A stretch of 64,000 bases of DNA from Thiomargarita sp. (GTDB lineage Bacteria; Pseudomonadota; Gammaproteobacteria; Beggiatoales; Beggiatoaceae): the NCBI GenBank assembly GCA_020721005.1, contig DYNP01000005.1:124001-188000 (forward strand), written 5' to 3'. Every line of letters begins with the position of its first letter. Position 1 is the stretch's first letter. The notes below the pieces were generated by a model, which was not told the origin of the DNA, did no database searches, and saw only the letters and a list, made by a program, of their open reading frames with translations. Both the position numbers and the translations under genes were made by a program. Below, piece after piece: positions 1 to 64,000 of this stretch.

Positions 1-2
1 AT

Positions 3-1694
3 CTGATTTTAATAGGAGGCGTAGTTACTTTATTGAGTTTGGGCATTTTAACCCCTGAAGAAGCCCTGGCGGGACTCGCAAATCCAGGGATGGTTACTGT
101 GGGAGTATTGTATGTAGTCGTGTCGGGACTGCAAGAAACTGGCGGTATCAATTGGCTAGTTGAAAATGTATTGGGCAAGCCAAAAACCTTAGCTCAAGCC
201 CAACTGAGAGTCATGTTGCCAGTCACTGGATTGAGTGCATTTCTCAACAACACTCCCGTGGTTGCCATGTTCATTCCCGCCTTACAAGACTGGGCCAGAC
301 GCTATCAACTTTCCCCTTCAAAACTAATGATTCCCCTCAGCTATGCTGCCATTGGTGGAGGTGTTTGCAGTCTGATTGGGACCAGCACCAATTTAGTTGT
401 CAATGGACTGTTGCAAACCGAAACGAATCTGCCTTCCTTGGGCATGTTTGAAATCAGCTGGATTGGCATTCCCGTTGCTATTACCATCATTGTTTTTACC
501 AGCATTTTCAGCCGTTGCTGTCTACCGGAACGCAAACCGGCCTTAACTCACTTCACCGATGTTCATCAGTACACCATTGAAATGAAAGTAATTCCCAATA
601 GCCCGCTTGTGGGTAAAAGTATTGAAGATGCTGGTTTGCGTCAATTGCCAGGATTATTTCTGATTGAAATCGAACGAGAGGGGGGAGTATTGCCAGCGGT
701 CTCCTCACAAGAACGGCTGCGGGGCAATGACCGTTTAGTATTTACTGGAGTGATTGATTCTGTGGTGGATTTACAGAAGATCCGAGGCTTGGAAATTGCC
801 ACCGATCAAGTGTTTAAGTTAGACGCTCCCCAACACGATCGACACCTGATCGGTGCGGTGGTCTCTAACACTTGTCCATTGGTTGGCAAAAACATTCGGG
901 AAGGACGATTTCGTACCGTTTACAATGCAGCAGTCATTGCAGTGGCTCGTAATGGGGAACGGATCAATCGTAAAATTGGTGACATTATTTTGCGAGCCGG
1001 TGACACTTTGTTGTTGGAGACTCACCAGAATTTCTTTCATCAACAATGTCATTCTCGCGATTTCTTCCTGATCAGCCATATGGGAGAAGCCCCCAAATTG
1101 TCTTTTCAACGGGCACCCATCGCTGTTGGTATTTTAGTCGTGATGGTACTGTCAGTGGCTTTTGAAATGCTGAGCATGTTAAACGCTGCCCTGTTGGCTG
1201 CAGCGGCGATGTTACTGACCGGTTGTGCCCATGAACGCACGGTGCGCAAAGCCATTGATTGGCAACTGTTATTGGTCATTGCCAGCTCCTTTGGCATTGG
1301 GACTGCTTTGTTGAAAACCGGTGCGGCCACCACCATTGCCCACTATTTAATTTCCTTGGCGGGAGAAAATCCCCACCTAACCTTGGCAGTGGTATTTGCA
1401 GTGACTGCCTTACTGACCTCAATTATCACCAACAATGCAGCTGCGGTGATCATGTTTCCCTTAACCTTGATGACTGCCGAACAATTGCAGGTCAACTTTA
1501 TACCATTTGCATTGACCATTATGATTGCCGCCTCAGCCAGTTTTGCCACTCCCATTGGTTATCAAACCAACCTGATGGTATACGGTCCTGGGGGTTATCA
1601 TTTTGTGGATTATTTGAAAATTGGGGTGCCATTGACGATATTGGTGGGCATAGTCACTGTAATTCTAATTCCCTGGTTATGGCCATTTGTTTAA
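3..1694 (+). CDS. SLC13/DASS-family anion permease with TrkA-C domains (5' truncated by window edge)
   Basis: Inner-membrane permease of the divalent anion:Na+ symporter/ArsB superfamily, probably importing sulfate or another anion. The frame is open to the window edge, and the codons before the first possible internal start (TTG at 33) read as hydrophobic membrane residues, so the true start lies outside. Visible signatures: a first hairpin motif with SAFLNNTPVVAMF, then GTSTNLVVNGLL, two hydrophilic central RCK_C/TrkA-C-like domains (roughly visible residues 185-345), and a second half with ITNNAAAVIMFPL and SASFATPIGYQTNLM. The duplicated NTP/TSTN-type motifs with central TrkA-C domains are typical of the sulfate/anion transporters often found in sulfur bacteria. 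Substrate is not determinable from sequence. The next gene starts 450 bp downstream, so it is probably not cotranscribed. Confidence 0.85.
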   Translation: MILIGGVVTLLSLGILTPEEALAGLANPGMVTVGVLYVVVSGLQETGGINWLVENVLGKPKTLAQAQLRVMLPVTGLSAFLNNTPVVAMFIPALQDWARRYQLSPSKLMIPLSYAAIGGGVCSLIGTSTNLVVNGLLQTETNLPSLGMFEISWIGIPVAITIIVFTSIFSRCCLPERKPALTHFTDVHQYTIEMKVIPNSPLVGKSIEDAGLRQLPGLFLIEIEREGGVLPAVSSQERLRGNDRLVFTGVIDSVVDLQKIRGLEIATDQVFKLDAPQHDRHLIGAVVSNTCPLVGKNIREGRFRTVYNAAVIAVARNGERINRKIGDIILRAGDTLLLETHQNFFHQQCHSRDFFLISHMGEAPKLSFQRAPIAVGILVVMVLSVAFEMLSMLNAALLAAAAMLLTGCAHERTVRKAIDWQLLLVIASSFGIGTALLKTGAATTIAHYLISLAGENPHLTLAVVFAVTALLTSIITNNAAAVIMFPLTLMTAEQLQVNFIPFALTIMIAASASFATPIGYQTNLMVYGPGGYHFVDYLKIGVPLTILVGIVTVILIPWLWPFV

Positions 1695-1883
1695 CAGCTT
1701 GTGGCAAAATCAGAATTTAAGGAAAAAATTAAACAGTTGCATTTACAAAACGAGCCACTATAATAATCCATAGCAATGCCCCTCACGCTTAACTTTCTAA
1801 TATCGAAACAGTGCACTAGAGGGGTCACTTTTTTAGGAATCCTCATTTAATAGTGTTACAAAATTAAATTATACAAAAAAACC

Positions 1884-1912
1884 TTGACGGTATCGTGATT
1901 TTGACATACAAT
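1884..1912 (+). promoter_or_regulatory. Sigma70-type promoter of the toxI/toxN locus
   Basis: TTGACG at 1884-1889 and TACAAT at 1907-1912 are separated by exactly 17 bp. Transcription would begin near 1919 and run through the 36-nt repeats to the terminator at 2091-2128. A strong constitutive promoter in front of the antitoxin RNA is the usual arrangement in type III toxin-antitoxin loci. Confidence 0.7.
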
Positions 1913-1968
1913 CAGAGTGTGGGTTTTTGTATTAATCCATCAAAAAAGTGGTAAATAAGAATTATTAC

Positions 1969-2076
1969 TTAAAAGCAGGTGATTCCATACCTTAAGTTGG
2001 AACTTTAAAAGCAGGTGATTCCATACCTTAAGTTGGAGCTTTAAAAGCAGGTGATTCCATACCTTAAGTTGGAACT
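1969..2076 (+). repeat. Three 36-bp tandem direct repeats (toxI repeats)
   Basis: Copies at 1969-2004, 2005-2040 and 2041-2076. Copies 1 and 3 are identical and copy 2 differs by one A-to-G change near its end. A partial fourth copy (8 nt) starts at 2077. Each unit contains AAGTT-GG-AACTT, able to form a short hairpin, and a GGT...ACC pairing that would suit a pseudoknot. There are no spacers, so this is not a CRISPR array. Confidence 0.95.
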
Positions 2077-2090
2077 TTAAAAGCTTTTGA

Positions 2091-2128
2091 AAAGCGGTTT
2101 TATTTTTATAGTAAAACCGCTTTTTTTG
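2091..2128 (+). terminator. Rho-independent terminator between toxI and toxN
   Basis: Stem AAGCGGTTTTA / TAAAACCGCTT with an 8-10 nt AT loop, followed by a run of T. In known type III systems this terminator lets most transcripts stop after the antitoxin RNA, with limited read-through into the toxin. Confidence 0.9.
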
Positions 2129-2148
2129 TTTTTATTAGGATAGCTTAA

Positions 2149-2639
2149 ATGGATGAGCTGCACTTATATCAAATTAAAACTTCTTATGTAAAGTATTTAA
2201 ATCAATTTGACAAGAAAATTTTAAATAACGAGAAAAATAATAACATCAGACCTTATATTGGTGTGGTTTTTGAAATAAATCAATTTAAATATTATGTCCC
2301 TTTAAGTTCTCCCAAATCTAAACATCATTCGTGGCGGGATCGACTGGATTTTATTCGCTTGGAAGATGACAGCAATTTAATAGCTGTATTGAATATTAAT
2401 AACATGATTCCTGTTCCTTTATCAGAAATAACTTTATTGAATATTGCTAACGAACCTGAACCTTATAAAAGTTTGCTTAATAAAGAATATCTTCTTATAA
2501 AAAAGAAGAAAATAAAAATAATTAAAATTCCCAGACTATTTATAAAAAAGTGGTCACAGAGCGAGATTCACATTATGTAAAAATCTGTTGTAATTTTTCT
2601 TTATTAGAGCAAAAATGTCTCGACTATTCCACAAATTAA
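2149..2639 (+). pseudogene. toxN: ToxN/AbiQ-family type III endoribonuclease toxin, frameshifted
   Basis: ToxN-family toxins are endoribonucleases that cleave mRNA at A-rich sites and also process their own ToxI RNA. The first 125 or so residues match the family: an N-terminal YVKYL...FD...K segment, YIGVVFEI, then the active-site region PLSSPK (LTSPK-type in ToxN), and NNMIPVP. The ATG at 2149 has AGGA 8 nt upstream. The annotatable frame stops at 2580 after a lysine-rich, family-unlike tail. The other frame then encodes a proper ToxN C-terminus, TERDSHYVKICCNFSLLE, to a stop at 2637-2639. Adding one A to the AAAA run at 2524-2527 joins both halves into 163 residues (I-K-N-S-Q-T-I-Y-K-K-V-V-T), a normal family length. 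The gene is therefore disrupted by a -1 indel in a homopolymer, unless this is a sequencing error or slippage site. Confidence 0.85.
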
Positions 2640-2758
2640 ACCATCTCCCCCAAAACCCCCACCGTCCCACATATTCACTGCGCAAATTTTCCCTAATAAA
2701 TAAAGCAACAGAAAATGTCCCGCTGAGAATAATACATCAGATTTGAATACCGTTTAAC

Positions 2759-3025
2759 TCATTCATAATGTGTCTACATTCGGTATATTTTAATAATTTT
2801 TTCCTTTTCAAATACCTCATATACCAAGCGATGTTGCTTATTAATGCGGCGGCTAATTAAACCTTTCATATCCCCTTTTAAATACTCATAATCTGGTGGG
2901 TATTGAAACGGATTTTCTTGGATGATTTCAAGCAAACTTAACACTTTGTCTTTTAACCCACTTGCCCCCAATTTCTGCGCATCTTTCTGCGCCTGACTCA
3001 TAAATATTAATGTGTACATTACCAA
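2759..3025 (-). pseudogene. Txe/YoeB-like mRNA interferase toxin with premature stop
   Basis: RelE/YoeB-fold toxin of a type II toxin-antitoxin pair; such toxins cleave mRNA in the ribosomal A site. The body shows the family pattern: LSFLS-like start, PFQYPP(D), LKGDMKGLISRRINKQHRLVYEV. The open frame ends after YRM at a TAG (2774-2776). The next codons in the same frame read T-H-Y-E and then TGA at 2759-2761, so a TGG-to-TAG type nonsense change seems to remove the conserved C-terminal (W)THYE tail. That tail holds the His/Tyr residues needed for catalysis in YoeB. The start overlaps the antitoxin gene by 7 nt. The truncated 83-residue product is probably inactive. A sequencing error or stop-codon readthrough remain possible. 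Confidence 0.75.
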
Positions 3026-3237
3026 TCCAATTTATCCAATGTCACCCCTGAGTCAATAGGCTCTTGTCTTGCCATCTCAATACTTTCAACCATGCCTGCA
3101 ATTGAACGTAAATAAACATCATCACTGACATATTCAGATTGTTCTAAAATTTTAATTTCATTCTCAGCAAAATGTTCCAATAACCAAAGAAATTTCTCGC
3201 TAATACTGTCATCTACTTTAAGTGTAATTGTTTTCAT
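3019..3237 (-). CDS. Type II antitoxin partner of the YoeB-like toxin
   Basis: A 72-residue acidic protein encoded just upstream of, and overlapping by 7 nt, the YoeB-like toxin gene, which is the standard antitoxin-toxin operon order. The N-terminus MKTITLKVDDSISEKFLWLL resembles a short beta-strand/helix DNA-binding or dimerisation module. The C-terminus (SGVTLDKLDW) is acidic and would be the toxin-binding tail. It is probably autoregulatory like other antitoxins of this class. Family assignment is from context more than from a recognised domain. It would survive as an orphan antitoxin if the toxin is dead. Confidence 0.7.
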   Translation of the reverse strand: MKTITLKVDDSISEKFLWLLEHFAENEIKILEQSEYVSDDVYLRSIAGMVESIEMARQEPIDSGVTLDKLDW

Positions 3238-3259
3238 TTTAGTATCCTGCCAAAGATAT

Positions 3260-6200
3260 TTAGTTATTTTTATGCAGTTGCATTTCGCTGACTATTTTGA
3301 CAGTTTCAACACTCACCGCGCAAACTTTCCCCAATAAATCAATCACTTGTTCTTTATAATCGGCGAAGCGATAGGTGTTGAATTTTTCTTTAATCGTCGG
3401 GTCTTTTGGGGTTTTTTCTTTGTATTGGTCTAAAATCCATTCTAATGCCGAGCGATTCCCCAATTGATATTGCCATGCGATGGCGGGAATATCTTTTAAT
3501 TGGGTTTCGCTGTCGATGTCGATTAAATTTTTTGCTGTATCGGCTTTTAAGCGGACTTTATTGGTTTTGCTTGGGGTGTCGATTCGGGTGAATGGATAGG
3601 GTGTTATTTTCTCAAAATTCACGTGTAAATTCATGAGTTTTTCTCCGAAAGTTGCCCATTTGTAAAAGTCGGCATAAAACGGAATGCGCGGGAATTCTTG
3701 TTTCAAATTGAGCGCAAATTTTTCTCGATAAGCAGGATAATGCAGCACCGCATAAACATAGTGAAATATATTTATTTTTTCAATGCCCGTGTTTTGGTAA
3801 TGTTGACGGAATTGGTTTAATGCCCAATCGGTTATGTTTTCTTGACGTGAGCCGTCTTTGGCGTATTGATAAATTGGAAAACAAGCCGTACCTGATGCAG
3901 CCCCAACAAAATGTAAATCTAAAATTTTATCTACACCAACAACCATAAACGGTTTTTGAGAATCTGGTGCAGTTAAAGCAATTACCAAATTCCCAAAATT
4001 TGCATTAGGATTTGTTTCAATTGGGAAAATATTTGTTTGCTGATAAATACGATGAACAATAACTTTATCATAATATAAAAATTTATTGATAAAAGGACGA
4101 TAAGCACTTATTACAATACGATTTTCTTTATATTCTAATGGTGTGCCTTTAATAAGATAGGCGGTTAATTCTGTTGTCCATTTAATATCACGATTAACAA
4201 ATGTTTCTATATTTGTTTGTTTATCAGAATATTGCCATCTGCTTTGCTCACTATTATATAAATCAAAAAACTTATTTACTTTAGTTGAAAGCTGATCCTG
4301 AGAAAAATCATAAACCCATTCATCTCTATTTGTCACAACTCCCAACGAATGCAATTTAAAAATTGCTTCATTACTTTTACCTGTTTTCACTTCTTTACTG
4401 GCAATGGGTAAATAATCTGCCCAGTCTTCTGTCGGTTGATTTAACCATAAACCCTGCGCATTCGGGCGAATTAAAGTAAATTCTCCTGTTTTGGCTAATT
4501 TTTGCAAAGAATGATTTTTTAACCAACGGCGTTTTTCAATCGCAGGCAAAAAATCATCTAAAGTTAAATAATGAATTTTATAGCCATTTAAAGCAGGATT
4601 TTTAACAAAAAAATAAATGGACACGCCTACGCGGATTTTATCATCAAAAACATTCCCGCCCTCAGCTTTTCTACGTTCTCCGCTGGTGCGTGCATTTCCT
4701 TTTAAATTAACAAGCCAAATTTCTTGAAATTCATTAGCAACAATTTTACGAAATCCATCAAATCCTTTGGCATCAATAAAAGAAGAATTACTGATAAAAG
4801 CAACAATCCCCTTTTCTCCCAATCTATCCGAAGCCCAGCGAAAAAAACGCACATAAGGATCATATAACTTAGTTTTTTGCGCGGTACTTTCTGACAAATA
4901 CGTATCTTTAATGCGCTTATCAATAGCAACTGCAACATCATTTTTATTATTATCATTTTCGTTTTGTTGATTCGCGTTATAAGGCGGATTTCCAATAATC
5001 ACAGGAATTCTGCGTTTGTTTTGGGCTTGAATGCGCACATGATTCTCATCCGTTAAACTGCCAAAAAAATCATCTTGCGCGTTTTGATGCGTTTGTTTAA
5101 ACCCAAGATTCTCTAACGTATTCACAAAACATAAGCCCTTAAATTCCTGCCATTGATTCGTTATATCATAAAAAGTTTGTTCAATATTTAAACAAGCAAT
5201 ATAATAAGACAAAATAGACACTTCATTGGCATGAACTTCCTGCGCAAATTTACGCATTAACTCCTTATTTTGACCGCGCCAAAAATCCAATAAATCCACA
5301 ATAAAAGTTCCCGTTCCTGTACACGGATCTAAAATATCTAAACCTTTATCAATCAACGATTTATCAAAATGCTGTTGTGCCAACCAATCACACCCAGAAA
5401 TGATAAAACGCACGGCTTCTTGTGGCGTGTAAACAATGCCCAATTTGTCGGCATCTTTGGGATTGTAAGCGGTGTAAAAATCTTCATAAACTTGTTTTAA
5501 AAACGTTTGTTTTTCGTGCGATGACACTGTATTGGCCGCAGCCTGCCGAATCGCGGCAAAATAAGGCTCTACACGTTTTAATAAATTCATTCGCGTTTCG
5601 CCGCGAAAAAAATGCTTTTCTAATTTTCCAATCTCCACAGCCAAATGATTTTCTTGATGAAAATTAGAATCGGGAAACACCGCACGAAAAATCTGATCCA
5701 TTAAAATATGCTGAATCAACATTTCATCGACATGATTGCGCGTGACATTTTTTCCAATGGAACGTTGACATAAAGTCAAAAAATGTTGAGCTTGTTGATG
5801 AAATTGGGAATTATTAGAATGCGCCTGTTCTAACAACTGAATTAAGGCTTGAGACACATTAGGCAATTCACTTAACAGTTTATCCCGTGCCAAACGGAAA
5901 TTTTGCACTTCTGGCACTTCATACTCAAAAAATCGGGTTAATAATTTCTCAAAAGATTTGGCATCGTCAATCGTGCACGACACTTTTTTATGATGCTGCA
6001 ATAAAACCGCGGTGCGTGTATCTTCAAAAATAATATTATCGGAAGGATAGCCTTTAGCCAATTTCAGCTCAATTTCCGCATTCAAATCATCTTTTTCATC
6101 CTTCGCTTCCCACCAGCCATGCACCAAACGCAAACGGTCAATTACTGCGCCATCAATGCGCAAATTTCCTGTTGCTTTTTTCAGTGGATATTCGGCCACC

Positions 6201-6334
6201 ACAATTAACTGATGTTCCTCAGCAATATTTTTTAATAAATTCTCAAAAGCACGGCGTAAATTGCCTTCATTTTGCCCACCCGCAATGCGGCGTAAATCGT
6301 CTAATTCACGGTAATAGGAATGGATGTGCTGCAT
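3260..6334 (-). CDS. Single-chain restriction-modification enzyme (type ISP/IIG-like N6-adenine methylase with N-terminal nuclease)
   Basis: A 1024-residue enzyme predicted to methylate adenine at a specific site and cut unmodified DNA. An N-terminal PD-(D/E)XK-like nuclease pattern is visible: I-D61-G-A-V followed by W-W-E76-A-K78. The methylase core has LGIVYTPQEAVRF (about 299-310), motif I DPCTGTGTF (336-344) and catalytic NPPY (449-452). The C-terminal half should be the target-recognition region, as in type ISP enzymes. Full type ISP proteins (about 1570 residues) carry a helicase between nuclease and methylase. I see no helicase motifs here, so a helicase-less, type IIG-like form is more likely. 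No separate S or R subunit gene is adjacent. It lies in the same orientation as the YoeB pair, 22 nt upstream of the antitoxin start, so cotranscription is plausible and makes this a small defence island. Confidence 0.8.
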   Translation of the reverse strand: MQHIHSYYRELDDLRRIAGGQNEGNLRRAFENLLKNIAEEHQLIVVAEYPLKKATGNLRIDGAVIDRLRLVHGWWEAKDEKDDLNAEIELKLAKGYPSDNIIFEDTRTAVLLQHHKKVSCTIDDAKSFEKLLTRFFEYEVPEVQNFRLARDKLLSELPNVSQALIQLLEQAHSNNSQFHQQAQHFLTLCQRSIGKNVTRNHVDEMLIQHILMDQIFRAVFPDSNFHQENHLAVEIGKLEKHFFRGETRMNLLKRVEPYFAAIRQAAANTVSSHEKQTFLKQVYEDFYTAYNPKDADKLGIVYTPQEAVRFIISGCDWLAQQHFDKSLIDKGLDILDPCTGTGTFIVDLLDFWRGQNKELMRKFAQEVHANEVSILSYYIACLNIEQTFYDITNQWQEFKGLCFVNTLENLGFKQTHQNAQDDFFGSLTDENHVRIQAQNKRRIPVIIGNPPYNANQQNENDNNKNDVAVAIDKRIKDTYLSESTAQKTKLYDPYVRFFRWASDRLGEKGIVAFISNSSFIDAKGFDGFRKIVANEFQEIWLVNLKGNARTSGERRKAEGGNVFDDKIRVGVSIYFFVKNPALNGYKIHYLTLDDFLPAIEKRRWLKNHSLQKLAKTGEFTLIRPNAQGLWLNQPTEDWADYLPIASKEVKTGKSNEAIFKLHSLGVVTNRDEWVYDFSQDQLSTKVNKFFDLYNSEQSRWQYSDKQTNIETFVNRDIKWTTELTAYLIKGTPLEYKENRIVISAYRPFINKFLYYDKVIVHRIYQQTNIFPIETNPNANFGNLVIALTAPDSQKPFMVVGVDKILDLHFVGAASGTACFPIYQYAKDGSRQENITDWALNQFRQHYQNTGIEKINIFHYVYAVLHYPAYREKFALNLKQEFPRIPFYADFYKWATFGEKLMNLHVNFEKITPYPFTRIDTPSKTNKVRLKADTAKNLIDIDSETQLKDIPAIAWQYQLGNRSALEWILDQYKEKTPKDPTIKEKFNTYRFADYKEQVIDLLGKVCAVSVETVKIVSEMQLHKNN

Positions 6335-6427
6335 AATTGTGATGCCTTCAATGATAGGGGAATACGTAAAATGGGTTTATTTTATTTAACAGTTTGTGAA
6401 CAATAAATTTGGGCTTACTTGAGTAAT

Positions 6428-6900
6428 AGACCTCTTGCAAAAATATGCGATCGTGAAAAAATGAGAATTGCCCCTCGGTGGAGATACGCTGAAATAGAGG
6501 CTTTAGCCGATCAGCGATAGGTTCTTGGAATGGAGGCTTTAGCCGGTTGGAGTGGAGGCTTTAGCCGGTCAGCGGTAGGTTCTTGGAGTGGAGGCTTTAG
6601 CCGGTTGGAGTGGAGGCTTTAGCCGGTCAGCGGTAGGTTCTTGGAGTGGAGGCTTTAGCCGGTCAGTGATAGGTTCTTGGAGTGGAGGCTTTAGCCGGTC
6701 AGTGATAGGTCCTTGGAATTTGTGTATGTGAGGTGATGCCTACGGCTGACCGGCTAAAGCCTCTACTCCAATGTATTTTCTAAAACCTCTACTCCAATGT
6801 ATCTTCTAGAACCTCCACTCCGGCTAAAGCCTCTACTCCAATGTATTTTCTAAAGCCTCTACTCCAATGTATTTTCTAAAATCTCTACTCCAATTCTATT
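6428..6900. repeat. Palindromic repeat locus, GGCTTTAGCC family (locus 1 of 4)
   Basis: The left end starts AGACCTCTTGCAAAAATATG at 6428, like the left end of the element at 19031. Then follow several forward copies of GAGTGGAGGCTTTAGCCGG in units of about 36 bp ending GGTCAGCGGTAGGTTC. A central segment (6719-6745, GTGTATGTGAGGTGATGCC) is followed by reverse-complement copies CCGGCTAAAGCCTCTACTCC up to about 6895. The whole locus is a long imperfect hairpin. No coding potential is credible and no right-hand AGACCTCTTGCA end was found, so the element seems incomplete. Confidence 0.85.
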
Positions 6901-6985
6901 CCAACTCCACTGCTGGAAAAGATGTGATTTTCTGAAATAGGTCATTTTCCCAGGGGGTGCAAACTCAGGTTTGCACGGTGGGGAA

Positions 6986-7906
6986 TTATCTTACTTCCTT
7001 CCAAATTTCTTCCAATTCTCCATCGACAAAGATGTCGGGTAAAATGATTTGTCGGGATTTGGAGAGGACTTTCTGAGTTTCGGGACCGATTCCATAGTTC
7101 CAAAGTAGGCTTTTGGTGATGAAATAGAGAAATTCGGTGGAGGCGGTGCCATAAAAATCGTCAAAGCCAAAGTTGTAAGTCATAGGGGTGGTAAGTTCGC
7201 GAAGGGCTACCCGATAGAGAATTTTAAATACTTTTTCGTATTCAATGGAATGTCCATTACTTAAATGACGAACTATCTCTTGTTCAGCTTTAACCACGGC
7301 TAAAAAGGTGGCGTCCAAGGGAACTGAAGGAGCAGCAGTTTCTTCTGCAGTTGGTTTTTTCTTTTTCTTCTTGGTTTTTTTCTCTTCTTCCTCGTCTGTG
7401 GATTCTTCAGCAGTGGGTGGAGGGGCGGTGGTTTGAGCGGGATCTTTAAAGTAGTTTAATAGGGATTCAGGAGGGGTGCGACCGGGAATTGGTTGAATCA
7501 TTTTGGGAAATCGTAAGAGGGCCAGACCATCGCACCGACAGAAATCGATGAGGCTGTCCAGGTGTATTTTTCCGTCAATACAATGAATCACCATTTGATC
7601 CCCGGTGTTGAACAGGGCGGGTTGTTCGGTCTTGGCAATTTCTCGGAGTTGTTTTTCCATGACCGGTCCTAGGTAAAATCCGGCATGATTGAAGGTGCCT
7701 GGCAATAGCGCTTTGTCCAAATAACCGTCAAAAGTACGTACAATAATGTCGCCCATTTGGATGCGTTTCATGATGTCACGAGTGTGCGTGCCTTTAATGG
7801 CAAAACTGCGGGGATTGTAGTTTAGAAACAGGGGGGTTTTGGATAATTTAAGGTGGCTGAAGAGGGCTAACAGTTTGTCTAGGAAGGCGTATTTATATAC
7901 TCTCAT
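6986..7906 (-). CDS. YiiX/YebB-like permuted NlpC/P60 (papain-fold) protein, apparent Cys-to-Ser active site
   Basis: Looks like a circularly permuted papain-fold protein of the YiiX/YebB type, a group of putative amidases/peptidases. Visible features: GDIIVRTFDGYL then FNHAGFYLG with the conserved His (about residue 73), MVIHCIDGKIHLDSL, and a second catalytic block DDFYGTASTEFLYF. Family members have a Cys before (S/T)E-(L/F) in this block. Here the codon is TCC (Ser), so the protein may be a non-catalytic binder. Between the blocks (about residues 160-200) sits an insert of acidic (EESTDEEEE) then very basic (KKTKKKKKK) low-complexity residues, unusual for the family. There is no signal peptide. 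It is followed and preceded by repeat or intergenic DNA, so no operon clue exists. Confidence 0.6.
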   Translation of the reverse strand: MRVYKYAFLDKLLALFSHLKLSKTPLFLNYNPRSFAIKGTHTRDIMKRIQMGDIIVRTFDGYLDKALLPGTFNHAGFYLGPVMEKQLREIAKTEQPALFNTGDQMVIHCIDGKIHLDSLIDFCRCDGLALLRFPKMIQPIPGRTPPESLLNYFKDPAQTTAPPPTAEESTDEEEEKKTKKKKKKPTAEETAAPSVPLDATFLAVVKAEQEIVRHLSNGHSIEYEKVFKILYRVALRELTTPMTYNFGFDDFYGTASTEFLYFITKSLLWNYGIGPETQKVLSKSRQIILPDIFVDGELEEIWKEVR

Positions 7907-8220
7907 TGGATGAATTCCTTGGAATTGAATGAGTATGAGGCAGTTTGCCAGTGGCTGATTACTCCTTAATTAGAGGGTAATATCTATTCTCCAATTGGGA
8001 GGGATAAGTGAGGGGTAGGATTTTTACTTTAAAAAGGTGTAACAAAAGGGGCCATGGGTATTGATTCAGTGATCTCAATAGTATTGCATAGTTGCCATTA
8101 GTAGTCTATTCTATTTGCTTGGGTTGCGTAAACTCAAGTCACTGTTCGCAGTGAATACTTAAGTAATTGAAGAGGTATGCAGTTGAACTATTTTAACCTA
8201 TGAAGGAGATGCAAACTATT
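7907..8220. other. Intergenic region upstream of hppA
   Basis: Divergent promoter region of the YiiX-like gene and hppA. A small hairpin CACTG-TTCG-CAGTG lies at 8140-8153 in the likely hppA leader. AAGGAG at 8203-8208 serves as ribosome-binding site for the ATG at 8221 (12 nt spacing). No further recognisable signal. Confidence 0.4.
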
Positions 8221-10365
8221 ATGACTTCTACTGAAATGCTTGGATTGGGCATTGCCCTGATGTGTGCCATTGGAGCCTTGCTTTATGGCATTGTATCGGT
8301 GTTTTGGATTCTGAAAAAACCCGGTGGTAATGAGGAAATGCAAAGGATTGCGCTTGCGATTCAGGAAGGCGCTCAAGCCTACTTAAATCGTCAGTATATG
8401 ACTATCAGCTTGGTAGGTATCGTGATCCTGGTGATCATTGGCTTTGGATTGGGATGGTTGACCGCCATTGGTTTTGCCATTGGTGCGCTATGTTCTGCTG
8501 CTGCAGGATATATTGGAATGAACATTTCAGTGAGAGCCAATGTCCGCACGGCTCAGGCTGCCAGCGAGAGTTTAAATGCTGCTCTGAGTATCGCTTTTAA
8601 AGGGGGCGCCATTACCGGCTTATTGGTCGTCGGTTTGGGACTGTTGGGGGTGGCTGGGTATTATGCCTATTTGCTATATGCTAATCCCAACCCAGCTCAA
8701 TTGGTGGACTTAGCGCCCCTGATTGGTTTGGGATTTGGAGGTTCTCTCATCTCAATCTTCGCTCGGTTAGGAGGAGGGATTTTCACGAAAGGCGCTGATG
8801 TGGGAGCAGATTTAGTGGGTAAGGTGGAAGCCAATATCCCAGAAGATGATCCTCGTAACCCAGCTGTTATTGCAGACAATGTGGGAGACAACGTGGGAGA
8901 CTGCGCCGGTATGGCCGCTGACCTATTTGAAACCTATGCCGTTACGATCATTGCCACCATGTTAGTGGGTGGACTGACCTTTTACACGCTGAACCCAGAA
9001 ATTGCCAAAAATGCAGTACTTTTCCCCTTAGTCCTCGGGGGTGTCTCTATCATTGCCTCGATCATTGGTACGTTCTTCGTTGAAGCCAGAGAAGGGGGCA
9101 AAATCATGAATGCCTTGTATCGGGGACTCATTGTGGCAGCCGTGATTGCCGCCATCGCCTTTATCCCAGTCACCTGGTGGCTGATGGGAGGCATTGGAGA
9201 ACTGGTATTGAGAGGCGAAGGAGTTGCAGCCATTCACTATTCCTGGCTTAACATTTACTTTGCCTCTCTGGTGGGTCTGGCTCTGACTGCGATCCTGGTC
9301 GTTGTCACAGAATACTACACTGCTACAGAATACAGTCCAGTTCGGGACATTGCGGAAGCCTCTACCAAAGGACATGGAACCAATATTATCGCCGGTCTGG
9401 CGGTGTCTATGAAAGCCACGGCCCTGCCCGTCTTAGCCGTATGTGCCAGCATTGGCGCCTCCTACTATTTGGCTGGACTGTATGGAATTGCCATCGCCGC
9501 AACCGCCATGTTATCCATGACCGGAATTATTGTGGCTTTGGATGCTTATGGACCTATCACTGATAATGCCGGTGGTATCGCTGAAATGGCAGGCTTGGAC
9601 GAAAAAGTGCGCCGAATTACTGATCCATTAGACGCCGTTGGGAATACCACCAAAGCCGTGACTAAAGGATATGCCATTGGCTCTGCCGGATTGGCTGCCC
9701 TGGTCCTATTTGCCGATTATACTCATAAAATTGGAGAAGCTGCCCGGGAATCTGCAATTGCAGAAGGACTGGTTGGACAAGCCATTGAAGATGCAGTAAA
9801 AATGGCCAGCAGTTTTGATCTCTCCGATCCCTATGTCATCATCGGACTGTTCATTGGAGGCATGATTCCCTACCTATTTGGCGCTATGGCCATGGAAGCG
9901 GTCGGTCGTGCAGCCGGGGACATTGTCGAAGAAGTACGTCGTCAATTCCGAGAAATACCCGGCATCATGGAAAGAACTGCCAAACCAGACTATTCTCAAG
10001 CCGTGGACATGCTCACCAAATCGGCAATTAAAGAAATGTTCATTCCCGCCTTATTACCAGTCGTTGCTCCCATTCTCGTCGGTGTACTGTTGGGACCTAA
10101 GGCATTGGGTGGCTTACTTCTTGGCACCATCATCACCGGTCTCTTTGTCGCCATTTCCATGACTGCTGGAGGTGGAGCTTGGGACAATGCCAAAAAGTAC
10201 ATTGAAGACGGTAAACACGGTGGCAAGGGTTCGGACGCTCACAAAGCAGCAGTTACAGGTGACACAGTAGGAGATCCATATAAAGACACTGCAGGACCTG
10301 CCGTCAATCCGCTGATCAAGATCATCAATATTGTTGCTCTGTTGATCGTACCCTTCATTGTGTAA
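8221..10365 (+). CDS. hppA: Membrane-bound H+-translocating pyrophosphatase, K+-independent type
   Basis: Integral membrane pump (about 16 helices) that couples PPi hydrolysis to proton movement; run in reverse it makes PPi. Hallmarks: the substrate-binding motif [11 protein letters not shown], then [19 protein letters not shown] with the metal-binding aspartates, and the C-terminal [12 protein letters not shown] with [15 protein letters not shown]. The motif GNTTKA carries Lys where K+-dependent enzymes have Ala, which places it in the K+-independent, H+-pumping class. An ATG at 8200 is also in frame, but only the ATG at 8221 has an AAGGAG upstream, giving 714 residues, normal for the family. 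In sulfur lithoautotrophs the enzyme conserves energy from PPi released by biosynthesis or by sulfate-forming reactions. It stands alone. Confidence 0.95.
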
Positions 10366-10525
10366 TTCCCCCTCTAGCAGTCAATAATTTAAACAATTCT
10401 TGACAAGCGTCTTCACTCCTCCTTAACCACAAGGAGGAGGCAAATTGCCCTGTCTTTATACATAAACTTCCAATTGTTACTCCTTAATTCGTGATCCTTC
10501 AAAAATGTCTCTACCCATTTACCTC

Positions 10526-10670
10526 GAACTCACATTAAAATGGAGTAGAAGCTTTAAGTGGAGTAGAGGCTTTAGCCGGTGACCTAACCCCTACCGGCTA
10601 AAGCCTCTACTCCAAGAATTAAGTCACTGGCTAAAGCCTCTACTCCAAAGTTCCAATGTAACGTGAGTTC
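10526..10670. mobile_element. Small palindromic element with GAACTCAC ends (MITE-like)
   Basis: A 145-bp element bounded by GAACTCACATTA (10526-10537) and the inverted TAACGTGAGTTC (10659-10670). The interior holds GGAGTAGAGGCTTTAGCC and its reverse complements around CGGTGACCTAACCCCTACCG, so the whole folds into a hairpin. It shares the GGCTTTAGCC core with loci at 6.5, 19 and 56 kb but has different outer ends. No target-site duplication is evident. Confidence 0.6.
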
Positions 10671-10758
10671 AATATCAATTTATAAGAAAATCAATATGTT
10701 GTTTTAAATCCGCAACAAAACTACAAATAATTCATTAAGTTATCATTTTATTTACTCC

Positions 10759-10830
10759 GAACTCACATTAAAATGGAGTAGAGGCTTTAAAATGGAGTAG
10801 AGGCTTTAGCCGGTGATCTAACTCCTACCG
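10759..10830. repeat. Solo left end of the GAACTCAC element
   Basis: GAACTCACATTAAAATGGAG at 10759 repeats the left end of the element at 10526, followed by a tandem GGAGTAGAGGCTTTA duplication and CGGTGATCTAACTCCTACCG. There is no matching right end. It lies about 110 bp upstream of the oxidoreductase operon and could carry or disturb its promoter. Confidence 0.6.
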
Positions 10831-10942
10831 ACCTTCCTTAAATCAATTCAAAAAACCCCCGTTTTCCTGCTCCCCTATTGTGTCCGATAACCCTTTGTGA
10901 CAAAATGCTCATCATAAAGAAAACAATTACGAGGAGACTCTG

Positions 10943-12028
10943 ATGATACGCTGGGGAATTATGGGTACTGGTTATGGGGCCACTCAGTTTGCCTTGGGAT
11001 TACAACATCTCCCCCAAGCCAGAATATGGGCAGTAGGATCACGTCAAGAAGAAACTGCCTACCGCTTTGCCAAGCACTTTGGTGCGCAATTTTACTACTC
11101 AAGTTACGAAAAACTGATGCGCGATCCAACAGTGGACATTATTTACATTGCCACCCCCAATGCCTTACATAAGGCACACTCTTTGCTCTGTTTGGAAGCC
11201 GGTAAGGCAGTGCTGTGCGAAAAACCATTTGCCCTCAACGCCCAACAAGCGCAAGAAGTGGTCACTTTTGCCAGACGTCAGCGCCTATTTTGTATGGAAG
11301 CCATGTGGATGCGCTTTATCCCAGCCATACAACACGCCGTGCATTTGATAAAAACCGGCACCATTGGGCAACCTTATCTGATGATCGCTAATTTGGGGAT
11401 GCGCTTGGCCTTCAACGAACGAGGCCGCCATTTTAATCCCTATTTGGGAGGCGGATCTTTATTGGATTTGGGAATTTATCCCATTTCCTTGGCCCATCAG
11501 TTGTGGGGACCACCCCAAACGGTTAGCGGATATATGGACATGGGTACCACCCAAGTTGACGAACAAAGTCATTTATTACTCCACTACCCCAATCAGCTTA
11601 CAGCTCAACTCAGTTGCAGCTATCTGACCCATTTGCCCAATGAAGCCCTGATCATGGGAAGCTGCGGCATGTTGCGCATTCAAGCCCCCTTATACCGTCC
11701 TTCCCGACTGTCCATCAGTCACTTTACGGATACTCCAGCCCCTACAGTATCTTTAGAAGAAGATTGGAAGGCGGGACTGAAAAAAGTGGAATGGATCAAG
11801 CGTATGTACGAGCACCACTTTTCCCCTTGGTGGCATAAACCACACACTGAAACTATACCTTATTTGGGGAATGGTTACCACTATGAAGCTCAAGCGGTCA
11901 TCGACAGTTTACAAAAGGGAGAATTGGAAAATAGCATCATGCCTTTAGATGAGACTGTACAAACTTTAGAAACTCTGGATAAACTGCGCGCTCAAGCCCA
12001 ATTTAAATACCCCAGCGAGGAAAACTGA
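10943..12028 (+). CDS. Gfo/Idh/MocA-family NAD(P)-dependent oxidoreductase
   Basis: Predicted soluble sugar or cyclitol dehydrogenase. The N-terminal Rossmann domain begins GIMGTGYGATQFA (about residues 5-17), and CEKPFALN (about 93-100) is the family EKP motif with the catalytic Lys. The C-terminal alpha/beta domain includes GGGSLLDLGIYPISLA, where the Asp/His-type substrate residues normally sit. Length 361 matches the family. The ATG has GAGGAG about 9 nt upstream. First gene of a run of three (two oxidoreductases and a glycosyltransferase), suggesting synthesis of an unusual sugar for a glycan. Exact substrate unknown. Confidence 0.9.
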   Translation: MIRWGIMGTGYGATQFALGLQHLPQARIWAVGSRQEETAYRFAKHFGAQFYYSSYEKLMRDPTVDIIYIATPNALHKAHSLLCLEAGKAVLCEKPFALNAQQAQEVVTFARRQRLFCMEAMWMRFIPAIQHAVHLIKTGTIGQPYLMIANLGMRLAFNERGRHFNPYLGGGSLLDLGIYPISLAHQLWGPPQTVSGYMDMGTTQVDEQSHLLLHYPNQLTAQLSCSYLTHLPNEALIMGSCGMLRIQAPLYRPSRLSISHFTDTPAPTVSLEEDWKAGLKKVEWIKRMYEHHFSPWWHKPHTETIPYLGNGYHYEAQAVIDSLQKGELENSIMPLDETVQTLETLDKLRAQAQFKYPSEEN

Positions 12029-12065
12029 TGCACCTATTTTGGCACTCAACAATCGGGGAATCATG

Positions 12066-13244
12066 ATGAAAACAGGTATCGCCTTTGTAGGCTGTGGATT
12101 TGTTGCCGACTACTATTTTGAAACCCTCAAAAATCATCCCCACTTGGAATTAAGAGGGGTCATGGATCGTCGTCCTGAACGGGCTCAACAATTTGCTCAC
12201 TGCTATCAAGTTCCCATTTATCCTGATTTGCCCACCCTGCTCGCTGATCCCAAAGTAGATATTGTCGTCAACCTCACCAATCCCAGCAGTCACTTTGAAG
12301 TCTCAAAACAAGCTCTGGATGCTGGTAAACACGTCTATTCTGAAAAACCTTTGGCCCCAGTATTTACAGAAGCCAAAACGTTAGTCGCTCTCGCCAAAGA
12401 CCGTGGGCTGTTACTGAGCGGCGCCCCCTGTGGTCTATTGGGAGAAACTGCCCAAACTCTTTGGCAGGCTCTTTGCAAAGAAGAAATTGGCCAAGTGCGC
12501 TTGGTCTATGCTGAAATTGATGACGGTCTCATCCATTTGGAACAACCTCACCGTTGGATCAGCAAATCTGGCGCCCCCTGGCCCTATCAAGATGAATTTG
12601 AAGTGGGTTGCACTTTGGAACATGCTGGCTATTATCTCACCTGGTTTCCCGCCTTTTTCGGTCCCGCCCAACAAGTTACAGCCTTTTCTGCCTGCCTCAT
12701 TCCCAATAAACAAGTCATGGAGACTGAACCCTTACAAGTTACCACTCCGGATTTTTCAGTGGCCTGCATTACCTTTGCCTCGGGAGTGGTGGCCCGTTTA
12801 ACTTGCAGCATTGTCGGTCCCTATAACCATGCCTTGCAAATTGTCGGCGACAAAGGTCTCCTGTCCATTGACGAGTGTTGGAACTACTATGCCCCGGTCT
12901 ATCTTCACAAATATTCCAAATTGGGCTTTCGCGTCGAAAAATATCCATTGTTCAGAAAATACCCCCTTCTAAAATCCCTGTTGGGACTAACCCCTCGAGA
13001 ATATCCACTGGTTAAAAAACCCAGTCTCAAATTACGCAATCTGCGACATTATCAGGATTTTTCAAGAGGAGTTGGAGACATGGCTCACGCTTTACAAAAC
13101 CAACGAGCCCCTTATTTACCTGCTGAATATGTGTTACATGTCAACGAGTTAGTATTGGCCATTCAAGCAGCTTTATCTACCCAAGCCCCTTATCAATTGA
13201 CCACCACCTTTTCCCCACTGTTCCCATTGTCTCCACCGGCGTAA
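12066..13244 (+). CDS. Gfo/Idh/MocA-family oxidoreductase, second copy
   Basis: A second, divergent member of the same family: MKTGIAFVGCGFVADYYF opens the Rossmann domain, YSEKPLAP gives the EKP motif, and a central GCTLEHAGYYLTWF region follows. An upstream TTG at 12039 is in frame, but ATG at 12066 sits 5 nt after GGGGAA and begins directly at the Rossmann fold, giving 393 residues. The C-terminal part (about 270-390) has a basic stretch, YPLFRKYPLLKSLLG, which may contact a membrane or nucleotide-sugar substrate. It follows the first oxidoreductase by 37 nt and precedes the glycosyltransferase by 2 nt, so the three are very probably cotranscribed. Confidence 0.88.
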   Translation: MKTGIAFVGCGFVADYYFETLKNHPHLELRGVMDRRPERAQQFAHCYQVPIYPDLPTLLADPKVDIVVNLTNPSSHFEVSKQALDAGKHVYSEKPLAPVFTEAKTLVALAKDRGLLLSGAPCGLLGETAQTLWQALCKEEIGQVRLVYAEIDDGLIHLEQPHRWISKSGAPWPYQDEFEVGCTLEHAGYYLTWFPAFFGPAQQVTAFSACLIPNKQVMETEPLQVTTPDFSVACITFASGVVARLTCSIVGPYNHALQIVGDKGLLSIDECWNYYAPVYLHKYSKLGFRVEKYPLFRKYPLLKSLLGLTPREYPLVKKPSLKLRNLRHYQDFSRGVGDMAHALQNQRAPYLPAEYVLHVNELVLAIQAALSTQAPYQLTTTFSPLFPLSPPA

Positions 13245-13246
13245 AC

Positions 13247-14518
13247 ATGTCTCCCCCTCGGCTGCTGTTATCTGCCTATCAATGTGCTCCTGAAGGAGGA
13301 TCGGTCTCCCATATTGGTTGGGAATGGTATTCCCGCCTGGCGCGACACCTACCAACCACTCTGGTCACTCACATCAGAAATCGAGACGCCCTGCTACAAG
13401 CTGGTGCCCCTCTGCCCAATTCTGAACTCCTATTTATCGACACCGAATGGTTCATTCGTCCCTTGCTCAGAGGCAGTCGTAAGTTATTCTTCCACACTCA
13501 ATATCCTGTAGCCTTACTGTCCTTTGCCGACTTTTACCTCTATGATTGGTTGGCAGTCAACCAACTGTTGCAACAACAACAACAAGGCAAGCGGTGGGAC
13601 TTAATTCACCAAGTCACTCCAGTTTCTCCTAAATCCGCCACACGACTACATCGCCTGCACAACCCTCTGATTTTGGGACCTTGGAATGGAGGTTTGACAG
13701 TCTCTTGGGCCTTCCCTAAAATTATTCTACAAGATTTCAACTGGTTATATCCCTGTCGTTACCTGGGCAGTCTCGTGGACTGGTCATGGCAAAGCACTCG
13801 TCAAGCCCACTTGATCCTGACTGCAACCCGGGCTACTTTAAACAGTGTTCCCAAAGCTTACCATTCCCACTGCCACCCATTTTTGGAAAATGGAGTTGAT
13901 TTACAAACATTTAAACCAGCCCCCTGGCCAACATTCCCCTCGGCTCAACAGCCTCTGCAAATTCTATTTGTCGGGCGGCTGGTAGCGTTCAAAGGTCTGG
14001 ATCTGTTATTACAGGCCTTGGCTATTTTAAAACAACAACGCCCCTTGCACTTGTCCATTGTGGGCTCTGGTCCCTTAGAAAAACGCTGGAAGAAACTGGC
14101 AATTACCCTTGGACTTTCGGAAAATGTCACCTGGCAAGGACAATTGAAACTGGCCGGAGTGGTGGAACAATTGCATCAAAGTCATGTGCTCTGCCTGCCC
14201 TCTGTGCGAGAATCTGGAGGATCTATTTTAATTGAAGCCATGGCCTGTGCCAGACCTGTGATTGCCATCGACCATGGCGGCCCAGCTGAATTGATCGATG
14301 CCAATATAGGACAATTGTTACCTGCTACTGGAGGTAAAACAGTGATTGAAGCCCTGATCATCAGCCTCAACTCACTGTTTGAACACCCTGAGATTTGGAA
14401 ACAACGTGGAGAAATGGGTAGACAGCGAGCAGAGCAATACTACGACTGGGAAATTCGGGTCAACAAAATGTTGACAATTTACCAAAATATTCTTGAAAAC
14501 AAGTCCACCTTGAGTTAA
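13247..14518 (+). CDS. GT4-type (GT-B fold) glycosyltransferase
   Basis: Transfers a sugar from a nucleotide-sugar donor, likely to a glycan or small acceptor. N-terminal acceptor domain begins LLLSAYQCAPEGGSVSHIGWEW, with the glycine-rich loop after beta-1. The donor-binding domain starts about residue 235 with ILFVGRLVAFKGLDLLLQAL and contains SIVGSGPLEKRW, then VRESGGSILIEAMACARPVIA, where the E-x7-E motif lies, and DHGGPAELI. Length 423 is usual. No membrane segment. Starts 2 nt after the stop of the second oxidoreductase, implying tight coupling; together they may make and attach one modified sugar. Confidence 0.9.
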   Translation: MSPPRLLLSAYQCAPEGGSVSHIGWEWYSRLARHLPTTLVTHIRNRDALLQAGAPLPNSELLFIDTEWFIRPLLRGSRKLFFHTQYPVALLSFADFYLYDWLAVNQLLQQQQQGKRWDLIHQVTPVSPKSATRLHRLHNPLILGPWNGGLTVSWAFPKIILQDFNWLYPCRYLGSLVDWSWQSTRQAHLILTATRATLNSVPKAYHSHCHPFLENGVDLQTFKPAPWPTFPSAQQPLQILFVGRLVAFKGLDLLLQALAILKQQRPLHLSIVGSGPLEKRWKKLAITLGLSENVTWQGQLKLAGVVEQLHQSHVLCLPSVRESGGSILIEAMACARPVIAIDHGGPAELIDANIGQLLPATGGKTVIEALIISLNSLFEHPEIWKQRGEMGRQRAEQYYDWEIRVNKMLTIYQNILENKSTLS

Positions 14519-14754
14519 ACTCATTCAGTCTTCCTTATAAAGACCTGACCCCGGCTAAACTCATGACCGGCTGTTGAGTAAACTCCTCACCCCCACCTTT
14601 TACCTTAAAGTAGTGTAGGAGAACCCGCTTAGCTTCGCGTTAGCCCCCCAAACTCATGAATAAAACTGCTTGGCGAGGTATATTGAATTCCGTGCGGCAT
14701 GAAACCCCTTCGTTTAGCCTACCCGTTTGCAGATGCGCTTATTAGACTGATTGA

Positions 14755-15090
14755 TTGCCATCAGTGATAAAATTTATCAAAACAGCGGTTAATCCTAAAA
14801 GACTCAATGTCATCGGCTCTATCCAAGCCGATTTGACGCGGGAAATTTTAGAATCCATGATCTGTAAAATGCAGGAGGGTCAGTTTGACTGGGAAAAAGC
14901 ACGTCAAAATGATGGCTACATTGAAATTTGGGAAATTAGAGGCCGCCGCTACTTAGCTAACGGTAATCACCGCTATCATGCTGCAGAGGTCGTGGGCATT
15001 GAAATCCCCGGGGGGCAGGTTATCATCATCAATAAAGGCAAGATCGAAGTCCCCACCTTTCTACGCAAAAACATGAATATTATCGACTGA
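14755..15090 (+). CDS. Small protein with ParB-like GNHR motif, function unknown
   Basis: A 111-residue protein not recognised with certainty. The segment RYLANGNHRYHAAEVVGIEIP resembles the D/N-G-N-H-R motif of ParB/sulfiredoxin-fold domains, which bind or hydrolyse nucleotides. A TTG at 14755 directly follows an in-frame stop, and a GTG at 14764 is an equally weak alternative; neither has a good ribosome-binding site. It is the first of three small genes with no obvious pathway link between the sugar operon and an MBL hydrolase. It could be a fragment of a larger polymorphic-toxin-type protein or a real small gene. Confidence 0.45.
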   Translation: MPSVIKFIKTAVNPKRLNVIGSIQADLTREILESMICKMQEGQFDWEKARQNDGYIEIWEIRGRRYLANGNHRYHAAEVVGIEIPGGQVIIINKGKIEVPTFLRKNMNIID

Positions 15091-15226
15091 ACCACCCCGC
15101 TCAACATCTTTCCTTTCACCAACTATCCTACTTTGGGATAACCTCCACACTCACAAGCCTGGTTTTTCGACAGACCAGGATCATTTCTTCCTGAGTTCTT
15201 TAACAAGGGAAGTCACCGCTTGCTCT

Positions 15227-15646
15227 ATGAAATGTCGAATTGCTTTCGATTTAGATGAAACCCTGGGGACTGCAATAACCGACTCTAACTCGATCATTGG
15301 CTTTAATATCAGGGAAGGTTGTATAGAGCTTCTGAATGAACTTGAAAACCAGTACCAACTGATTCTTTGGAGTGTCAGTCAAAGAATCTACCTCAATAAA
15401 GTTCTCGATTTTGGTCTAGATGCCTACTTTTCCGAAACCTATTCTTGGGATGATATTCCCGAATCTTGGAAAGACATTCGTAAAATCAATGTCAAATACC
15501 TGATCGATGACAATCACTATCATCGGGAAATGGCTCGGCGCAATCGACTCGAACATCACTACATCATTGTCCCTCCTTATGGTAGTCAAGAAGATAACTA
15601 TGATCCCTTGTTATGGACCAAAATTATAAAAACCGTTTTATTATGA
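15227..15646 (+). CDS. HAD-superfamily phosphatase-like protein (FCP1/NIF-like)
   Basis: A 139-residue minimal HAD fold. Motif I is FDLDETLG (residues 7-14, nucleophile D8, acid/base D10). Motif II would be the Ser in LWSVSQR. Motif III/IV is K (DIRKINVKY) followed by LIDDN with the metal-binding Asp pair. There is no cap domain, as in FCP1/NIF-type members that act on large substrates. It is 136 nt after the ParB-like gene and 27 nt before the next gene. Substrate unknown. Confidence 0.65.
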   Translation: MKCRIAFDLDETLGTAITDSNSIIGFNIREGCIELLNELENQYQLILWSVSQRIYLNKVLDFGLDAYFSETYSWDDIPESWKDIRKINVKYLIDDNHYHREMARRNRLEHHYIIVPPYGSQEDNYDPLLWTKIIKTVLL

Positions 15647-15673
15647 CTCAATCAACTCACTCCTAATGGAATT

Positions 15674-16309
15674 ATGAAGATCAACACAGTAGAACTTAAC
15701 TTACTCTCTACTTGTCAACAGTCCATTGAAGTCAAAAAGAATTTAATCAGACGTCTTGCCAAAACCCTTAGCTTAGAGCCCCAACACCTGTTTTATCAAT
15801 GGCTACTGGGCAAAATACCTCAACATGGCTATTTGTTAGACCGAAAATGGAAATATTTCTTCCACGGATTTGAATGTGACCTGCGTCAAACTGCCACTGG
15901 ACAATTCATCCGCATTGAATTTGGTCCCGGGGGACGAACCGACACTTTTACCGACTGGGGAATTTATAAATACCTGTCTTCCAGTTATCCCAACTGGCTA
16001 ACCACCCCTGAAGTTGAACATTATTTCTCTCAATCCAATTCCCGCCTCGATGCCTATCAAAAAATCAGCTTTCTTGTCAATAAATTACACGCTTTAAAAC
16101 TCATTGGTCCCGTTGCCCCGGAACTCAATGAAATCTACACTCATTACCAATTGCCCAACGCCACCCATTTAGAATCTCACGTTAAACTGCCCAAAACCTT
16201 CCCCGAGAAAAAATACTTTGATACTCGAGTTTGTAATCGCCTGATCATCACTCCAGAAGGCTGGCAAATCTTAACCAAACACCCCAGTGATACGGTATTA
16301 ACCGACTGA
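15674..16309 (+). CDS. Hypothetical protein with WKYFFHGFECDL segment
   Basis: A 211-residue soluble protein with no membrane segments. The central segment YLLDRKWKYFFHGFECDL followed by IRIEFGPGGRTDTFTDWG is strongly patterned and may belong to a DUF family found near polymorphic toxins (DUF6896 is my best guess, unverified). The C-terminal third has helices and an LIITPEGWQIL stretch resembling a small winged-helix end. It lies 27 nt after the HAD gene in the same direction, so the two probably share a transcript. Confidence 0.5.
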   Translation: MKINTVELNLLSTCQQSIEVKKNLIRRLAKTLSLEPQHLFYQWLLGKIPQHGYLLDRKWKYFFHGFECDLRQTATGQFIRIEFGPGGRTDTFTDWGIYKYLSSSYPNWLTTPEVEHYFSQSNSRLDAYQKISFLVNKLHALKLIGPVAPELNEIYTHYQLPNATHLESHVKLPKTFPEKKYFDTRVCNRLIITPEGWQILTKHPSDTVLTD

Positions 16310-16355
16310 TATCTCCCCATTTTTCACCAATTTCACTGCCATCAAGGACATGCTC

Positions 16356-16988
16356 ATGCTGCATACCCTAATACTTGGTCCCATGGACAATTTTGTATAT
16401 ATTATTTCCGATCCTTATACTCAATATGCAGCAATCGTAGATCCCAGCTGGGACGCAGGCAGCATTCTAAAATTTCTACAAATTCAAGCACTTACTCTCA
16501 CCGACATTTTACTTACTCACAGTCACTATGACCATTGTAATGCACTACAGCCGGTAATACATTCCATTCCCAAAGCCAGAATTCACATTTCTCGGGCCGA
16601 AGCCGAATTTTGGGGAAATGCCCCAGCCCAATGTATCTTACATGAAGAAGGCGATGTAATTCCCGTCGGCATCCTCAAAGTTACCGTTTTACACACCCCA
16701 GGCCACACCCCGGGCTCTGTGTGCTACCAAATGGACAACTATTTGTTTACCGGAGATACTTTGTTTATCAATGGTTGTGGTCGCTGCGATTTAGAAGGAG
16801 GAGACCCTCAACAAATGCATGCCAGTTTACAAAGATTGGCCCGCTTGCCGCCTGATCTATTTGTATGTGCTGGACACGATTACGGTCCCCAACCCATGAC
16901 CACACTTGCAGAACAAGTGGCCACCAATCCCTTCTTAAAAATTTCTCAATTAAATGACTTTATCAAATATCGCCAATCCCCATTTTAA
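16356..16988 (+). CDS. Metallo-beta-lactamase-fold hydrolase (glyoxalase II-like)
   Basis: Predicted Zn/Fe-dependent hydrolase or persulfide dioxygenase-like enzyme. Metal motifs: THSHYDH (THxHxDH, about residues 54-60), HTPGHTPGS with the third ligand His, FTGDTLF with the bridging Asp, and CAGHDYGP with the last His. At 210 residues it is shorter than true hydroxyacylglutathione hydrolases (about 250), fitting the YcbL/GloC-like small class. ATG 16350 is also in frame, but ATG 16356 lies 7 nt after AAGGA and is preferred. Thioester or persulfide substrates would both make sense in a sulfur oxidiser; sequence alone does not decide. Confidence 0.85.
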   Translation: MLHTLILGPMDNFVYIISDPYTQYAAIVDPSWDAGSILKFLQIQALTLTDILLTHSHYDHCNALQPVIHSIPKARIHISRAEAEFWGNAPAQCILHEEGDVIPVGILKVTVLHTPGHTPGSVCYQMDNYLFTGDTLFINGCGRCDLEGGDPQQMHASLQRLARLPPDLFVCAGHDYGPQPMTTLAEQVATNPFLKISQLNDFIKYRQSPF

Positions 16989-17022
16989 ACGGTAAACGAT
17001 AAATCTTTGTGGCGAATCATGA

Positions 17023-17052
17023 TTGACAACCAATCTATCTTTTAGATATAAT
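17023..17052 (+). promoter_or_regulatory. Perfect-consensus sigma70 promoter with no gene downstream
   Basis: TTGACA at 17023-17028 and TATAAT at 17047-17052, spacing 18 bp: both boxes match consensus exactly. Transcription would start near 17059 and run toward the 3' end of the convergent ATPase gene. There is no protein start on this strand before that gene, so it points to a small or antisense RNA. Confidence 0.65.
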
Positions 17053-17058
17053 AGCAGC

Positions 17059-17118
17059 TTGGCAGGATGGGCTGACCAACAGGAAGCCCATCAATCTCAG
17101 TATCGAACTGAGACTATA
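17059..17118 (+). ncRNA. Candidate small RNA with two stem-loops and CAGGA motifs
   Basis: Downstream of the consensus promoter, GATGGGCT/AGCCCATC pairs perfectly (17066-17073 with 17085-17092) around an 11-nt loop ending ACAGGA. A second perfect 7-bp stem TCTCAGT/ACTGAGA lies at 17095-17113. CAGGA occurs three times (17063, 17080 and about 17124), a pattern seen in CsrA/RsmA-binding RNAs. No T-tract terminator is visible, so the 3' end is unknown. The hairpins could instead be the 3' end of the opposing ATPase transcript. Confidence 0.35.
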
Positions 17119-17123
17119 TAAAC

Positions 17124-18476
17124 TCAGGAATCCAAATTAAAAATAGCTCGTTCCCGCAATTTTTCAATTCTCCGTAAATAAGGCTTATTTCGCTGCAGAA
17201 CATCTGGCAAAGTTTTAATGGCTGCCAACGCCAAAGCCGCCTCGGCAAAATCTTTATACACCACGCTCCAAATTTTTCTATCTCTTTGTATTTCCTGATA
17301 AATATAAATATCTTCCAACAAAGGCTGAATCTCTGGCTTTCGCAAAAATGTCAGCAAGGCAACTGTATTTTCCTCTGGAGTTTGCATAACTTGTAAACTA
17401 TATCCCTCAGCCCTATTTAACCAGTCCCAGGTTGCTTGCAGGCGTTGTTCCAGTAAAGGATCCGGGGAAATAGGCGCCGAAGTTTCCAAAGCATTTTTTG
17501 TCGGGGGACCGGGGGGAATTTGGGAACTGGGTAAACTCAACCTTTCCCAATATTTGCTAACTTGCATCCACTCATTCTTAAACCATTCCCCATATCCAGC
17601 CATTCCCAAACCGAGCAGTAAAATAACCAGCCCCCCCATTATCCCAAGTGGCCAAGTTAACCGTTTGGCACTTAAATTACTGTCTTGAGCTGCCAAATAA
17701 ACATGTTTGGCCCGCACTTGATGAGTATTTTGAGCAAAGGCTGCCAATAAGGATTTATCAGCCAAGATATTGATTCTACGGATTAAACCTTCAGAAACTC
17801 GAGTCAAAGCACGAAAGGCAGAGGCTGAGAATACCGAAGGTCCTCGATAACCTACCGCCCGCATACGAAAATTCAAATAATTTTCAACATCCTTTCGAGT
17901 CAACGGGGCAAGATAAAAAGAATGGGTGATGCGCTCTTTCAATTGACGAATATGAGAAACTCCAATATTGCTGTCCAACTCCGGTTGACCAAATAATACC
18001 ATTTGCAATAATTTATTATGATCAGTTTCCAAATTGCTCAACAATCGAATTTCTTCCAAAGTGGCCAAGGGCATACTTTGTGCTTCTTCAATAAAAATAA
18101 CCACTTGCTGTTGATGAGCATGTTTTTCTAATAACTTTAAATGTAGATCATGCATCACTTGCAAACGATTGCTTTCCGTGGTTACGGGGAGGTGCATTTC
18201 CAAAGCAATGGCATGGAGAATCATATCGGGAGACAAACGAGGATTGGCTAAATAAACAATTTCAACACGTTTAGGCAATTTAGCTTCCAACATGCGGCAT
18301 AACATAGTTTTGCCACTGCCCACTTCTCCCACCACCTTAATGATCCCCTCTCCATTTTCAATAGCATAAATCAAGGCTTCCAATACCAAACCACGATTAC
18401 CTCCGGAATAGAACAACGTCGTATCCGGAGTAATTTTAAACGGTGGACTATTTAATCCAAAATGCTCATAATACAT
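17124..18476 (-). CDS. GspA/ExeA/MshM-like AAA ATPase with membrane anchor and SPOR-like C-terminus
   Basis: Inner-membrane ATPase of the ExeA/GspA class that helps assemble secretin or pilus machines, probably by reaching peptidoglycan. The start MYYEHFGLNSPPFKITPD is the class signature. Walker A GEVGSGKT lies at about 49-56, Walker B VVIFIEEAQ at about 124-132, and arginine-rich LIRRINILADKSLLAAF marks the lid. One membrane helix (about 277-297, WPLGIMGGLVILLLGLGMAG) precedes a periplasmic part. The last 110 residues (YSLQVMQT...IWSVVYKDFAEAALALAAIKTLP...RRIEKLR) look like a SPOR-type peptidoglycan-binding domain, as in MSHA-cluster or DamX proteins. No pilus genes are adjacent, though three pilin-like genes lie 36 kb away. 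Confidence 0.85.
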   Translation of the reverse strand: MYYEHFGLNSPPFKITPDTTLFYSGGNRGLVLEALIYAIENGEGIIKVVGEVGSGKTMLCRMLEAKLPKRVEIVYLANPRLSPDMILHAIALEMHLPVTTESNRLQVMHDLHLKLLEKHAHQQQVVIFIEEAQSMPLATLEEIRLLSNLETDHNKLLQMVLFGQPELDSNIGVSHIRQLKERITHSFYLAPLTRKDVENYLNFRMRAVGYRGPSVFSASAFRALTRVSEGLIRRINILADKSLLAAFAQNTHQVRAKHVYLAAQDSNLSAKRLTWPLGIMGGLVILLLGLGMAGYGEWFKNEWMQVSKYWERLSLPSSQIPPGPPTKNALETSAPISPDPLLEQRLQATWDWLNRAEGYSLQVMQTPEENTVALLTFLRKPEIQPLLEDIYIYQEIQRDRKIWSVVYKDFAEAALALAAIKTLPDVLQRNKPYLRRIEKLRERAIFNLDS

Positions 18477-18560
18477 AATAGTTCCAATAAACTTGCTCAG
18501 GGCTGGGAATTATAAAAAATGATAATGATAAGATTCTCCTATTTTATAGGAAAACTGTGA

Positions 18561-19007
18561 ATGTTTCACTGCGTACTTTATCAACCAGAAATACCTCCGA
18601 ATACTGGCAATATCATACGCTTGTGTGCAAATACTCATATACAATTGCACCTCATCCATCCCTTAGGCTTTGAGTTAACGGACAAACAACTGAAACGCGC
18701 AGGACTGGATTATCATGAGTGGGCGCAAGTGGCTGAATACTCTTCTATGGAGGAATTTTTAGCACAAACCGCGCTCACTAGGATATTTGCTTGCTCTACT
18801 AAGGGACTATCGTGTTACGCTGACTGTACCTATCAAGTTGGAGACGCATTTTTATTTGGGCCAGAGACGCGGGGTCTGCCCGCCTTTTTGTTAGAACGGT
18901 ATCCTTCAATACATATACCGATGCACCCCCAAAGTCGCAGTCTTAATTTATCCAACGCCGTAGCCATCATCCTCTACGAAGCCTGGCGTCAACACCAATT
19001 TCAATAA
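18561..19007 (+). CDS. trmL: tRNA (cytidine/uridine-34-2'-O)-methyltransferase TrmL
   Basis: SPOUT-class methyltransferase that 2'-O-methylates the wobble base of tRNA-Leu isoacceptors using SAM. The 148-residue protein begins FHCVLYQPEIPPNTGNIIRLCANT, the family hallmark, has LFGPETRGLP (motif 2) and IPMHPQSRSLNLSNAVAIILYEAWRQ (motif 3, trefoil knot). Length agrees with TrmL (about 155). AGG lies 10 nt upstream of the ATG. The short divergent promoter region shared with the ATPase gene includes TGATAATGATAAGATT (18523-18538), an imperfect half of a Fur box that I do not consider convincing. Confidence 0.95.
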   Translation: MFHCVLYQPEIPPNTGNIIRLCANTHIQLHLIHPLGFELTDKQLKRAGLDYHEWAQVAEYSSMEEFLAQTALTRIFACSTKGLSCYADCTYQVGDAFLFGPETRGLPAFLLERYPSIHIPMHPQSRSLNLSNAVAIILYEAWRQHQFQ

Positions 19008-19030
19008 CCAAGATTCTCCTTTTCTTCAGA

Positions 19031-19456
19031 AGACTTCTTGCAAAAGTATGCGATCATGAAAAATGAGAGTTGTCCCTCAGTTAAGATACGTTGGAGTGGA
19101 GGCTTTAGCCGGCCGGCGGTAAGTGCTTTGCAATTTGCGTGTGTGTGGGGCGATGCCTACGGCTGGCCGGCTAAAGCCTCCACTCCAACCTACTTTCTAG
19201 AACCTCCACTCCGGCTAAAGCCTCCACTCCAACCTACCTTCTAGAACCTCCACTCCGGCTAAAGCCTCCACTCCAACCTACCTTCTAGAACCTCCACTCC
19301 GGCTAAAACCTCCATTCCAACCTACCTTCTAGAACCTCCACTCCGGCTAAAGCCTCCACTCCAACCTACCTTCTAGAACCTCCACTCCAACGGGAATTTC
19401 CCTTTTATTTTTTCGTATCTTATCTTTATCGCATCATTTACTTCTGCAAGAGGTCT
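19031..19456. mobile_element. MITE-like element with AGAC(C/T)TCTTGCA inverted ends, GGCTTTAGCC family (locus 3 of 4)
   Basis: The left end AGACTTCTTGCAAAAGTATG (19031) and the inverted right end TTCTGCAAGAGGTCT (finishing at 19456) form terminal inverted repeats. The similarity continues inward to TGCGAT. The ends resemble those of IS5-group elements but there is no transposase. Inside is a forward GAGTGGAGGCTTTAGCCGG, a central loop with GTGTGTGTGGGGCGATGCC (19138-19156), and about five tandem 44-bp units of the reverse-complement core with CCAACCTACCTTCTAGAACC. The 68-codon open frame at 19038-19244 is repeat sequence, not a gene. No clear target-site duplication. Confidence 0.7.
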
Positions 19457-19500
19457 AAAAAGGGATAAAGGAACGATTCCTCTTATTAGAGTATTTCTTC

Positions 19501-19525
19501 AAAAAAGGATGTATATCCCTTTTTT
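19501..19525. terminator. Terminator-like AT hairpin
   Basis: AAAAAAGGAT/ATCCCTTTTTT pair around a short GTAT loop with one bulge, and T-rich ends on both strands. It could terminate transcription in either direction between the MITE-like element and the YkgJ gene. The rest of the 19457-19829 gap shows nothing recognisable. Confidence 0.45.
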
Positions 19526-19829
19526 AGGATGATATCTAACAAATTTTGACGGTAAAAGTTAATATGGGCAACCCCCGGCATTGACTACTCCACTTTTACG
19601 GGCACCGCCACCCAAGAAGCAAATAATTTCGATCCCCCTGTCCTTCAATTCCCCTCCTTCCTTCTCAAGGAAAGGCATAAAGCAATTTCCCCCTGTCTCA
19701 CTAAAAACTTGGTAAAAGTTAAAAAAATGTGTATACTGTCAAACCACTTGCCTAACCAACATCACTTGTCATAAACTCTATTGCATTGATTTTAACCCTT
19801 TGTTTTGCTGCAAAATACCCGAGGCCATT

Positions 19830-20708
19830 GTGAGTAACCACGACACCCCCAATTCACCGCCCACCAGCCCATTACAACCAGTAAGGTTATCCTTAGATGA
19901 TACTATTCAATTCCGTTGTCATCGCGACATTGCCTGTTTTAACGAATGTTGTCACTGCATTGAGATACAACTCACTCCCTATGACATTCTGCGTTTGAAA
20001 CAACGACTGGGGCTCACTTCCCAAGAATTTTTAGCTCAGTATACCTTGCCCTTTGAAATGGACGCACAAGGTATGCCGGGAGTACGGATTCGCACTTTAG
20101 ATGACAAACCCATCTGTCCCTTTGTCACTGCGGAGGGATGTAGTGTCTATGAAGATCGTCCGACAGTATGTCGATACTATGCCTTAGGGCTCATGTCCAT
20201 GCGGCATCAGGAACAATTAAGTGATGAGAATTACTACTTTTTGATCAAAGAAGATCACTGTCAAGGTCATCAGGAGGATCGTATTCTGTCTATTCGAGAC
20301 TATCGTCTTGAACAAGGTTTGGAAATCTATGATGAAATGAATCGGGAATGGCGACAGATCATTCTCAAGAAACGTTCTGCGGGACCTGCAGTAGGCAAAC
20401 CCACTCCTCGCAGCTATCAATTCTTCTTTTTAGGCAGCTACAATCTGGACAGTTTTCGGAATTTTGTGTTCAGTCCCGGATTCTCCGAAGTGTACGAAAT
20501 TGATCCTGACACTTTAGAAGTCCTAAAACAAGATGATCTAACTTTGTTAAAGTACAGTTTTAAACTCTTGAAGCAGGTATTATTTGGAGAAATGCACATT
20601 GTCACCCGCGATGATGCCCTGCAAAAGAGAGTACAACGGCGGCGGGAACTTGAAAATGTAGATGAAACCGATCCCAATAAGGACTATAACGGTCCCATTG
20701 TGGTGTAA
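19830..20708 (+). CDS. YkgJ-family cysteine-cluster protein
   Basis: Predicted small metal (Fe or Zn) cluster protein of the YkgJ/DUF3109-like group. The Cys pattern FRCHRDIACFNECCHC (about residues 34-49) with later CPFVTAEGCSVYEDRPTVCRYYALG gives the eight-Cys family signature. A TTG at 19800 is possible, but a GTG at 19830 lies shortly after GAGG and removes a non-conserved tail, giving 292 residues. The C-terminal half (about 170-290) is a hydrophilic extension unique to longer members and ends in a charged tail. It precedes the qmo/hdr cluster by 322 nt in the same direction. Members are sometimes found with redox clusters, so a maturation or metal-delivery role is possible but unproven. 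Confidence 0.8.
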   Translation: MSNHDTPNSPPTSPLQPVRLSLDDTIQFRCHRDIACFNECCHCIEIQLTPYDILRLKQRLGLTSQEFLAQYTLPFEMDAQGMPGVRIRTLDDKPICPFVTAEGCSVYEDRPTVCRYYALGLMSMRHQEQLSDENYYFLIKEDHCQGHQEDRILSIRDYRLEQGLEIYDEMNREWRQIILKKRSAGPAVGKPTPRSYQFFFLGSYNLDSFRNFVFSPGFSEVYEIDPDTLEVLKQDDLTLLKYSFKLLKQVLFGEMHIVTRDDALQKRVQRRRELENVDETDPNKDYNGPIVV

Positions 20709-21030
20709 GTCTACAATAAGTAAAACTAACATCCAAGGGAACCCGTTAAGGAAAAATCTTATACGATAGAAGACTTCGAGAGAGATTTCACCGATACAAA
20801 CTGAAACACTGCATTCAGTTCAGAAAGCAAATTTTATTGATTCCAAAGTTATGGGGTTGAAAAGGTGAGTTGATTGTCATAACTCCTAACAAAAAATGTA
20901 ATGTTTCCTGACAGCCTTTTCCACTGCCTACAAATTTCTAAGGAGAAGAATTTTACTTAATACCACCCAGACACAATTTAAAAAACTTAACCGGTTTCAT
21001 TTTTAAGACTGAAAATATTGGAGGAATCGC
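20709..21030 (+). other. Intergenic leader region of the qmo/hdr cluster
   Basis: 322 nt between the YkgJ gene and qmoA. GGAGGA at 21020-21025 is a strong ribosome-binding site 5 nt before the qmoA ATG. I see no convincing promoter boxes, operator palindrome or riboswitch. Confidence 0.4.
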
Positions 21031-22317
21031 ATGACAAATGTCGTTGCAACCAACCAGACCATCTTGGTCGTGGGAGGAGGAATCAGCGGAATGACCGCTG
21101 CTTTGGAAGCTGCTGAATGCGGTAAAGATGTGATTTTAATTGAAAAAAATCCTTCTTTAGGAGGGAGAGTGGCACAACTCTACAAGTACTTTCCCAAAAT
21201 GTGCTTTCCCACCTGTGGCATGGAAATTAATCTGCGTCGTATCAAGAGCAATCGTCGCCTGCGAATTTTGACCTTGACTGAAGTTACTTCAGTAACTGGA
21301 GACACTGGGAATTACAGTGTGACCTTAAAACTTTCCCCTCGTTATGTCAATGAGAATTGTACTGCTTGTGGAGCTTGTGCCAATGCAGTCACTGCAGAAT
21401 TTGATAACGAGTATAACTATGGGCTCAACAAACGTAAAAGTGCCTATTTACCTTTTGCCATGGCTTATCCCCAACGTTATGTTATAGATTCTCGCATCAT
21501 TGGAACTGAAGAAGCCAGCAAAGCCAAGGCAGCCTGTCCAGTGAATGCCATTGATTTGGATATGCAAGTCCAAGAGTTGAAAATTACCGTTGGTGCTATT
21601 ATCTGGGCCACAGGTTGGAAACCCTATGATGCCAACAAGATTCAACCCTATGGTTATGATCGCATTCCCAATGTCATTACCAGTGTTGAGTTTGAGAGAA
21701 TGGCAGATCCCTTGGGTCCCACCGGGGGTAAATTATTGCGTCCTTCCGATCAGAAGGAAGCCAAAAATATTGCCTTCATTCAATGTGCTGGCTCCCGGGA
21801 CCGTAATTACTTGAAACACTGTTCTCGTATGTGTTGCACCGCCACTCTCAAACAGACCACCTACATTCGGGAAAAATATGGAGATGAAGGTAAAGCCAAC
21901 ATTTACTACATCGACATTCGGGCCATTGACCGTTTTGAAGACCTTTACCAAAAAGTAAAGCAAGATCCCACCGTGACCTTTATCAAATCCAAAGTGGCCA
22001 GTATTACCCAAGATAAAAGTACAGGGAATCCTATCTTAAACGGAGTAAATACCGAAGGTTATCAACGTTATAGCACCCCATATGACCTTGTAGTATTGGC
22101 GGTGGGCATGGAACCCAGCGTCGACTTCACCCAATTGCCAATCAACATCACCTTAAATGAAAGTGGGTTTATTGAATTCGATCCCAAGAATGGTGGCCAA
22201 TTTGCTGCGGGATGTGCATCAGATGCCTTAGATGTCAATCGAGCAGTTCAACATGCAACTGCCAGCAGTTTGCGCGCTATTCAAGTTATCAACAAAGTTG
22301 CCGGAGCGGAGGCTTAA
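21031..22317 (+). CDS. qmoA: QmoA, FAD-containing HdrA-like subunit of the Qmo complex
   Basis: Cytoplasmic flavoprotein that exchanges electrons between APS reductase (AprAB) and the quinone pool. The dinucleotide-binding motif VVGGGISGMTAALEA is at about 13-27. It is followed by GGRVAQLYKYFPKMCFPTCGMEINLRRI, characteristic of QmoA, a small Cys group CTACGACAN, and the later IQCAGSRDRNYLKHCSRMCC region shared with HdrA. Length (428) is slightly above the usual (about 410). First gene of qmoA-qmoB-hdrC-hdrB. In a sulfur oxidiser the complex would run from AMP and sulfite to APS, sending electrons to the membrane. No apr genes lie in the window. Confidence 0.93.
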   Translation: MTNVVATNQTILVVGGGISGMTAALEAAECGKDVILIEKNPSLGGRVAQLYKYFPKMCFPTCGMEINLRRIKSNRRLRILTLTEVTSVTGDTGNYSVTLKLSPRYVNENCTACGACANAVTAEFDNEYNYGLNKRKSAYLPFAMAYPQRYVIDSRIIGTEEASKAKAACPVNAIDLDMQVQELKITVGAIIWATGWKPYDANKIQPYGYDRIPNVITSVEFERMADPLGPTGGKLLRPSDQKEAKNIAFIQCAGSRDRNYLKHCSRMCCTATLKQTTYIREKYGDEGKANIYYIDIRAIDRFEDLYQKVKQDPTVTFIKSKVASITQDKSTGNPILNGVNTEGYQRYSTPYDLVVLAVGMEPSVDFTQLPINITLNESGFIEFDPKNGGQFAAGCASDALDVNRAVQHATASSLRAIQVINKVAGAEA

Positions 22318-22321
22318 AACT

Positions 22322-24589
22322 ATGGCAGACAAAAAATTTGCGGCTTATCTGTGCAAAGGATGTGGCCTTGGGGAACGACTCAATATCAATCAGTTGGCTG
22401 CAGTGGCCACCAAGGAGGGAAAAATTCCTCTGATTAAACAACATGACCTGCTGTGTAGCAGCGAAGGAGTGGCGCTGATTCAAGGCGATATCGATTCGGA
22501 ACAAATCACCCATTTGATGATTGCAGCCTGTTCCAAACGGGCAAAAACTGAAGCTTTTAACTTTGAGAATGTGGCCATGTCCCGAGCCAACCTGCGTGAA
22601 GGAGTGATCTGGGTGAGACCAGACACTGAAGCAGCTAAGGAAAATACTCAGGAAATGGCTGAAGACTATATCCGTATGTCTTGTGCGGAACTCAAATACA
22701 TGAATATTCCCGCTCCCAGCCAGGAACAAGGACGCATTCCCCATATCCTCGTAGTAGGAGGTGGCATTACCGGCATGACTTCTGCCCTTGAAGCCGCCAA
22801 AGCCGGTTATCATGTCACTTTGGTAGAAAAAACAGCCGCTTTGGGAGGCATGGCCGCTCAATTACATCGGCGTGTTGCCTATCAATCTCCCTTCAAAGAC
22901 CCTCAACCCACTGGCATTGCAGACCTAGCCAAGCAAGTGCAATCCCATCAAAAAATCAAAGTGCATCTCAACTCCACAGTCGCGGACACCAGCGGCGCTC
23001 CAGGTCGTTTTGCGATCACAATTGCGCATGAAAGTGGGGGCACGAGCACAGAAAATGTCGGGGCCATTATTCAAGCCAGCGGTTTCAAACCCTATGACGC
23101 TCAAAAATTGACTGAATTCTCATTTGGCAAAAGTCCGGATATTATTGACCAATTGGGCTTAGAAGCCCTGGCTCGTCAAGCCAATGGCGGTCCCATTAAG
23201 CGACCCTCAGATGGCAAAGAAGTACAAAAAGTGACCTTCATTCAATGTGCTGGCCAACGCAGTCAAACTGAAGGTCACCTGCCCTATTGTTCCGGACACT
23301 GTTGTTTGACCAGTGTTAAACAAGCCATGTATTTCAAAGATGCCAATCCTGAAGTTGATACCTTGATTCTCTACACCGATTTGAGAATGCCCGGTTTTGG
23401 GGGAGAAAACTTTTATCGCAGCGGTCAGGACAAAGGAATCTTATTTACCAAAGGTCAGGCCAGCAGTGTATTGCCAAACGGTGGCGATTTAACTGTTAAA
23501 TTCAAAGACTTGATTCTCAATGAAGAAGTTGAAGACACCGCTGATTTAGTGGTGTTGGCCACGGGCATGCTGCCCAACTCAGGAATCGATATTGAAGCCA
23601 TTCCTTTGAAAGTTGAGGAGAAAAAGGCAGGGGATTCCGCATCGGAAGAACCCGTTGCAGCCTCGCCTCCAGAAACTTTGGTACCGGTTGAATCAGTATT
23701 GAACCTCAGTTATCGGCAAGGTAAAGACATGCCGCAATTGATACATGGTTTTACTGATTCCCACTTCATTTGTTTCCCCTATGAGACCAGACGCACTGGC
23801 ATTTATGCAGCCGGTCCCGTGCGTCGACCCATGGACATTTCTCAGGCTATGGAAGATGCTACTGGAGCGACCATGAAGGCTATCCAAGCGTTGGAGAATG
23901 CTGCTTTGGGCCGAGCCGCTCATCCCCGTTCGGGAGATTTGAGTTTCCCTCGATTCCGTAAAGAGGGTTGCACACAATGCAAACGTTGTACAGTAGAGTG
24001 TCCATTTGGGGCCATCAATGAAGATGAGAAAACCTACCCTGTATTTAATGAAGGGCGCTGCCGTCGCTGCGGAACCTGCATGGGCGCTTGTCCGGTCCGT
24101 GTAATCTCATTTGAGAATTACTCTATCGACACAGTAGGACAGGCTATCAAAGCGGTCAATGTCCCAGATGAGTCTTCAGAAAAGCCTCGCATTCTCCTAT
24201 TGGCTTGTGAGAATGATACCTATCCTGCTTTGGACATGGTGGGCATGAATCGTATTGAGTACAGTGCTTACGTGAGAATCATTCCTGTACGTTGTTTGGG
24301 CTCAGTCAACACCATTTGGATCACGGACGCTTTGAACAGCGGTTATGATGGCGTCATTCTCATGGGATGTCAAAAAGGTGACAACTATCAATGTCACTTT
24401 GTCAAGGGTTCCGAGTTGGCACACATCCGTACTTCCAAGATTGACGACACTCTGAAGCAACTGAATTTGGAAAGAGAACGGGTGCAAACTTATGAGATTG
24501 CCATCACTGATTTGGCTCGTATTCCTCAAATTATCAATGAGATGGAAACCACTATTCAGAGAATTGGGTTAAGTCCATTTAAGTTCTAA
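22322..24589 (+). CDS. qmoB: QmoB, HdrA/MvhD-like flavoprotein of the Qmo complex
   Basis: A 755-residue multidomain electron-transfer flavoprotein. The N-terminal region starts AAYLCKGCGLGERLNI. The FAD motif VVGGGITGMTSALEAAKAG lies at about 141-160, with GGMAAQLHRRV following. Two 4Fe-4S motifs are at about 550-610 (CTQCKRCTVECP and CRRCGTCMGACP). The C-terminal part is MvhD-like (LLLACENDTYPALD...LMGCQKGDNYQCHF), which in hydrogenase-Hdr systems passes electrons in. An in-frame start at 22232 would overlap qmoA; ATG 22322 has GGAGG 9 nt upstream and is chosen. It begins 4 nt after qmoA. A Pro/Glu-rich insert at about 430-455 (EEKKAGDSASEEP) is variable. Confidence 0.93.
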   Translation: MADKKFAAYLCKGCGLGERLNINQLAAVATKEGKIPLIKQHDLLCSSEGVALIQGDIDSEQITHLMIAACSKRAKTEAFNFENVAMSRANLREGVIWVRPDTEAAKENTQEMAEDYIRMSCAELKYMNIPAPSQEQGRIPHILVVGGGITGMTSALEAAKAGYHVTLVEKTAALGGMAAQLHRRVAYQSPFKDPQPTGIADLAKQVQSHQKIKVHLNSTVADTSGAPGRFAITIAHESGGTSTENVGAIIQASGFKPYDAQKLTEFSFGKSPDIIDQLGLEALARQANGGPIKRPSDGKEVQKVTFIQCAGQRSQTEGHLPYCSGHCCLTSVKQAMYFKDANPEVDTLILYTDLRMPGFGGENFYRSGQDKGILFTKGQASSVLPNGGDLTVKFKDLILNEEVEDTADLVVLATGMLPNSGIDIEAIPLKVEEKKAGDSASEEPVAASPPETLVPVESVLNLSYRQGKDMPQLIHGFTDSHFICFPYETRRTGIYAAGPVRRPMDISQAMEDATGATMKAIQALENAALGRAAHPRSGDLSFPRFRKEGCTQCKRCTVECPFGAINEDEKTYPVFNEGRCRRCGTCMGACPVRVISFENYSIDTVGQAIKAVNVPDESSEKPRILLLACENDTYPALDMVGMNRIEYSAYVRIIPVRCLGSVNTIWITDALNSGYDGVILMGCQKGDNYQCHFVKGSELAHIRTSKIDDTLKQLNLERERVQTYEIAITDLARIPQIINEMETTIQRIGLSPFKF

Positions 24590-24622
24590 GTGCTCTTCGC
24601 TGAGGAGAAAAGTTTTGGCAAG

Positions 24623-24656
24623 ACTGCCCATTTCAAGTTCGAAAGAAACGGGCAGT
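24623..24656 (+). promoter_or_regulatory. Stem-loop between qmoB and hdrC
   Basis: ACTGCCCATTTC (24623-24634) pairs with GAAACGGGCAGT (24645-24656), 11 of 12 positions, around a 10-nt loop. No T-tract follows, so it is more likely an mRNA processing or stability element, or a weak attenuator, than a strong terminator. It separates qmoAB from hdrCB by a 240-nt gap. Confidence 0.45.
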
Positions 24657-24829
24657 TTGCAGTTGAGTTCAGATTGGACTGATTTTTAAGAATCGATCGA
24701 GTTTTCTGTAACGTTTTAGGGTCGTTTGGTTCCATTTTGGAACTGTCATTTTAGTAAATAACCCAATTGAATCAGTGGCTAACATTCTATTTCCAACGAG
24801 TGTTATGTTACTGAGCAGAGGAGATTTCA

Positions 24830-25462
24830 ATGAGTCAAGCAGTTGAAAAATATCGTAATACCTTCTTGCGAGAAGTGGAAGCGAATGTTGAAGAGGGCCA
24901 ATGGGTTAAGATGTGTATGCAGTGTGGAGTGTGTTCCGGTTCCTGCCCACTGGGTCCCCATTGGGAACACCCTCCTCAAGAGATTTTCATGATGATCCGG
25001 GCGAATAAGCGGGAAGAAGTGTTGACGTCCAGTTCCATGTGGTTTTGCACATCGTGTTATAATTGTATTGCCCGTTGTCCCAGAGAATTGCCGATTACAC
25101 ACATCATGCACGGGTTGGCCCATTATGCCCAACGGCAAGGATTGGCGCCAAAAGAGCTGCCCACAGCCAAATTTGCCAAACGGTTTTGGGATAACTTGCT
25201 GAAAAAAGGGCGAGTGAATGAGTTGCAATTGGGCTTGCAGTTGTATTTCATGAATGGTTTGGCGGAAGGAATTAAGACTTCTTTGAAGATGCAAAAAGTG
25301 GGTTTGGGAATGTTGAAAACCAAACGCATGGATCCCATGGAAGCCTTAGGGGGTCATGGGTGTAAGGATATCAAGGGGTTAAAAGCCGCCCTAAATAAGG
25401 CCAAACAAATTGAAGAGACCAAGGCTGCAAAAGCACTCGAACGTTTGCAATCCAAAAGTTAA
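24830..25462 (+). CDS. hdrC: HdrC-like iron-sulfur subunit of the Qmo/Hdr complex
   Basis: A 210-residue soluble ferredoxin-like subunit with two 4Fe-4S motifs, CMQCGVCSGSCP (about 29-40) and CTSCYNCIARCP (about 74-85), exactly as in heterodisulfide reductase subunit C. There are no membrane segments. It would carry electrons between QmoAB and HdrB. The C-terminal 60 residues are lysine-rich and helical, absent from short HdrC. GAGGAG precedes the ATG by about 6 nt. HdrB follows after 11 nt. In most sulfate reducers the equivalent position is occupied by QmoC, an HdrC-HdrE membrane fusion; here the HdrC part is free-standing. Confidence 0.9.
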   Translation: MSQAVEKYRNTFLREVEANVEEGQWVKMCMQCGVCSGSCPLGPHWEHPPQEIFMMIRANKREEVLTSSSMWFCTSCYNCIARCPRELPITHIMHGLAHYAQRQGLAPKELPTAKFAKRFWDNLLKKGRVNELQLGLQLYFMNGLAEGIKTSLKMQKVGLGMLKTKRMDPMEALGGHGCKDIKGLKAALNKAKQIEETKAAKALERLQSKS

Positions 25463-25473
25463 GGAGAGTCATT

Positions 25474-26373
25474 ATGGCAAAACGAGAATATTCTTTTTAT
25501 CCCGGTTGTTCCTCGCAGAAGAAGGCTTCTGCCTATAATCAGTGGGTATCCACGGTCAGTATTTGTAAGGAATTGGATATTCAGTTAAATGAGATTTCGG
25601 ATTGGAATTGTTGTTCCGCTTCCATTGGTTATGCTGGAGGTGGAGAATTGCCCCGGTTGGTATTATCCGCTCGTAATTTGGCTTTGTCAGAAAAGGAGCA
25701 TCCCGGACAAGATTTGGTGGCCACATGTGCGGCTTGCTGGTTGGCGACTCGGGAGGCTAATGAACGTTTGAATCATGATGCAGAGATGAAAACGGATGCC
25801 AATGAGGCTTTGAAAGAGGCTGGATTGGAGTTTAAGGGTGAGAAAAAAGTTCGCCATTTGGTGGAAGTGCTGATTGAAGATGTGGGTTATGAGGAAATCA
25901 AACAGCATGTGAAAAAACCGTTGGCTGATATCAAGATTGCCGGTTATGTGGGTTGTCAAACCAATCGTCCATTTGGCATTGCCGGGGAATCTTTTGAGAA
26001 TCCGGTGTATTTGGATAAATTGGTGGAAGTGCTGGGTGGAACTCCAGTGGAAAACTACGACAAAAAAGTGTCTTGTTGTGGGGGTGCCTTGATGTTTTCT
26101 GAACCAGAAAAAAGTCAGGCTCTGGTTAAGGATATTCTCGAAGCGGCTTATGATGGAGGGGCAGATATGATCGTGACGCCTTGTCCAGTGTGTCAGATGA
26201 ATACAGAGGTTTATCAAGAACATATCAACAAGAAGTACGGCACTAAATTCAACATTCCCTCGGTTTATTATAGTACCTTGATGAGTGTAGCTTTTGGCCA
26301 ATCTGCCAAAGAAGCAGCCTTGGATGGACAGATTATTTCCGCTAAGAAGTTGGAGGCTATTGCCAGTAAGTAA
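25474..26373 (+). CDS. hdrB: HdrB-like CCG-domain subunit of the Qmo/Hdr complex
   Basis: A 299-residue protein with two cysteine-rich CCG-type domains. The first has FYPGCSSQ then NCCSASIGYAGGGE; the second has YVGCQTNRP then SCCGGALM, with a following TPCPVCQMN. In HdrB these bind noncubane iron-sulfur clusters that handle disulfide or a related thiol-based substrate. The first site reads CCSA rather than CCG-G, a mild deviation. AAGGAG lies upstream of the ATG. It is the last gene of the cluster, followed by a small hairpin. The electron acceptor used by HdrB in this context is not visible: no membrane anchor or quinone-binding subunit follows. Confidence 0.9.
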   Translation: MAKREYSFYPGCSSQKKASAYNQWVSTVSICKELDIQLNEISDWNCCSASIGYAGGGELPRLVLSARNLALSEKEHPGQDLVATCAACWLATREANERLNHDAEMKTDANEALKEAGLEFKGEKKVRHLVEVLIEDVGYEEIKQHVKKPLADIKIAGYVGCQTNRPFGIAGESFENPVYLDKLVEVLGGTPVENYDKKVSCCGGALMFSEPEKSQALVKDILEAAYDGGADMIVTPCPVCQMNTEVYQEHINKKYGTKFNIPSVYYSTLMSVAFGQSAKEAALDGQIISAKKLEAIASK

Positions 26374-26391
26374 ATGGGATAAAGTCCCATT
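26373..26391 (+). terminator. Probable end-of-cluster hairpin after hdrB
   Basis: AATGGGA/TCCCATT around a 5-nt loop starts at the hdrB stop and is followed by TCTCTAGTTATT, only partly T-rich. Placed as a weak terminator of the qmo/hdr cluster. Confidence 0.4.
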
Positions 26392-26599
26392 CTCTAGTTA
26401 TTAGACAATTTCGTCTGCCCTGCTTTGAAATGATTGACGACCAGTGGTTGTGAGTTGAGTGTTGTTGGAAATCGTTCTCAACGTTGGGTAGACAAGTTTT
26501 TAACTGAATTTATAAGTATTTCTAAATTTATAACTATTTTTAGTGCCTGTCGAGTTCTCCGCTGATTCCCATCAGTCAGGTGTATGGAGCGAAATAAAA

Positions 26600-28306
26600 A
26601 TGATCTATCAACCTCCTTTGTTAAATTTTCCCCTCATCATTACAGTTGCAATTTTTTCCTCTCTATTATTCAATGGTTGTGAACAAGGCAGGTCAAATGC
26701 CTCCCTTCAAGCTGCTAAAACTCAGTCTACAACCGCTTCTTCTCCCAAACCAACTCATACCGATTATTTGAGATTGCCTATCGCAGGTGATTTAAGCACT
26801 CTTGATCCTGGTCTCAGTTGGGAAGTGATTCACTTTGAATTGGTGGAGCAACTTTTTATCGGGCTGACTGATTTTGAACCTCAAACTTACCAAGTTATTC
26901 CGGAATTGGCTACGGAATGGCAAGTGGATGATTCGGGCAGTCGTTATACTTTTAAGTTGCGACAAGATGTGAAATGGACTGATGGACAGCCGGTGACTGC
27001 CCATGATGTGGTTTGGGCTATTCGGCGCAATTTAACTCCAGAATTGGATGCGCCTCAAGCTTATACTTTATATGCGATTAAGAATGCAGAAGCTATTCAC
27101 AAAAATGGGGCAAAAGATTTGGAGTTGGGAGTGCGGGCACTTGATGATTATACCGTTGAGTTCACTTTGGAATATCCCGCTGCTTATTTTCCAGCCTTGA
27201 CCAGTTTATGGACTTATCATCCTTTGCCTAGAAAAGTGATTGAGCAACAAGGTGAAAATTGGACTAAGCCAGAGCATATTCAAACCAATGGTCCCTATAA
27301 GTTACAGGAATGGAGACAGGGACAACAGTTAATTCTGGTCAAAAATGCTGATTTTTATGAAGCCAGTCAAGTTAGCATACCAGAAATACATTATCACATT
27401 GTGCCTGAAAGTTCATTGGCATTGGCTATGTATGAGAATAATGAACTTGATTTGATTGGGGGAGAGACTTATTTGCGTTTGCCTCAATTGGAAATACCCC
27501 GCATCCAAACTGATTCTGTGTTGCGCAAGGACCGACGCATTGCTCCCGGTTTCTGTACCGAATGGTATGGTTTCAATACTCGTCTTCCTCCAGTAGATAA
27601 CGTGTTGGTTCGTAAAGCAATTGCCGCTGCAGTGGACAAGCAGATTATTCTGGATGTCGTTATTGGTGGGGGACATACATTGGCCAATACCTTTACTCGT
27701 CCACCTATTTTTGGCTCCATTAGTCCCACTGAGGGAATGGGCACTTTATTCAATCCAAATCAGGCCAAACAATGGTTGGCAGAAGCTGGCTATCCAAAGG
27801 GACAGGGTTTTCCCACATTGACTCTGATTCATCCAGTCTCTGAAACCCATGAGGAAATTGCCAAGGCTCTTAAAACCATTTTGAAATATCACCTTGATAT
27901 TGAGATCAATGTCCAAGCTATGGAATTTGATCCCTACATGGATGCGGTCGATGAAGGTAAAATTCATCATTTGTTTCGCATGGGCTGGTGTGCCGATTAT
28001 CCCGATGCCAACAATTGGCTATTTGAAGTATTTCATCCTGTTAAGGGAATCAATTGGGTGGGTTGGCAGAATCCGGAATTTGCCGAAGCTGTGGAATTGG
28101 CCCAAAAACATACCGATCCAGTTCAACGGGCAAAGCATTATCGACAGGCTGAACAAATTTTAAATCAAGATCAAACGGTTATTATTCCTATTTACTTTTC
28201 AAACTCACAATATTTAGTTAAGCCTTGGATAAAGAATTGGTATAACATGGCGTTAGGCGGCCAACATATCCGAGATTGGTCAATACAACCCTTGGTTAAG
28301 GAATAA
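26600..28306 (+). CDS. Lipoprotein peptide-binding protein (OppA/DppA-type, ABC substrate-binding family 5)
   Basis: Periplasmic lipoprotein predicted to bind oligopeptides. ATG 26600 has GGAG 10 nt upstream (a GTG at 26543 is less likely) and begins MIYQPP...PLIITVAIFSSLLFNGC, a signal peptide with lipobox LFNGC. The mature part has the SBP_bac_5 hallmarks: LSTLDPGLSWE near the start, LATEWQVDDSGSRYTFKLRQDVKWTDGQPVTAHDVVWA, and a late TEWYGFNTRLPPVDNVLVRKAIAAAVDK. Length is 568. No ABC permease or ATPase genes follow. Instead a receptor-channel fusion starts 15 nt downstream and an OPT transporter follows, so it may deliver peptides to those rather than to an ABC importer. Confidence 0.9.
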   Translation: MIYQPPLLNFPLIITVAIFSSLLFNGCEQGRSNASLQAAKTQSTTASSPKPTHTDYLRLPIAGDLSTLDPGLSWEVIHFELVEQLFIGLTDFEPQTYQVIPELATEWQVDDSGSRYTFKLRQDVKWTDGQPVTAHDVVWAIRRNLTPELDAPQAYTLYAIKNAEAIHKNGAKDLELGVRALDDYTVEFTLEYPAAYFPALTSLWTYHPLPRKVIEQQGENWTKPEHIQTNGPYKLQEWRQGQQLILVKNADFYEASQVSIPEIHYHIVPESSLALAMYENNELDLIGGETYLRLPQLEIPRIQTDSVLRKDRRIAPGFCTEWYGFNTRLPPVDNVLVRKAIAAAVDKQIILDVVIGGGHTLANTFTRPPIFGSISPTEGMGTLFNPNQAKQWLAEAGYPKGQGFPTLTLIHPVSETHEEIAKALKTILKYHLDIEINVQAMEFDPYMDAVDEGKIHHLFRMGWCADYPDANNWLFEVFHPVKGINWVGWQNPEFAEAVELAQKHTDPVQRAKHYRQAEQILNQDQTVIIPIYFSNSQYLVKPWIKNWYNMALGGQHIRDWSIQPLVKE

Positions 28307-28321
28307 TTGAGTGCATAACTT

Positions 28322-30685
28322 ATGAGTGAAACCCCTATTTATGTTGCTTCTCCGCTTTCTAAAAAAACTGTTTTGGGAATCCCAAAACTTGGACGTCCTT
28401 TAAAACCTCAACGAAGCGCAAGGACTAAAAAGATTATTGCCTTTTGGAGCCTGCTATTCTTGGTCAGTTTCATGTTATTGTTCATGGTGTTTAGAGCCCA
28501 TACCAGTAACGCACCTTTATCCCTGGCTTTGGTGGGTCCTATGACTGGCAATAACCAAGCAAATGGCAAAGCCATGGTACAGGCAGCCCAATTGTATCTA
28601 GAGCAAACTAATGCTGAAGGTGGCATACAGGGCCGACCTTTGAAATTAGTGGTGTTTGACGACCAAAATGATCCCGCTTTAGCCACTCAAATCGCTCAAA
28701 AAATTGCTCAAGATACCCAAGCCATTGCAGTCATTGGACATTATACCAGTGCCACTTCTCTGGCTGCTTCTCCCATCTATCATGATCAAGAAATTCCTGC
28801 TGTCTCAGGCACAGCCACCGCGGATAAATTGACTTTGGAGAATAATTGGTATTTTCGCACCACTTTTAACAACACAGACCAAGGTGCCTTTCTTGCCAAT
28901 TACGCTAACAAAATTTTAGGTTATCAAGAAGGCAATGTTATCTACGATCAAAACATATTTGGTTCCACTTTAAACACAGCATTTTCCCAAACTGCGAGAG
29001 TGTTGGGAATGGAAGTTCATCAACAATGGGGCTTTAATACGAACGAGAAGGATAACTTTGAGAGCGTTTTAAATACCATGATTGCTGATCTGAAAAGTCA
29101 AGATGGGAAGAAATTACTGTTCGTAGCCACTCATGCCAAAGAAGCGATTGCCATCATCACCGCTGCCAAATATATCAATGATCTCCAAATTATCGGAGCC
29201 GATCCTTTTTCCAGCAGTTCCTTCCTGGACATGTTACAACAAATTCCCCAAGAAAGGACCAGCCCGGGCTATTATACCAATGGAATTTACACCACTTCAC
29301 CTTTTTTGGCAGACATTGCTGGAGAAAAAGCTCAGGATTTTGAATATGGTTTTATTGAACGTTACCAAACCAAACCCAGTATTACATCAGCCATGTATTA
29401 TGACAGTACTGCAGTCATTGTACAAGCCTTAAAAACAGTGGAAACGCATCAAAACCTCAAAACCCTGCGAACTCAATTAAAACGCAGTATAGAAAGTTTT
29501 TCCAGCCTAGAAAATTCAGTAGAAGGTGTCACTGGACGCCTCTATTTTGATGAGCATGGTGATGCGATCAAAAGTATTCCCATTGGAATATACAAACAAG
29601 GTCAACCTGTAGTCGCTTCCTACCAATATCAACCCCTCGCCACTTTAAGAGGCATTGACAACGTTCTACAAGAAGTCTTGGACAAACGAATCGTCATCGT
29701 CAACAACAAATTCATGCGCAAAGCCAGAGTGGTCTATACAGGCATTGATTTCAACGAAATCAGTGAAGTAAACACTCAAACTGGCTATTTTGAAGCTGAT
29801 TTTTACCTCTGGTTTCGCTTCACAGATGAATTTCGAGATGACCAAATTGAATTTGTCAACATCCTAAACCCCCAAAGTAATCGATTGGATGTCCCCATTA
29901 TTTCTCAAACCTCCCAATTGGAACCAGGAGTTACCACGCGCACTTATCGGGTAAAAACCAAATTCAAAGGAGACTTTGACTTCCGGGATTATCCTCTTGA
30001 TCAACAAAATTTGCCTATTAAATTTCGTCATCTTGACTTAACTCGAGACCGCTTAATTTATGTAGTCGATACCCAGGGCATGAGTTCCCTACGGTTAGGT
30101 GGAAAAATGTTGGCGGAACAATTTGAACGTAAAAAAGTATTTACCGTCGGAGGTTGGAAAGTCAGTAAAGTGGGTTTTTATCAAGATGTTAAGAAAAATG
30201 ATTCCACATTGGGACTGCCAGAACTATTCGGTTCTAAACAACGCATTGAATATTCCCAATTCAACGCGGTAATCACCATCAAAAGACACATCATGAACTT
30301 CATTCTCAAAAACTCCCTGTCCCTCATCTTTCTCGTCCTATTGGGCTACTTTGCTTTCTTCATTCCCGACAGTGCCTTCTCAACTCGAGTTACCTTGGGC
30401 ACCAGTTTAATCATGACCGGCTCCCTATACCATCTCAAATTGGCCTCCGAACTCCATAGCATTGACTACCTAGTCCTGATGGAATACTTTTTCTATCTGA
30501 TTTATGCTCTGGCTGTCTTTATCTTAGTGGTCTCCGTAGTATCTCATGTCAAGGGTAGCAGTGACCCGACCACAAAACTGTTCATCGATCGCCTGAATTT
30601 GGCTGGCAGAATCCTCTATCCATTACTTATAATAGGTATGGTTGCCGCAATTGGCCTCTCCTACAGCCACCTTTTTATTGAGTAA
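28322..30685 (+). CDS. Fusion of a type I periplasmic-binding domain with a pentameric ligand-gated ion channel
   Basis: A 787-residue predicted chemoreceptor channel. A cytoplasmic basic head and one hydrophobic segment (about 38-58) precede a LivJ-like amino-acid/peptide-binding domain (about 65-440: LALVGPMTGNNQANGKAMVQ, VVFDDQNDP, IGHYTSATSLAA). From about 465 to 650 comes a Cys-loop-receptor extracellular domain (GYFEADFYLWFRFTDE; Pro-loop DFDFRDYPLDQQNLPIKF at 551-568, with no flanking cysteines). Four membrane helices follow: M1 about 659-682, M2 about 685-708 (STRVTLGTSLIMTGSLYHLK, the pore-lining pattern), M3 about 715-741, M4 about 762-785. Prokaryotic channels with extra N-terminal binding domains have been described, but this operon context is unusual. 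Ligand and ion selectivity cannot be read from sequence. Confidence 0.85.
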   Translation: MSETPIYVASPLSKKTVLGIPKLGRPLKPQRSARTKKIIAFWSLLFLVSFMLLFMVFRAHTSNAPLSLALVGPMTGNNQANGKAMVQAAQLYLEQTNAEGGIQGRPLKLVVFDDQNDPALATQIAQKIAQDTQAIAVIGHYTSATSLAASPIYHDQEIPAVSGTATADKLTLENNWYFRTTFNNTDQGAFLANYANKILGYQEGNVIYDQNIFGSTLNTAFSQTARVLGMEVHQQWGFNTNEKDNFESVLNTMIADLKSQDGKKLLFVATHAKEAIAIITAAKYINDLQIIGADPFSSSSFLDMLQQIPQERTSPGYYTNGIYTTSPFLADIAGEKAQDFEYGFIERYQTKPSITSAMYYDSTAVIVQALKTVETHQNLKTLRTQLKRSIESFSSLENSVEGVTGRLYFDEHGDAIKSIPIGIYKQGQPVVASYQYQPLATLRGIDNVLQEVLDKRIVIVNNKFMRKARVVYTGIDFNEISEVNTQTGYFEADFYLWFRFTDEFRDDQIEFVNILNPQSNRLDVPIISQTSQLEPGVTTRTYRVKTKFKGDFDFRDYPLDQQNLPIKFRHLDLTRDRLIYVVDTQGMSSLRLGGKMLAEQFERKKVFTVGGWKVSKVGFYQDVKKNDSTLGLPELFGSKQRIEYSQFNAVITIKRHIMNFILKNSLSLIFLVLLGYFAFFIPDSAFSTRVTLGTSLIMTGSLYHLKLASELHSIDYLVLMEYFFYLIYALAVFILVVSVVSHVKGSSDPTTKLFIDRLNLAGRILYPLLIIGMVAAIGLSYSHLFIE

Positions 30686-30689
30686 GCAA

Positions 30690-32486
30690 ATGACCTACCG
30701 TGAAAACACCCTGACTGCCATCCTGTTGGGAATTGCTCAAGGCATCATTCTCAACATAGCCTTTGTCTATATAACCCTAAGACTGGGATTTTCCATCTGT
30801 GGCTCAGCCATTGCTGCCATTGTAGGCTATGTAATCCTACGCGTGGTAATACGTAATGGCACCATCTTAGAGAACAATATCAACCAAACCATTGCCTCCG
30901 GCATCAACTCTGGAGGCATTGGGGTGGTTTTTGTGCTCCCCGCTTTCTTCATGTTAGAAGCCCAAGGCAAACTAACCTTCTCCATGCTCCCTTTACTCAT
31001 TGCTGGAGTGGCTGGAGCCCTATTGGGAATCCTTTTCATTGTCCCTCTGCGAAAGCAACTCATAGAAATCCAACGTCTAAGATTCCCAACTGGGACTGCT
31101 GTAGCTACCTTAATTCGCTCTGGACCAGCCAACCTGGACAAAGTCAAATTACTCGCCATAGGCTTTGCCATCAGCGCCATTTGGAAATGGCTCATGCTCA
31201 CCGGAATACTAGACTCTCCCGGCATTCTGGAATATGAAGAATTGCAACTGCATTTGGGAATCTTTCCGGCCTATCTCTCCCTGGCCATTTACCTCTCTCC
31301 CCTGAATTTTGCCGCGGGACTGTTATCAGGCAGAGCAGGACTCCCTTTTTTATGGGGAGGACTGATTGCCTGGTGGTTTATCTCTCCATCTGCAGTCAAT
31401 TTGGGCTGGCTACCCTCGGAACTCGACACTGTAGAATTGGTGGACGCCATTTATAAACAACTGCTAAGACCCTTGGGAATTGGGATTCTGATAGGCGCTG
31501 CTCTCATGGACGTTATCATTCACTTCCCCGTGCTCAAAGCAGCCTTACATTCCCTTTGGTTAGCCCACCGTCAAACCAAACCTCATCCACAACAAAACCA
31601 CACTCATCCAGACTCCTCTTCTCATCCGCAGGGAATCCAACACTCCCTTGCTTCCCCCTCCCCTCGACCCGATGAATTGCCACTCTCCATACTGGTCCCC
31701 GGCTTCCTCATTGCCATTATCCTACTATTCTTTGCCCTCAGCCTATTGCCGGGACTCTCGATCACCCAAGTCCTCCTTGGCATCATCATTGGTATCACTT
31801 GGCTGCTACTGGCCAGTCTGGTAGTCACTCAAACCACTGGTTTAACTGATGTTTCCCCCATCTCAGGCATTGCTTTGATGACAGTGCTCCTGATGGCAGC
31901 TGCCCTCGGTGGCCACATCCCGGCAGTCCTCCTGGTCACCCTAGCCGTTGCCATTGCGGTGGGACAAAGTGCAGACATGATGCAAGACCTGAAAACCGGC
32001 TTTTTAGTTGGGGCTCGGCCCTTTTTCCAACAACTGGCCCAACTCGCCACCAGTTGGTTAGGGGTACTCATTGCAGGCACAGTGGTCTACCTTTTTTGGC
32101 GATCTGGGGTTAACCAACAAGGTGGATTTGGAGAAGGTACCTTACTGCCTGCCCCTCAAGCCACAGTTTTAACCAGCATTGTAGACCTGGTACAAAACAA
32201 TACCGTTCCCACTGACAAATTGGCACTCGGTGCACTCATTGGACTCCTGTTGGGTGCAGCCCCCATTGCTGGTTTTGGCGTGCTCATTGGCCTTGCCATG
32301 TATCTACCCTTCTCCATCACCTTAGGCTATGGATTGGGCTGCTTAACTCAAATGTGGCTGGTAAGACGACACGGCTTAGCCTTTGATAAACATAAAATTA
32401 TACCCTTGGCTTCCGGTTTGATCATTGGAGAAGCCTTGACCGGGGTTGGACATGCCCTATACCAAATCTTCCTGATGGCCCCTTAA
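30690..32486 (+). CDS. OPT-family oligopeptide (or metal-chelate) transporter
   Basis: Polytopic inner-membrane transporter of the OPT family, importing small peptides or siderophore-like chelates. ATG 30690 sits 4 nt after the channel stop; the longer start inside the preceding gene is not needed. Hydrophobic helices run from residue 7 to the end, about 14-16 in all. ENNINQTIASGINSGGIGVVF (about 70-90) and LRFPTGTAVATLIRSG (about 131-146) are OPT hallmarks. A His-rich loop (about 295-325, QTKPHPQQNHTHPDSSSHPQ) lies mid-protein and may bind metal or be flexible. Length 598 fits bacterial members (about 600-670). Its place after a peptide-binding lipoprotein and receptor channel suggests peptide uptake. 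Confidence 0.85.
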   Translation: MTYRENTLTAILLGIAQGIILNIAFVYITLRLGFSICGSAIAAIVGYVILRVVIRNGTILENNINQTIASGINSGGIGVVFVLPAFFMLEAQGKLTFSMLPLLIAGVAGALLGILFIVPLRKQLIEIQRLRFPTGTAVATLIRSGPANLDKVKLLAIGFAISAIWKWLMLTGILDSPGILEYEELQLHLGIFPAYLSLAIYLSPLNFAAGLLSGRAGLPFLWGGLIAWWFISPSAVNLGWLPSELDTVELVDAIYKQLLRPLGIGILIGAALMDVIIHFPVLKAALHSLWLAHRQTKPHPQQNHTHPDSSSHPQGIQHSLASPSPRPDELPLSILVPGFLIAIILLFFALSLLPGLSITQVLLGIIIGITWLLLASLVVTQTTGLTDVSPISGIALMTVLLMAAALGGHIPAVLLVTLAVAIAVGQSADMMQDLKTGFLVGARPFFQQLAQLATSWLGVLIAGTVVYLFWRSGVNQQGGFGEGTLLPAPQATVLTSIVDLVQNNTVPTDKLALGALIGLLLGAAPIAGFGVLIGLAMYLPFSITLGYGLGCLTQMWLVRRHGLAFDKHKIIPLASGLIIGEALTGVGHALYQIFLMAP

Positions 32487-32490
32487 AACT

Positions 32491-33078
32491 ATGCGATTAT
32501 TATCTTTCAGCTCACTACTATTTTTCACCGCCTTACTTGTCGCTCTGCTCAGCGCAGCCAAGCCCCCGGTCTCCCCAGAGCAATGGCCAAACACCCTATG
32601 GATCTATTCCATTTCCTTATTTCTAGCCATTGGCGGTCTCATTCTCTGGCACCTGCACATTCGACAACATGCCAAAATCATTCACTCCACTGACCAACCT
32701 CTATTAGACCTCAGTGACTGTTTACACCAGTTTCTTTCAGAAATGCAAGAATTGGCGCAAGAATTGGCAAACCTAGATCATATAGGCATTCTCGCGCGAA
32801 TTGAAAGTCTCCTAGAGTTACACGTTTGGCCCTTGGTAAACCAACATCCAGCCCTATTAAACACCTTGGGAATTACCCAAAGTATGCAATTCTTCCTCAA
32901 ACTGGCTCAATGTGAACGACTGTTAAATCGAGTCACTTCTGCAGCCAGCGACGGTTATTTAGAAGAAGCTCATCACACCTATTCCCAAGCACTATTGATT
33001 GTGGAAGATATGTACTATGACTTCTCCAAAAAACCACTTTTGGAAAAAAGGAAAGACCAGTCAGATTTTACAACTTGA
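32491..33078 (+). CDS. Small membrane protein of unknown function, last gene of the channel/OPT operon
   Basis: A 195-residue protein starting 4 nt after the OPT gene, so almost certainly cotranscribed. Two hydrophobic segments (about 5-22 and 38-54) flank a short loop. The remaining 140 residues are helical, probably cytoplasmic, with LLDLSDCLHQFLSEMQELAQELANLD reminiscent of a four-helix or coiled-coil bundle. No family recognised. It could be an accessory of the transporter or of the channel. Confidence 0.7.
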   Translation: MRLLSFSSLLFFTALLVALLSAAKPPVSPEQWPNTLWIYSISLFLAIGGLILWHLHIRQHAKIIHSTDQPLLDLSDCLHQFLSEMQELAQELANLDHIGILARIESLLELHVWPLVNQHPALLNTLGITQSMQFFLKLAQCERLLNRVTSAASDGYLEEAHHTYSQALLIVEDMYYDFSKKPLLEKRKDQSDFTT

Positions 33079-33144
33079 CCGGTCTCGAATGAACCGCCAA
33101 ATCAACCAAAATTGACATTGTTCCCAAAAATTTACCCTGATCAA

Positions 33145-35034
33145 TCAAACTGATTGATCAGAAGCGTGATTGGGACTTGCTGATCTCTTATGCAAATGGA
33201 TCAGCAATAAAGAAATGGCAGCTGGAGTTACCCCCGGAATGCGACTGGCCTGACCCAAAGTGCTTGGCCGATGAGCCATCAATTTTTGACGAACTTCATT
33301 GGACAAGCCCAATACTTGTTGGTAATCCAACTGATGGGGAATACTCATATCTTCATAACGGCGCAATTTGGCAACTTCCAACTGTTGGCGCTGCAAATAA
33401 CCGGCATATTTGGCTTCAATTTCAATCTGTTGCTGAACTGACTCCACCACCTGTTGCTCTGCCACCTTGGGCAATTGACACAAATGTTGATAGGTAACTT
33501 CTGGCCGACGCAACAATTCCAGACAAGTGACTTCTCGACGAATGGGGGTAATTCCCAGCATTCCTTCTTGCTCAGGACGCACCCAAATTTGCCCCAACCG
33601 TTGTTGCTCCTGTAGAATAGCTTCTTTTTTAGTTACAAACGTCTGCCAACGCTCATCATCTACCAGTCCCAATGCTCGTCCCTGCTCAGTCAAACGCAAA
33701 TCCGCATTATCTTCCCGCAAATACAAACGATATTCTGCCCGACTGGTGAACATACGATAAGGTTCATTCGTGCCCCTTGTGATCAAATCATCGATCATCA
33801 CTCCTATGTAAGATTCATCTCGTCTGGGACTCCACATTCCTGCCCCCTTGACCGATAAAGCAGCATTTAATCCAGCAATCAATCCTTGAGCCGCGGCTTC
33901 TTCGTAACCGGTGGTGCCATTGATTTGACCGGCTAAAAACAGTCCCGACATCAATTTAGAAGCCAGATTGGCATTCAGGTCTCGTGGATCTAAAAAATCA
34001 TATTCGATGGCATAACCAGGACGAGTAATATGAGCCTGTTCAAATCCAACAATTGAACGCACTATTGCCAATTGCACATCAAAGGGTAAACTGGTCGAAA
34101 TGCCATTGGGATAGATTTCATGGACTTCTAAACCTTCGGGCTCTACGAAAATTGAATGATTGGTTTTGTCTGCAAAACGCACAATTTTATCTTCTATAGA
34201 AGGACAATAGCGGGGACCAATGCCCTGAATCACTCCAGTGTAAAGGGGAGACCGATCCAAACCCTGCCGAATCAGATCATGAGTGCGTTCATTGGTGCGT
34301 GTGATGTAACAGGGAATTTGAGTGGGATGTTGTTCAACATGACCCAGAAATGAGAATACCGGAGTGGGTTGATCGCCAGGTTGCACTTGCATAACCGCAT
34401 AATTTAAGCTGCGACCATCCAAACGAGGGGGAGTCCCGGTTTTCAAACGATCGATCCGAAATGGCAGATCGCGCAACCGTTGAGCCAACGTATTGGCTGG
34501 CGGATCACCCATGCGCCCGCCTGGGTAATGAGACAATCCCACATGAATGAGACCGGCTAAAAAAGTACCCGTAGTTAAGACTACGGTGTGACTGAAAAAC
34601 CGAATGCCAGATTGGGTAACAATACCCTTAACCTGATCATCTTGTATGATTAAATCATCTACAGCCTGTTGAAAAACTTGTAAATGAGGTTGGGTCTCAA
34701 TGGCTTTACGGATTGCCATTCTATACAATTGTCGATCCATTTGGGCTCGTGTGGCTCGTACTGCCGGTCCCTTACTGGCATTGAGAATGCGAAATTGGAT
34801 GCCGGCTTGGTCAGCGGCTTGGGCCATTGCCCCTCCCAGTGCATCGATTTCTTTGACCAAATGACCTTTGCCAATTCCACCAATGGAAGGATTACAGGAC
34901 ATTTGGCCAACGGTTTCTATGGTATGAGTGAGCAGTAAAGTGTTAACTCCCAATCGGGCAGCCGCCAAGGCTGCCTCGGTCCCAGCATGACCGCCTCCGA
35001 CTACGATGACATCAAAATGAGTTGGATAATTCAT
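33145..35034 (-). CDS. mnmG: tRNA uridine-34 5-carboxymethylaminomethyl modification enzyme MnmG (GidA)
   Basis: FAD-dependent partner of MnmE; together they add the carboxymethylaminomethyl group to wobble uridine in several tRNAs. The 629-residue protein matches the E. coli length exactly when started at ATG 35034 (an upstream start at 35133 adds a non-conserved tail). It begins [23 protein letters not shown] (Rossmann FAD motif), then [23 protein letters not shown] and the C-terminal MnmE-binding region with [16 protein letters not shown]. It is a single gene with no MnmE in this window; rsmG, its frequent neighbour, is also absent. Confidence 0.96.
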
Positions 35035-35231
35035 AAATATTCTTGTTAAGAGCCTAAAATTTGTCGACCATTTTTGAGAGAGACGGTAGTTTTTTCCCTC
35101 TATGTTAACTGGGAAAGCTATCCTATAGCACATGTTAGAATGGGCTTCCTGTCGTCAATCCATCCTACATATGCCTATTAACCCACCCATAAAATAGATT
35201 GACTGCACTTTGGTAAAAGCAAGCCTCGTAT

Positions 35232-36710
35232 TTAAGGGGAAGATTCGTCATTTTTCGCAGGCAATTTACTTTTTTGCCAAGCGTTGAGAAAAGTTTCTGC
35301 TTGTTGAGGAACGGGCATATCTCGTGAAATGGTCCAATTTTTTGCAAAGGGTAAGTAACGAAAACACCCCTTTTTGCGTCCCCAACGAGTTAAGAGACGA
35401 ATTTTTAAGTTGACAACACTCTGATATAATGAAGGGCGTTTTGCCAACCATGCCCAGCCCAAAAGTCCCAATCGACTGGAAAAGGGAGTTAATCCCATTT
35501 GTTGTTGTTTTTTACGCAATTTCCGCAATAAATTCGGCAAGGGAATTTTTACCGGACATACGGGCTCACATTGTCCACATAGGGTGGAGGCATTGGGTAA
35601 GTCTTTGGCTTTGTCAATTCCCAGCAATAAGGGAGTTAATATCGCGCCCATCGGTCCCGGATAGACCCAACCATAAGCATGTCCCCCTATCGAGCCATAA
35701 ATTGGACAGTGATTTAAACAGGCACCGCATCGGATGCAACGAAAAATGTCTTTAAATTCAGTACCTAACAGTTTAGATCGTCCATTGTCCAACAGTACCA
35801 AGTGAAAAGCAGTGGGGCCTTCGGTGTCATCATTCCGAGCGGGACCTGTGAAAAATGAGGTGTAGGTTGATATTTCTTGACCCGTGGCGCTGCGGGCTAA
35901 TAGGCGCAATAGTACAGTCACTTCTTCTAAGGTGGGCACTACTTTTTCAATGCTGGCAAGTACGATATGGATTTTGGGTAAGAGACTGGTTAGGTCTCCA
36001 TTGCCTTCATTGGTAACAAGGACTGCGGAGCCGGTTTCTGCCACTAAAAAGTTGGCGCCAATGATCCCAACTTCCGCTTGCAAGAATTTTTCTCGTAACA
36101 CTTGTCTGGCTTCGTTGACCAATTCTGGAATTTCAGAGAGTTGTTGAGTGAAACCATAAACTTGATGATGGGTGTGGAATAGGGTGGCCACTTGTTCTCG
36201 AGTCTTATGCACGGCAGGGGCAATGATGTGACTGGGGGGTTCGTGAGCCAGTTGAATGATGTATTCTCCCAAGTCAGTTTCAGTGACGGTTAATCCGGCA
36301 TTCTCTAGGGTTGAATTGAGATTAATTTCTTCACTGATCATGGATTTACCTTTGATCACATACTGGGCTTGTGCATCCTGACAGATTGTCAAGATTTGTT
36401 GACAGGCTTGTTCCGAAGTGCCAGCCCAGTGCACCTGACCTCCTTGGGCCAGAATTTGAGTTTCGAGTTGATTTAGGTAAAAGTCTAGGTGGGCCAAACT
36501 GTGTTCTCTAATTTCAGCACCTTGTTGTCGCAAAATTTCAAATTCTGGCAAATTATGTACAGCTTGACGACGTTTTTCTACAAAGTGATGTTGGGTCCGG
36601 GTCAATGCCTGTTGCAGAGTTTCATTTTGTAAGGCAGCAATAACTTGGGAATTGAATCGATGGGCGGTGGATTTCATAAGAAAATCACTTTTTGGATGGG
36701 TAAGCGTCAT
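35232..36710 (-). CDS. lutB: LutB/YkgF-like LUD-domain iron-sulfur protein
   Basis: Iron-sulfur protein of the lactate-utilisation type. An N-terminal LUD domain has KGKSMISEEINLN (about 122-134), TETDLGEYIIQLAHEPPSHIIAPA and FLVAETGSAVLVTNEGNGD. A C-terminal ferredoxin-like region has CIRCGACLNHCPIY (about 325-338) and CGQCEPVCPVKIPL. Length 492 fits LutB (about 475). No lutA or lutC lies beside it, so the full lactate dehydrogenase complex must be elsewhere or the protein works alone. The start overlaps the stop of the GGDEF-EAL gene by 4 nt (ATGA), implying coupled translation; an internal ATG at 36677 is possible. Confidence 0.88.
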   Translation of the reverse strand: MTLTHPKSDFLMKSTAHRFNSQVIAALQNETLQQALTRTQHHFVEKRRQAVHNLPEFEILRQQGAEIREHSLAHLDFYLNQLETQILAQGGQVHWAGTSEQACQQILTICQDAQAQYVIKGKSMISEEINLNSTLENAGLTVTETDLGEYIIQLAHEPPSHIIAPAVHKTREQVATLFHTHHQVYGFTQQLSEIPELVNEARQVLREKFLQAEVGIIGANFLVAETGSAVLVTNEGNGDLTSLLPKIHIVLASIEKVVPTLEEVTVLLRLLARSATGQEISTYTSFFTGPARNDDTEGPTAFHLVLLDNGRSKLLGTEFKDIFRCIRCGACLNHCPIYGSIGGHAYGWVYPGPMGAILTPLLLGIDKAKDLPNASTLCGQCEPVCPVKIPLPNLLRKLRKKQQQMGLTPFSSRLGLLGWAWLAKRPSLYQSVVNLKIRLLTRWGRKKGCFRYLPFAKNWTISRDMPVPQQAETFLNAWQKSKLPAKNDESSP

Positions 36711-38938
36711 GGGTGGAATAATTTGATGAATTCTTCGGCAGGCATTGGCCTTCCAATCAGGTAACCTTGTACTTCATCACAGCGTAATGTTTTTAGGAAG
36801 GCGGCTTGGGGTTTGGTTTCTACTCCTTCTGCAATTACTTTTAGGTTGAGACTTTTGGCCAAGGCTACAATGGCTCTGGTAATGGTCATGTCATCTTGGT
36901 TAGTGGGAATTTCCCGAACAAAGGATTGGTCAATTTTGAGTTTGTCAATGGGAAAACGTCTCAAATAGCTGAGTGAGGAATAGCCAGTGCCAAAGTCATC
37001 GATAGCCAGTTGGAAGCCACGATCTTTGAGTTCTTGTAGAATTTTTGCTGCCATATCGGCATCTTGCATTAACATGCTTTCAGTGAGTTCCAATTCCAAT
37101 AGGGTGGGATCGACATTGTTGGCTTCAACAATTTGGATAACATGTTGACTGAGATTGGGTTGTCTGAATTGGCGAGGAGAGAGGTTGACAGACATGCGTA
37201 AAATAGGTAGTCCATTATCTCGCCATTGGCGATGTTGTAGGCAGGCACGGTGTAGTACCCATTCTCCAATTTGGACGATGAGCCCTGTTTCCTCTGCTAG
37301 CGGAATGAAATTGTAGGGTAATATAAGTCCCAAATCTGGGTGTTGCCAACGTAATAAGGCTTCAGCACCGACAATGATTCCAGTGGCCAGGTGCATTTGG
37401 GGTTGATAATAGACTAGAAATTCATTTCTTTCCAAGGCGTGTCGCAGTTTGGATTCCAGGGTGAGTCGTTTATGGGAATGGACATTCATTTGGGGCAGGA
37501 AAAATTGGTAGTTATTGCGTCCTTTTTCCTTGGCTCGATACATGGCAGCATCGGCATTTTTTAAGAGGGTGTCTACATCTTCACCGTCATAAGGATAGAT
37601 GCTGATGCCAATGGTGGCAGTAACATAGGTTTCATAACCTTTTAGGTCAAATGAAACTTGCATGGCATCAATGATGGTTTGGGTGATGTGAATGATTTCT
37701 TGGTCTGTTTGTACAGTTTCTAGGAGAATGATAAAGTCATCTCCCCCTAAACGGGCTAGGGTGTCTTCCTTTCTGAGACATTGGGTGAGTCGGTGAGCTA
37801 CCTTTTTGAGTAAAATATCTCCAACCACATGTCCCAAAGTGTCATTGACATATTTGAAATGGTCAAGATCGACAAACATAAGGCCGATGAGTTTGCCTTG
37901 TTGTTTGGCATCGCGAATGGCTAAGACTGCCTTTTCATAAAATAGGCTGCGGTTGGGAAGACCGGTGAGTTCGTCATAATGGGCTAGGTAAACCAGTCGT
38001 TGTTCAGTGCGTTTTCGTTCCGTGATGTCTTCAAAACTTCCCAAAACTCCGATAATGTGTCCCTGTCCATCTCGGAGGGGAATTTTATTCATTTCCAACC
38101 ATAGGCAATCTCCTTCTGCCAATTGGAGAGATTCTATGTGCTGGTATTGAGTTTTGCCATCGGCGATCATGGAGCGGCTGAGCATTTGGAAGAATAGGCT
38201 GTCAGTGCGTTGATAATTGATCAAATCAAGGTCAGTTTTGCCAATAATTTCTTCTGGAGTGTCTAAACCGACAATTTGGGCAAAATTTTGGTTGCAACCC
38301 AAGTAAACAGCTTGAGTGTCTTTCCAAAAAATGTATTGGGGAATGGTATTGATGACCAAACGTAACATTTCTTGAGATTGTCTTAATTCTTCCGCAATTT
38401 TTTGGTGAGATAAGTGACGGCTTGGAGATTGAATTAAGGTTCTTAAGGGACGGTATAAAGAGGGGTGAGTTTTCCAATAGGCTAATGGAGAATAACTGAT
38501 GAGTACATGAGCCAGCAAAGCATTTAGCAGTCCATTCCCAACTGTATTAATTATGATAGGGGAGGATAAGGGAGGATCAACAGGAATTAAAATATAGGAT
38601 ATCCATAGCAAGGGGAGTCCTAAACATAACCAAAATAGACTGTCCAATAGAAAGAGATTATGGTGATAACGTTGCCAAGTCAATCCGACAAATAAGGCTT
38701 CTGCGATAAGAAGTATAGTATTTGGTTGGGGTTCCATAATCATGAGAAAGTAGTCATGAGCAACTAAAGCAACCAGCAGGGCCCAAATGTCACCTAGAAC
38801 GGGTATAGTAAATAAGGTAATCAAACTGGTGAAATTCAACTGAATGGCAAATGGCAGGGTCAAATTGAAAAGATGACTGGTCAAAGCCGCGATGATTGTA
38901 AACGTCAATATGATATAAAAAGGGACAGTGAGTGGCAT
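36707..38938 (-). CDS. Membrane PAS-GGDEF-EAL protein (cyclic-di-GMP turnover)
   Basis: Predicted c-di-GMP regulator. The N-terminal 170 or so residues contain several hydrophobic helices (a MASE-like sensor). A PAS domain lies at about 190-310 (MLRLVINTIPQYIFWKD...GSFEDITERK). The GGDEF domain (about 325-480) has HYDELTGLPNRSLF and ARLGGDDF, where GGDDF replaces GGDEF. The EAL domain (about 500-740) has GAEALLRW, NLSPRQF, LELTESMLM, DDFGTGYSSLSYL and KIDQSFV, all expected of an active phosphodiesterase. The Asp in place of the third motif residue leaves cyclase activity uncertain. ATG 38938 is preferred because the longer frame starts at TTG. Confidence 0.9.
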   Translation of the reverse strand: MPLTVPFYIILTFTIIAALTSHLFNLTLPFAIQLNFTSLITLFTIPVLGDIWALLVALVAHDYFLMIMEPQPNTILLIAEALFVGLTWQRYHHNLFLLDSLFWLCLGLPLLWISYILIPVDPPLSSPIIINTVGNGLLNALLAHVLISYSPLAYWKTHPSLYRPLRTLIQSPSRHLSHQKIAEELRQSQEMLRLVINTIPQYIFWKDTQAVYLGCNQNFAQIVGLDTPEEIIGKTDLDLINYQRTDSLFFQMLSRSMIADGKTQYQHIESLQLAEGDCLWLEMNKIPLRDGQGHIIGVLGSFEDITERKRTEQRLVYLAHYDELTGLPNRSLFYEKAVLAIRDAKQQGKLIGLMFVDLDHFKYVNDTLGHVVGDILLKKVAHRLTQCLRKEDTLARLGGDDFIILLETVQTDQEIIHITQTIIDAMQVSFDLKGYETYVTATIGISIYPYDGEDVDTLLKNADAAMYRAKEKGRNNYQFFLPQMNVHSHKRLTLESKLRHALERNEFLVYYQPQMHLATGIIVGAEALLRWQHPDLGLILPYNFIPLAEETGLIVQIGEWVLHRACLQHRQWRDNGLPILRMSVNLSPRQFRQPNLSQHVIQIVEANNVDPTLLELELTESMLMQDADMAAKILQELKDRGFQLAIDDFGTGYSSLSYLRRFPIDKLKIDQSFVREIPTNQDDMTITRAIVALAKSLNLKVIAEGVETKPQAAFLKTLRCDEVQGYLIGRPMPAEEFIKLFHP

Positions 38939-39093
38939 ATTTAGGTGAGTTGGGTCTATCCTATTAAAAGGGAGTGCTAGGGCAATGAGATATGATGAAC
39001 AGTTTATTTTGGATGTGAATGGAATTATCAATTGACAAATGGTTGGCAGATAATCAACAATGAATCCTCTTTTGTTGATTTCTGATTCAGATT

Positions 39094-39678
39094 ATGGACC
39101 CTATTCTCAGCTCGGTATTACAAGGCTTAACCATCTTATTATTGTTGACGATTGGCTTAGGTATTGTCATTATACTGTCTATTTGGCGTAATGATACTAA
39201 AATTGATGTGAAAGGTAATTTGGCCAAAAAATCTCCTTTAAACGAGGTTCAACGCCTGATTTATGGGCAACTGGTGCGAGCGTTTCCAGAGTACCTAATT
39301 TTTCCACAACTGTGTTTTGGGCGGTTTTTACACGTTGAAGGCAAGGACAAATCAAGTCGTTTTTGGTTAGGCAAATTAAAACATCGGGTGGCCGACTACG
39401 TGATTTGCAACCAACATGCTCAAGTAATTTGTGTTATCCAATTGGAACATAAATCGTTAACCACCTATCGGGAACAAGAAATGGACGCTGCTCTAGCCCA
39501 AATTGGTTTAACCATTTATCGCTTGCCAGTCACCCATCACCTTTCCAGTGAAGAATTAAAAACAGCCATCCTAACCGCTGTTCAACAAGCCAATGTGCTC
39601 CAAAAACCACTTGCCCCTCAAATTTCATCTCAATCCCCCCCAAATCCCATGAAATGGGAAGACAAAGGATGGTGGTGA
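39094..39678 (+). CDS. Membrane-anchored DUF2726 protein
   Basis: A 194-residue protein with one N-terminal helix (about 9-30) and a cytoplasmic domain like DUF2726, a small restriction-endonuclease-like fold: LNEVQRLIYGQLVRAFPEYLIFPQL, then RVADYVICNQHAQVICVIQLEHKS. D of VADYVI and the E-x-K-like IQLEHKS fit a PD-(D/E)XK active site. Divergent from the GGDEF-EAL gene. Role unknown; the tail is Pro/Ser-rich. Confidence 0.75.
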   Translation: MDPILSSVLQGLTILLLLTIGLGIVIILSIWRNDTKIDVKGNLAKKSPLNEVQRLIYGQLVRAFPEYLIFPQLCFGRFLHVEGKDKSSRFWLGKLKHRVADYVICNQHAQVICVIQLEHKSLTTYREQEMDAALAQIGLTIYRLPVTHHLSSEELKTAILTAVQQANVLQKPLAPQISSQSPPNPMKWEDKGWW

Positions 39679-39883
39679 TTGCACCCAATTCATCAAGCAT
39701 TTTAGCCAGATCTGTTCCAAAAACAGATCTGGTTTTGATGAAAGCGCATGGTAAATTAAACTATTCTCAAAACATCAAAATTGAATCAAAATCCGAACCA
39801 TTTTCAAGACCGCTGAGGTAAACTCAAACCTCTCAATTTTCAAAAAATTTATTTTCCCCTAACCATTTCTCAAAGTATCCAGT

Positions 39884-42283
39884 ATGGCCCTCGAACCCCT
39901 TCTCATCGCCCTACTCATCTTCATGATCATCATTTTATTCAAATTGATTCGTCTTGAACAACTATTTCATCACCACCATCAACATCTACACCAACAAATC
40001 AGGGAACTTACCCATCTTCTCCAAACTACCCATTCTCATAACAAAGTCCTCGAATCCCCCGTATCTACCCCTTCCCAACCAGAATTCACTCCACCCATTT
40101 CACCTTCCCTCATCGCCGTTCATCCCGCACCTGTTCCCACTTTATCCCCTCCTCAGAATATTCCTTCTCACTCCCCATTCCCCAAAACCAATTCTCCTGA
40201 AAAAAACATTATTTTTCCACTCTTCAAATCTGCACAAGAAGGCTTGAATGCCTTATGGAACTGGATCATCGTTGGTGAAGAACATCGTTCCAAAGAAATC
40301 AACATCGAATATGCCATCGCCACCACCTGGTTACTCCGATTTGGAGTCATCGCCATTCTCCTAGCCATGGGTTACTTCCTCAACTATTCCATCCACAAAG
40401 GTTACTTCGTTCCCCTGATTCGAGTTCTCATTGGCTGCACAGTTGGCCTGAGCATGTTATTTGGCGGCTTTTACCTACTCAAAAGCAAATACCAACTCAT
40501 TGGTCAAGGACTGATGGGCGGAGGCTTGGCAGTCTTCTATTTTACCCTCTATGCAGCCAACCTAGTTTACCACCTCATCTCCCTACCCAATACCTTCCTG
40601 CTCATGACTATAGTGGCGGTCGTGACGATATCCTTAGCAATCCGCATAGACTCCCTACTACTTGCCATTTTTGCCCTCATTGGTGGCTACACCAGTCCCC
40701 TCATCTTATGGGCAGGAGAACCGAATTTAACCATTTTATACAGTTACCTACTGATTTTGGGAATTAACATTCTCATCATTGCTTACTACAAACAATGGCG
40801 TTTGTTGAATTATTTAGCCTTTATATTCAACTACTTACTACTCTCAGGCTCCCTGCTCAACTACCAAATCTCAGACTTCTTCCTCGTCATCACCTTTCTC
40901 ACCCTATTCTTCATTCTCCATTCCTCACTGGTCTACAGCCACAACATTATTCAAAATAAAAAATCCACCCTACTTGAAATTGCCCAATTGATCATCAATG
41001 CCATCATTTACAGCAGCATTGCTTATGCACTGATTGACCAATACTATGCCAGCAAACCCTATACCTCATTCCTTTCCCTATTTCTCAGTGGATTCTATGC
41101 CCTCCACGCCTACCTATTTCTCAAACACCGGCCCATCGATCGCAACCTCATTATTGCCCTCATTGCCCTCACTGGATTCTACATCACGTGGAGCATGTTA
41201 CTGACCTTTGAAAAAGAACTATTGACTTTCAGCTGGTCCCTCCAAGCCTTTATATTCCTATGGTTGGGCCTTAAACTCAACAGCAATTTTATCAAAAAAC
41301 TGGCCTATTTGCTATACCTGGTCATTTTTTGGCGTCTTTCTTACTTTGAAATTCCTCGGCACTTCGACCTTTATCCCCACCCCACCCACCTTACTGACTA
41401 CCTATACCAACTGGCTGAACGAATATGGGTATTTGGCGCCAGCATTGCGGCCATCATTGGCGCCTTCTTCCTCACCAACAAAGCCCTTGACCGCTTTAAA
41501 ACCTTAGCCATCGACCCCCAAAATGACACCCCTTTAACCTTGGCCAGCCACTTCTTAGAAGGCGCTTTTTACTGGGCAGGCCTGCTATTTCTATTTTTAT
41601 ACCTAAATCTGGAATTCAACGCCTTATTTAGCCACTATGCCCCCCTTCGCTTACCCATGCTGACAGTACTCTGGAGTGGAATGACTCTATATTTCCTCCA
41701 CCGATTTCTACTTACCAATAACCAACTGATGTTAAAAGTATTGACCACCCTATTACTCTCCATCTTTATCAAAATTTTAACCTTAGACATCCTCTCTTGG
41801 GGACTCTCAACCCATCTATCTTATACCATCGATGACAACACCCCCATGGCCCTTATTCGACTATTTGACTTTACAATTGTCCTCATCCTGTTTTACCTCA
41901 GTTGGAACTATTTAAAAACCTCTCTCCTGCTCTCTATCCTCTTAAGTTTCATGAACTTAGCCCTCATTTTCGTCTACTTCTCCCTAGAAATCAGTCACTT
42001 TCTCTATTGGAGAATTCCAGAATTTCAATTTGGAGGCATTTCTATCCTATGGGCAATATTTGCCATTATTTACCTGATCATTGGTATTTGGAAAAATAAC
42101 CAAAGCTTGCGCTACACAGGGTTAATCCTATTTGCCATCGTGATCAACAAAATTATTCTCATTGACTTGGCACAAATGGCCACCTTATACCGCACTATTG
42201 CATTTCTGCTGATAGGCATCATTTTAGTGATTGCTTCCGTTGTCTACATCAACTCGAGACAAAAATTTGAAAAGACCATTTAA
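39884..42283 (+). CDS. Polytopic membrane protein, DUF2339 family
   Basis: A 799-residue membrane protein. An N-terminal helix (3-20) is followed by a His-rich, Pro-rich cytoplasmic linker (about 25-120, with LFHHHHQHLHQQI). WLLRFGVIAILLAMGYFLNYSIHKG begins at about 149 and GQGLMGGGLAVFYFTLYAA is the DUF2339 core signature. More than 20 helices follow to the C-terminus. Members are of unknown function, present in many Gram-negatives, and are suspected cell-envelope proteins. Alone between DUF2726 and the repeat-containing nuclease-like gene. Confidence 0.85.
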   Translation: MALEPLLIALLIFMIIILFKLIRLEQLFHHHHQHLHQQIRELTHLLQTTHSHNKVLESPVSTPSQPEFTPPISPSLIAVHPAPVPTLSPPQNIPSHSPFPKTNSPEKNIIFPLFKSAQEGLNALWNWIIVGEEHRSKEINIEYAIATTWLLRFGVIAILLAMGYFLNYSIHKGYFVPLIRVLIGCTVGLSMLFGGFYLLKSKYQLIGQGLMGGGLAVFYFTLYAANLVYHLISLPNTFLLMTIVAVVTISLAIRIDSLLLAIFALIGGYTSPLILWAGEPNLTILYSYLLILGINILIIAYYKQWRLLNYLAFIFNYLLLSGSLLNYQISDFFLVITFLTLFFILHSSLVYSHNIIQNKKSTLLEIAQLIINAIIYSSIAYALIDQYYASKPYTSFLSLFLSGFYALHAYLFLKHRPIDRNLIIALIALTGFYITWSMLLTFEKELLTFSWSLQAFIFLWLGLKLNSNFIKKLAYLLYLVIFWRLSYFEIPRHFDLYPHPTHLTDYLYQLAERIWVFGASIAAIIGAFFLTNKALDRFKTLAIDPQNDTPLTLASHFLEGAFYWAGLLFLFLYLNLEFNALFSHYAPLRLPMLTVLWSGMTLYFLHRFLLTNNQLMLKVLTTLLLSIFIKILTLDILSWGLSTHLSYTIDDNTPMALIRLFDFTIVLILFYLSWNYLKTSLLLSILLSFMNLALIFVYFSLEISHFLYWRIPEFQFGGISILWAIFAIIYLIIGIWKNNQSLRYTGLILFAIVINKIILIDLAQMATLYRTIAFLLIGIILVIASVVYINSRQKFEKTI

Positions 42284-42338
42284 ACTCTAAACAGACAAGA
42301 AAGCAAATCCCAATCTCCGAATCAAAAACAACAGACAA

Positions 42339-43634
42339 TTATAAATAGACTGTGGGGACAAATTGAGGGCTATTTAACACCTCCATCAATTCCTCTCCAA
42401 ATCCCAACACGATCAGTCCCAACTTTTCCCCATAAGTAACTAAACTTTTATCCACATACAATGAAGCAATGGCACCGATGAACTTTTTCCCAGCAAACTC
42501 TGGAAAATATTCAGGGACACTGGGCATCAATTGATGAAAATCCCAAACGTATTCGGGACGCAAAGTACTTTTGGTCTCATTAATCAGAACCCATTCCCCA
42601 CAAACTGCCACAACATCAAATTCCCTTTCCATAGGTTTTCCTCTCTTGACTCGAACTGCAACATAATCAAGTGGTTCCGTGCATCCGGTCACTTGCCTTA
42701 AAATATTTGGAATGCCGGGAGCAACCAAATCTTCTGCCATGGTGCCCAGTTTTCGGGTCAATTCCCCCCATTGCTTATCGATGTTTCTCTTGGAACTCCG
42801 CATTTCCTGCTTGAATTCCTCCATCTTTTGGTCAGAATGTTCCCGAGATTCCCGCATTTCCTGCTTGAATTCCTCCATCTTTTGGTCAGAATGTTCCCGA
42901 GATTCTTGCATTTTCTGCTTGAACTCATCCATTCCTTGGTCAGAATGTTCCCGAGATTCTTGCATTTCCTGCTTGAACTCATCCATTCCTTGGTCAGAAT
43001 GTTCCCGAGATTCCCGCATTTCCTGCTTGAACTCCTCCATTTTTTGTTCAGAATGTTCCCTGAACTTCTCCATTTTTTGTTCGGAATGGTCCCGAGATTC
43101 TCGCATTTCCTGCTTGAACTCCTCCATCTTTTGGTCAGAATGTTCCCGAGATTCCCGCATTTCCTGCTTGAACTCCTCCATTCTTTGGTCAGAATGTTCC
43201 CGAGATTCTCGCATTTCCTGCTTGAACTCCTCCATTCTTTGGTCAGAATGTTCCCGAGATTCCCGCATTTCCTGCTTGAATTCCTCCATTTTTTGTTCAG
43301 AATGTTTCCTGAACTTCTCCATTTTTTGTTCGGAATGGTCCCGAGATTCTCGCATTTCCTGCTTGAACTCCTCCATTCTTTGGTCAGAATGTTCCCGAGA
43401 TTCCCGCATTTCTTGTTTGAACTCCTCCATTTTTTGTTCGGAATGGTCCCGGGATTCCCGCATTTCTTGTTTGAACTCCTCCATCTTTTGGTCGGAATGT
43501 TTCCTGAACTCATCCATTCTTTGGTCAGAACGCTCTTGAGATAAGCGCATTTCCCTGGAGTTACGATCCAGGGTTTGTAAAACTTGAATCATTACGTCTT
43601 CTAAACGGTCAACTCGTTCTTCAACAGTGAACAT
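42339..43634 (-). CDS. Coiled-coil repeat protein with C-terminal PD-(D/E)XK nuclease-like domain
   Basis: A 431-residue protein. After a short head (MFTVEERVDRLEDVMIQVLQ) comes a long coiled coil of 18-residue repeats (HSDQKMEEFKQEMRESRE, about residues 43-285, some half-length), then a C-terminal globular domain (about 300-431). EFDVVAVCGEWVLINETKS supplies Asp and E-x-K of a PD-(D/E)XK-like fold, as in DUF3782-type proteins common in cyanobacteria and large sulfur bacteria. ATG 43634 is chosen because AAGGAG lies 7 nt upstream; an upstream frame start at 43664 has none. The repeat number is likely variable. Function unknown; perhaps nucleic-acid related. Confidence 0.75.
   Translation of the reverse strand: MFTVEERVDRLEDVMIQVLQTLDRNSREMRLSQERSDQRMDEFRKHSDQKMEEFKQEMRESRDHSEQKMEEFKQEMRESREHSDQRMEEFKQEMRESRDHSEQKMEKFRKHSEQKMEEFKQEMRESREHSDQRMEEFKQEMRESREHSDQRMEEFKQEMRESREHSDQKMEEFKQEMRESRDHSEQKMEKFREHSEQKMEEFKQEMRESREHSDQGMDEFKQEMQESREHSDQGMDEFKQKMQESREHSDQKMEEFKQEMRESREHSDQKMEEFKQEMRSSKRNIDKQWGELTRKLGTMAEDLVAPGIPNILRQVTGCTEPLDYVAVRVKRGKPMEREFDVVAVCGEWVLINETKSTLRPEYVWDFHQLMPSVPEYFPEFAGKKFIGAIASLYVDKSLVTYGEKLGLIVLGFGEELMEVLNSPQFVPTVYL
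42790..43530 (-). repeat. 54-bp coding minisatellite
   Basis: Tandem 54-bp units, about 12 with two short ones, encode the 18-residue coiled-coil repeats. Neighbouring units differ by few bases (TCTTTTGG/TTTTTTGTTCAGA variants), indicating recent expansion or gene conversion. Long open frames on the other strand here are by-products of the repeat. Confidence 0.85.
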
Positions 43635-43688
43635 AGTTATACTCCTTGCTAGGTTGATTGCCAATTGGTCAAAAAAGTGATTGGGGTG

Positions 43689-44765
43689 TTATAAAACGCG
43701 TTTAAGTAGAAAGATGGCCAGTCCAAAAAATAGTATGGGGGGAATGAGGGCACTGAAAATGGGACTGAGATCGTATACTAAACCAATATTGCCCACTGTT
43801 TGGTTGAGCATGTAAAATCCTATTCCCAATAGAGCGCCAACTAGGATGCGTTGTCCTATAGCAACACTGCGCAATTGTCCAAATACAAATGGGATGGCTA
43901 ATAAAATCATGGTGATGCTAATCAAAGGGTAGCTTAAACGGTTCCAAAAAGCGAGTTCGTATTGGGCAGTGCGTTGGCCATTTTGGCTTAGGTAGTCGAT
44001 GTAACGATAGAGTCCCCAAGTGGAGAGTCGATCGGGTCGAATGACTACAATTTTGACCAATTCTGGACTGAGTAAGGCTTGCCAAGTGGTTTGTTCCAGG
44101 TAGTGATGAGTGATTTGTTGGGGGGTGAATAGGGTTTTTTCAACTTGTTCAAATAGCCATTCTCCATCAAGATACCGGGCAGTTTTAGCTCGAGTGAGAC
44201 TGGTTAATTGGTGATGGGTGTCAAATTCATAGAGGGTGATGTGGCCAAAACGACCGTCAGGGAAAATGGTGCGGATATTGACAAAGTCTTGTCCATCTCG
44301 GGCCCAAAATCCATAACGGCTGCTGAAGGCAATTTGTTGTTGTTCGTGTTCGGATTGGGCGGCTGCACGCATGGTTTTTCCATATTCTCCACTGAGTGGA
44401 GCTAAAGTTTCTCCTATCAGCATGATCAGTAATAGGAGTAGGAGTCCTACACTTAATACCGATCCGGAAATTCGTAGTGTTGATATTCCAGCTGCTCGTA
44501 AAACGGTGAGTTCACTGTGATTGGCAAGTAGTCCCAGTGCCAGTAAGCTGCCGAGTAGGGCAGCAGCTGGGAACAGTTCATAGATGGTGCGTGGGATTTC
44601 TAGAGATACGTAGAGAATGGCTTCCAAAGTGCCGTATTCTTGTTTGCCAATGTCATCTACTTCGTCAATGAAGGCAAAAAAGGTGAAGAGTCCCACCAGT
44701 ATCAGGAGAACAATGAGAGTGCTGGCGAATACGGTTTGGCCAATGTAGCGATCAATTTTTTTCAT
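43689..44765 (-). CDS. lptG: LPS export permease LptG
   Basis: Inner-membrane permease half of LptB2FG, which extracts LPS from the inner membrane. The 358-residue protein has helices near residues 12-33, 60-85, 100-120 and three more at the C-terminus, with the periplasmic beta-jellyroll between. It starts with MKKIDRYIGQTVFASTLIVLLIL, the LptG hallmark (RYI..V). It overlaps lptF by 14 nt in the same direction, the standard lptFG arrangement. lptB is not in the window. Confidence 0.93.
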   Translation of the reverse strand: MKKIDRYIGQTVFASTLIVLLILVGLFTFFAFIDEVDDIGKQEYGTLEAILYVSLEIPRTIYELFPAAALLGSLLALGLLANHSELTVLRAAGISTLRISGSVLSVGLLLLLLIMLIGETLAPLSGEYGKTMRAAAQSEHEQQQIAFSSRYGFWARDGQDFVNIRTIFPDGRFGHITLYEFDTHHQLTSLTRAKTARYLDGEWLFEQVEKTLFTPQQITHHYLEQTTWQALLSPELVKIVVIRPDRLSTWGLYRYIDYLSQNGQRTAQYELAFWNRLSYPLISITMILLAIPFVFGQLRSVAIGQRILVGALLGIGFYMLNQTVGNIGLVYDLSPIFSALIPPILFFGLAIFLLKRVL

Positions 44766-45855
44766 GGCGTTGATGAGGAATTAGTTTATTTTTTAGGGTG
44801 AGAAGGTGTTTTTGAAATTCGGGTAGGTGAAAGAGTAAAAGGATGATGAGAATCAGGCAGAGGTGTACCCACCATAAGCCAAGCCATAGGGGCACTTCTC
44901 CTCGTTCCAGCCATTTTTTGCCAATGCTCAGTAGGTTATTGTAAATGAGGTAGATAAGTACTCCGATAAAAACTTTGGCATATTGTCCCTGCCTAGGTGT
45001 CGTATGAGATAGGGGAATTGCCAAGGCAGCGAGTAAGATGACGGTGATCGGTAAAGATAGTCGCCATTGGAGTTCAGCTTGCCAGGCAGGTTGAGGATTA
45101 CCCCACAATAGGTGAGTGGGGAGGCTGTTTTCTTTGGTTGATGGGGTAGTATCGAGTTGTTTGGGTACCTTGATATGGTGTTCTGCAAAGTGAGTGAGGG
45201 TGTAGTTGAGTTGACCCAGGGTATTTTCATAGCGATGACCATTGAGCAATACCATGAACAGTTCGTTGCCTTGCATTTTCTGATAGCCTTGTTCAGCTAC
45301 AATAATCACTTGTTTGTTGGGAAGATTGAGTTGAATAAATAAGTTGGTTAAAGTATGATGGTCTTGGTCAGTGGTTTCTACATAAAAAATGCCATTGCCA
45401 TGGCTAAATTCTTTGAAACGGCCAGCGGCAATACCAGTGACTTCGGCTAAATTCCGTAACTGGGTTTGTAATTGTTCTTTTTGATGATGGGCCCAAGGAG
45501 CTGAATAAAGGGAAAGTAGGGCAATTCCAGTGGCAAAGATGACGCCCAATATCAAAATACGTCCAAAAGGAACTGGAATGCCACAGGCGGCTAAGGCAGT
45601 GATTTCATTGTCTTTATATAGGCGACCGAGGGCGAGTAAGATTGCTAAAAAGAAGCTGAGAGGTAAAATGAGCATCAAATCGGTGAGCAGTTTTAGCCCC
45701 AGCAGTTGCAAGATAAAATTGGCTGGCAAAGCGCCCACTGAGGCTTGTACCAGATAGATCATGAAGCGATGGCTGATGTAGATCAGCAGCAATAGGGCAG
45801 TTAGAGCCAATAGTGTATAGAGTATTTCACGATAAAGATAACGAGTAATAATCAC
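44752..45855 (-). CDS. lptF: LPS export permease LptF
   Basis: Partner permease of LptG. Begins MIITRYLYREILYTLLALTALLLLIYISHRFM (first helix), has a periplasmic jellyroll (about 125-265: GRFKEFSHGNGIFYVETTDQD) and C-terminal helices. Length 367 is normal. It lies first in the two-gene operon, with lptG overlapping its end. It is divergent from pepA, as in E. coli and many gammaproteobacteria, an order that supports the taxonomic reading. Confidence 0.93.
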   Translation of the reverse strand: MIITRYLYREILYTLLALTALLLLIYISHRFMIYLVQASVGALPANFILQLLGLKLLTDLMLILPLSFFLAILLALGRLYKDNEITALAACGIPVPFGRILILGVIFATGIALLSLYSAPWAHHQKEQLQTQLRNLAEVTGIAAGRFKEFSHGNGIFYVETTDQDHHTLTNLFIQLNLPNKQVIIVAEQGYQKMQGNELFMVLLNGHRYENTLGQLNYTLTHFAEHHIKVPKQLDTTPSTKENSLPTHLLWGNPQPAWQAELQWRLSLPITVILLAALAIPLSHTTPRQGQYAKVFIGVLIYLIYNNLLSIGKKWLERGEVPLWLGLWWVHLCLILIILLLFHLPEFQKHLLTLKNKLIPHQRHEKN

Positions 45856-46279
45856 TCAATGCTTCCTAAGATTGTAAATTTATGGATATTCTAGTATGAT
45901 TGTAAGTTTCTACGGGTTAAAAGTCAAAATTTGTAACCCTGTTGCCAATAATTGCGAATAATGGGTAAAATGAGAAGACTATTCTGGTTGGGCAAAATGG
46001 AAAAATCAATTTTTTGGATTCCTATTATTCTAATTCCTGTTAAAATAATGCCTGTTACTGGGATATATAAAGTGGTCGCCAATTTTATAGAATGTGTAGA
46101 ATCAGTAAATCAAAGTCCAGTCCTGCAGATCAAATGATTGATTGTTTGGGATTTTTATTGGAGAAATTACTGTATTTTACGTTCGCTATTGGTAAGGATT
46201 CTTGACCATTATATCGCAAATTTTGTTTCTAGAAATCACAAGATTACCCTGTGTATAACCTTAATTGTTGGAAATGAAC
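45856..46279. other. Divergent lptF/pepA intergenic region
   Basis: 424 nt that should hold promoters for both divergent transcripts. AT-rich, with a GGAAA about 6 nt before the pepA ATG. A 61-codon open frame at 45952-46137 has no family resemblance and no ribosome-binding site and is not credited. No palindromic operator is evident. Confidence 0.4.
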
Positions 46280-47842
46280 ATGGAATTTAATATTAAAAGC
46301 GGTCATCCTGAAAAACAACGTACTGCTTGTATCGTCATTGGCATTTATGAACCGCGGCGTTTGTCAGAAACGGCTAAACAACTTGATGAGGTCAGTATTG
46401 GACATTTGTCTTCTATTTTGCGTCGAGGGGACTTGGAGGGCAAAATTGGACAAACTTTATTGCTACATAATGTTCCCGGTACATTGTCTGATCGAATTTT
46501 ATTGGTGGGTTGTGGGCGAGAGCGTGAGCTTGGAGATACCCAGTATCGTAAAATCATTGCTGAAGCGATTCGCACTTTACATGAGACTGGTTCCATGGAA
46601 GCGGTTTGTTACTTGACTGAATTGAATGTAAAAGGACGAGATACTGCTTGGAAAATTCGTCATGCAATTGAGACTGCTCAAGCCACTTTGTATTCTTTCG
46701 ATCAACTTAAGACGAAAAAGGAGGCGACTCGGCGTCCTTTACGTAAAATCGTTCTCAGCATCACTTCTCGGCGGGAATTAACTTTAGCAGAGCAAGCCAG
46801 CCGTGAGGCTCAAGCTGTCAGTTCAGGAGTTAGATTGGCTAAGGATTTGGCTAATTTACCCAGTAATATTTGTACACCTTCTTACTTGGCGGAACAGGCG
46901 AAGGGACTTTGTCAGTTGCATGAGAAATTGACCTGTAAAATTTTGACCGAAGTTCAACTTGAAAAGCAGGGTTTTAATACTTTGATGTCGGTAGCCAAGG
47001 GCAGCGAGGAGCCGCCTCGTTTGATCATTTTGGAATATCGAGGGGGTAAGAAGAATGAGAATCCTATTGTGTTGGTGGGTAAAGGGGTTACTTTTGATTC
47101 AGGGGGTATTTCACTTAAGCCTGCAATGGATATGGATGAGATGAAATTTGATATGTGTGGGGCGGCAAGTGTCTTGGGCAGTTTTTCCACATTGGCAGAA
47201 TTGCAGTTGCCTTTAAATGTTGTGGGTCTCATTCCTGCAGTTGAGAATTTGCCCAGCGGCAAAGCGTCTAAACCTGGAGATGTTATCACCAGTTTGTCGG
47301 GACAAACGGTTGAGATTCTCAATACCGATGCTGAAGGTCGTCTTATCCTATGTGATGTGTTAACTTATGTTGAGCGTTATAAACCTGAGGTGGTGATTGA
47401 TATTGCTACTCTTACTGGAGCTTGTGTGATTGCGCTGGGAAAACATGCACATGGTCTCTTTAGTAATCATAATCCTTTGACCAATGATTTGCTCAATGCG
47501 GGTAAAGTCAGTGGTGATCGAGCTTGGGAATTGCCGTTATGGGAGGATTATCAGGAACAGTTGGACAGTCGTTTTGCAGATATGGCTAATGTGGGGGGTA
47601 AAGAGGCTGGTTCGATTACTGCAGCTTGTTTCTTGGCTCGTTTTACTAAGAAGTATCATTGGGCACATTTGGATATTGCGGGCACTGCTTGGTTAACTGC
47701 CAAGAAGAAAAAAGGGGCTACCGGGCGGCCCGTTCCCCTATTGACTCAGTATTTGATTGAGCGTAGTCATGAAAAATCGCCGGTTTCTCCCACAGCCATG
47801 CCGGATGATTCTAACTTAGATGAGTTATCAGAACTGGATTAG
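46280..47842 (+). CDS. pepA: Leucyl aminopeptidase PepA
   Basis: Cytosolic M17 metallo-aminopeptidase that removes N-terminal residues; in enteric bacteria also a DNA-binding protein for carAB regulation and Xer recombination. [21 protein letters not shown] matches the PepA start, so ATG 46280 is chosen over the ATG-like codons at 46265 and 46274. The active-site block has [32 protein letters not shown] (metal-binding Lys and Asp) and the signature NTDAEGRL. Length 520. Followed 10 nt later by holC, as in many relatives. Confidence 0.96.
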
Positions 47843-47852
47843 AGTTTAGATT

Positions 47853-48308
47853 ATGCCTCAGGTTGACTTTTATATACTCACTCAAATTCATACAAAGGAA
47901 TTACGTGATCGTTTTGTTTGTCAACTGGCTGATAAGGCATGGCATCAGGGTTATTTCATTTACATTCTCATGGAATCTTTGTCACAGGCCAAAAGGTTGG
48001 ATGAGGTCATGTGGACTTTTAAGCAGGAAAGTTTCTTACCTCATGATATGTACCCTGATGTTGCTGCCTATGCTCCTATTAGAATCGGTTACACAACTGA
48101 ATTCAGCGTTGAAAATCTAGGTCCCCAAGATAAAACTGTATTGTTCAATTTGACTGAGACTGTGCCGTCCTTCGTGCAGCAATTTGCTCGCACGGTTGAA
48201 ATTATTGTCAATACTGAGGAGACCAGAGCTACTGGTCGAGAACGTTACCGATTTTATAGGAGAGAGAATTATTTATTATTCAGTCATACTATAGCTAACG
48301 CACCATAA
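47853..48308 (+). CDS. holC: DNA polymerase III chi subunit HolC
   Basis: Clamp-loader-associated subunit that links DNA polymerase III to single-strand-binding protein. VDFYILTQIHTKELRDRFVCQLADKAWHQGYFIYILME starts the protein, and LPHDMYP...APIRIGY follows, both HolC features; FNLTETVPSFVQQFARTVEIIV is in the C-terminal half. Length 151 is normal. It follows pepA by 10 nt, the conserved pepA-holC(-valS) arrangement, but valS does not follow here. Confidence 0.93.
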   Translation: MPQVDFYILTQIHTKELRDRFVCQLADKAWHQGYFIYILMESLSQAKRLDEVMWTFKQESFLPHDMYPDVAAYAPIRIGYTTEFSVENLGPQDKTVLFNLTETVPSFVQQFARTVEIIVNTEETRATGRERYRFYRRENYLLFSHTIANAP

Positions 48309-48328
48309 AAAGAATACTCTTAGAAAGC

Positions 48329-48364
48329 GTAGGATGTGCTGAGCGTTTTTTGCGAAGCGCATCA
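48329..48364. repeat. Short dispersed palindrome (GTAGGATGTGCTGAGCG type)
   Basis: GATGTGCT pairs with AGCGCATC (48333-48363, one G-T wobble) around GAGCGTTTTTTGCGA. Sequences of the form GTAGG(A/G)TG(T/C)GCTGAGCG...CGAAGCGCA(C/T)C are widespread palindromic intergenic repeats in proteobacteria. It lies between holC and the small downstream gene. Confidence 0.55.
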
Positions 48365-48461
48365 ATCAAGGAAGATACAATGCGACAGATGCGCTACACA
48401 AGATATACAGTTTCTTTTTGTGATTCGTCAGCTACATTCAATATATGGTGAAGCCATTTTC

Positions 48462-48725
48462 ATGAAAAAGAAAGTAGAAGTGCCATTGTTAGAAGATGTG
48501 GTTAGCCCAGGTCGAGATTTGGGAAAGTCAAGTTCCCTTTCCACTTTGTTAACCGATAGCCAAATACAGTCGTTACAGCAACAAATTGATGAGATTGTGA
48601 AAAAACGTTTGGAGATTGCTCTCAATAAGGCTTCTCAAGAAGTGCTCAAGGGTCTCAAGAGTCATTTGGATAAGGTGTTACCTGATTTGATCAAAACGGC
48701 TCAAGAGACTGCTAAGCGCAAATGA
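48462..48725 (+). CDS. Small conserved protein after holC
   Basis: An 87-residue basic-to-acidic protein, MKKKVEVPLLEDVVSPGRDLGKSSSL..., followed by amphipathic helices (IQSLQQQIDEIVKKRLEIALNKASQEVL). It resembles a short protein commonly found just after holC in gammaproteobacteria, with a VPLLEDVV-type start, function unknown. A longer frame from 48336 crosses the dispersed palindrome; ATG 48462 has GGTGAAG upstream and is preferred. Confidence 0.6.
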   Translation: MKKKVEVPLLEDVVSPGRDLGKSSSLSTLLTDSQIQSLQQQIDEIVKKRLEIALNKASQEVLKGLKSHLDKVLPDLIKTAQETAKRK

Positions 48726-48743
48726 AGGTAAATTTGTGGGGAG

Positions 48744-49448
48744 TTAAATCAACAGGAGGAATTGATGATATTCGTGAAGTATTTTGCGAGTATCGCCTTC
48801 CGCCTTACTGACCCCTTCTTCAATCCAAACCACTCGATCACAGAGTTGTTGAATGAGTGCGGGATGGTGAGAGACAAACACAATGGTTTTGTTGGAGCGA
48901 ATTTTTTCGCGCATGGCATTGGCAGATTTTTGACTGAATTCAGCGTCTCCCACTCCTAAAATTTCATCGATCAGTAAGATATCCGGGTCTACTTGAAAGG
49001 CAACTGAGAAGCCCAGCCGGGCGATCATACCAGAGGAATAGGTGGCAATGGGTTGGTCAATAAATTTGTGTAGGCCTGAGAATTCAATGATATCGTCCAT
49101 TTTTGCCATGATGTCTTTTTTACGCAGTCCCATCAGCATCCCACTGAGAATGGCATTTTCCCGTCCGGTCAAATAGTAGACAAATCCAAGTTGTAAGGAC
49201 AGCAGGGAGGCTTGATGGTGGTGGTGATTGATGAAATGGCCCCTGTTGGGTTTGATGATTCCGGCCATGAGACGAAGTAAGGTACTTTTACCCACTCCGT
49301 TGCGTCCAATAATGCCTAAGGTTTCGCCAGGGTAGAGGTCAAAGGAAATGTCTTTGAGAGCCCAAAAAGGTTGTCCAAAAATGCCTCTTTTTTGTTTGTA
49401 ATAGACACCTACATTGCGTAAAGATAATAGGGGAAAGGCGGTGTTCAT
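48744..49448 (-). CDS. Polysaccharide/teichoic-acid-type ABC exporter ATPase (Wzt/TagH-like)
   Basis: ATP-binding half of an ABC-2 exporter for capsule, O-antigen or other glycans. Walker A is GRNGVGKST (about 48-56), signature TYSSGMIARLGF (the SSGM variant typical of Wzt/KpsT-like exporters), Walker B ILLIDEILGVGD, and switch His SHHP. The 234-residue length lacks the C-terminal carbohydrate-binding domain of long Wzt forms. Immediately after the permease gene (9 nt), so they form one transporter. A His-rich insert (INHHHHQ, about 75-81) is unusual. Confidence 0.9.
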   Translation of the reverse strand: MNTAFPLLSLRNVGVYYKQKRGIFGQPFWALKDISFDLYPGETLGIIGRNGVGKSTLLRLMAGIIKPNRGHFINHHHHQASLLSLQLGFVYYLTGRENAILSGMLMGLRKKDIMAKMDDIIEFSGLHKFIDQPIATYSSGMIARLGFSVAFQVDPDILLIDEILGVGDAEFSQKSANAMREKIRSNKTIVFVSHHPALIQQLCDRVVWIEEGVSKAEGDTRKILHEYHQFLLLI

Positions 49449-49457
49449 AAGATGACC

Positions 49458-50300
49458 TTAGCGCATAATCTTGGGATAAATGTGTTCAAAACGTTGAATG
49501 AGACGACTGCCCAGTCCAATGCCAATCAGGGAGAATAGGCTAATTAACAGTAAGGTTGACCAATTTGGCCAGGTATTGTACATTAGGATGTGTCGATAGG
49601 CTTCTATCAGGTTCACAATGGGGTTAAGATAATAATAAGGTTGATAAATTTCTGGCACCACCTCAGCTTTGATCACAATGCCTGATATGAAAAAGAGGGC
49701 GAGTAGTAAATTTTCAACTACAAAACGCAGGTCTGGAATAAAGGGAATGATGGCAGCTAACCAGAAGGTGAGGGCAATGGTGAGTAGGAGTTGGGTGAAA
49801 AGTAGGACCGGCAGGGCCAGGTAGGGTAAACCTATGGGGAATCCGTAGAGCCATAGAAAAACGAGCAGTAGGGCGAAAATGAATAGGAATTTGACTGAGT
49901 CGGTGAGAATGAGAATAATGGGAAAGATGATTTTTGGCAAATAGACTTGTTGCATCAGGGGTTGATTGCCAAGAATGGTTTCTGCACCGTGGGAGAGACA
50001 GGATTTTAGCCATTGCCAAGCAGTGAGTCCAATGAGTAAGAAGGGCACAAAGTTGTCAGTTTGATGGTTAAGCAGTATTGCAAAAAATAGGTAGAAGACT
50101 GACATGTAGAGAATGGGTTCAAAAATCCACCATAGGAAGCCAAGATAGGTGCGTTCAGTTTCCGCTCGCAGGTCAGCATAGGTTTTGTAGAGTATCAATT
50201 CCCAATATCTGGATAGGATATTGAGGTAGTTCAAATTGAGCATTGGAAAGAGTTGGATATTTTTCCAAGTTTTCTGGGATAAGTGCTTGAGATTAATCAT
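49458..50300 (-). CDS. ABC-2 polysaccharide exporter permease (Wzm/TagG-like)
   Basis: A 280-residue permease with six helices. YADLRAETERTYLGFLWWIFEPILYMSVFYLFF (about 40-72) contains the conserved amphipathic gate-helix motif of O-antigen/teichoic-acid permeases, and ADLRAETER...LGFLWWIFEP is a family hallmark. Operates with the ATPase encoded directly downstream. No glycosyltransferases lie beside it here; those of the 13-14 kb operon are distant. Confidence 0.9.
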   Translation of the reverse strand: MINLKHLSQKTWKNIQLFPMLNLNYLNILSRYWELILYKTYADLRAETERTYLGFLWWIFEPILYMSVFYLFFAILLNHQTDNFVPFLLIGLTAWQWLKSCLSHGAETILGNQPLMQQVYLPKIIFPIILILTDSVKFLFIFALLLVFLWLYGFPIGLPYLALPVLLFTQLLLTIALTFWLAAIIPFIPDLRFVVENLLLALFFISGIVIKAEVVPEIYQPYYYLNPIVNLIEAYRHILMYNTWPNWSTLLLISLFSLIGIGLGSRLIQRFEHIYPKIMR

Positions 50301-50305
50301 AAATT

Positions 50306-52018
50306 TCAGATTTTTTTGCGAATATTGCTCAGTTGAAAACAGACGTATTGAGGTTCGTTGTGGCTGACCTGTAATTCATAATTGGTATCGATCAGTTGTT
50401 TGGCAGCTTGGTAGAGCCCAATTCCAAATCCGTCTTTAGACTTTACTGAAGTGGTCAGCAGGTCTTTGTAAATATCTTGGGGAATAGCGCTGCCATCATC
50501 ACAGATGGTCACTTCCAGGTTGTGTTTTTCATCAATGGTTAAGGTGACTTCGATTTTCAGTTTTGGCTCTCGGTTGCGTTTGTTCAGGGCATTTTGTAGG
50601 ACATTTTCTGCCACGTTATCGAATAAGTCTTCTGGGATGAGTAGGGTGTCGTTGCCCGTGGCCATTTTGTCAAAAAATTCAATGCCACTTTTGCGGTAAC
50701 GAGTTTTCAAATTGCTCCACCATAAATTGACGGGTATATGGGTAAAGGAGGTTTCTACGGGGTTTTGCAGTTTGTCCAAAGTGCGTTTTAAACGTTGAGT
50801 TAGGGTGGGCATTTGTCCTTGCAAAAAACGTTGAGTTTCACCAAATTTTTCTGGAGGATGAGTATCTATTACTGAGCTGATATTATGTAGGGACTGAAGC
50901 AAATTTTTGATGTCATGGGTTAATTTGGCACCGGTTTCATGGATGGCTTGTAGATGGGCTTGTTTGGCAAAAGCAGCTTCTCGACGTTTGGCTTGGTGAA
51001 AATGTTCCAACAAGTGAATGAAAATTTTGATTTGAAAGTGGTGGCTGCTGGTAATTCGATATCGGGAATAGACGGTGACTTCAATGCTTTGTACAGTGAT
51101 ATTAATGGCTTGCTTGGTGGATTGACCAAGGTCTTCTTTACCGTATGGTGATTGCCAGTTGATCCCGGCAATCCATGGCAATGTGCTCATTTGACTGAAG
51201 CCAGCGTGTAGAAATTCTTGAGGAGTTTGATTTTTATAATGATTGGGTTGGGCCAGGGCTTCCAACCAAGTCTCAAAAGCACTGCCAACATTGAGTAAGT
51301 CACGGCTCCATGGGGTATCTAGTCCTTCTTGTCCAATCAGAATCATCCACAGCCAACTGCTGCTGAGTATTAAAAGTAGCGTGATGAGCAGGAGTTCCAA
51401 AAGGGCCAGTGGGTAGTCGGTTTGGGAATAGTGGTGTAAAGTGAGACTGCCTAGGGCAATGACTTTGATGAATAGGACGAAGGTGAGACTGTGGAAAAGG
51501 TTGAGTTGATGACGGTATTCTAAAGTATCGTCGGTGGGGATGAGAAGGAAGGGGATTGGAATGAGCAACAGTCCATACTTTAAGAGGGTTGGATCAAGGA
51601 GTTGGAGGAAGCCGGGGAATAGGAATAATTCATGTAGGTTGATGGTAAATAGGGTGATGATCAGGTATAAAATGGCAACATGGTTGACGATTTGATCGCG
51701 GGGTTTTGCCAAGTCGCGTCCGCTTAAAATGCCGATGAGAAAGAGTTGCCATAGGGTCAGTAGCCATAAGTTTAGGAAGGTAATGAAAAGGATTGCAAGC
51801 AGTCCAAGGGTAATCCATTGGCGAGTTTCTAAGGGGTCTTGTTTGGACCAGAAGGGTTGCCAGATGAGAAACAGTCCCAAATGCAATAGGGTTGAAATTT
51901 TCATCAAAATGGGCAGCTGACTACCCCAATAAAGTGCAATATGTAGGGTGATAAGCAGCAGTCCTAGTAATCTGTGTTCATGTTTTGGGGGCAATAAAGA
52001 TAGGGAGAGCAGTTGCAT
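50306..52018 (-). CDS. Membrane sensor histidine kinase
   Basis: A 570-residue kinase with about 7-8 hydrophobic helices in residues 15-235, a cytoplasmic linker, then a dimerisation/phosphoacceptor helix HETGAKLTHDIKNLLQSL (His near 365) and an ATPase domain: VLQNALNKR (N box), ICDDGSAIP (G1), GFGIGLYQAAKQL (G2). The multi-helix sensor plus THDIKNLLQ box resembles PrsK-type kinases of exopolysaccharide/PEP-CTERM systems. Ends 6 nt before the permease gene in the same direction, so it probably belongs to one operon with the exporter and may control glycan export. No response regulator gene is adjacent. Confidence 0.85.
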   Translation of the reverse strand: MQLLSLSLLPPKHEHRLLGLLLITLHIALYWGSQLPILMKISTLLHLGLFLIWQPFWSKQDPLETRQWITLGLLAILFITFLNLWLLTLWQLFLIGILSGRDLAKPRDQIVNHVAILYLIITLFTINLHELFLFPGFLQLLDPTLLKYGLLLIPIPFLLIPTDDTLEYRHQLNLFHSLTFVLFIKVIALGSLTLHHYSQTDYPLALLELLLITLLLILSSSWLWMILIGQEGLDTPWSRDLLNVGSAFETWLEALAQPNHYKNQTPQEFLHAGFSQMSTLPWIAGINWQSPYGKEDLGQSTKQAINITVQSIEVTVYSRYRITSSHHFQIKIFIHLLEHFHQAKRREAAFAKQAHLQAIHETGAKLTHDIKNLLQSLHNISSVIDTHPPEKFGETQRFLQGQMPTLTQRLKRTLDKLQNPVETSFTHIPVNLWWSNLKTRYRKSGIEFFDKMATGNDTLLIPEDLFDNVAENVLQNALNKRNREPKLKIEVTLTIDEKHNLEVTICDDGSAIPQDIYKDLLTTSVKSKDGFGIGLYQAAKQLIDTNYELQVSHNEPQYVCFQLSNIRKKI

Positions 52019-52204
52019 GTTCAGAATTCCGCAGAAGGTTAAGTGGATCGAGGATAAATACTCATTGCTCTGTTCAAGATCGAGGAGCGGTTAAAATGAT
52101 TTCCCTTTTTTAGGTTTAAGGTGAGGTCAAAAATTATTCTCTTCCTTGATTAAGGAGGGATTAGAGGCAGTTGAAAATATTCAGTTATTGTGGGGACTTA
52201 AGTT

Positions 52205-52975
52205 ATGATCAATTATGTTATTAGTTTTTCAAGGTATGTGGTCATTGAAGCATTACATACTCGATTATTGGTTATGTCCGCCATTTTATTAGGTATGGGC
52301 ATGGGTCTTGTCACATTTTTAGGGTCGATCACAATTACGGAAACAGCAGCTACTCAAAGTAGTTTTTTGGCGGCTTTTTTACGTATTATCGCAGTTTATA
52401 CCATGAGTTTATGGGTGATTACCAGTGTGGCTAGGGAATTTCATGAGCGTTCAATAGATCTGTGGTTATCGTTCCCAGTCACACGTGGCGCCTTTGTGGT
52501 GGGCAAATTACTTGGTTTTGGGATTGTAGCAGTGATGATGGCCGTGTTTTATGGCAGTATTTTAGGATGGAATGCCCCTTGGTGGCAAGTCATAATATGG
52601 ACTAGCTCCCTGATTTGCGAATTGTGGATTATCACCAATCTCAGTTTATTTTGTGTGCTCACTTTTCAACATGCTATACCGTCATTTAGCATAGTTTTGG
52701 GTTTTTATATCCTAGCCAGAAGTATTGATGCCCTACAATCTATTGTGCACAGTCCCTTGAATAGCGGAATTGGTCTCATGGCCCAAATCACTTTGGGAGC
52801 CGTTGAGTTACTGGCCACTCTTTTACCTCATTTTGATCGATTTACCCGCACTGAATGGCTGATTTATAACACAGGAACTGTGATGGACTTGTTGCACATT
52901 ATAGGACAAACTGCAGTTTATGTAACTCTACTCACGGCGATGAGCTTGTTTGATTTTTATCGCAAAAATTTATGA
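52205..52975 (+). CDS. ABC-2-type permease subunit
   Basis: A 256-residue protein with six hydrophobic helices of the ABC-2/NosY-like kind (EALHTRLLVMSAILLGMG; VAREFHERSIDLWLSFPVTRGAFVVGKLLG, the cytoplasmic coupling segment). No ATPase gene lies next to it, so the partner must be elsewhere. It overlaps the next gene by 4 nt (ATGA), indicating translational coupling. Confidence 0.75.
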   Translation: MINYVISFSRYVVIEALHTRLLVMSAILLGMGMGLVTFLGSITITETAATQSSFLAAFLRIIAVYTMSLWVITSVAREFHERSIDLWLSFPVTRGAFVVGKLLGFGIVAVMMAVFYGSILGWNAPWWQVIIWTSSLICELWIITNLSLFCVLTFQHAIPSFSIVLGFYILARSIDALQSIVHSPLNSGIGLMAQITLGAVELLATLLPHFDRFTRTEWLIYNTGTVMDLLHIIGQTAVYVTLLTAMSLFDFYRKNL

Positions 52976-53670
52976 AACAACGTACACTAAACCTTGTCCC
53001 TAAGCCAGTTAAATGGCTACTGGCTGGGAGCTTATTGTTACAGATATTCGTTTATTTGCAACTCCCTGCTAAGCCTACCCTTATTCTAGAATTACCCCTT
53101 CCTCCAAGTTATGAACAACTTCGTTTGTTTACCTTGGGAGATTCCGTGGTGGCCGCCAAACTGGGAATTTTGTGGTTACAATCTTTTGATCAACAGCAAG
53201 GAAGAGTACTCTCTTATCACGCCTTAGACTATGGTATTTTACGACAATGGTTGGAACTTCTACTTGAACTTGATCCTCACAGTCATTATCCCTTACTATT
53301 GGCCAGCCAAGTTTATGTCAGTGTCGGGACTCCAGAAAAAGTCCGAAAAATGCTGGATTTTGTTTATGATGCCTATTTAAAATATCCGGATCAACGTTGG
53401 CCATGGTTACTTCAAGCCACCGTGTTGGCCAAACACCGGATCAAGGATTTACCCCTATCTTTAAAGTATGCGCAAGCTCTGAGTAAAGGAGGAAGTAATG
53501 TCCCTATATGGGCACAGGAAATGCAGGTTTTTATTTTGGAAGAAATGGGGGAACTTGAACAAATGCGTATAGTCATCGGCGGCATGTTGGCTAACGGTCA
53601 ACTTACCGATCCCAATGAAATAAAGTTTCTCAATGAACGTCTTAAAGCTTTGGAACAACTTTCTCCTTGA
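52972..53670 (+). CDS. TPR-like membrane-anchored protein, unknown function
   Basis: A 232-residue protein with an N-terminal helix (about 14-32) and a soluble, likely periplasmic or exterior part with alternating helices of TPR character (YHALDYGILRQWLELLLELDPHS, ...PEKVRKMLDFVYDAYLKYPDQRWPWLLQATVLAKHR). Cotranscribed with the ABC-2-type permease by a 4-nt overlap, suggesting a shared envelope role. No family is recognised with certainty. The C-terminus is Leu/Glu-rich. Confidence 0.65.
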   Translation: MKQRTLNLVPKPVKWLLAGSLLLQIFVYLQLPAKPTLILELPLPPSYEQLRLFTLGDSVVAAKLGILWLQSFDQQQGRVLSYHALDYGILRQWLELLLELDPHSHYPLLLASQVYVSVGTPEKVRKMLDFVYDAYLKYPDQRWPWLLQATVLAKHRIKDLPLSLKYAQALSKGGSNVPIWAQEMQVFILEEMGELEQMRIVIGGMLANGQLTDPNEIKFLNERLKALEQLSP

Positions 53671-53676
53671 AAAAAG

Positions 53677-53856
53677 TAATATAGGGCGCAATGGTGTTAG
53701 CGTATTGCACCGCATGAAAACTATAGACGTCGTATAAAAACACGATAGACCAGGCAATCCTTTGATTTTGTTATCGGTGAACGAAATTAAGAGGGTGACC
53801 GTAAATTTGGGACCAACATGCGGCGCAATACGCTAATGCTATTGCGTCCTATATTA
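53677..53856. mobile_element. 180-bp MITE with 40-bp terminal inverted repeats
   Basis: The left end (53677-53716, starting TAATATAGGGCGCAATGG, ending GCGTATTGCACCGCATG) matches the inverted right end (53817-53856) at about 35 of 40 positions. The 100-bp middle has no coding potential. Ends start TAATATAGG on both sides, so the target may be TA. It sits between the TPR-like gene and the pilin-like cluster, and transcription of the latter may start just beyond it. Confidence 0.75.
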
Positions 53857-54033
53857 ACCATATTAACTTGCGCGTTTGATCAATTTTTTGCACCACTCCC
53901 TTGAAAAACTTGCAAAACAAAATAAATCCAGTTATACTTTATATTAAGGGTAATTGTGTCAAGTAAACCAAAAATTTTTAAGCCAAATTTAGTAATCACA
54001 AAGTGTAAATCTTTAAGAAAGGAGGTTGGGACC

Positions 54034-54651
54034 ATGAACAGGCAAACTGGTTTCACATTAGTGGAAATTGCCATCGTTATGGTAATCATTGGATTATTGT
54101 TGGGTGGTGTCCTTAAAGGACAAGAAATCATCACCAATGCCAAGATCAAAAAATTAGAAAACGATGTCAGTGGTATTACCGCAGCTATTTACAGCTATCA
54201 AGATCGTTATCGTGCTCTTCCAGGAGATGATTCTCGGGCCGACTCTCGTTTTACCCTTACTGCAGCCAAAAAGGGCAATGGCGATGGTGTAGTGGCGGGT
54301 GATTTTGATTCTATCACAGATACTGATGAATCTCGGCTCTTTTGGCTACATTTGCGCAACGCAGGACTGGTTGCCGGCGGAGCAGATGAAACTCAACAAC
54401 CATTTAACGCATTCAATGGGCTTACAGGAGTATCTACAGGCGCTGTAATCACCAATGGAGGAATACCTGGCCTATTCGTAGGCTTTAGTCAAATCCCCCA
54501 AAACATCGCCCAAATGGTCGATTCTCGTTCAGACGACGGATTGGAGGCGGGGGGCAGTGTTCAGGCGGTCTTAGAAGGAGCCGCGGCGGCTGCTGGAGGC
54601 ACCGATTACTCACAAAAAGGATCTTTGTACAAACTTTACTTTGCCCTTTAG
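54034..54651 (+). CDS. Type IV pilin-like (pseudopilin) protein 1
   Basis: Prepilin-like protein cleaved and methylated by a prepilin peptidase: MNRQTG|FTLVEIAIVMVIIGLLLGGVLKGQ, with the invariant Glu5 and a hydrophobic helix. The mature domain has YQDRYRALPGDDSRADSRF, SRLFWLHLRNAGLV and a Gly/Ala-rich stretch near the end, closing KLYFAL. Length 205. GGAGG at 54021-54025, 8 nt before the ATG, fixes the start; an upstream frame start at 53956 is not needed. First of three paralogues in tandem. Confidence 0.88.
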   Translation: MNRQTGFTLVEIAIVMVIIGLLLGGVLKGQEIITNAKIKKLENDVSGITAAIYSYQDRYRALPGDDSRADSRFTLTAAKKGNGDGVVAGDFDSITDTDESRLFWLHLRNAGLVAGGADETQQPFNAFNGLTGVSTGAVITNGGIPGLFVGFSQIPQNIAQMVDSRSDDGLEAGGSVQAVLEGAAAAAGGTDYSQKGSLYKLYFAL

Positions 54652-54748
54652 ATTGTCTAATCACAAACTTCTTGAAAGCAGGTGAACATCCCCATCCTAA
54701 TTGAGAGTAAACGATCATCTCTATTCTAACCCTCTAAAGTTTGAACTT

Positions 54749-55348
54749 ATGATCACGAGAAAAGCCCATGGATTTACCCTTATTGAAGTAGCGTTGACTC
54801 TACTTATCGTGGGACTCTTGATCAGCGGTCTACTGAAAGGGCAAGAAATCCTTACCAATGCCAAGATCAAAAATCTTGAACGAGACTATCAAGGTACCCT
54901 GATGGCCTTTTACCTTTACCAGCACCGCTATCACAGCCATCCTGGAGATGATCCCAAAGCCACCTTACGATTTGGCCAGACCACCCTTAATGGCAATGGC
55001 AATAACAGGATAGAAGGGCTATTTAGCACTGAGGAAACAGCTATGGAAAGTCGATTGGTGTGGACCCATTTACGCGCCAGCGGACTGATTCAAAACCAGG
55101 CTCTTTCTGACCAACTGCCTCATCATACCTTTAATGGCGTCATTGGGCTTTCCTCCTTTAGAGAAACGAGGAACCCAGTGACCCTGTCTAACTTCTTCAT
55201 CGTATTTACCAATATTCCCAATAAAGTAGCCTTGATCCTAGAAACTCAACGAGACGATACTCATCCCTACCAAGGTCATATTCAAACTGACTCTTTAGAA
55301 CAGTATCGTAACCTCAGTACTCTACATCAACTCTACCTAACCCTCTAA
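54749..55348 (+). CDS. Type IV pilin-like (pseudopilin) protein 2
   Basis: Second paralogue. MITRKAHG|FTLIEVALTLLIVGLLISGLLKGQ has the prepilin cleavage site and Glu5. The mature part repeats the shared pattern: YQHRYHSHPGDDPKATLRF, ESRLVWTHLRASGLI, and ends LHQLYLTL. Upstream signal for ATG 54749 is weak; an earlier ATG at 54701 reads a non-pilin leader. Length 199. The gap to pilin 1 is 97 nt, so the three are likely on one transcript. Confidence 0.85.
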   Translation: MITRKAHGFTLIEVALTLLIVGLLISGLLKGQEILTNAKIKNLERDYQGTLMAFYLYQHRYHSHPGDDPKATLRFGQTTLNGNGNNRIEGLFSTEETAMESRLVWTHLRASGLIQNQALSDQLPHHTFNGVIGLSSFRETRNPVTLSNFFIVFTNIPNKVALILETQRDDTHPYQGHIQTDSLEQYRNLSTLHQLYLTL

Positions 55349-55450
55349 ATTTTAAAATAATTCCCAAATCCATTATTGCCCAACCTTGATGAACATCCTC
55401 CTGATCGGTCCTCATTACACACCCAATAAATACTCTATAGGAGGTGATTT

Positions 55451-56044
55451 ATGAAAACACCCCAAGGGTTCAGCCTTGTTGAAGTGGCCGTTGTCATCAT
55501 GATCGTGGGACTGCTGCTGGGTGGAGTACTTAAAGCGCAGGAACTGATAACCAACGCCAAAATCAAAAACTTAGAATCAAATTTTAACAGCCTCTCCAAA
55601 GCGGTGGCCCTTTACCAAGAACGTTATGGTGCTTTACCTGGGGATGATGGGGCTGCTCAACTTCGCTTTGGACTGGATAACAACACCAATGGCAATGCCA
55701 ATGGACTCATTGAGGGAGATTACCAATTGGCTACCGGGGAAAGTGGCCTGGTATGGCGTCATCTACGCGCGGCTCAACTCGTCACTGGCTCTGCTCAAGA
55801 AGGAAGTGCTCCAAGTAACGCATTTGGGGGTACTATAGGCATTGGCATGAATGATACCCTTATGCCTTGGGTATTTATCGGTTTTACCCGAATTCCCAAA
55901 AAGATCGGGCTCATTTTTGATGAACGCTACGACGGTGTTACCAACTCTCCACTCGATTCCGGTCGCATTAGAGCCGAGGATCTCGGAGAACTGTTGGGAA
56001 ATGACCCAACCGTCACGCAATTCAACCTGCTATTTGCGTTATAA
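55451..56044 (+). CDS. Type IV pilin-like (pseudopilin) protein 3
   Basis: Third paralogue. MKTPQG|FSLVEVAVVIMIVGLLLGGVLKAQ is the prepilin-type start, with AGGAGGTGATTT just upstream of the ATG. Shared pattern again: YQERYGALPGDDGAAQLRF, ESGLVWRHLRAAQLV, then WVFIGFTRIPKKIGLIFDERYDG, and the end NLLFAL. Length 197. No ATPase, platform or secretin genes nearby, so the assembly machine is encoded elsewhere. Confidence 0.87.
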   Translation: MKTPQGFSLVEVAVVIMIVGLLLGGVLKAQELITNAKIKNLESNFNSLSKAVALYQERYGALPGDDGAAQLRFGLDNNTNGNANGLIEGDYQLATGESGLVWRHLRAAQLVTGSAQEGSAPSNAFGGTIGIGMNDTLMPWVFIGFTRIPKKIGLIFDERYDGVTNSPLDSGRIRAEDLGELLGNDPTVTQFNLLFAL

Positions 56045-56164
56045 TTGGGAATCATTGTTCTCCCAGTCCCAACTCTCCCTATCTTTCCCAAAGAGCAACC
56101 TCCACCTTTTTCTAAGGAGAAATATACCACCCTGTGTGCAACACCTATTTTGGTGTGCTTAAAG

Positions 56165-56575
56165 GTTGGAATAGAGGCTTTCAGTGGCATGCTATTAAAT
56201 GAGGAAAAATCCCATTGGAGTGGAGGCTTTAGCCGGCTGGCGGTAGACAACTCGTAAGAAGAAAAATCCCGTTGGAGTGGAGGCTTTAGCCGGTTGGCGG
56301 TAGACGACTCGTAAGAAGAAAAATCCCGTTGGAGTGGAAGCTTTAGCCGGTTGGCAGTAGACGACTCGTAAGAAGAAAAATCCCATTGGAGTGGAGGCTT
56401 TAGCCGGTTGGCGGTAGACGACTCGCAATTTGAGTGTGTGGAGTGATACCTAACTGCCAACCGGCTAAAGCCTCCACTCCAACGTACCTTAACTTAATGG
56501 CAGTGCGGCTACCGCCTCCACTTTAACGCTGGTGCTAACAGCCACCGGCGAAAGCCTCCACTCTGACGTTTTAGT
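56165..56575. repeat. Palindromic repeat locus, GGCTTTAGCC family (locus 4 of 4)
   Basis: Four tandem 57-bp units, each GGAGTGGAGGCTTTAGCCGG plus TTGGCGGTAGACGACTCG and TAAGAAGAAAAATCCCGT, run from about 56211 to 56430. A central GAGTGTGTGGAGTGATACC segment follows, then inverted CGGCTAAAGCCTCCACTCC copies to about 56565. A repetitive 19-residue open frame on the minus strand (56195-56428) arises because 57 is divisible by three. The region separates the pilin-like cluster from fabZ. Confidence 0.85.
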
Positions 56576-56726
56576 TGATTCACAGACTCAAATAGGTGTC
56601 GCATACAAGGTAAATATCCATTCCCCCTTCTTGGCAGGTAGGCGTTACCCGATGAAACTGGATGACGAGCCATGATCCCTTTATAAAAAAAGCTTTATAT
56701 TACCCTCACTTAACTCAAAAATACCA

Positions 56727-57179
56727 ATGACAATTGCTATTGACATACACGAAATTTTTCAACATCTCCCTCATCGTTACCCCTTTTTGCTGATTGACCG
56801 TGTCATTCAATGTACCCTGGGGGAGTCGCTCACTGCCATCAAAAATGTCACTATCAACGAACCCTTCTTCCAAGGCCACTTTCCTCATCGACCAGTTATG
56901 CCAGGAGTATTGATTTTAGAAGCGATGGCCCAAGCCACCGGAGTTTTGGCCTTTAAAACCAGTCAAGTCCAACCGGATGCTAATTCACTTTATTACTTGG
57001 TCGGTGTTGACAATGCTCGTTTTAAACAACCGGTAGAGCCCGGTGACCAACTTATCATTGAAGTTAAAATTACCCGCATCATTCGCGGAGTTTGGAAATA
57101 TGAAGCCACTTCTAAAGTTGCTGACAAAATCGTCGCCAGCGCTGACCTCATGTGCATGAAAAGAGACTTAGCCACTTGA
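56727..57179 (+). CDS. fabZ: 3-hydroxyacyl-ACP dehydratase FabZ
   Basis: Fatty-acid synthase dehydratase with hot-dog fold. [17 protein letters not shown] and [26 protein letters not shown] hold the active-site His (HFP) and Glu of the FabZ class. Length 150 is normal. Its stop overlaps the preferred lpxA start, the conserved fabZ-lpxA order of lipid A loci. lpxD, usually upstream, is missing: a palindromic repeat locus occupies that place. Confidence 0.96.
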
Positions 57180-57949
57180 TTCACCCCACTGCAATTATTG
57201 ACCCCCAAGCTGAAATAGCCTCTCAAGTTGAGATTGGACCTTACAGCGTAATCGGTGCCCATGTACAGATTCAATCCGGCACCTGGATAGGACCTCATGT
57301 TGTCATCAAAGGACCGACTCGGATTGGTCAGGACAACAAAATTTACCAATTCTCCTCACTGGGTGGAGAACCTCAGGATAAAAAATACAATGGGGAACCT
57401 GAGACCTGTTTGGAAATTGGTAACCGTAATGTTATTCGAGAATACTGTACCATGAACCGTGGCACTGTCCAAGGCGGGGGAGTTACCCGCATTGGGAATG
57501 ACAACTGGATCATGGCCTACACTCACTTTGCCCACGATTGCCAAGTGGGTAATGAAACCATTTTTGCCAATGGCGCTTCTCTGGCTGGACACGTTCGTAT
57601 TGATGACTATGTCATATTGGGAGGATTTACCCTCGTTCACCAATTCTGTGTGCTGGGCATCCATAGTTTTTCGGGAGCCGGCAGTGTCATTTTTAAAGAC
57701 GTGCCCCCTTTTGTTACAGTTTGGGGTAACCGCGCCGAACCTTATGGGATCAACAAGGAAGGACTGAGGCGCCGACAATTCAGTGGGGAAAGTATTCGGG
57801 GACTGTATCAGGCTTACAAGATCATTTATAAACAAAATCTTACCATCGAACAAGCCTTAGAACAACTTCAGATTCTCGCTCAACAATGCCCGGAAGTTAA
57901 TCATTTTATAACTTTTCTTCAACAATCCACCCGGGGCATTGTCCGCTAA
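57176..57949 (+). CDS. lpxA: UDP-GlcNAc acyltransferase LpxA
   Basis: First committed enzyme of lipid A synthesis, adding a 3-hydroxyacyl chain to UDP-GlcNAc. The protein is a left-handed hexapeptide beta-helix ([36 protein letters not shown]) with [10 protein letters not shown] and the conserved C-terminal helices ending [11 protein letters not shown]. Two starts are possible: ATG 57152 (28-nt overlap with fabZ) and TTG 57176 (4-nt overlap). The latter gives LIHPTAIID, the usual beginning, and is chosen here. About 257 residues. Confidence 0.94.
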
Positions 57950-58021
57950 GTCTGACAATTCTTATAAGACTTGTCAAGTTGGCCTATTAATTCTAAAGAA
58001 TAATTTTCCTTCGACCAGTTT

Positions 58022-58056
58022 AAACCTGGTAGGTCTCCAAGACCTGCCAGGTTTTT
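58022..58056. terminator. Strong inverted repeat AACCTGG...CCAGGTT
   Basis: AAACCTGGTAGGTCT (58022-58036) pairs with AGACCTGCCAGGTTT (58040-58054) around CCA, 14 of 15 positions, followed by TTG. It may terminate the lpxA transcript. The same kind of palindrome is widespread as a dispersed repeat in bacteria and cyanobacteria, so it may also be of repeat origin. The rest of 57950-58194 shows nothing else. Confidence 0.55.
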
Positions 58057-58194
58057 GTAGGAATCTAAGAAAAAGTAGGTTGAGTTGATATAATATCACC
58101 CAACACTTTATCCAATTTTTCATTGGATTATGGCGCAAAAAGACATGCCACAATCCAATCCACTCTGACCAAACCACCACAAACTTGAATTGTT

Positions 58195-59352
58195 ATGCAC
58201 ATTGCCATTGTCGTCGGTGAAACGTCCGGGGACTTACTTGGAAGTCGATTGTTGGTAGAACTTAAGAAAATCTGGCCCCAAGCTCGGTATGAAGGAATTG
58301 GGGGACCGGAGATGCAAGCTCAAGGTTTTCACAGTTTGATCCCAATGGCTGAATTGTCGGTGATGGGACTGTTTGAAGTTCTAAAACACTATCCCAGATT
58401 GAGACGCTGTCGATTCACTTTGGAAGAACATTTTATCTGCCATCCACCTCTATTCTATATTGGGATTGACGCTCCCGATTTTAATTTGGGATTGGAATCC
58501 GTGTTGAGGAAACGGGGAATTCCCACCATTCATTATGTTAGCCCTTCTGTTTGGGCTTGGCGACAATACCGATTGACTAAAATCGCCAAAGCCTGCGATC
58601 TCATGCTCACTTTATTTCCTTTTGAAACAGAGTGTTACCAGCAACATCATATTCCTGTCACCTTTGTTGGTCACCCTTTGGCCGATGAAATTCCCTTGCA
58701 AGTTGATAAATTATCCTTGCGTCAACAGTTAAATCTATCTCCAAATCGCCCAATCATCGCTCTATTGCCAGGGAGTCGGGTTCAAGAAATTCGTCAGTTG
58801 GGAACGATATTCTGGGAAACCGCAGCATGGTTGTTGAAGCACCATGCCGATTTGCAATTCCTAATCCCAGCCGCCAATATTCAACTGGAAGTTTTAATTC
58901 GGCAACAGATAGCAAACCGTCCCGGTCCGTTTATCTTATTAAAAGGTCAATCCCGGGAAGCCATGGGCGCAGCTGATATGGTGCTGGCCGCTTCGGGCAC
59001 GGCCACTTTAGAGGCTCTGTTGTTAAAACGACCTTTGGTGGTGGCTTATCGGTTTAATACTTTCACTTACCATTTGGCCAAGCCATGGGTGCATGTACCT
59101 TATTTTTCCCTACCTAATTTGTTGGCACAAGCTCCCTTGGTTGCCGAGTTTTTACAAGACGAGGTGACGCCGGAGAATTTGGGAAAAGCGATGTTACCCT
59201 TTTTGGAAAATTCGGGACAAATCCATGATTTGGTTGAACAGTTTGATTTGATTCATCGACAATTGCGACAAAATGCCAGTGTCCAAGCCGCTCAGGCCAT
59301 TCATGCTTTATGGGTCGAACGGTCTCAGGCTGAACAGTCTCAATCATTGTGA
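58195..59352 (+). CDS. lpxB: Lipid-A-disaccharide synthase LpxB
   Basis: Membrane-associated GT-B glycosyltransferase (GT19) joining UDP-2,3-diacylglucosamine and lipid X. The start HIAIVVGETSGDLLGSRLL matches the family, followed by YEGIGGPEMQAQGF, MAELSVMGLFEVL and FYIGIDAPDFNLGLE. The C-terminal domain has LLPGSRVQEI and VLAASGTATLEALLLKRPLVVAYR. Length 385 fits. It lies 245 nt after lpxA, with the dispersed palindrome in the gap. Confidence 0.95.
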   Translation: MHIAIVVGETSGDLLGSRLLVELKKIWPQARYEGIGGPEMQAQGFHSLIPMAELSVMGLFEVLKHYPRLRRCRFTLEEHFICHPPLFYIGIDAPDFNLGLESVLRKRGIPTIHYVSPSVWAWRQYRLTKIAKACDLMLTLFPFETECYQQHHIPVTFVGHPLADEIPLQVDKLSLRQQLNLSPNRPIIALLPGSRVQEIRQLGTIFWETAAWLLKHHADLQFLIPAANIQLEVLIRQQIANRPGPFILLKGQSREAMGAADMVLAASGTATLEALLLKRPLVVAYRFNTFTYHLAKPWVHVPYFSLPNLLAQAPLVAEFLQDEVTPENLGKAMLPFLENSGQIHDLVEQFDLIHRQLRQNASVQAAQAIHALWVERSQAEQSQSL

Positions 59353-59430
59353 GATGAGAAATATTTTAGGGGAGCAGGTGAGTTTCCCCCCCTTGATGGA
59401 GAGGGGAATGGAACCTAAGGGATAGGAAGG

Positions 59431-60306
59431 TTAAACTAAAGCTTGGCGACGTTTCTCAATCATAGCCGCTACAATGGGTCGGAAAATGATTTGAATTGCA
59501 AAACCCATTTTTCCACCGGGAACGACCAAGGTATTGGGACGGGACATGAAAGAATCGTGGATCATGGAGAGCAGATAGGTGTAATCTTGATCACGATATT
59601 TGTTGAAACGAATGACGACTAAACTTTCATCTGCAGTGGGAATGTCTCTCGCAATGAAGGGATTTGAGGTGTCTACCAAAGGAACTCTTTGGAAGTTGAT
59701 ATGGCTGTGCGTAAATTGAGGAGTTATGTATTTGACGTAATCAGGCATCCGTCTTAAAATGGTGTGAGTCACGTCTTCAGGTGAATAACCTCTCTCCGCA
59801 ACATCACGGCTGATCTTTTGGATCCATTCCAGGTTGACGCTGGGCACTACGCCGACCAATAGATCCACGTATTGTTCCACATTGCATTCTTGAGTGACGA
59901 CGCCTCCATGCAATCCTTCATAAAACAAAACGTCTGTATTGGCGGGTAACGTTTCCCAGGGAGTAAAAGTGCCGGGTTCCTGATTGTAGGGAGCTGCTTC
60001 CTCTTCATTGTGTAAATATTTGCGGAATTGACCTTTGCCATTTCGAGAGTATTGACGGAACAGTTCTTCCAATTTGTCGAACAAGTTGGCTTCCGGGCCA
60101 AAATGGCTGATGTCTTTGCCCGTTTTTTCTGCAATAGCCACGGCTTCTTTCATTTCTTTGCGGTTATAGCGGTGAAAGCTATCTCCTTCGATCACTGCAG
60201 CTTTGACATTGAGGCGTCGAAATATATCTTCAAAAGCTTTTTTAACGGTAGTGGTCCCCGCGCCAGATGAACCTGTGATGGCGATGATGGGGTGTTTGAT
60301 GGACAT
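59431..60306 (-). CDS. prkB: Phosphoribulokinase (Calvin-cycle)
   Basis: ATP-dependent enzyme making ribulose 1,5-bisphosphate, the CO2 acceptor for RuBisCO. PIIAITGSSGAGTTTVKKAF holds the P-loop (about 8-20). VIEGDSFHRYNRKEM, FGPEANLFDKLEELF, and LFYEGLHGGVV are the proteobacterial PRK motifs. Length 291 corresponds to the short octameric class I form of proteobacteria. AGGAGG-type ribosome-binding site 7-8 nt before the ATG. No RuBisCO or other cbb genes flank it. It points to autotrophy. Confidence 0.95.
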   Translation of the reverse strand: MSIKHPIIAITGSSGAGTTTVKKAFEDIFRRLNVKAAVIEGDSFHRYNRKEMKEAVAIAEKTGKDISHFGPEANLFDKLEELFRQYSRNGKGQFRKYLHNEEEAAPYNQEPGTFTPWETLPANTDVLFYEGLHGGVVTQECNVEQYVDLLVGVVPSVNLEWIQKISRDVAERGYSPEDVTHTILRRMPDYVKYITPQFTHSHINFQRVPLVDTSNPFIARDIPTADESLVVIRFNKYRDQDYTYLLSMIHDSFMSRPNTLVVPGGKMGFAIQIIFRPIVAAMIEKRRQALV

Positions 60307-60435
60307 GGTTTTCCTCCTGAAATGATGGGTAAAATAGAATGTTTGGAGCTATCAGTCGTATGATCTTTAAGCATAACATTTCTTCCTTTGATTTGAGAAC
60401 AGAAAAAATGTTTTAGTGGGCGTTGTGGAAATCGA

Positions 60436-60822
60436 TCAGCGGCTGATGAAGAATAAGCGTTCGAGTTGAGTAAGTCCGTGGGAAAAACGGTGTTGAGTCA
60501 ATCGCCAAGCACTGAGCACCGCCAGGATGTTGACCAAAGCGTCCAATCCGTCAGTATTACGAAGTGGGCTCAGTCCTTGTAGAATTTCTAAGCCAATTCC
60601 AAGCAGGATAAAGGCTGTCATGTATTTTAATCGAATAGAGGGTGTATGGTCAATTTGCGCAAACCAGAGCATCAAGCTAAAGTAGGCAATAAAGTGGTAC
60701 AGTTTGTCCAGATGAGGGTAGGAAGGCAAATGACCAGGGGGAGGAATAAGAGAGAGTATAATGATGGCTAGGATGAGTAGCCAACCCAGACTGAGCCATA
60801 TTTTTTTTAGGCGTAATGGCAT
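60436..60822 (-). CDS. VanZ-like small membrane protein
   Basis: A 128-residue protein with four hydrophobic helices (about 9-26, 42-56, 66-83 and 94-108). HLDKLYHFIAYFSLMLWFAQ and GLEILQGLSPLRNTDGLDALVNILAV match VanZ/YfkL-like proteins, where polar residues (D, H, E, N) lie in the membrane region. Function unclear. It sits between prk and uppP in the same direction. Confidence 0.8.
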   Translation of the reverse strand: MPLRLKKIWLSLGWLLILAIIILSLIPPPGHLPSYPHLDKLYHFIAYFSLMLWFAQIDHTPSIRLKYMTAFILLGIGLEILQGLSPLRNTDGLDALVNILAVLSAWRLTQHRFSHGLTQLERLFFISR

Positions 60823-60891
60823 AAATTCCTTGAGTGAATGAGTAATATAGCGTGAGATATTTGCTGATTTTTTGGTAATAATGGGGGGCGT

Positions 60892-61701
60892 TTAAACAGT
60901 CGGCAGCCAGAGGATCAGGAATGATCCTAATAAAATTCGGTACACGACAAAAGGTAGCATGCCGATTCGATCCAGTAGCCCAATAAATACTCGAATGCAC
61001 AGGTAACCGGTTAGAGCAGAAACGGTGATGCCAAATAATAATTCAGTCCAGTTAAAAGTGAGAGAGGGCGCAATCAGCATTTGACCCATTTCATGAGTAC
61101 CCGCCAAAATCATGACTGGAATGGACAGGAGGAAGGAAAAGCGGGCTGCGGCTTGTCTTTGTAAGCCGAGGAATAATCCGGCGGTGATCGTAACTCCAGA
61201 GCGAGAGGTTCCGGGAATTAAAGCCAACGCTTGAGCTATGCCAATAATGATGATCATTTTCCAAGTCATTTGATACTCGTGGTATTGATGTTTTCCAGTA
61301 TAATCTGCCCATCCCAAGAGTAAGGCAAAAAACAGGCTGGCTCCAGCTACGACGAAGGGTGAGCGTAAGTAACTGTCTGAACCGGTGACTGAGAGTAACA
61401 ATCCTAAGACACTGGCAGGTAATACTCCGATCATCACGCCCCAAACTAGGCGACTTTCTGGGGTCAATTGTCGGCTTTTTAGGGAGTTTAGCCAGGCCAA
61501 AGTGAGCGGTTTAAGATCCTGACGAAAATATAACAATACGGCTATGAGAGTACCCACATGCAAGGCAACGTCAAATACAATTCCTTGGTCGTCCCAGCCA
61601 GTGAGATGAGGTACTAAAATCAGATGAGCAGAACTTGAGACGGGTAAAAATTCAGTCAGTCCTTGTAGGACTGCAAGAGTGATAATTTGCCAAATGTCCA
61701 T
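60892..61701 (-). CDS. uppP: Undecaprenyl-diphosphatase UppP (BacA)
   Basis: Inner-membrane phosphatase that recycles the lipid carrier for peptidoglycan and glycan synthesis; also gives bacitracin resistance. After choosing ATG 61701 (the longer frame adds an unrelated tail), it begins MDIWQIITLAVLQGLTEFLPVSSSAHLIL, the BacA signature with Glu and the SSSAH motif. PGTSRSGVTITAGLFLG is the second active-site repeat. Length 269, with eight helices. Its neighbours in this window have no common pathway. Confidence 0.95.
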   Translation of the reverse strand: MDIWQIITLAVLQGLTEFLPVSSSAHLILVPHLTGWDDQGIVFDVALHVGTLIAVLLYFRQDLKPLTLAWLNSLKSRQLTPESRLVWGVMIGVLPASVLGLLLSVTGSDSYLRSPFVVAGASLFFALLLGWADYTGKHQYHEYQMTWKMIIIIGIAQALALIPGTSRSGVTITAGLFLGLQRQAAARFSFLLSIPVMILAGTHEMGQMLIAPSLTFNWTELLFGITVSALTGYLCIRVFIGLLDRIGMLPFVVYRILLGSFLILWLPTV

Positions 61702-61783
61702 GAGAGTGAATAGGGTAAAGTGAAAAGTGAAAAAGGCACCTGTATCTGCCAAAGTGTATTGTCATCGGTTTTCTGAGAAAGTT

Positions 61784-62500
61784 TTATTTTTGGGACCTTG
61801 AGTCCTTAAGGTACGATTTCTCGTTGAATCCTTTGAAAATTCTTTTTGAAACTAGGCACATGAGTATATTAACTAATTTAATAAATCGGTCAAGATGATG
61901 GGCAGTTACACTGATGGATTCCTGGTCCCCATGGGCAACAGCATTCCTAATACGTAGGAGAGTTTTTAGTTCTGTAGAAATACAATATCTTGTTTCTGGA
62001 ATTTGGGCAACAAAATCACAATTTATCTCAGATATTTCAGGGTAATCCGGAATCTTTTCAAGTTTAAATTGCTCCAGTATTTTGCTTAACACTTCAAAAC
62101 CAACATTACTTTCTGTATTTACAGTGGGGTGAATCTCAAACCTTGTAAATTGATGGAATTCCCGTAGATCATTGAAAAATCTCGTCTTCTTTTCAAATTT
62201 GTCTGGATAATTTTTAAATTGTTTAAATTTAGCTTCCAAATGATAAACTAAAATTGGCTCACACACTGTGTCAATAGTCAATTCTTCCTGCCTGTTTAAT
62301 TCTCTAACGTATCTCTGAAAAGCAGTTTGCACAAATCCTTCCCAAATTGAATAAACCATTGGTATTGAATGTTGCAGCAATAATTTCTTTTCATCATCTG
62401 AAAAAACATCTCTGGTCAATAATCTTCTGATACTAAGCATTGATTCACTTCTTGTTTGCATATCCGACTCGATATCATTTTCCAAAGTTTGAAAAGCCAT
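61784..62500 (-). CDS. MAE_28990/MAE_18760-like HEPN protein
   Basis: A 238-residue soluble helical protein. LLRIRNAVAHGDQ (about 187-199) is the R-x4-H motif of HEPN-superfamily RNases, and IPMVYSIWEGFVQTAFQRYVRELN resembles the MAE_28990/MAE_18760 subgroup. HEPN proteins are commonly toxins or abortive-infection effectors. It starts 2 nt after the stop of the DUF262 gene, so the two form one transcript. A defence or toxin-antitoxin role is likely but not shown. Confidence 0.75.
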   Translation of the reverse strand: MAFQTLENDIESDMQTRSESMLSIRRLLTRDVFSDDEKKLLLQHSIPMVYSIWEGFVQTAFQRYVRELNRQEELTIDTVCEPILVYHLEAKFKQFKNYPDKFEKKTRFFNDLREFHQFTRFEIHPTVNTESNVGFEVLSKILEQFKLEKIPDYPEISEINCDFVAQIPETRYCISTELKTLLRIRNAVAHGDQESISVTAHHLDRFIKLVNILMCLVSKRIFKGFNEKSYLKDSRSQK

Positions 62501-62502
62501 TC

Positions 62503-63582
62503 TTAGTTACCAAATATCGAACGTGCTTTCTCCAAACGTTTGAGAATTCGTCCTTTTTGACTGTCTCCCCCGGAAGACGTTATAGTATCATCATGATCGA
62601 TCTGATTGATTTTCAACATGATTTCTGCTTGAGACTTCGATTGATAGCGATCATAATTTTCTGCGATCCCAATGGTAATTATGTCATAGCGAGTTGGAGT
62701 AAAACGATTTTGTGTATTCCGAAATATATTTCTACCCAAAGGTTTCAATAGTTTGAATACATTGGAATAAAGATTTTCATACTTATCGTAATCAAACTTA
62801 GGGTCCTTCTGCTCCAATGCCTTTTTCATAAAAGAACTCATGTGTTGCGCAAGCCCGGTTTTAATATCACCCTCACTCATGTTATACAATGACATAAATC
62901 TTAACACAAGTTCTTGATCATACAATCGTTCACGTTGTTCTTTACTGAGATCAACAACTTCTATAAAATCTTGGTTTTTAGCCAACCGTTCAATGAAATC
63001 ATTAAAGTCTGTTGAAATATCTCGATAGATACAGTTTCTAACTTCTTGCGGAGTTAACGGGGAGCCACCTGTATTTAATCTATTGAAAAGTTCAAATCGC
63101 ATGTCATAGTCAGTGGTCCATCGAAGAATTTCTACCCGACAAGTTGCCCGCTTGATATTGAGACGAAACAGATTCGGCAGCGTTTCATAAGTAAACCCGT
63201 CTAATGCCTCAAGTCTGTCACCTGCAATTAATCTCCAATTGTTATTTTTCCTGATCCCCTCATCTTCACTTTTTAATACTCCAAAAAATGAGAGTATTGT
63301 TGAGATCCGTTGGAGACCGTCCACTAATTCCCAAACCCCATCTTTGTCCTCAGCCACAAAAATAGGTGGAACTGGAATTCCCAACAACACTGATTCAATA
63401 AAGCGAGTTCTTTGCTCAATATCCCAACGAAAAAATCTTTGAAATGCGGGTTTAATTATGATTTCCTGACGCTCATACATACTCATTATTTCACCAAAGG
63501 ACACATCAAGTCTGTCAGTATTTAACTGATTTCTTGCAATTTCAATTTGTGTTGTGAGTTGCTCTTGTTGTTGCTGATCCAT
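62503..63582 (-). CDS. DUF262 protein (ParB-like nuclease/nucleotidase fold), partner of the HEPN gene
   Basis: A 359-residue protein. The N-terminal DUF262 domain has FQRFFRWDIEQRTRFIESVLLGIPVPPIFV and WELVDGLQRISTILSF, in which DG-x-QR is the signature seen also in GmrS of the type IV enzyme GmrSD and in ParB/Srx relatives. DUF262 domains bind or hydrolyse NTPs. No C-terminal HNH (DUF1524) nuclease is present here; that role may be taken by the HEPN protein encoded directly downstream. First gene of the pair. Confidence 0.85.
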   Translation of the reverse strand: MDQQQQEQLTTQIEIARNQLNTDRLDVSFGEIMSMYERQEIIIKPAFQRFFRWDIEQRTRFIESVLLGIPVPPIFVAEDKDGVWELVDGLQRISTILSFFGVLKSEDEGIRKNNNWRLIAGDRLEALDGFTYETLPNLFRLNIKRATCRVEILRWTTDYDMRFELFNRLNTGGSPLTPQEVRNCIYRDISTDFNDFIERLAKNQDFIEVVDLSKEQRERLYDQELVLRFMSLYNMSEGDIKTGLAQHMSSFMKKALEQKDPKFDYDKYENLYSNVFKLLKPLGRNIFRNTQNRFTPTRYDIITIGIAENYDRYQSKSQAEIMLKINQIDHDDTITSSGGDSQKGRILKRLEKARSIFGN

Positions 63583-63898
63583 TTTATTATCTCAATTATT
63601 GTTAAGACGGTTTACTTTATTTTAGGCTATGCAAACTGATCTCTTTCAAATCTTAAAAAATTATGGACAATGAGATCAAAATCCTGTTATCTACAATTTT
63701 ATCCCTCCTTATTAAGAAGGGGGAATGAAGAATAGCTTCCCCCTAAAAAAATATCAAACCATTTGGCACGTTCATTGCCTATGAATAGGCAGCCATAACA
63801 CAAGCTACTCCTACCTAGTGAGTTATGGCAAGGTGGTTAGAGTGCTGGTCACACTCTAGCCACCGTCACTTCAACTGTCTACTGTTTCTCCTTATCAG
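63583..63898. other. Intergenic region between the DUF262/HEPN pair and a usp-like gene
   Basis: 316 nt. GGGGGAA/TTCCCCC pairs at about 63719-63746 with T/A-rich flanks. GGTGGTTAGAGTG/CACTCTAGCCACC pairs at 63832-63864 without a T-tract; it lies just after the stop of the leftward gene and may terminate it. No gene is credited. Confidence 0.45.
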
Positions 63899-64000
63899 TT
63901 AACTGCAAGCCACAAAGGTGGGACAATCAGCCAGTCCAATCACTCGTTCCGATACGCTGCCCATGAGGATTCGATCCAAACCGGTGCGACCGCGATTTCC
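63899..64000 (-). CDS. Universal stress protein UspA-like, C-terminal end (cut by window edge)
   Basis: The last 33 codons of a minus-strand gene, too short for most gene callers. Read leftward they give GNRGRTGLDRILMGSVSERV then IGLADCPTFVACS and a stop (TAA at 63899-63901). GR-x-GLDR-x-LMGS(V)SERV is the nucleotide-binding C-terminus (G-2x-G-9x-G(S/T)) of UspA-family proteins. The rest lies beyond the window. Confidence 0.75.
   Translation of the reverse strand, partial: GNRGRTGLDRILMGSVSERVIGLADCPTFVACS

Follow-up and report, generated by a model that had tools for sequence, protein, structure and literature searches.

The locus at positions 26600 to 33078 of the window (the whole stretch of Thiomargarita sp. 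DNA that was analysed, 64,000 nt) consists of two conserved gene pairs and not of one unit. The first pair encodes an OppA-like binding protein and a channel in which a binding-protein domain is fused to a pLGIC, and it is the core of the locus, since a fusion channel lies near almost every testable close relative of this OppA (32 of 36, see below). The second pair encodes an OPT transporter together with a small membrane protein (SMP). It appears that these two older pairs were joined locally to give the four-gene set. The genes are:

26600..28306, +: OppA-like predicted lipoprotein of SBP family 5 (PBP-II superfamily), SBP_bac_5 match at 6e-81
28322..30685, +: PBP-I::pLGIC fusion channel, 787 aa, identified by Pfam/NCBIfam, profiles and an AlphaFold model
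30690..32486, +: OPT-family transporter, PF03169 match at 3e-64
32491..33078, +: SMP, likely the OPT partner, an ORF without a Pfam or NCBIfam family

According to the ORF list the successive intergenic gaps are 15, 4 and 4 nt and all genes lie on the plus strand, in agreement with the sequence-only reading, which had placed four genes here at distances of 4-15 nt. The OppA ORF contains an in-frame GTG at 26543, a possible longer start; the OPT ORF opens at a TTG at 30642, and the ATG at 30690 was taken as its start. Neither promoter-like sites (16 versus 13.9 expected from shuffles) nor terminator-like sites (seven versus 8.2 expected) occur in excess. Judged by gene spacing, the four genes may be transcribed together.

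The second gene had been recognized as a receptor-like ion channel, which is correct, while the fusion within the gene itself had been missed. The predicted protein consists of a transmembrane (TM) anchor, a binding protein (residues ~61-430), a Cys-loop-type ectodomain (~440-655) and four TM helices (~656-787). As a single sequence it matches Neur_chan_LBD at 5e-4 with 20.1 bits, under the cut-off of 26, and LGIC_1 at 4e-7 with 29.9 bits, far under the cut-off of 500; the PF02931 profile has no matches in the Thiomargarita genome but also none in any control genome, so that its silence here carries no information. Searched as a profile of 45 rows, the channel part matches GLIC at 3e-24 over the ectodomain and the four TM helices (profile positions 40-341 of 342) and a GLIC-GABA-A chimera at 5e-29. 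The ectodomain and the TM helices are homologous to those of solved pLGICs, and the residues characteristic of Pro-loop channels are present: the coupling residues P558, D560 and R655 are kept in 44, 42 and 45 of the 45 rows, respectively, and in M2 a hydrophobic residue (Leu, Ile, Met or Val) occupies position 9' in 42 of them. We take the Pro and Asp of the Pro-loop, the pre-M1 Arg and the hydrophobic 9' residue to have the roles commonly ascribed to them in pLGICs. In the usual cation-type channels of this family a ring of Glu is found at M2 position -1'. Here Glu occupies this position in four of the 45 rows and Arg occupies position 0' in 29, and these predicted pore residues argue against the usual cation-type ring; we make no claim of anion selectivity.

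The N-terminal part of the channel is a PBP-I domain of the Leu/Ile/Val-binding type, as seen from the fold and from the Ser and Thr that anchor the ligand. Pfam identifies Peripla_BP_6 at residues 67-394 (2e-41), and the AlphaFold model of residues 34-787 (pLDDT 87, pTM 0.83) has LivJ/LIVBP as its best Foldseek matches, with the GABA-B and mGlu ectodomains lower in the list. S79 and T102 of LIVBP, which presumably hold the ligand, align with S143 and T166 of the channel, which are kept in 27 and 28 of the 30 rows of the PBP-I alignment. From the family resemblance we guess that the ligand may be an amino acid or a similar compound.

The first gene belongs to SBP family 5 both by the family profile and by similarity to solved OppA chains, which match it at up to 1e-67. 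A hydrophobic stretch followed by Gly-Cys at the N-terminus suggests that the protein is a lipoprotein. Close relatives of this OppA (E <= 1e-100) were collected from a sample of 42 genomes of the family, whose named members include Thiomargarita, Thioploca, Parabeggiatoa and Albibeggiatoa. The search yielded 38 relatives in 24 of the genomes, the window's included. Two of them lie at contig ends and were left out; by hand count, a fusion channel, whole or broken, is found within ~1.5 kb of 32 of the remaining 36 (window included), the four without a channel nearby being G032:C26, G021:C154, G019:C84 and G014:C335.

The neighborhood of the channel was also analyzed starting from the fusion itself. 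Together with the channel alignment 77 named loci were retrieved; 11 without a fusion ORF by our criteria were dropped, leaving 66; the window is excluded from this set, and one genome can supply several loci. Within three genes of the fusion ORF there is an SBP_5 gene in 34 loci, an SPFH gene in 12, an OPT gene in three and an SMP gene in two. In 11 of the 66 loci, all labelled as Desulfobacterales-type bacteria, a protein of ~910-1000 aa with the composition PBP-I::SBP_5 (confirmed by Pfam in one locus, L075) is encoded near the channel, and ten of these 11 loci have two channel ORFs. An SPFH/Band-7 gene, the PBP-I::SBP_5 gene and two channel genes may stand in a row (for example, in L075, L076, L080, L084, L088 and L094). 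Three PBP-I::pLGIC proteins (L073 258-3809, L078 13159-16770 and L117 6906-10513) carry, according to Pfam, an SBP_1-type domain beyond the last TM helix, a position which we take to be periplasmic by pLGIC topology. The 548-aa gene upstream in L092 was ruled out as a binding protein, as it encodes a DNA methylase.

Further genes were seen near fusion channels. In three deltaproteobacterial loci (L079 2372-3478, L083 5435-6517 and L099 8048-9133) a channel gene of the bacterial ionotropic glutamate receptor type (SBP_3 with Ion_trans_2) lies near the PBP-I::pLGIC gene, and the fusion channel of L061 is immediately preceded by an adenylate/guanylate cyclase gene (4258-5340).

The best evidence that OppA may act on the channel is that binding proteins have been joined to it repeatedly: PBP-I within the chain, SBP_5 or PBP-I::SBP_5 next door and SBP_1 at the C-terminus. 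It is unlikely that the channel answers only to its own PBP-I domain and that OppA and OPT are merely co-induced nutrient genes. Such an arrangement would fit the 32 of 66 fusion loci that have no SBP_5 gene within three genes, which do show that OppA is dispensable at some loci; against it stand the SBP domains fused to channels and the recurring proximity of OppA, which is much more regular than that of OPT.

Alternatively, OppA could work for an ABC peptide importer whose genes lie elsewhere, and its proximity to the channel would then be incidental. Binding proteins can be shared between systems, and on contig C96 of the same genome an SBP_5 gene is located close to two permease genes. The statement of the sequence-only reading that the locus has no ABC permease was confirmed: all ten matches of PF00528 in the genome are on contigs other than that of the window, and the permease genes that adjoin the binding protein of an ABC peptide importer are missing here. 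As the permease genes on C96 have an SBP_5 gene of their own, and as the linkage in 32 of 36 cases together with the fused forms would require many coincidences, we consider an ABC-serving OppA quite improbable.

The third gene is an OPT transporter (PF03169 at 218 bits, cut-off 25.8, with the OPT profile aligned over the full length) and is the only OPT match in its genome. Of the NCBIfam models, TIGR00728 passes and TIGR00733 reaches 155.4, under its cut-off of 182.5. The SMP matches no Pfam or NCBIfam family. OPT was found in 19 of the 42 family genomes and SMP in the same 19, the two genes being adjacent in 15 and apart in four. Across the class 369 genomes were sampled, four of which belong to the family; SMP was present in four and OPT in 59, hence most OPTs occur without an SMP. 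Outside the family three genomes have an SMP; in two of these OPT adjoins it, and the third (G273) has no OPT match. From its distribution in the family, shared with OPT even where the two genes are apart, the SMP is likely an unrecognized OPT partner.

This second pair is rarely found near the channel. Among 15 testable OPT-bearing family genomes (G001, G008, G033 and G401, with OPT at a contig end, were left out), OPT is located beside the channel in three (G000, G005 and G032). Among the loci examined all four genes recur together only at L071 and L096, and the first three at L052, so that by the sequence-only reading's own criterion, conservation of the four genes together in relatives, the proposal of one unit is not supported. 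Likewise, of the suggestion that the binding protein serves both a channel and a secondary transporter, the first half is supported, as OppA accompanies the channel rather than an ABC transporter, and the second is not. A single four-gene peptide system, in which OppA would hand peptides to the channel and the OPT transporter alike, would agree with the tight spacing in the window and with L071 and L096, but OPT lies away from OppA and the channel in 12 of the 15 testable genomes and we know of no case in which an OPT transporter works with a binding protein, which makes such a system very unlikely.

Our preferred reading, to which we give about an even chance, is that the window encodes a two-part ionotropic chemoreceptor, OppA plus channel, and a separate peptide-uptake module that has joined it in a few genomes. 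Every channel subunit bears a Leu/Ile/Val-type clamshell. When an amino acid or similar ligand binds, the clamshell would close and move the Cys-loop-type ectodomain, and this motion would open the pentameric pore via the Pro-loop and the pre-M1 arginine, converting the arrival of a nutrient into a signal carried by membrane potential or ions. From its anchored position in the periplasm OppA may dock on the channel and present peptides as a second input, by analogy with maltose-binding protein, which docks on the chemoreceptor Tar; OPT and SMP would take up peptides. The model is built directly on the domain make-up, the gene linkage and the conserved coupling and ligand-site residues, to which the docking of OppA, the gating, the ligands and the downstream response are added as presumed steps. 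It would be a natural case of a channel related to nicotinic and GABA receptors that may be operated by a soluble binding protein, and the OppA-channel pair offers defined partners for testing accessory domains and what bacterial pLGICs sense.

Searches with the window channel also found ORFs of ~970-1180 aa, in which the match breaks off about where the TM region of the pLGIC begins. Pfam analysis of three of them from the same genome identified PBP-I followed by MscS, with a cyclic-nucleotide-binding domain (CNBD) in two. The genome contains:

L031 3773-7228, -: chimera with PBP-I (Pfam)
L031 7317-10391, -: chimera with PBP-I (Pfam)
L032 4410-7829, -: chimera with PBP-I (Pfam)
L177 496-2031, -: ectodomain-MscS protein without PBP-I

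In 22 regions picked for chimera-like matches, including L031 and L032, we identified 33 proteins with PBP-I, the ectodomain and MscS, from 17 family genomes; 18 of the 33 have a CNBD. In L146 PBP-I is split; a further region, L147, is cut by a contig end and was left out of this count. The chimeras are paired in 12 of the 22 regions. The genes upstream of the pair in L134 encode succinyl-CoA ligase subunits and were dropped. A gene of ~1270-1300 aa with an MscS pore (Pfam on L081 only) was also seen between or beside pLGIC genes in L081 (6045-9950), L089 (6183-10001) and L098 (12509-16348).

The chimeras have a pLGIC ectodomain fold and a pore with the MS_channel_2nd domain. The chimera ectodomain modelled alone (pLDDT 89, pTM 0.84) gives Foldseek matches in which AChBP or GABA-A is named in 49 of the best 50 listed (the best at 2e-9); VIA-align superimposes it on ELIC with Z 14.2 over 160 aligned residues (rmsd 2.7), and GABA-A receptors match the model at Z 14. 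In hhalign the profile of the chimera ectodomain can be matched to that of the fusion pLGIC ectodomain across 230 columns with E 5e-63. Run against PDB sequences, the chimera profile identified no pLGIC, the sole match being unrelated (E 1.6), and the homology to pLGICs is accepted because of the hhalign match to the fusion pLGICs together with the fold. Of the 33 chimeras, two have Pro at the position of 558, two have Asp at 560 (23 have Lys) and one has Arg at 655 (21 have Lys, a mild change); all 33 retain D583, and 31 retain W612. Hence, the residues predicted to couple the ectodomain to the pLGIC pore are mostly lost in the chimeras while others stay.

Ectodomains of either kind were matched in 15 of the 369 genomes sampled from the class (E <= 1e-6) and, from the phylum, in 39 of 398 genomes (E <= 1e-10). 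Of 29 loci from the phylum search, 15 hold PBP-I, the ectodomain and MscS in one ORF; no CNBD match was found in these 15 within the short stretches examined. Chimeras outside the family occur with PBP-I (L158, L159 and L160) and without it (L162). A tree of 91 ectodomains was built by a quick method with seven plain pLGICs as the outgroup; it has 29 open forks and four long terminal branches. All 39 MscS ectodomains cluster together in it (SH-aLRT 98) and nest among the PBP-I-pLGIC fusions, the branches around them having values of 84-92. Since they form one group within the fusions, one transfer suffices to explain them. We lean slightly towards the interpretation that PBP-I and the Cys-loop ectodomain constitute a portable sensing head, which would drive a pLGIC pore in the window and would have been transferred a single time to an MscS pore, with a CNBD in some of the proteins, yielding putative MscS channels gated by up to two ligand inputs. 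If so, a ring of five subunits, as in pLGICs, must work on the seven-subunit pore of MscS, and the ectodomain of a neurotransmitter receptor can gate an unrelated pore. The chimeras would then bear on how ectodomain motion reaches the gate and on the origin of such receptors.

Parts of the locus have known counterparts. PBP-I fusions to pLGICs in Magnetospirillum and Bradyrhizobium, and PBP-II genes in conserved neighborhoods or operons with ART-LGICs, for which a chemoreceptor role was proposed, are described in the passages on these genes in Tasneem et al. 2004 (PMC549065). The window resembles them in the PBP-I domain N-terminal to the pLGIC and in the stand-alone PBP-II gene adjoining the channel gene; it differs in having both at once, in the PBP-II being an OppA-type SBP_5 and in the OPT-SMP pair that follows. 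Neither OPT nor an MscS fusion is mentioned in those passages. The claim that no operon of this makeup had been described is therefore too broad with respect to the channel and its binding proteins, published since 2004, and agrees with our finding no account that includes OPT. The available text of Jaiteh et al. 2016 (PMC4795631) contains neither "binding protein" nor "Beggiatoa", and the listings from our searches of the open-licence PMC literature showed nothing on the chimera or on the channel in Beggiatoa relatives.

GLIC, ELIC, sTeLIC and DeCLIC share the ectodomain and the four TM helices with the window channel. DeCLIC has two jelly-roll lobes where the window channel has a clamshell N-terminal to the ectodomain, and in 2022 it was, according to the portion of PMC9897478 that deals with it, the only family member of solved structure with an extra N-terminal domain. 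The PBP-I fold is common to the window channel, the Leu/Ile/Val-binding protein and the N-terminal domains of GABA-B and metabotropic glutamate receptors; in the window it sits on a Cys-loop-type channel, in the others on an ABC importer or a G-protein-coupled receptor. The bCNG channels combine an MscS pore with a cyclic-nucleotide-binding domain, as do part of the chimeras described here, in which these parts are preceded by PBP-I and a Cys-loop-receptor ectodomain.
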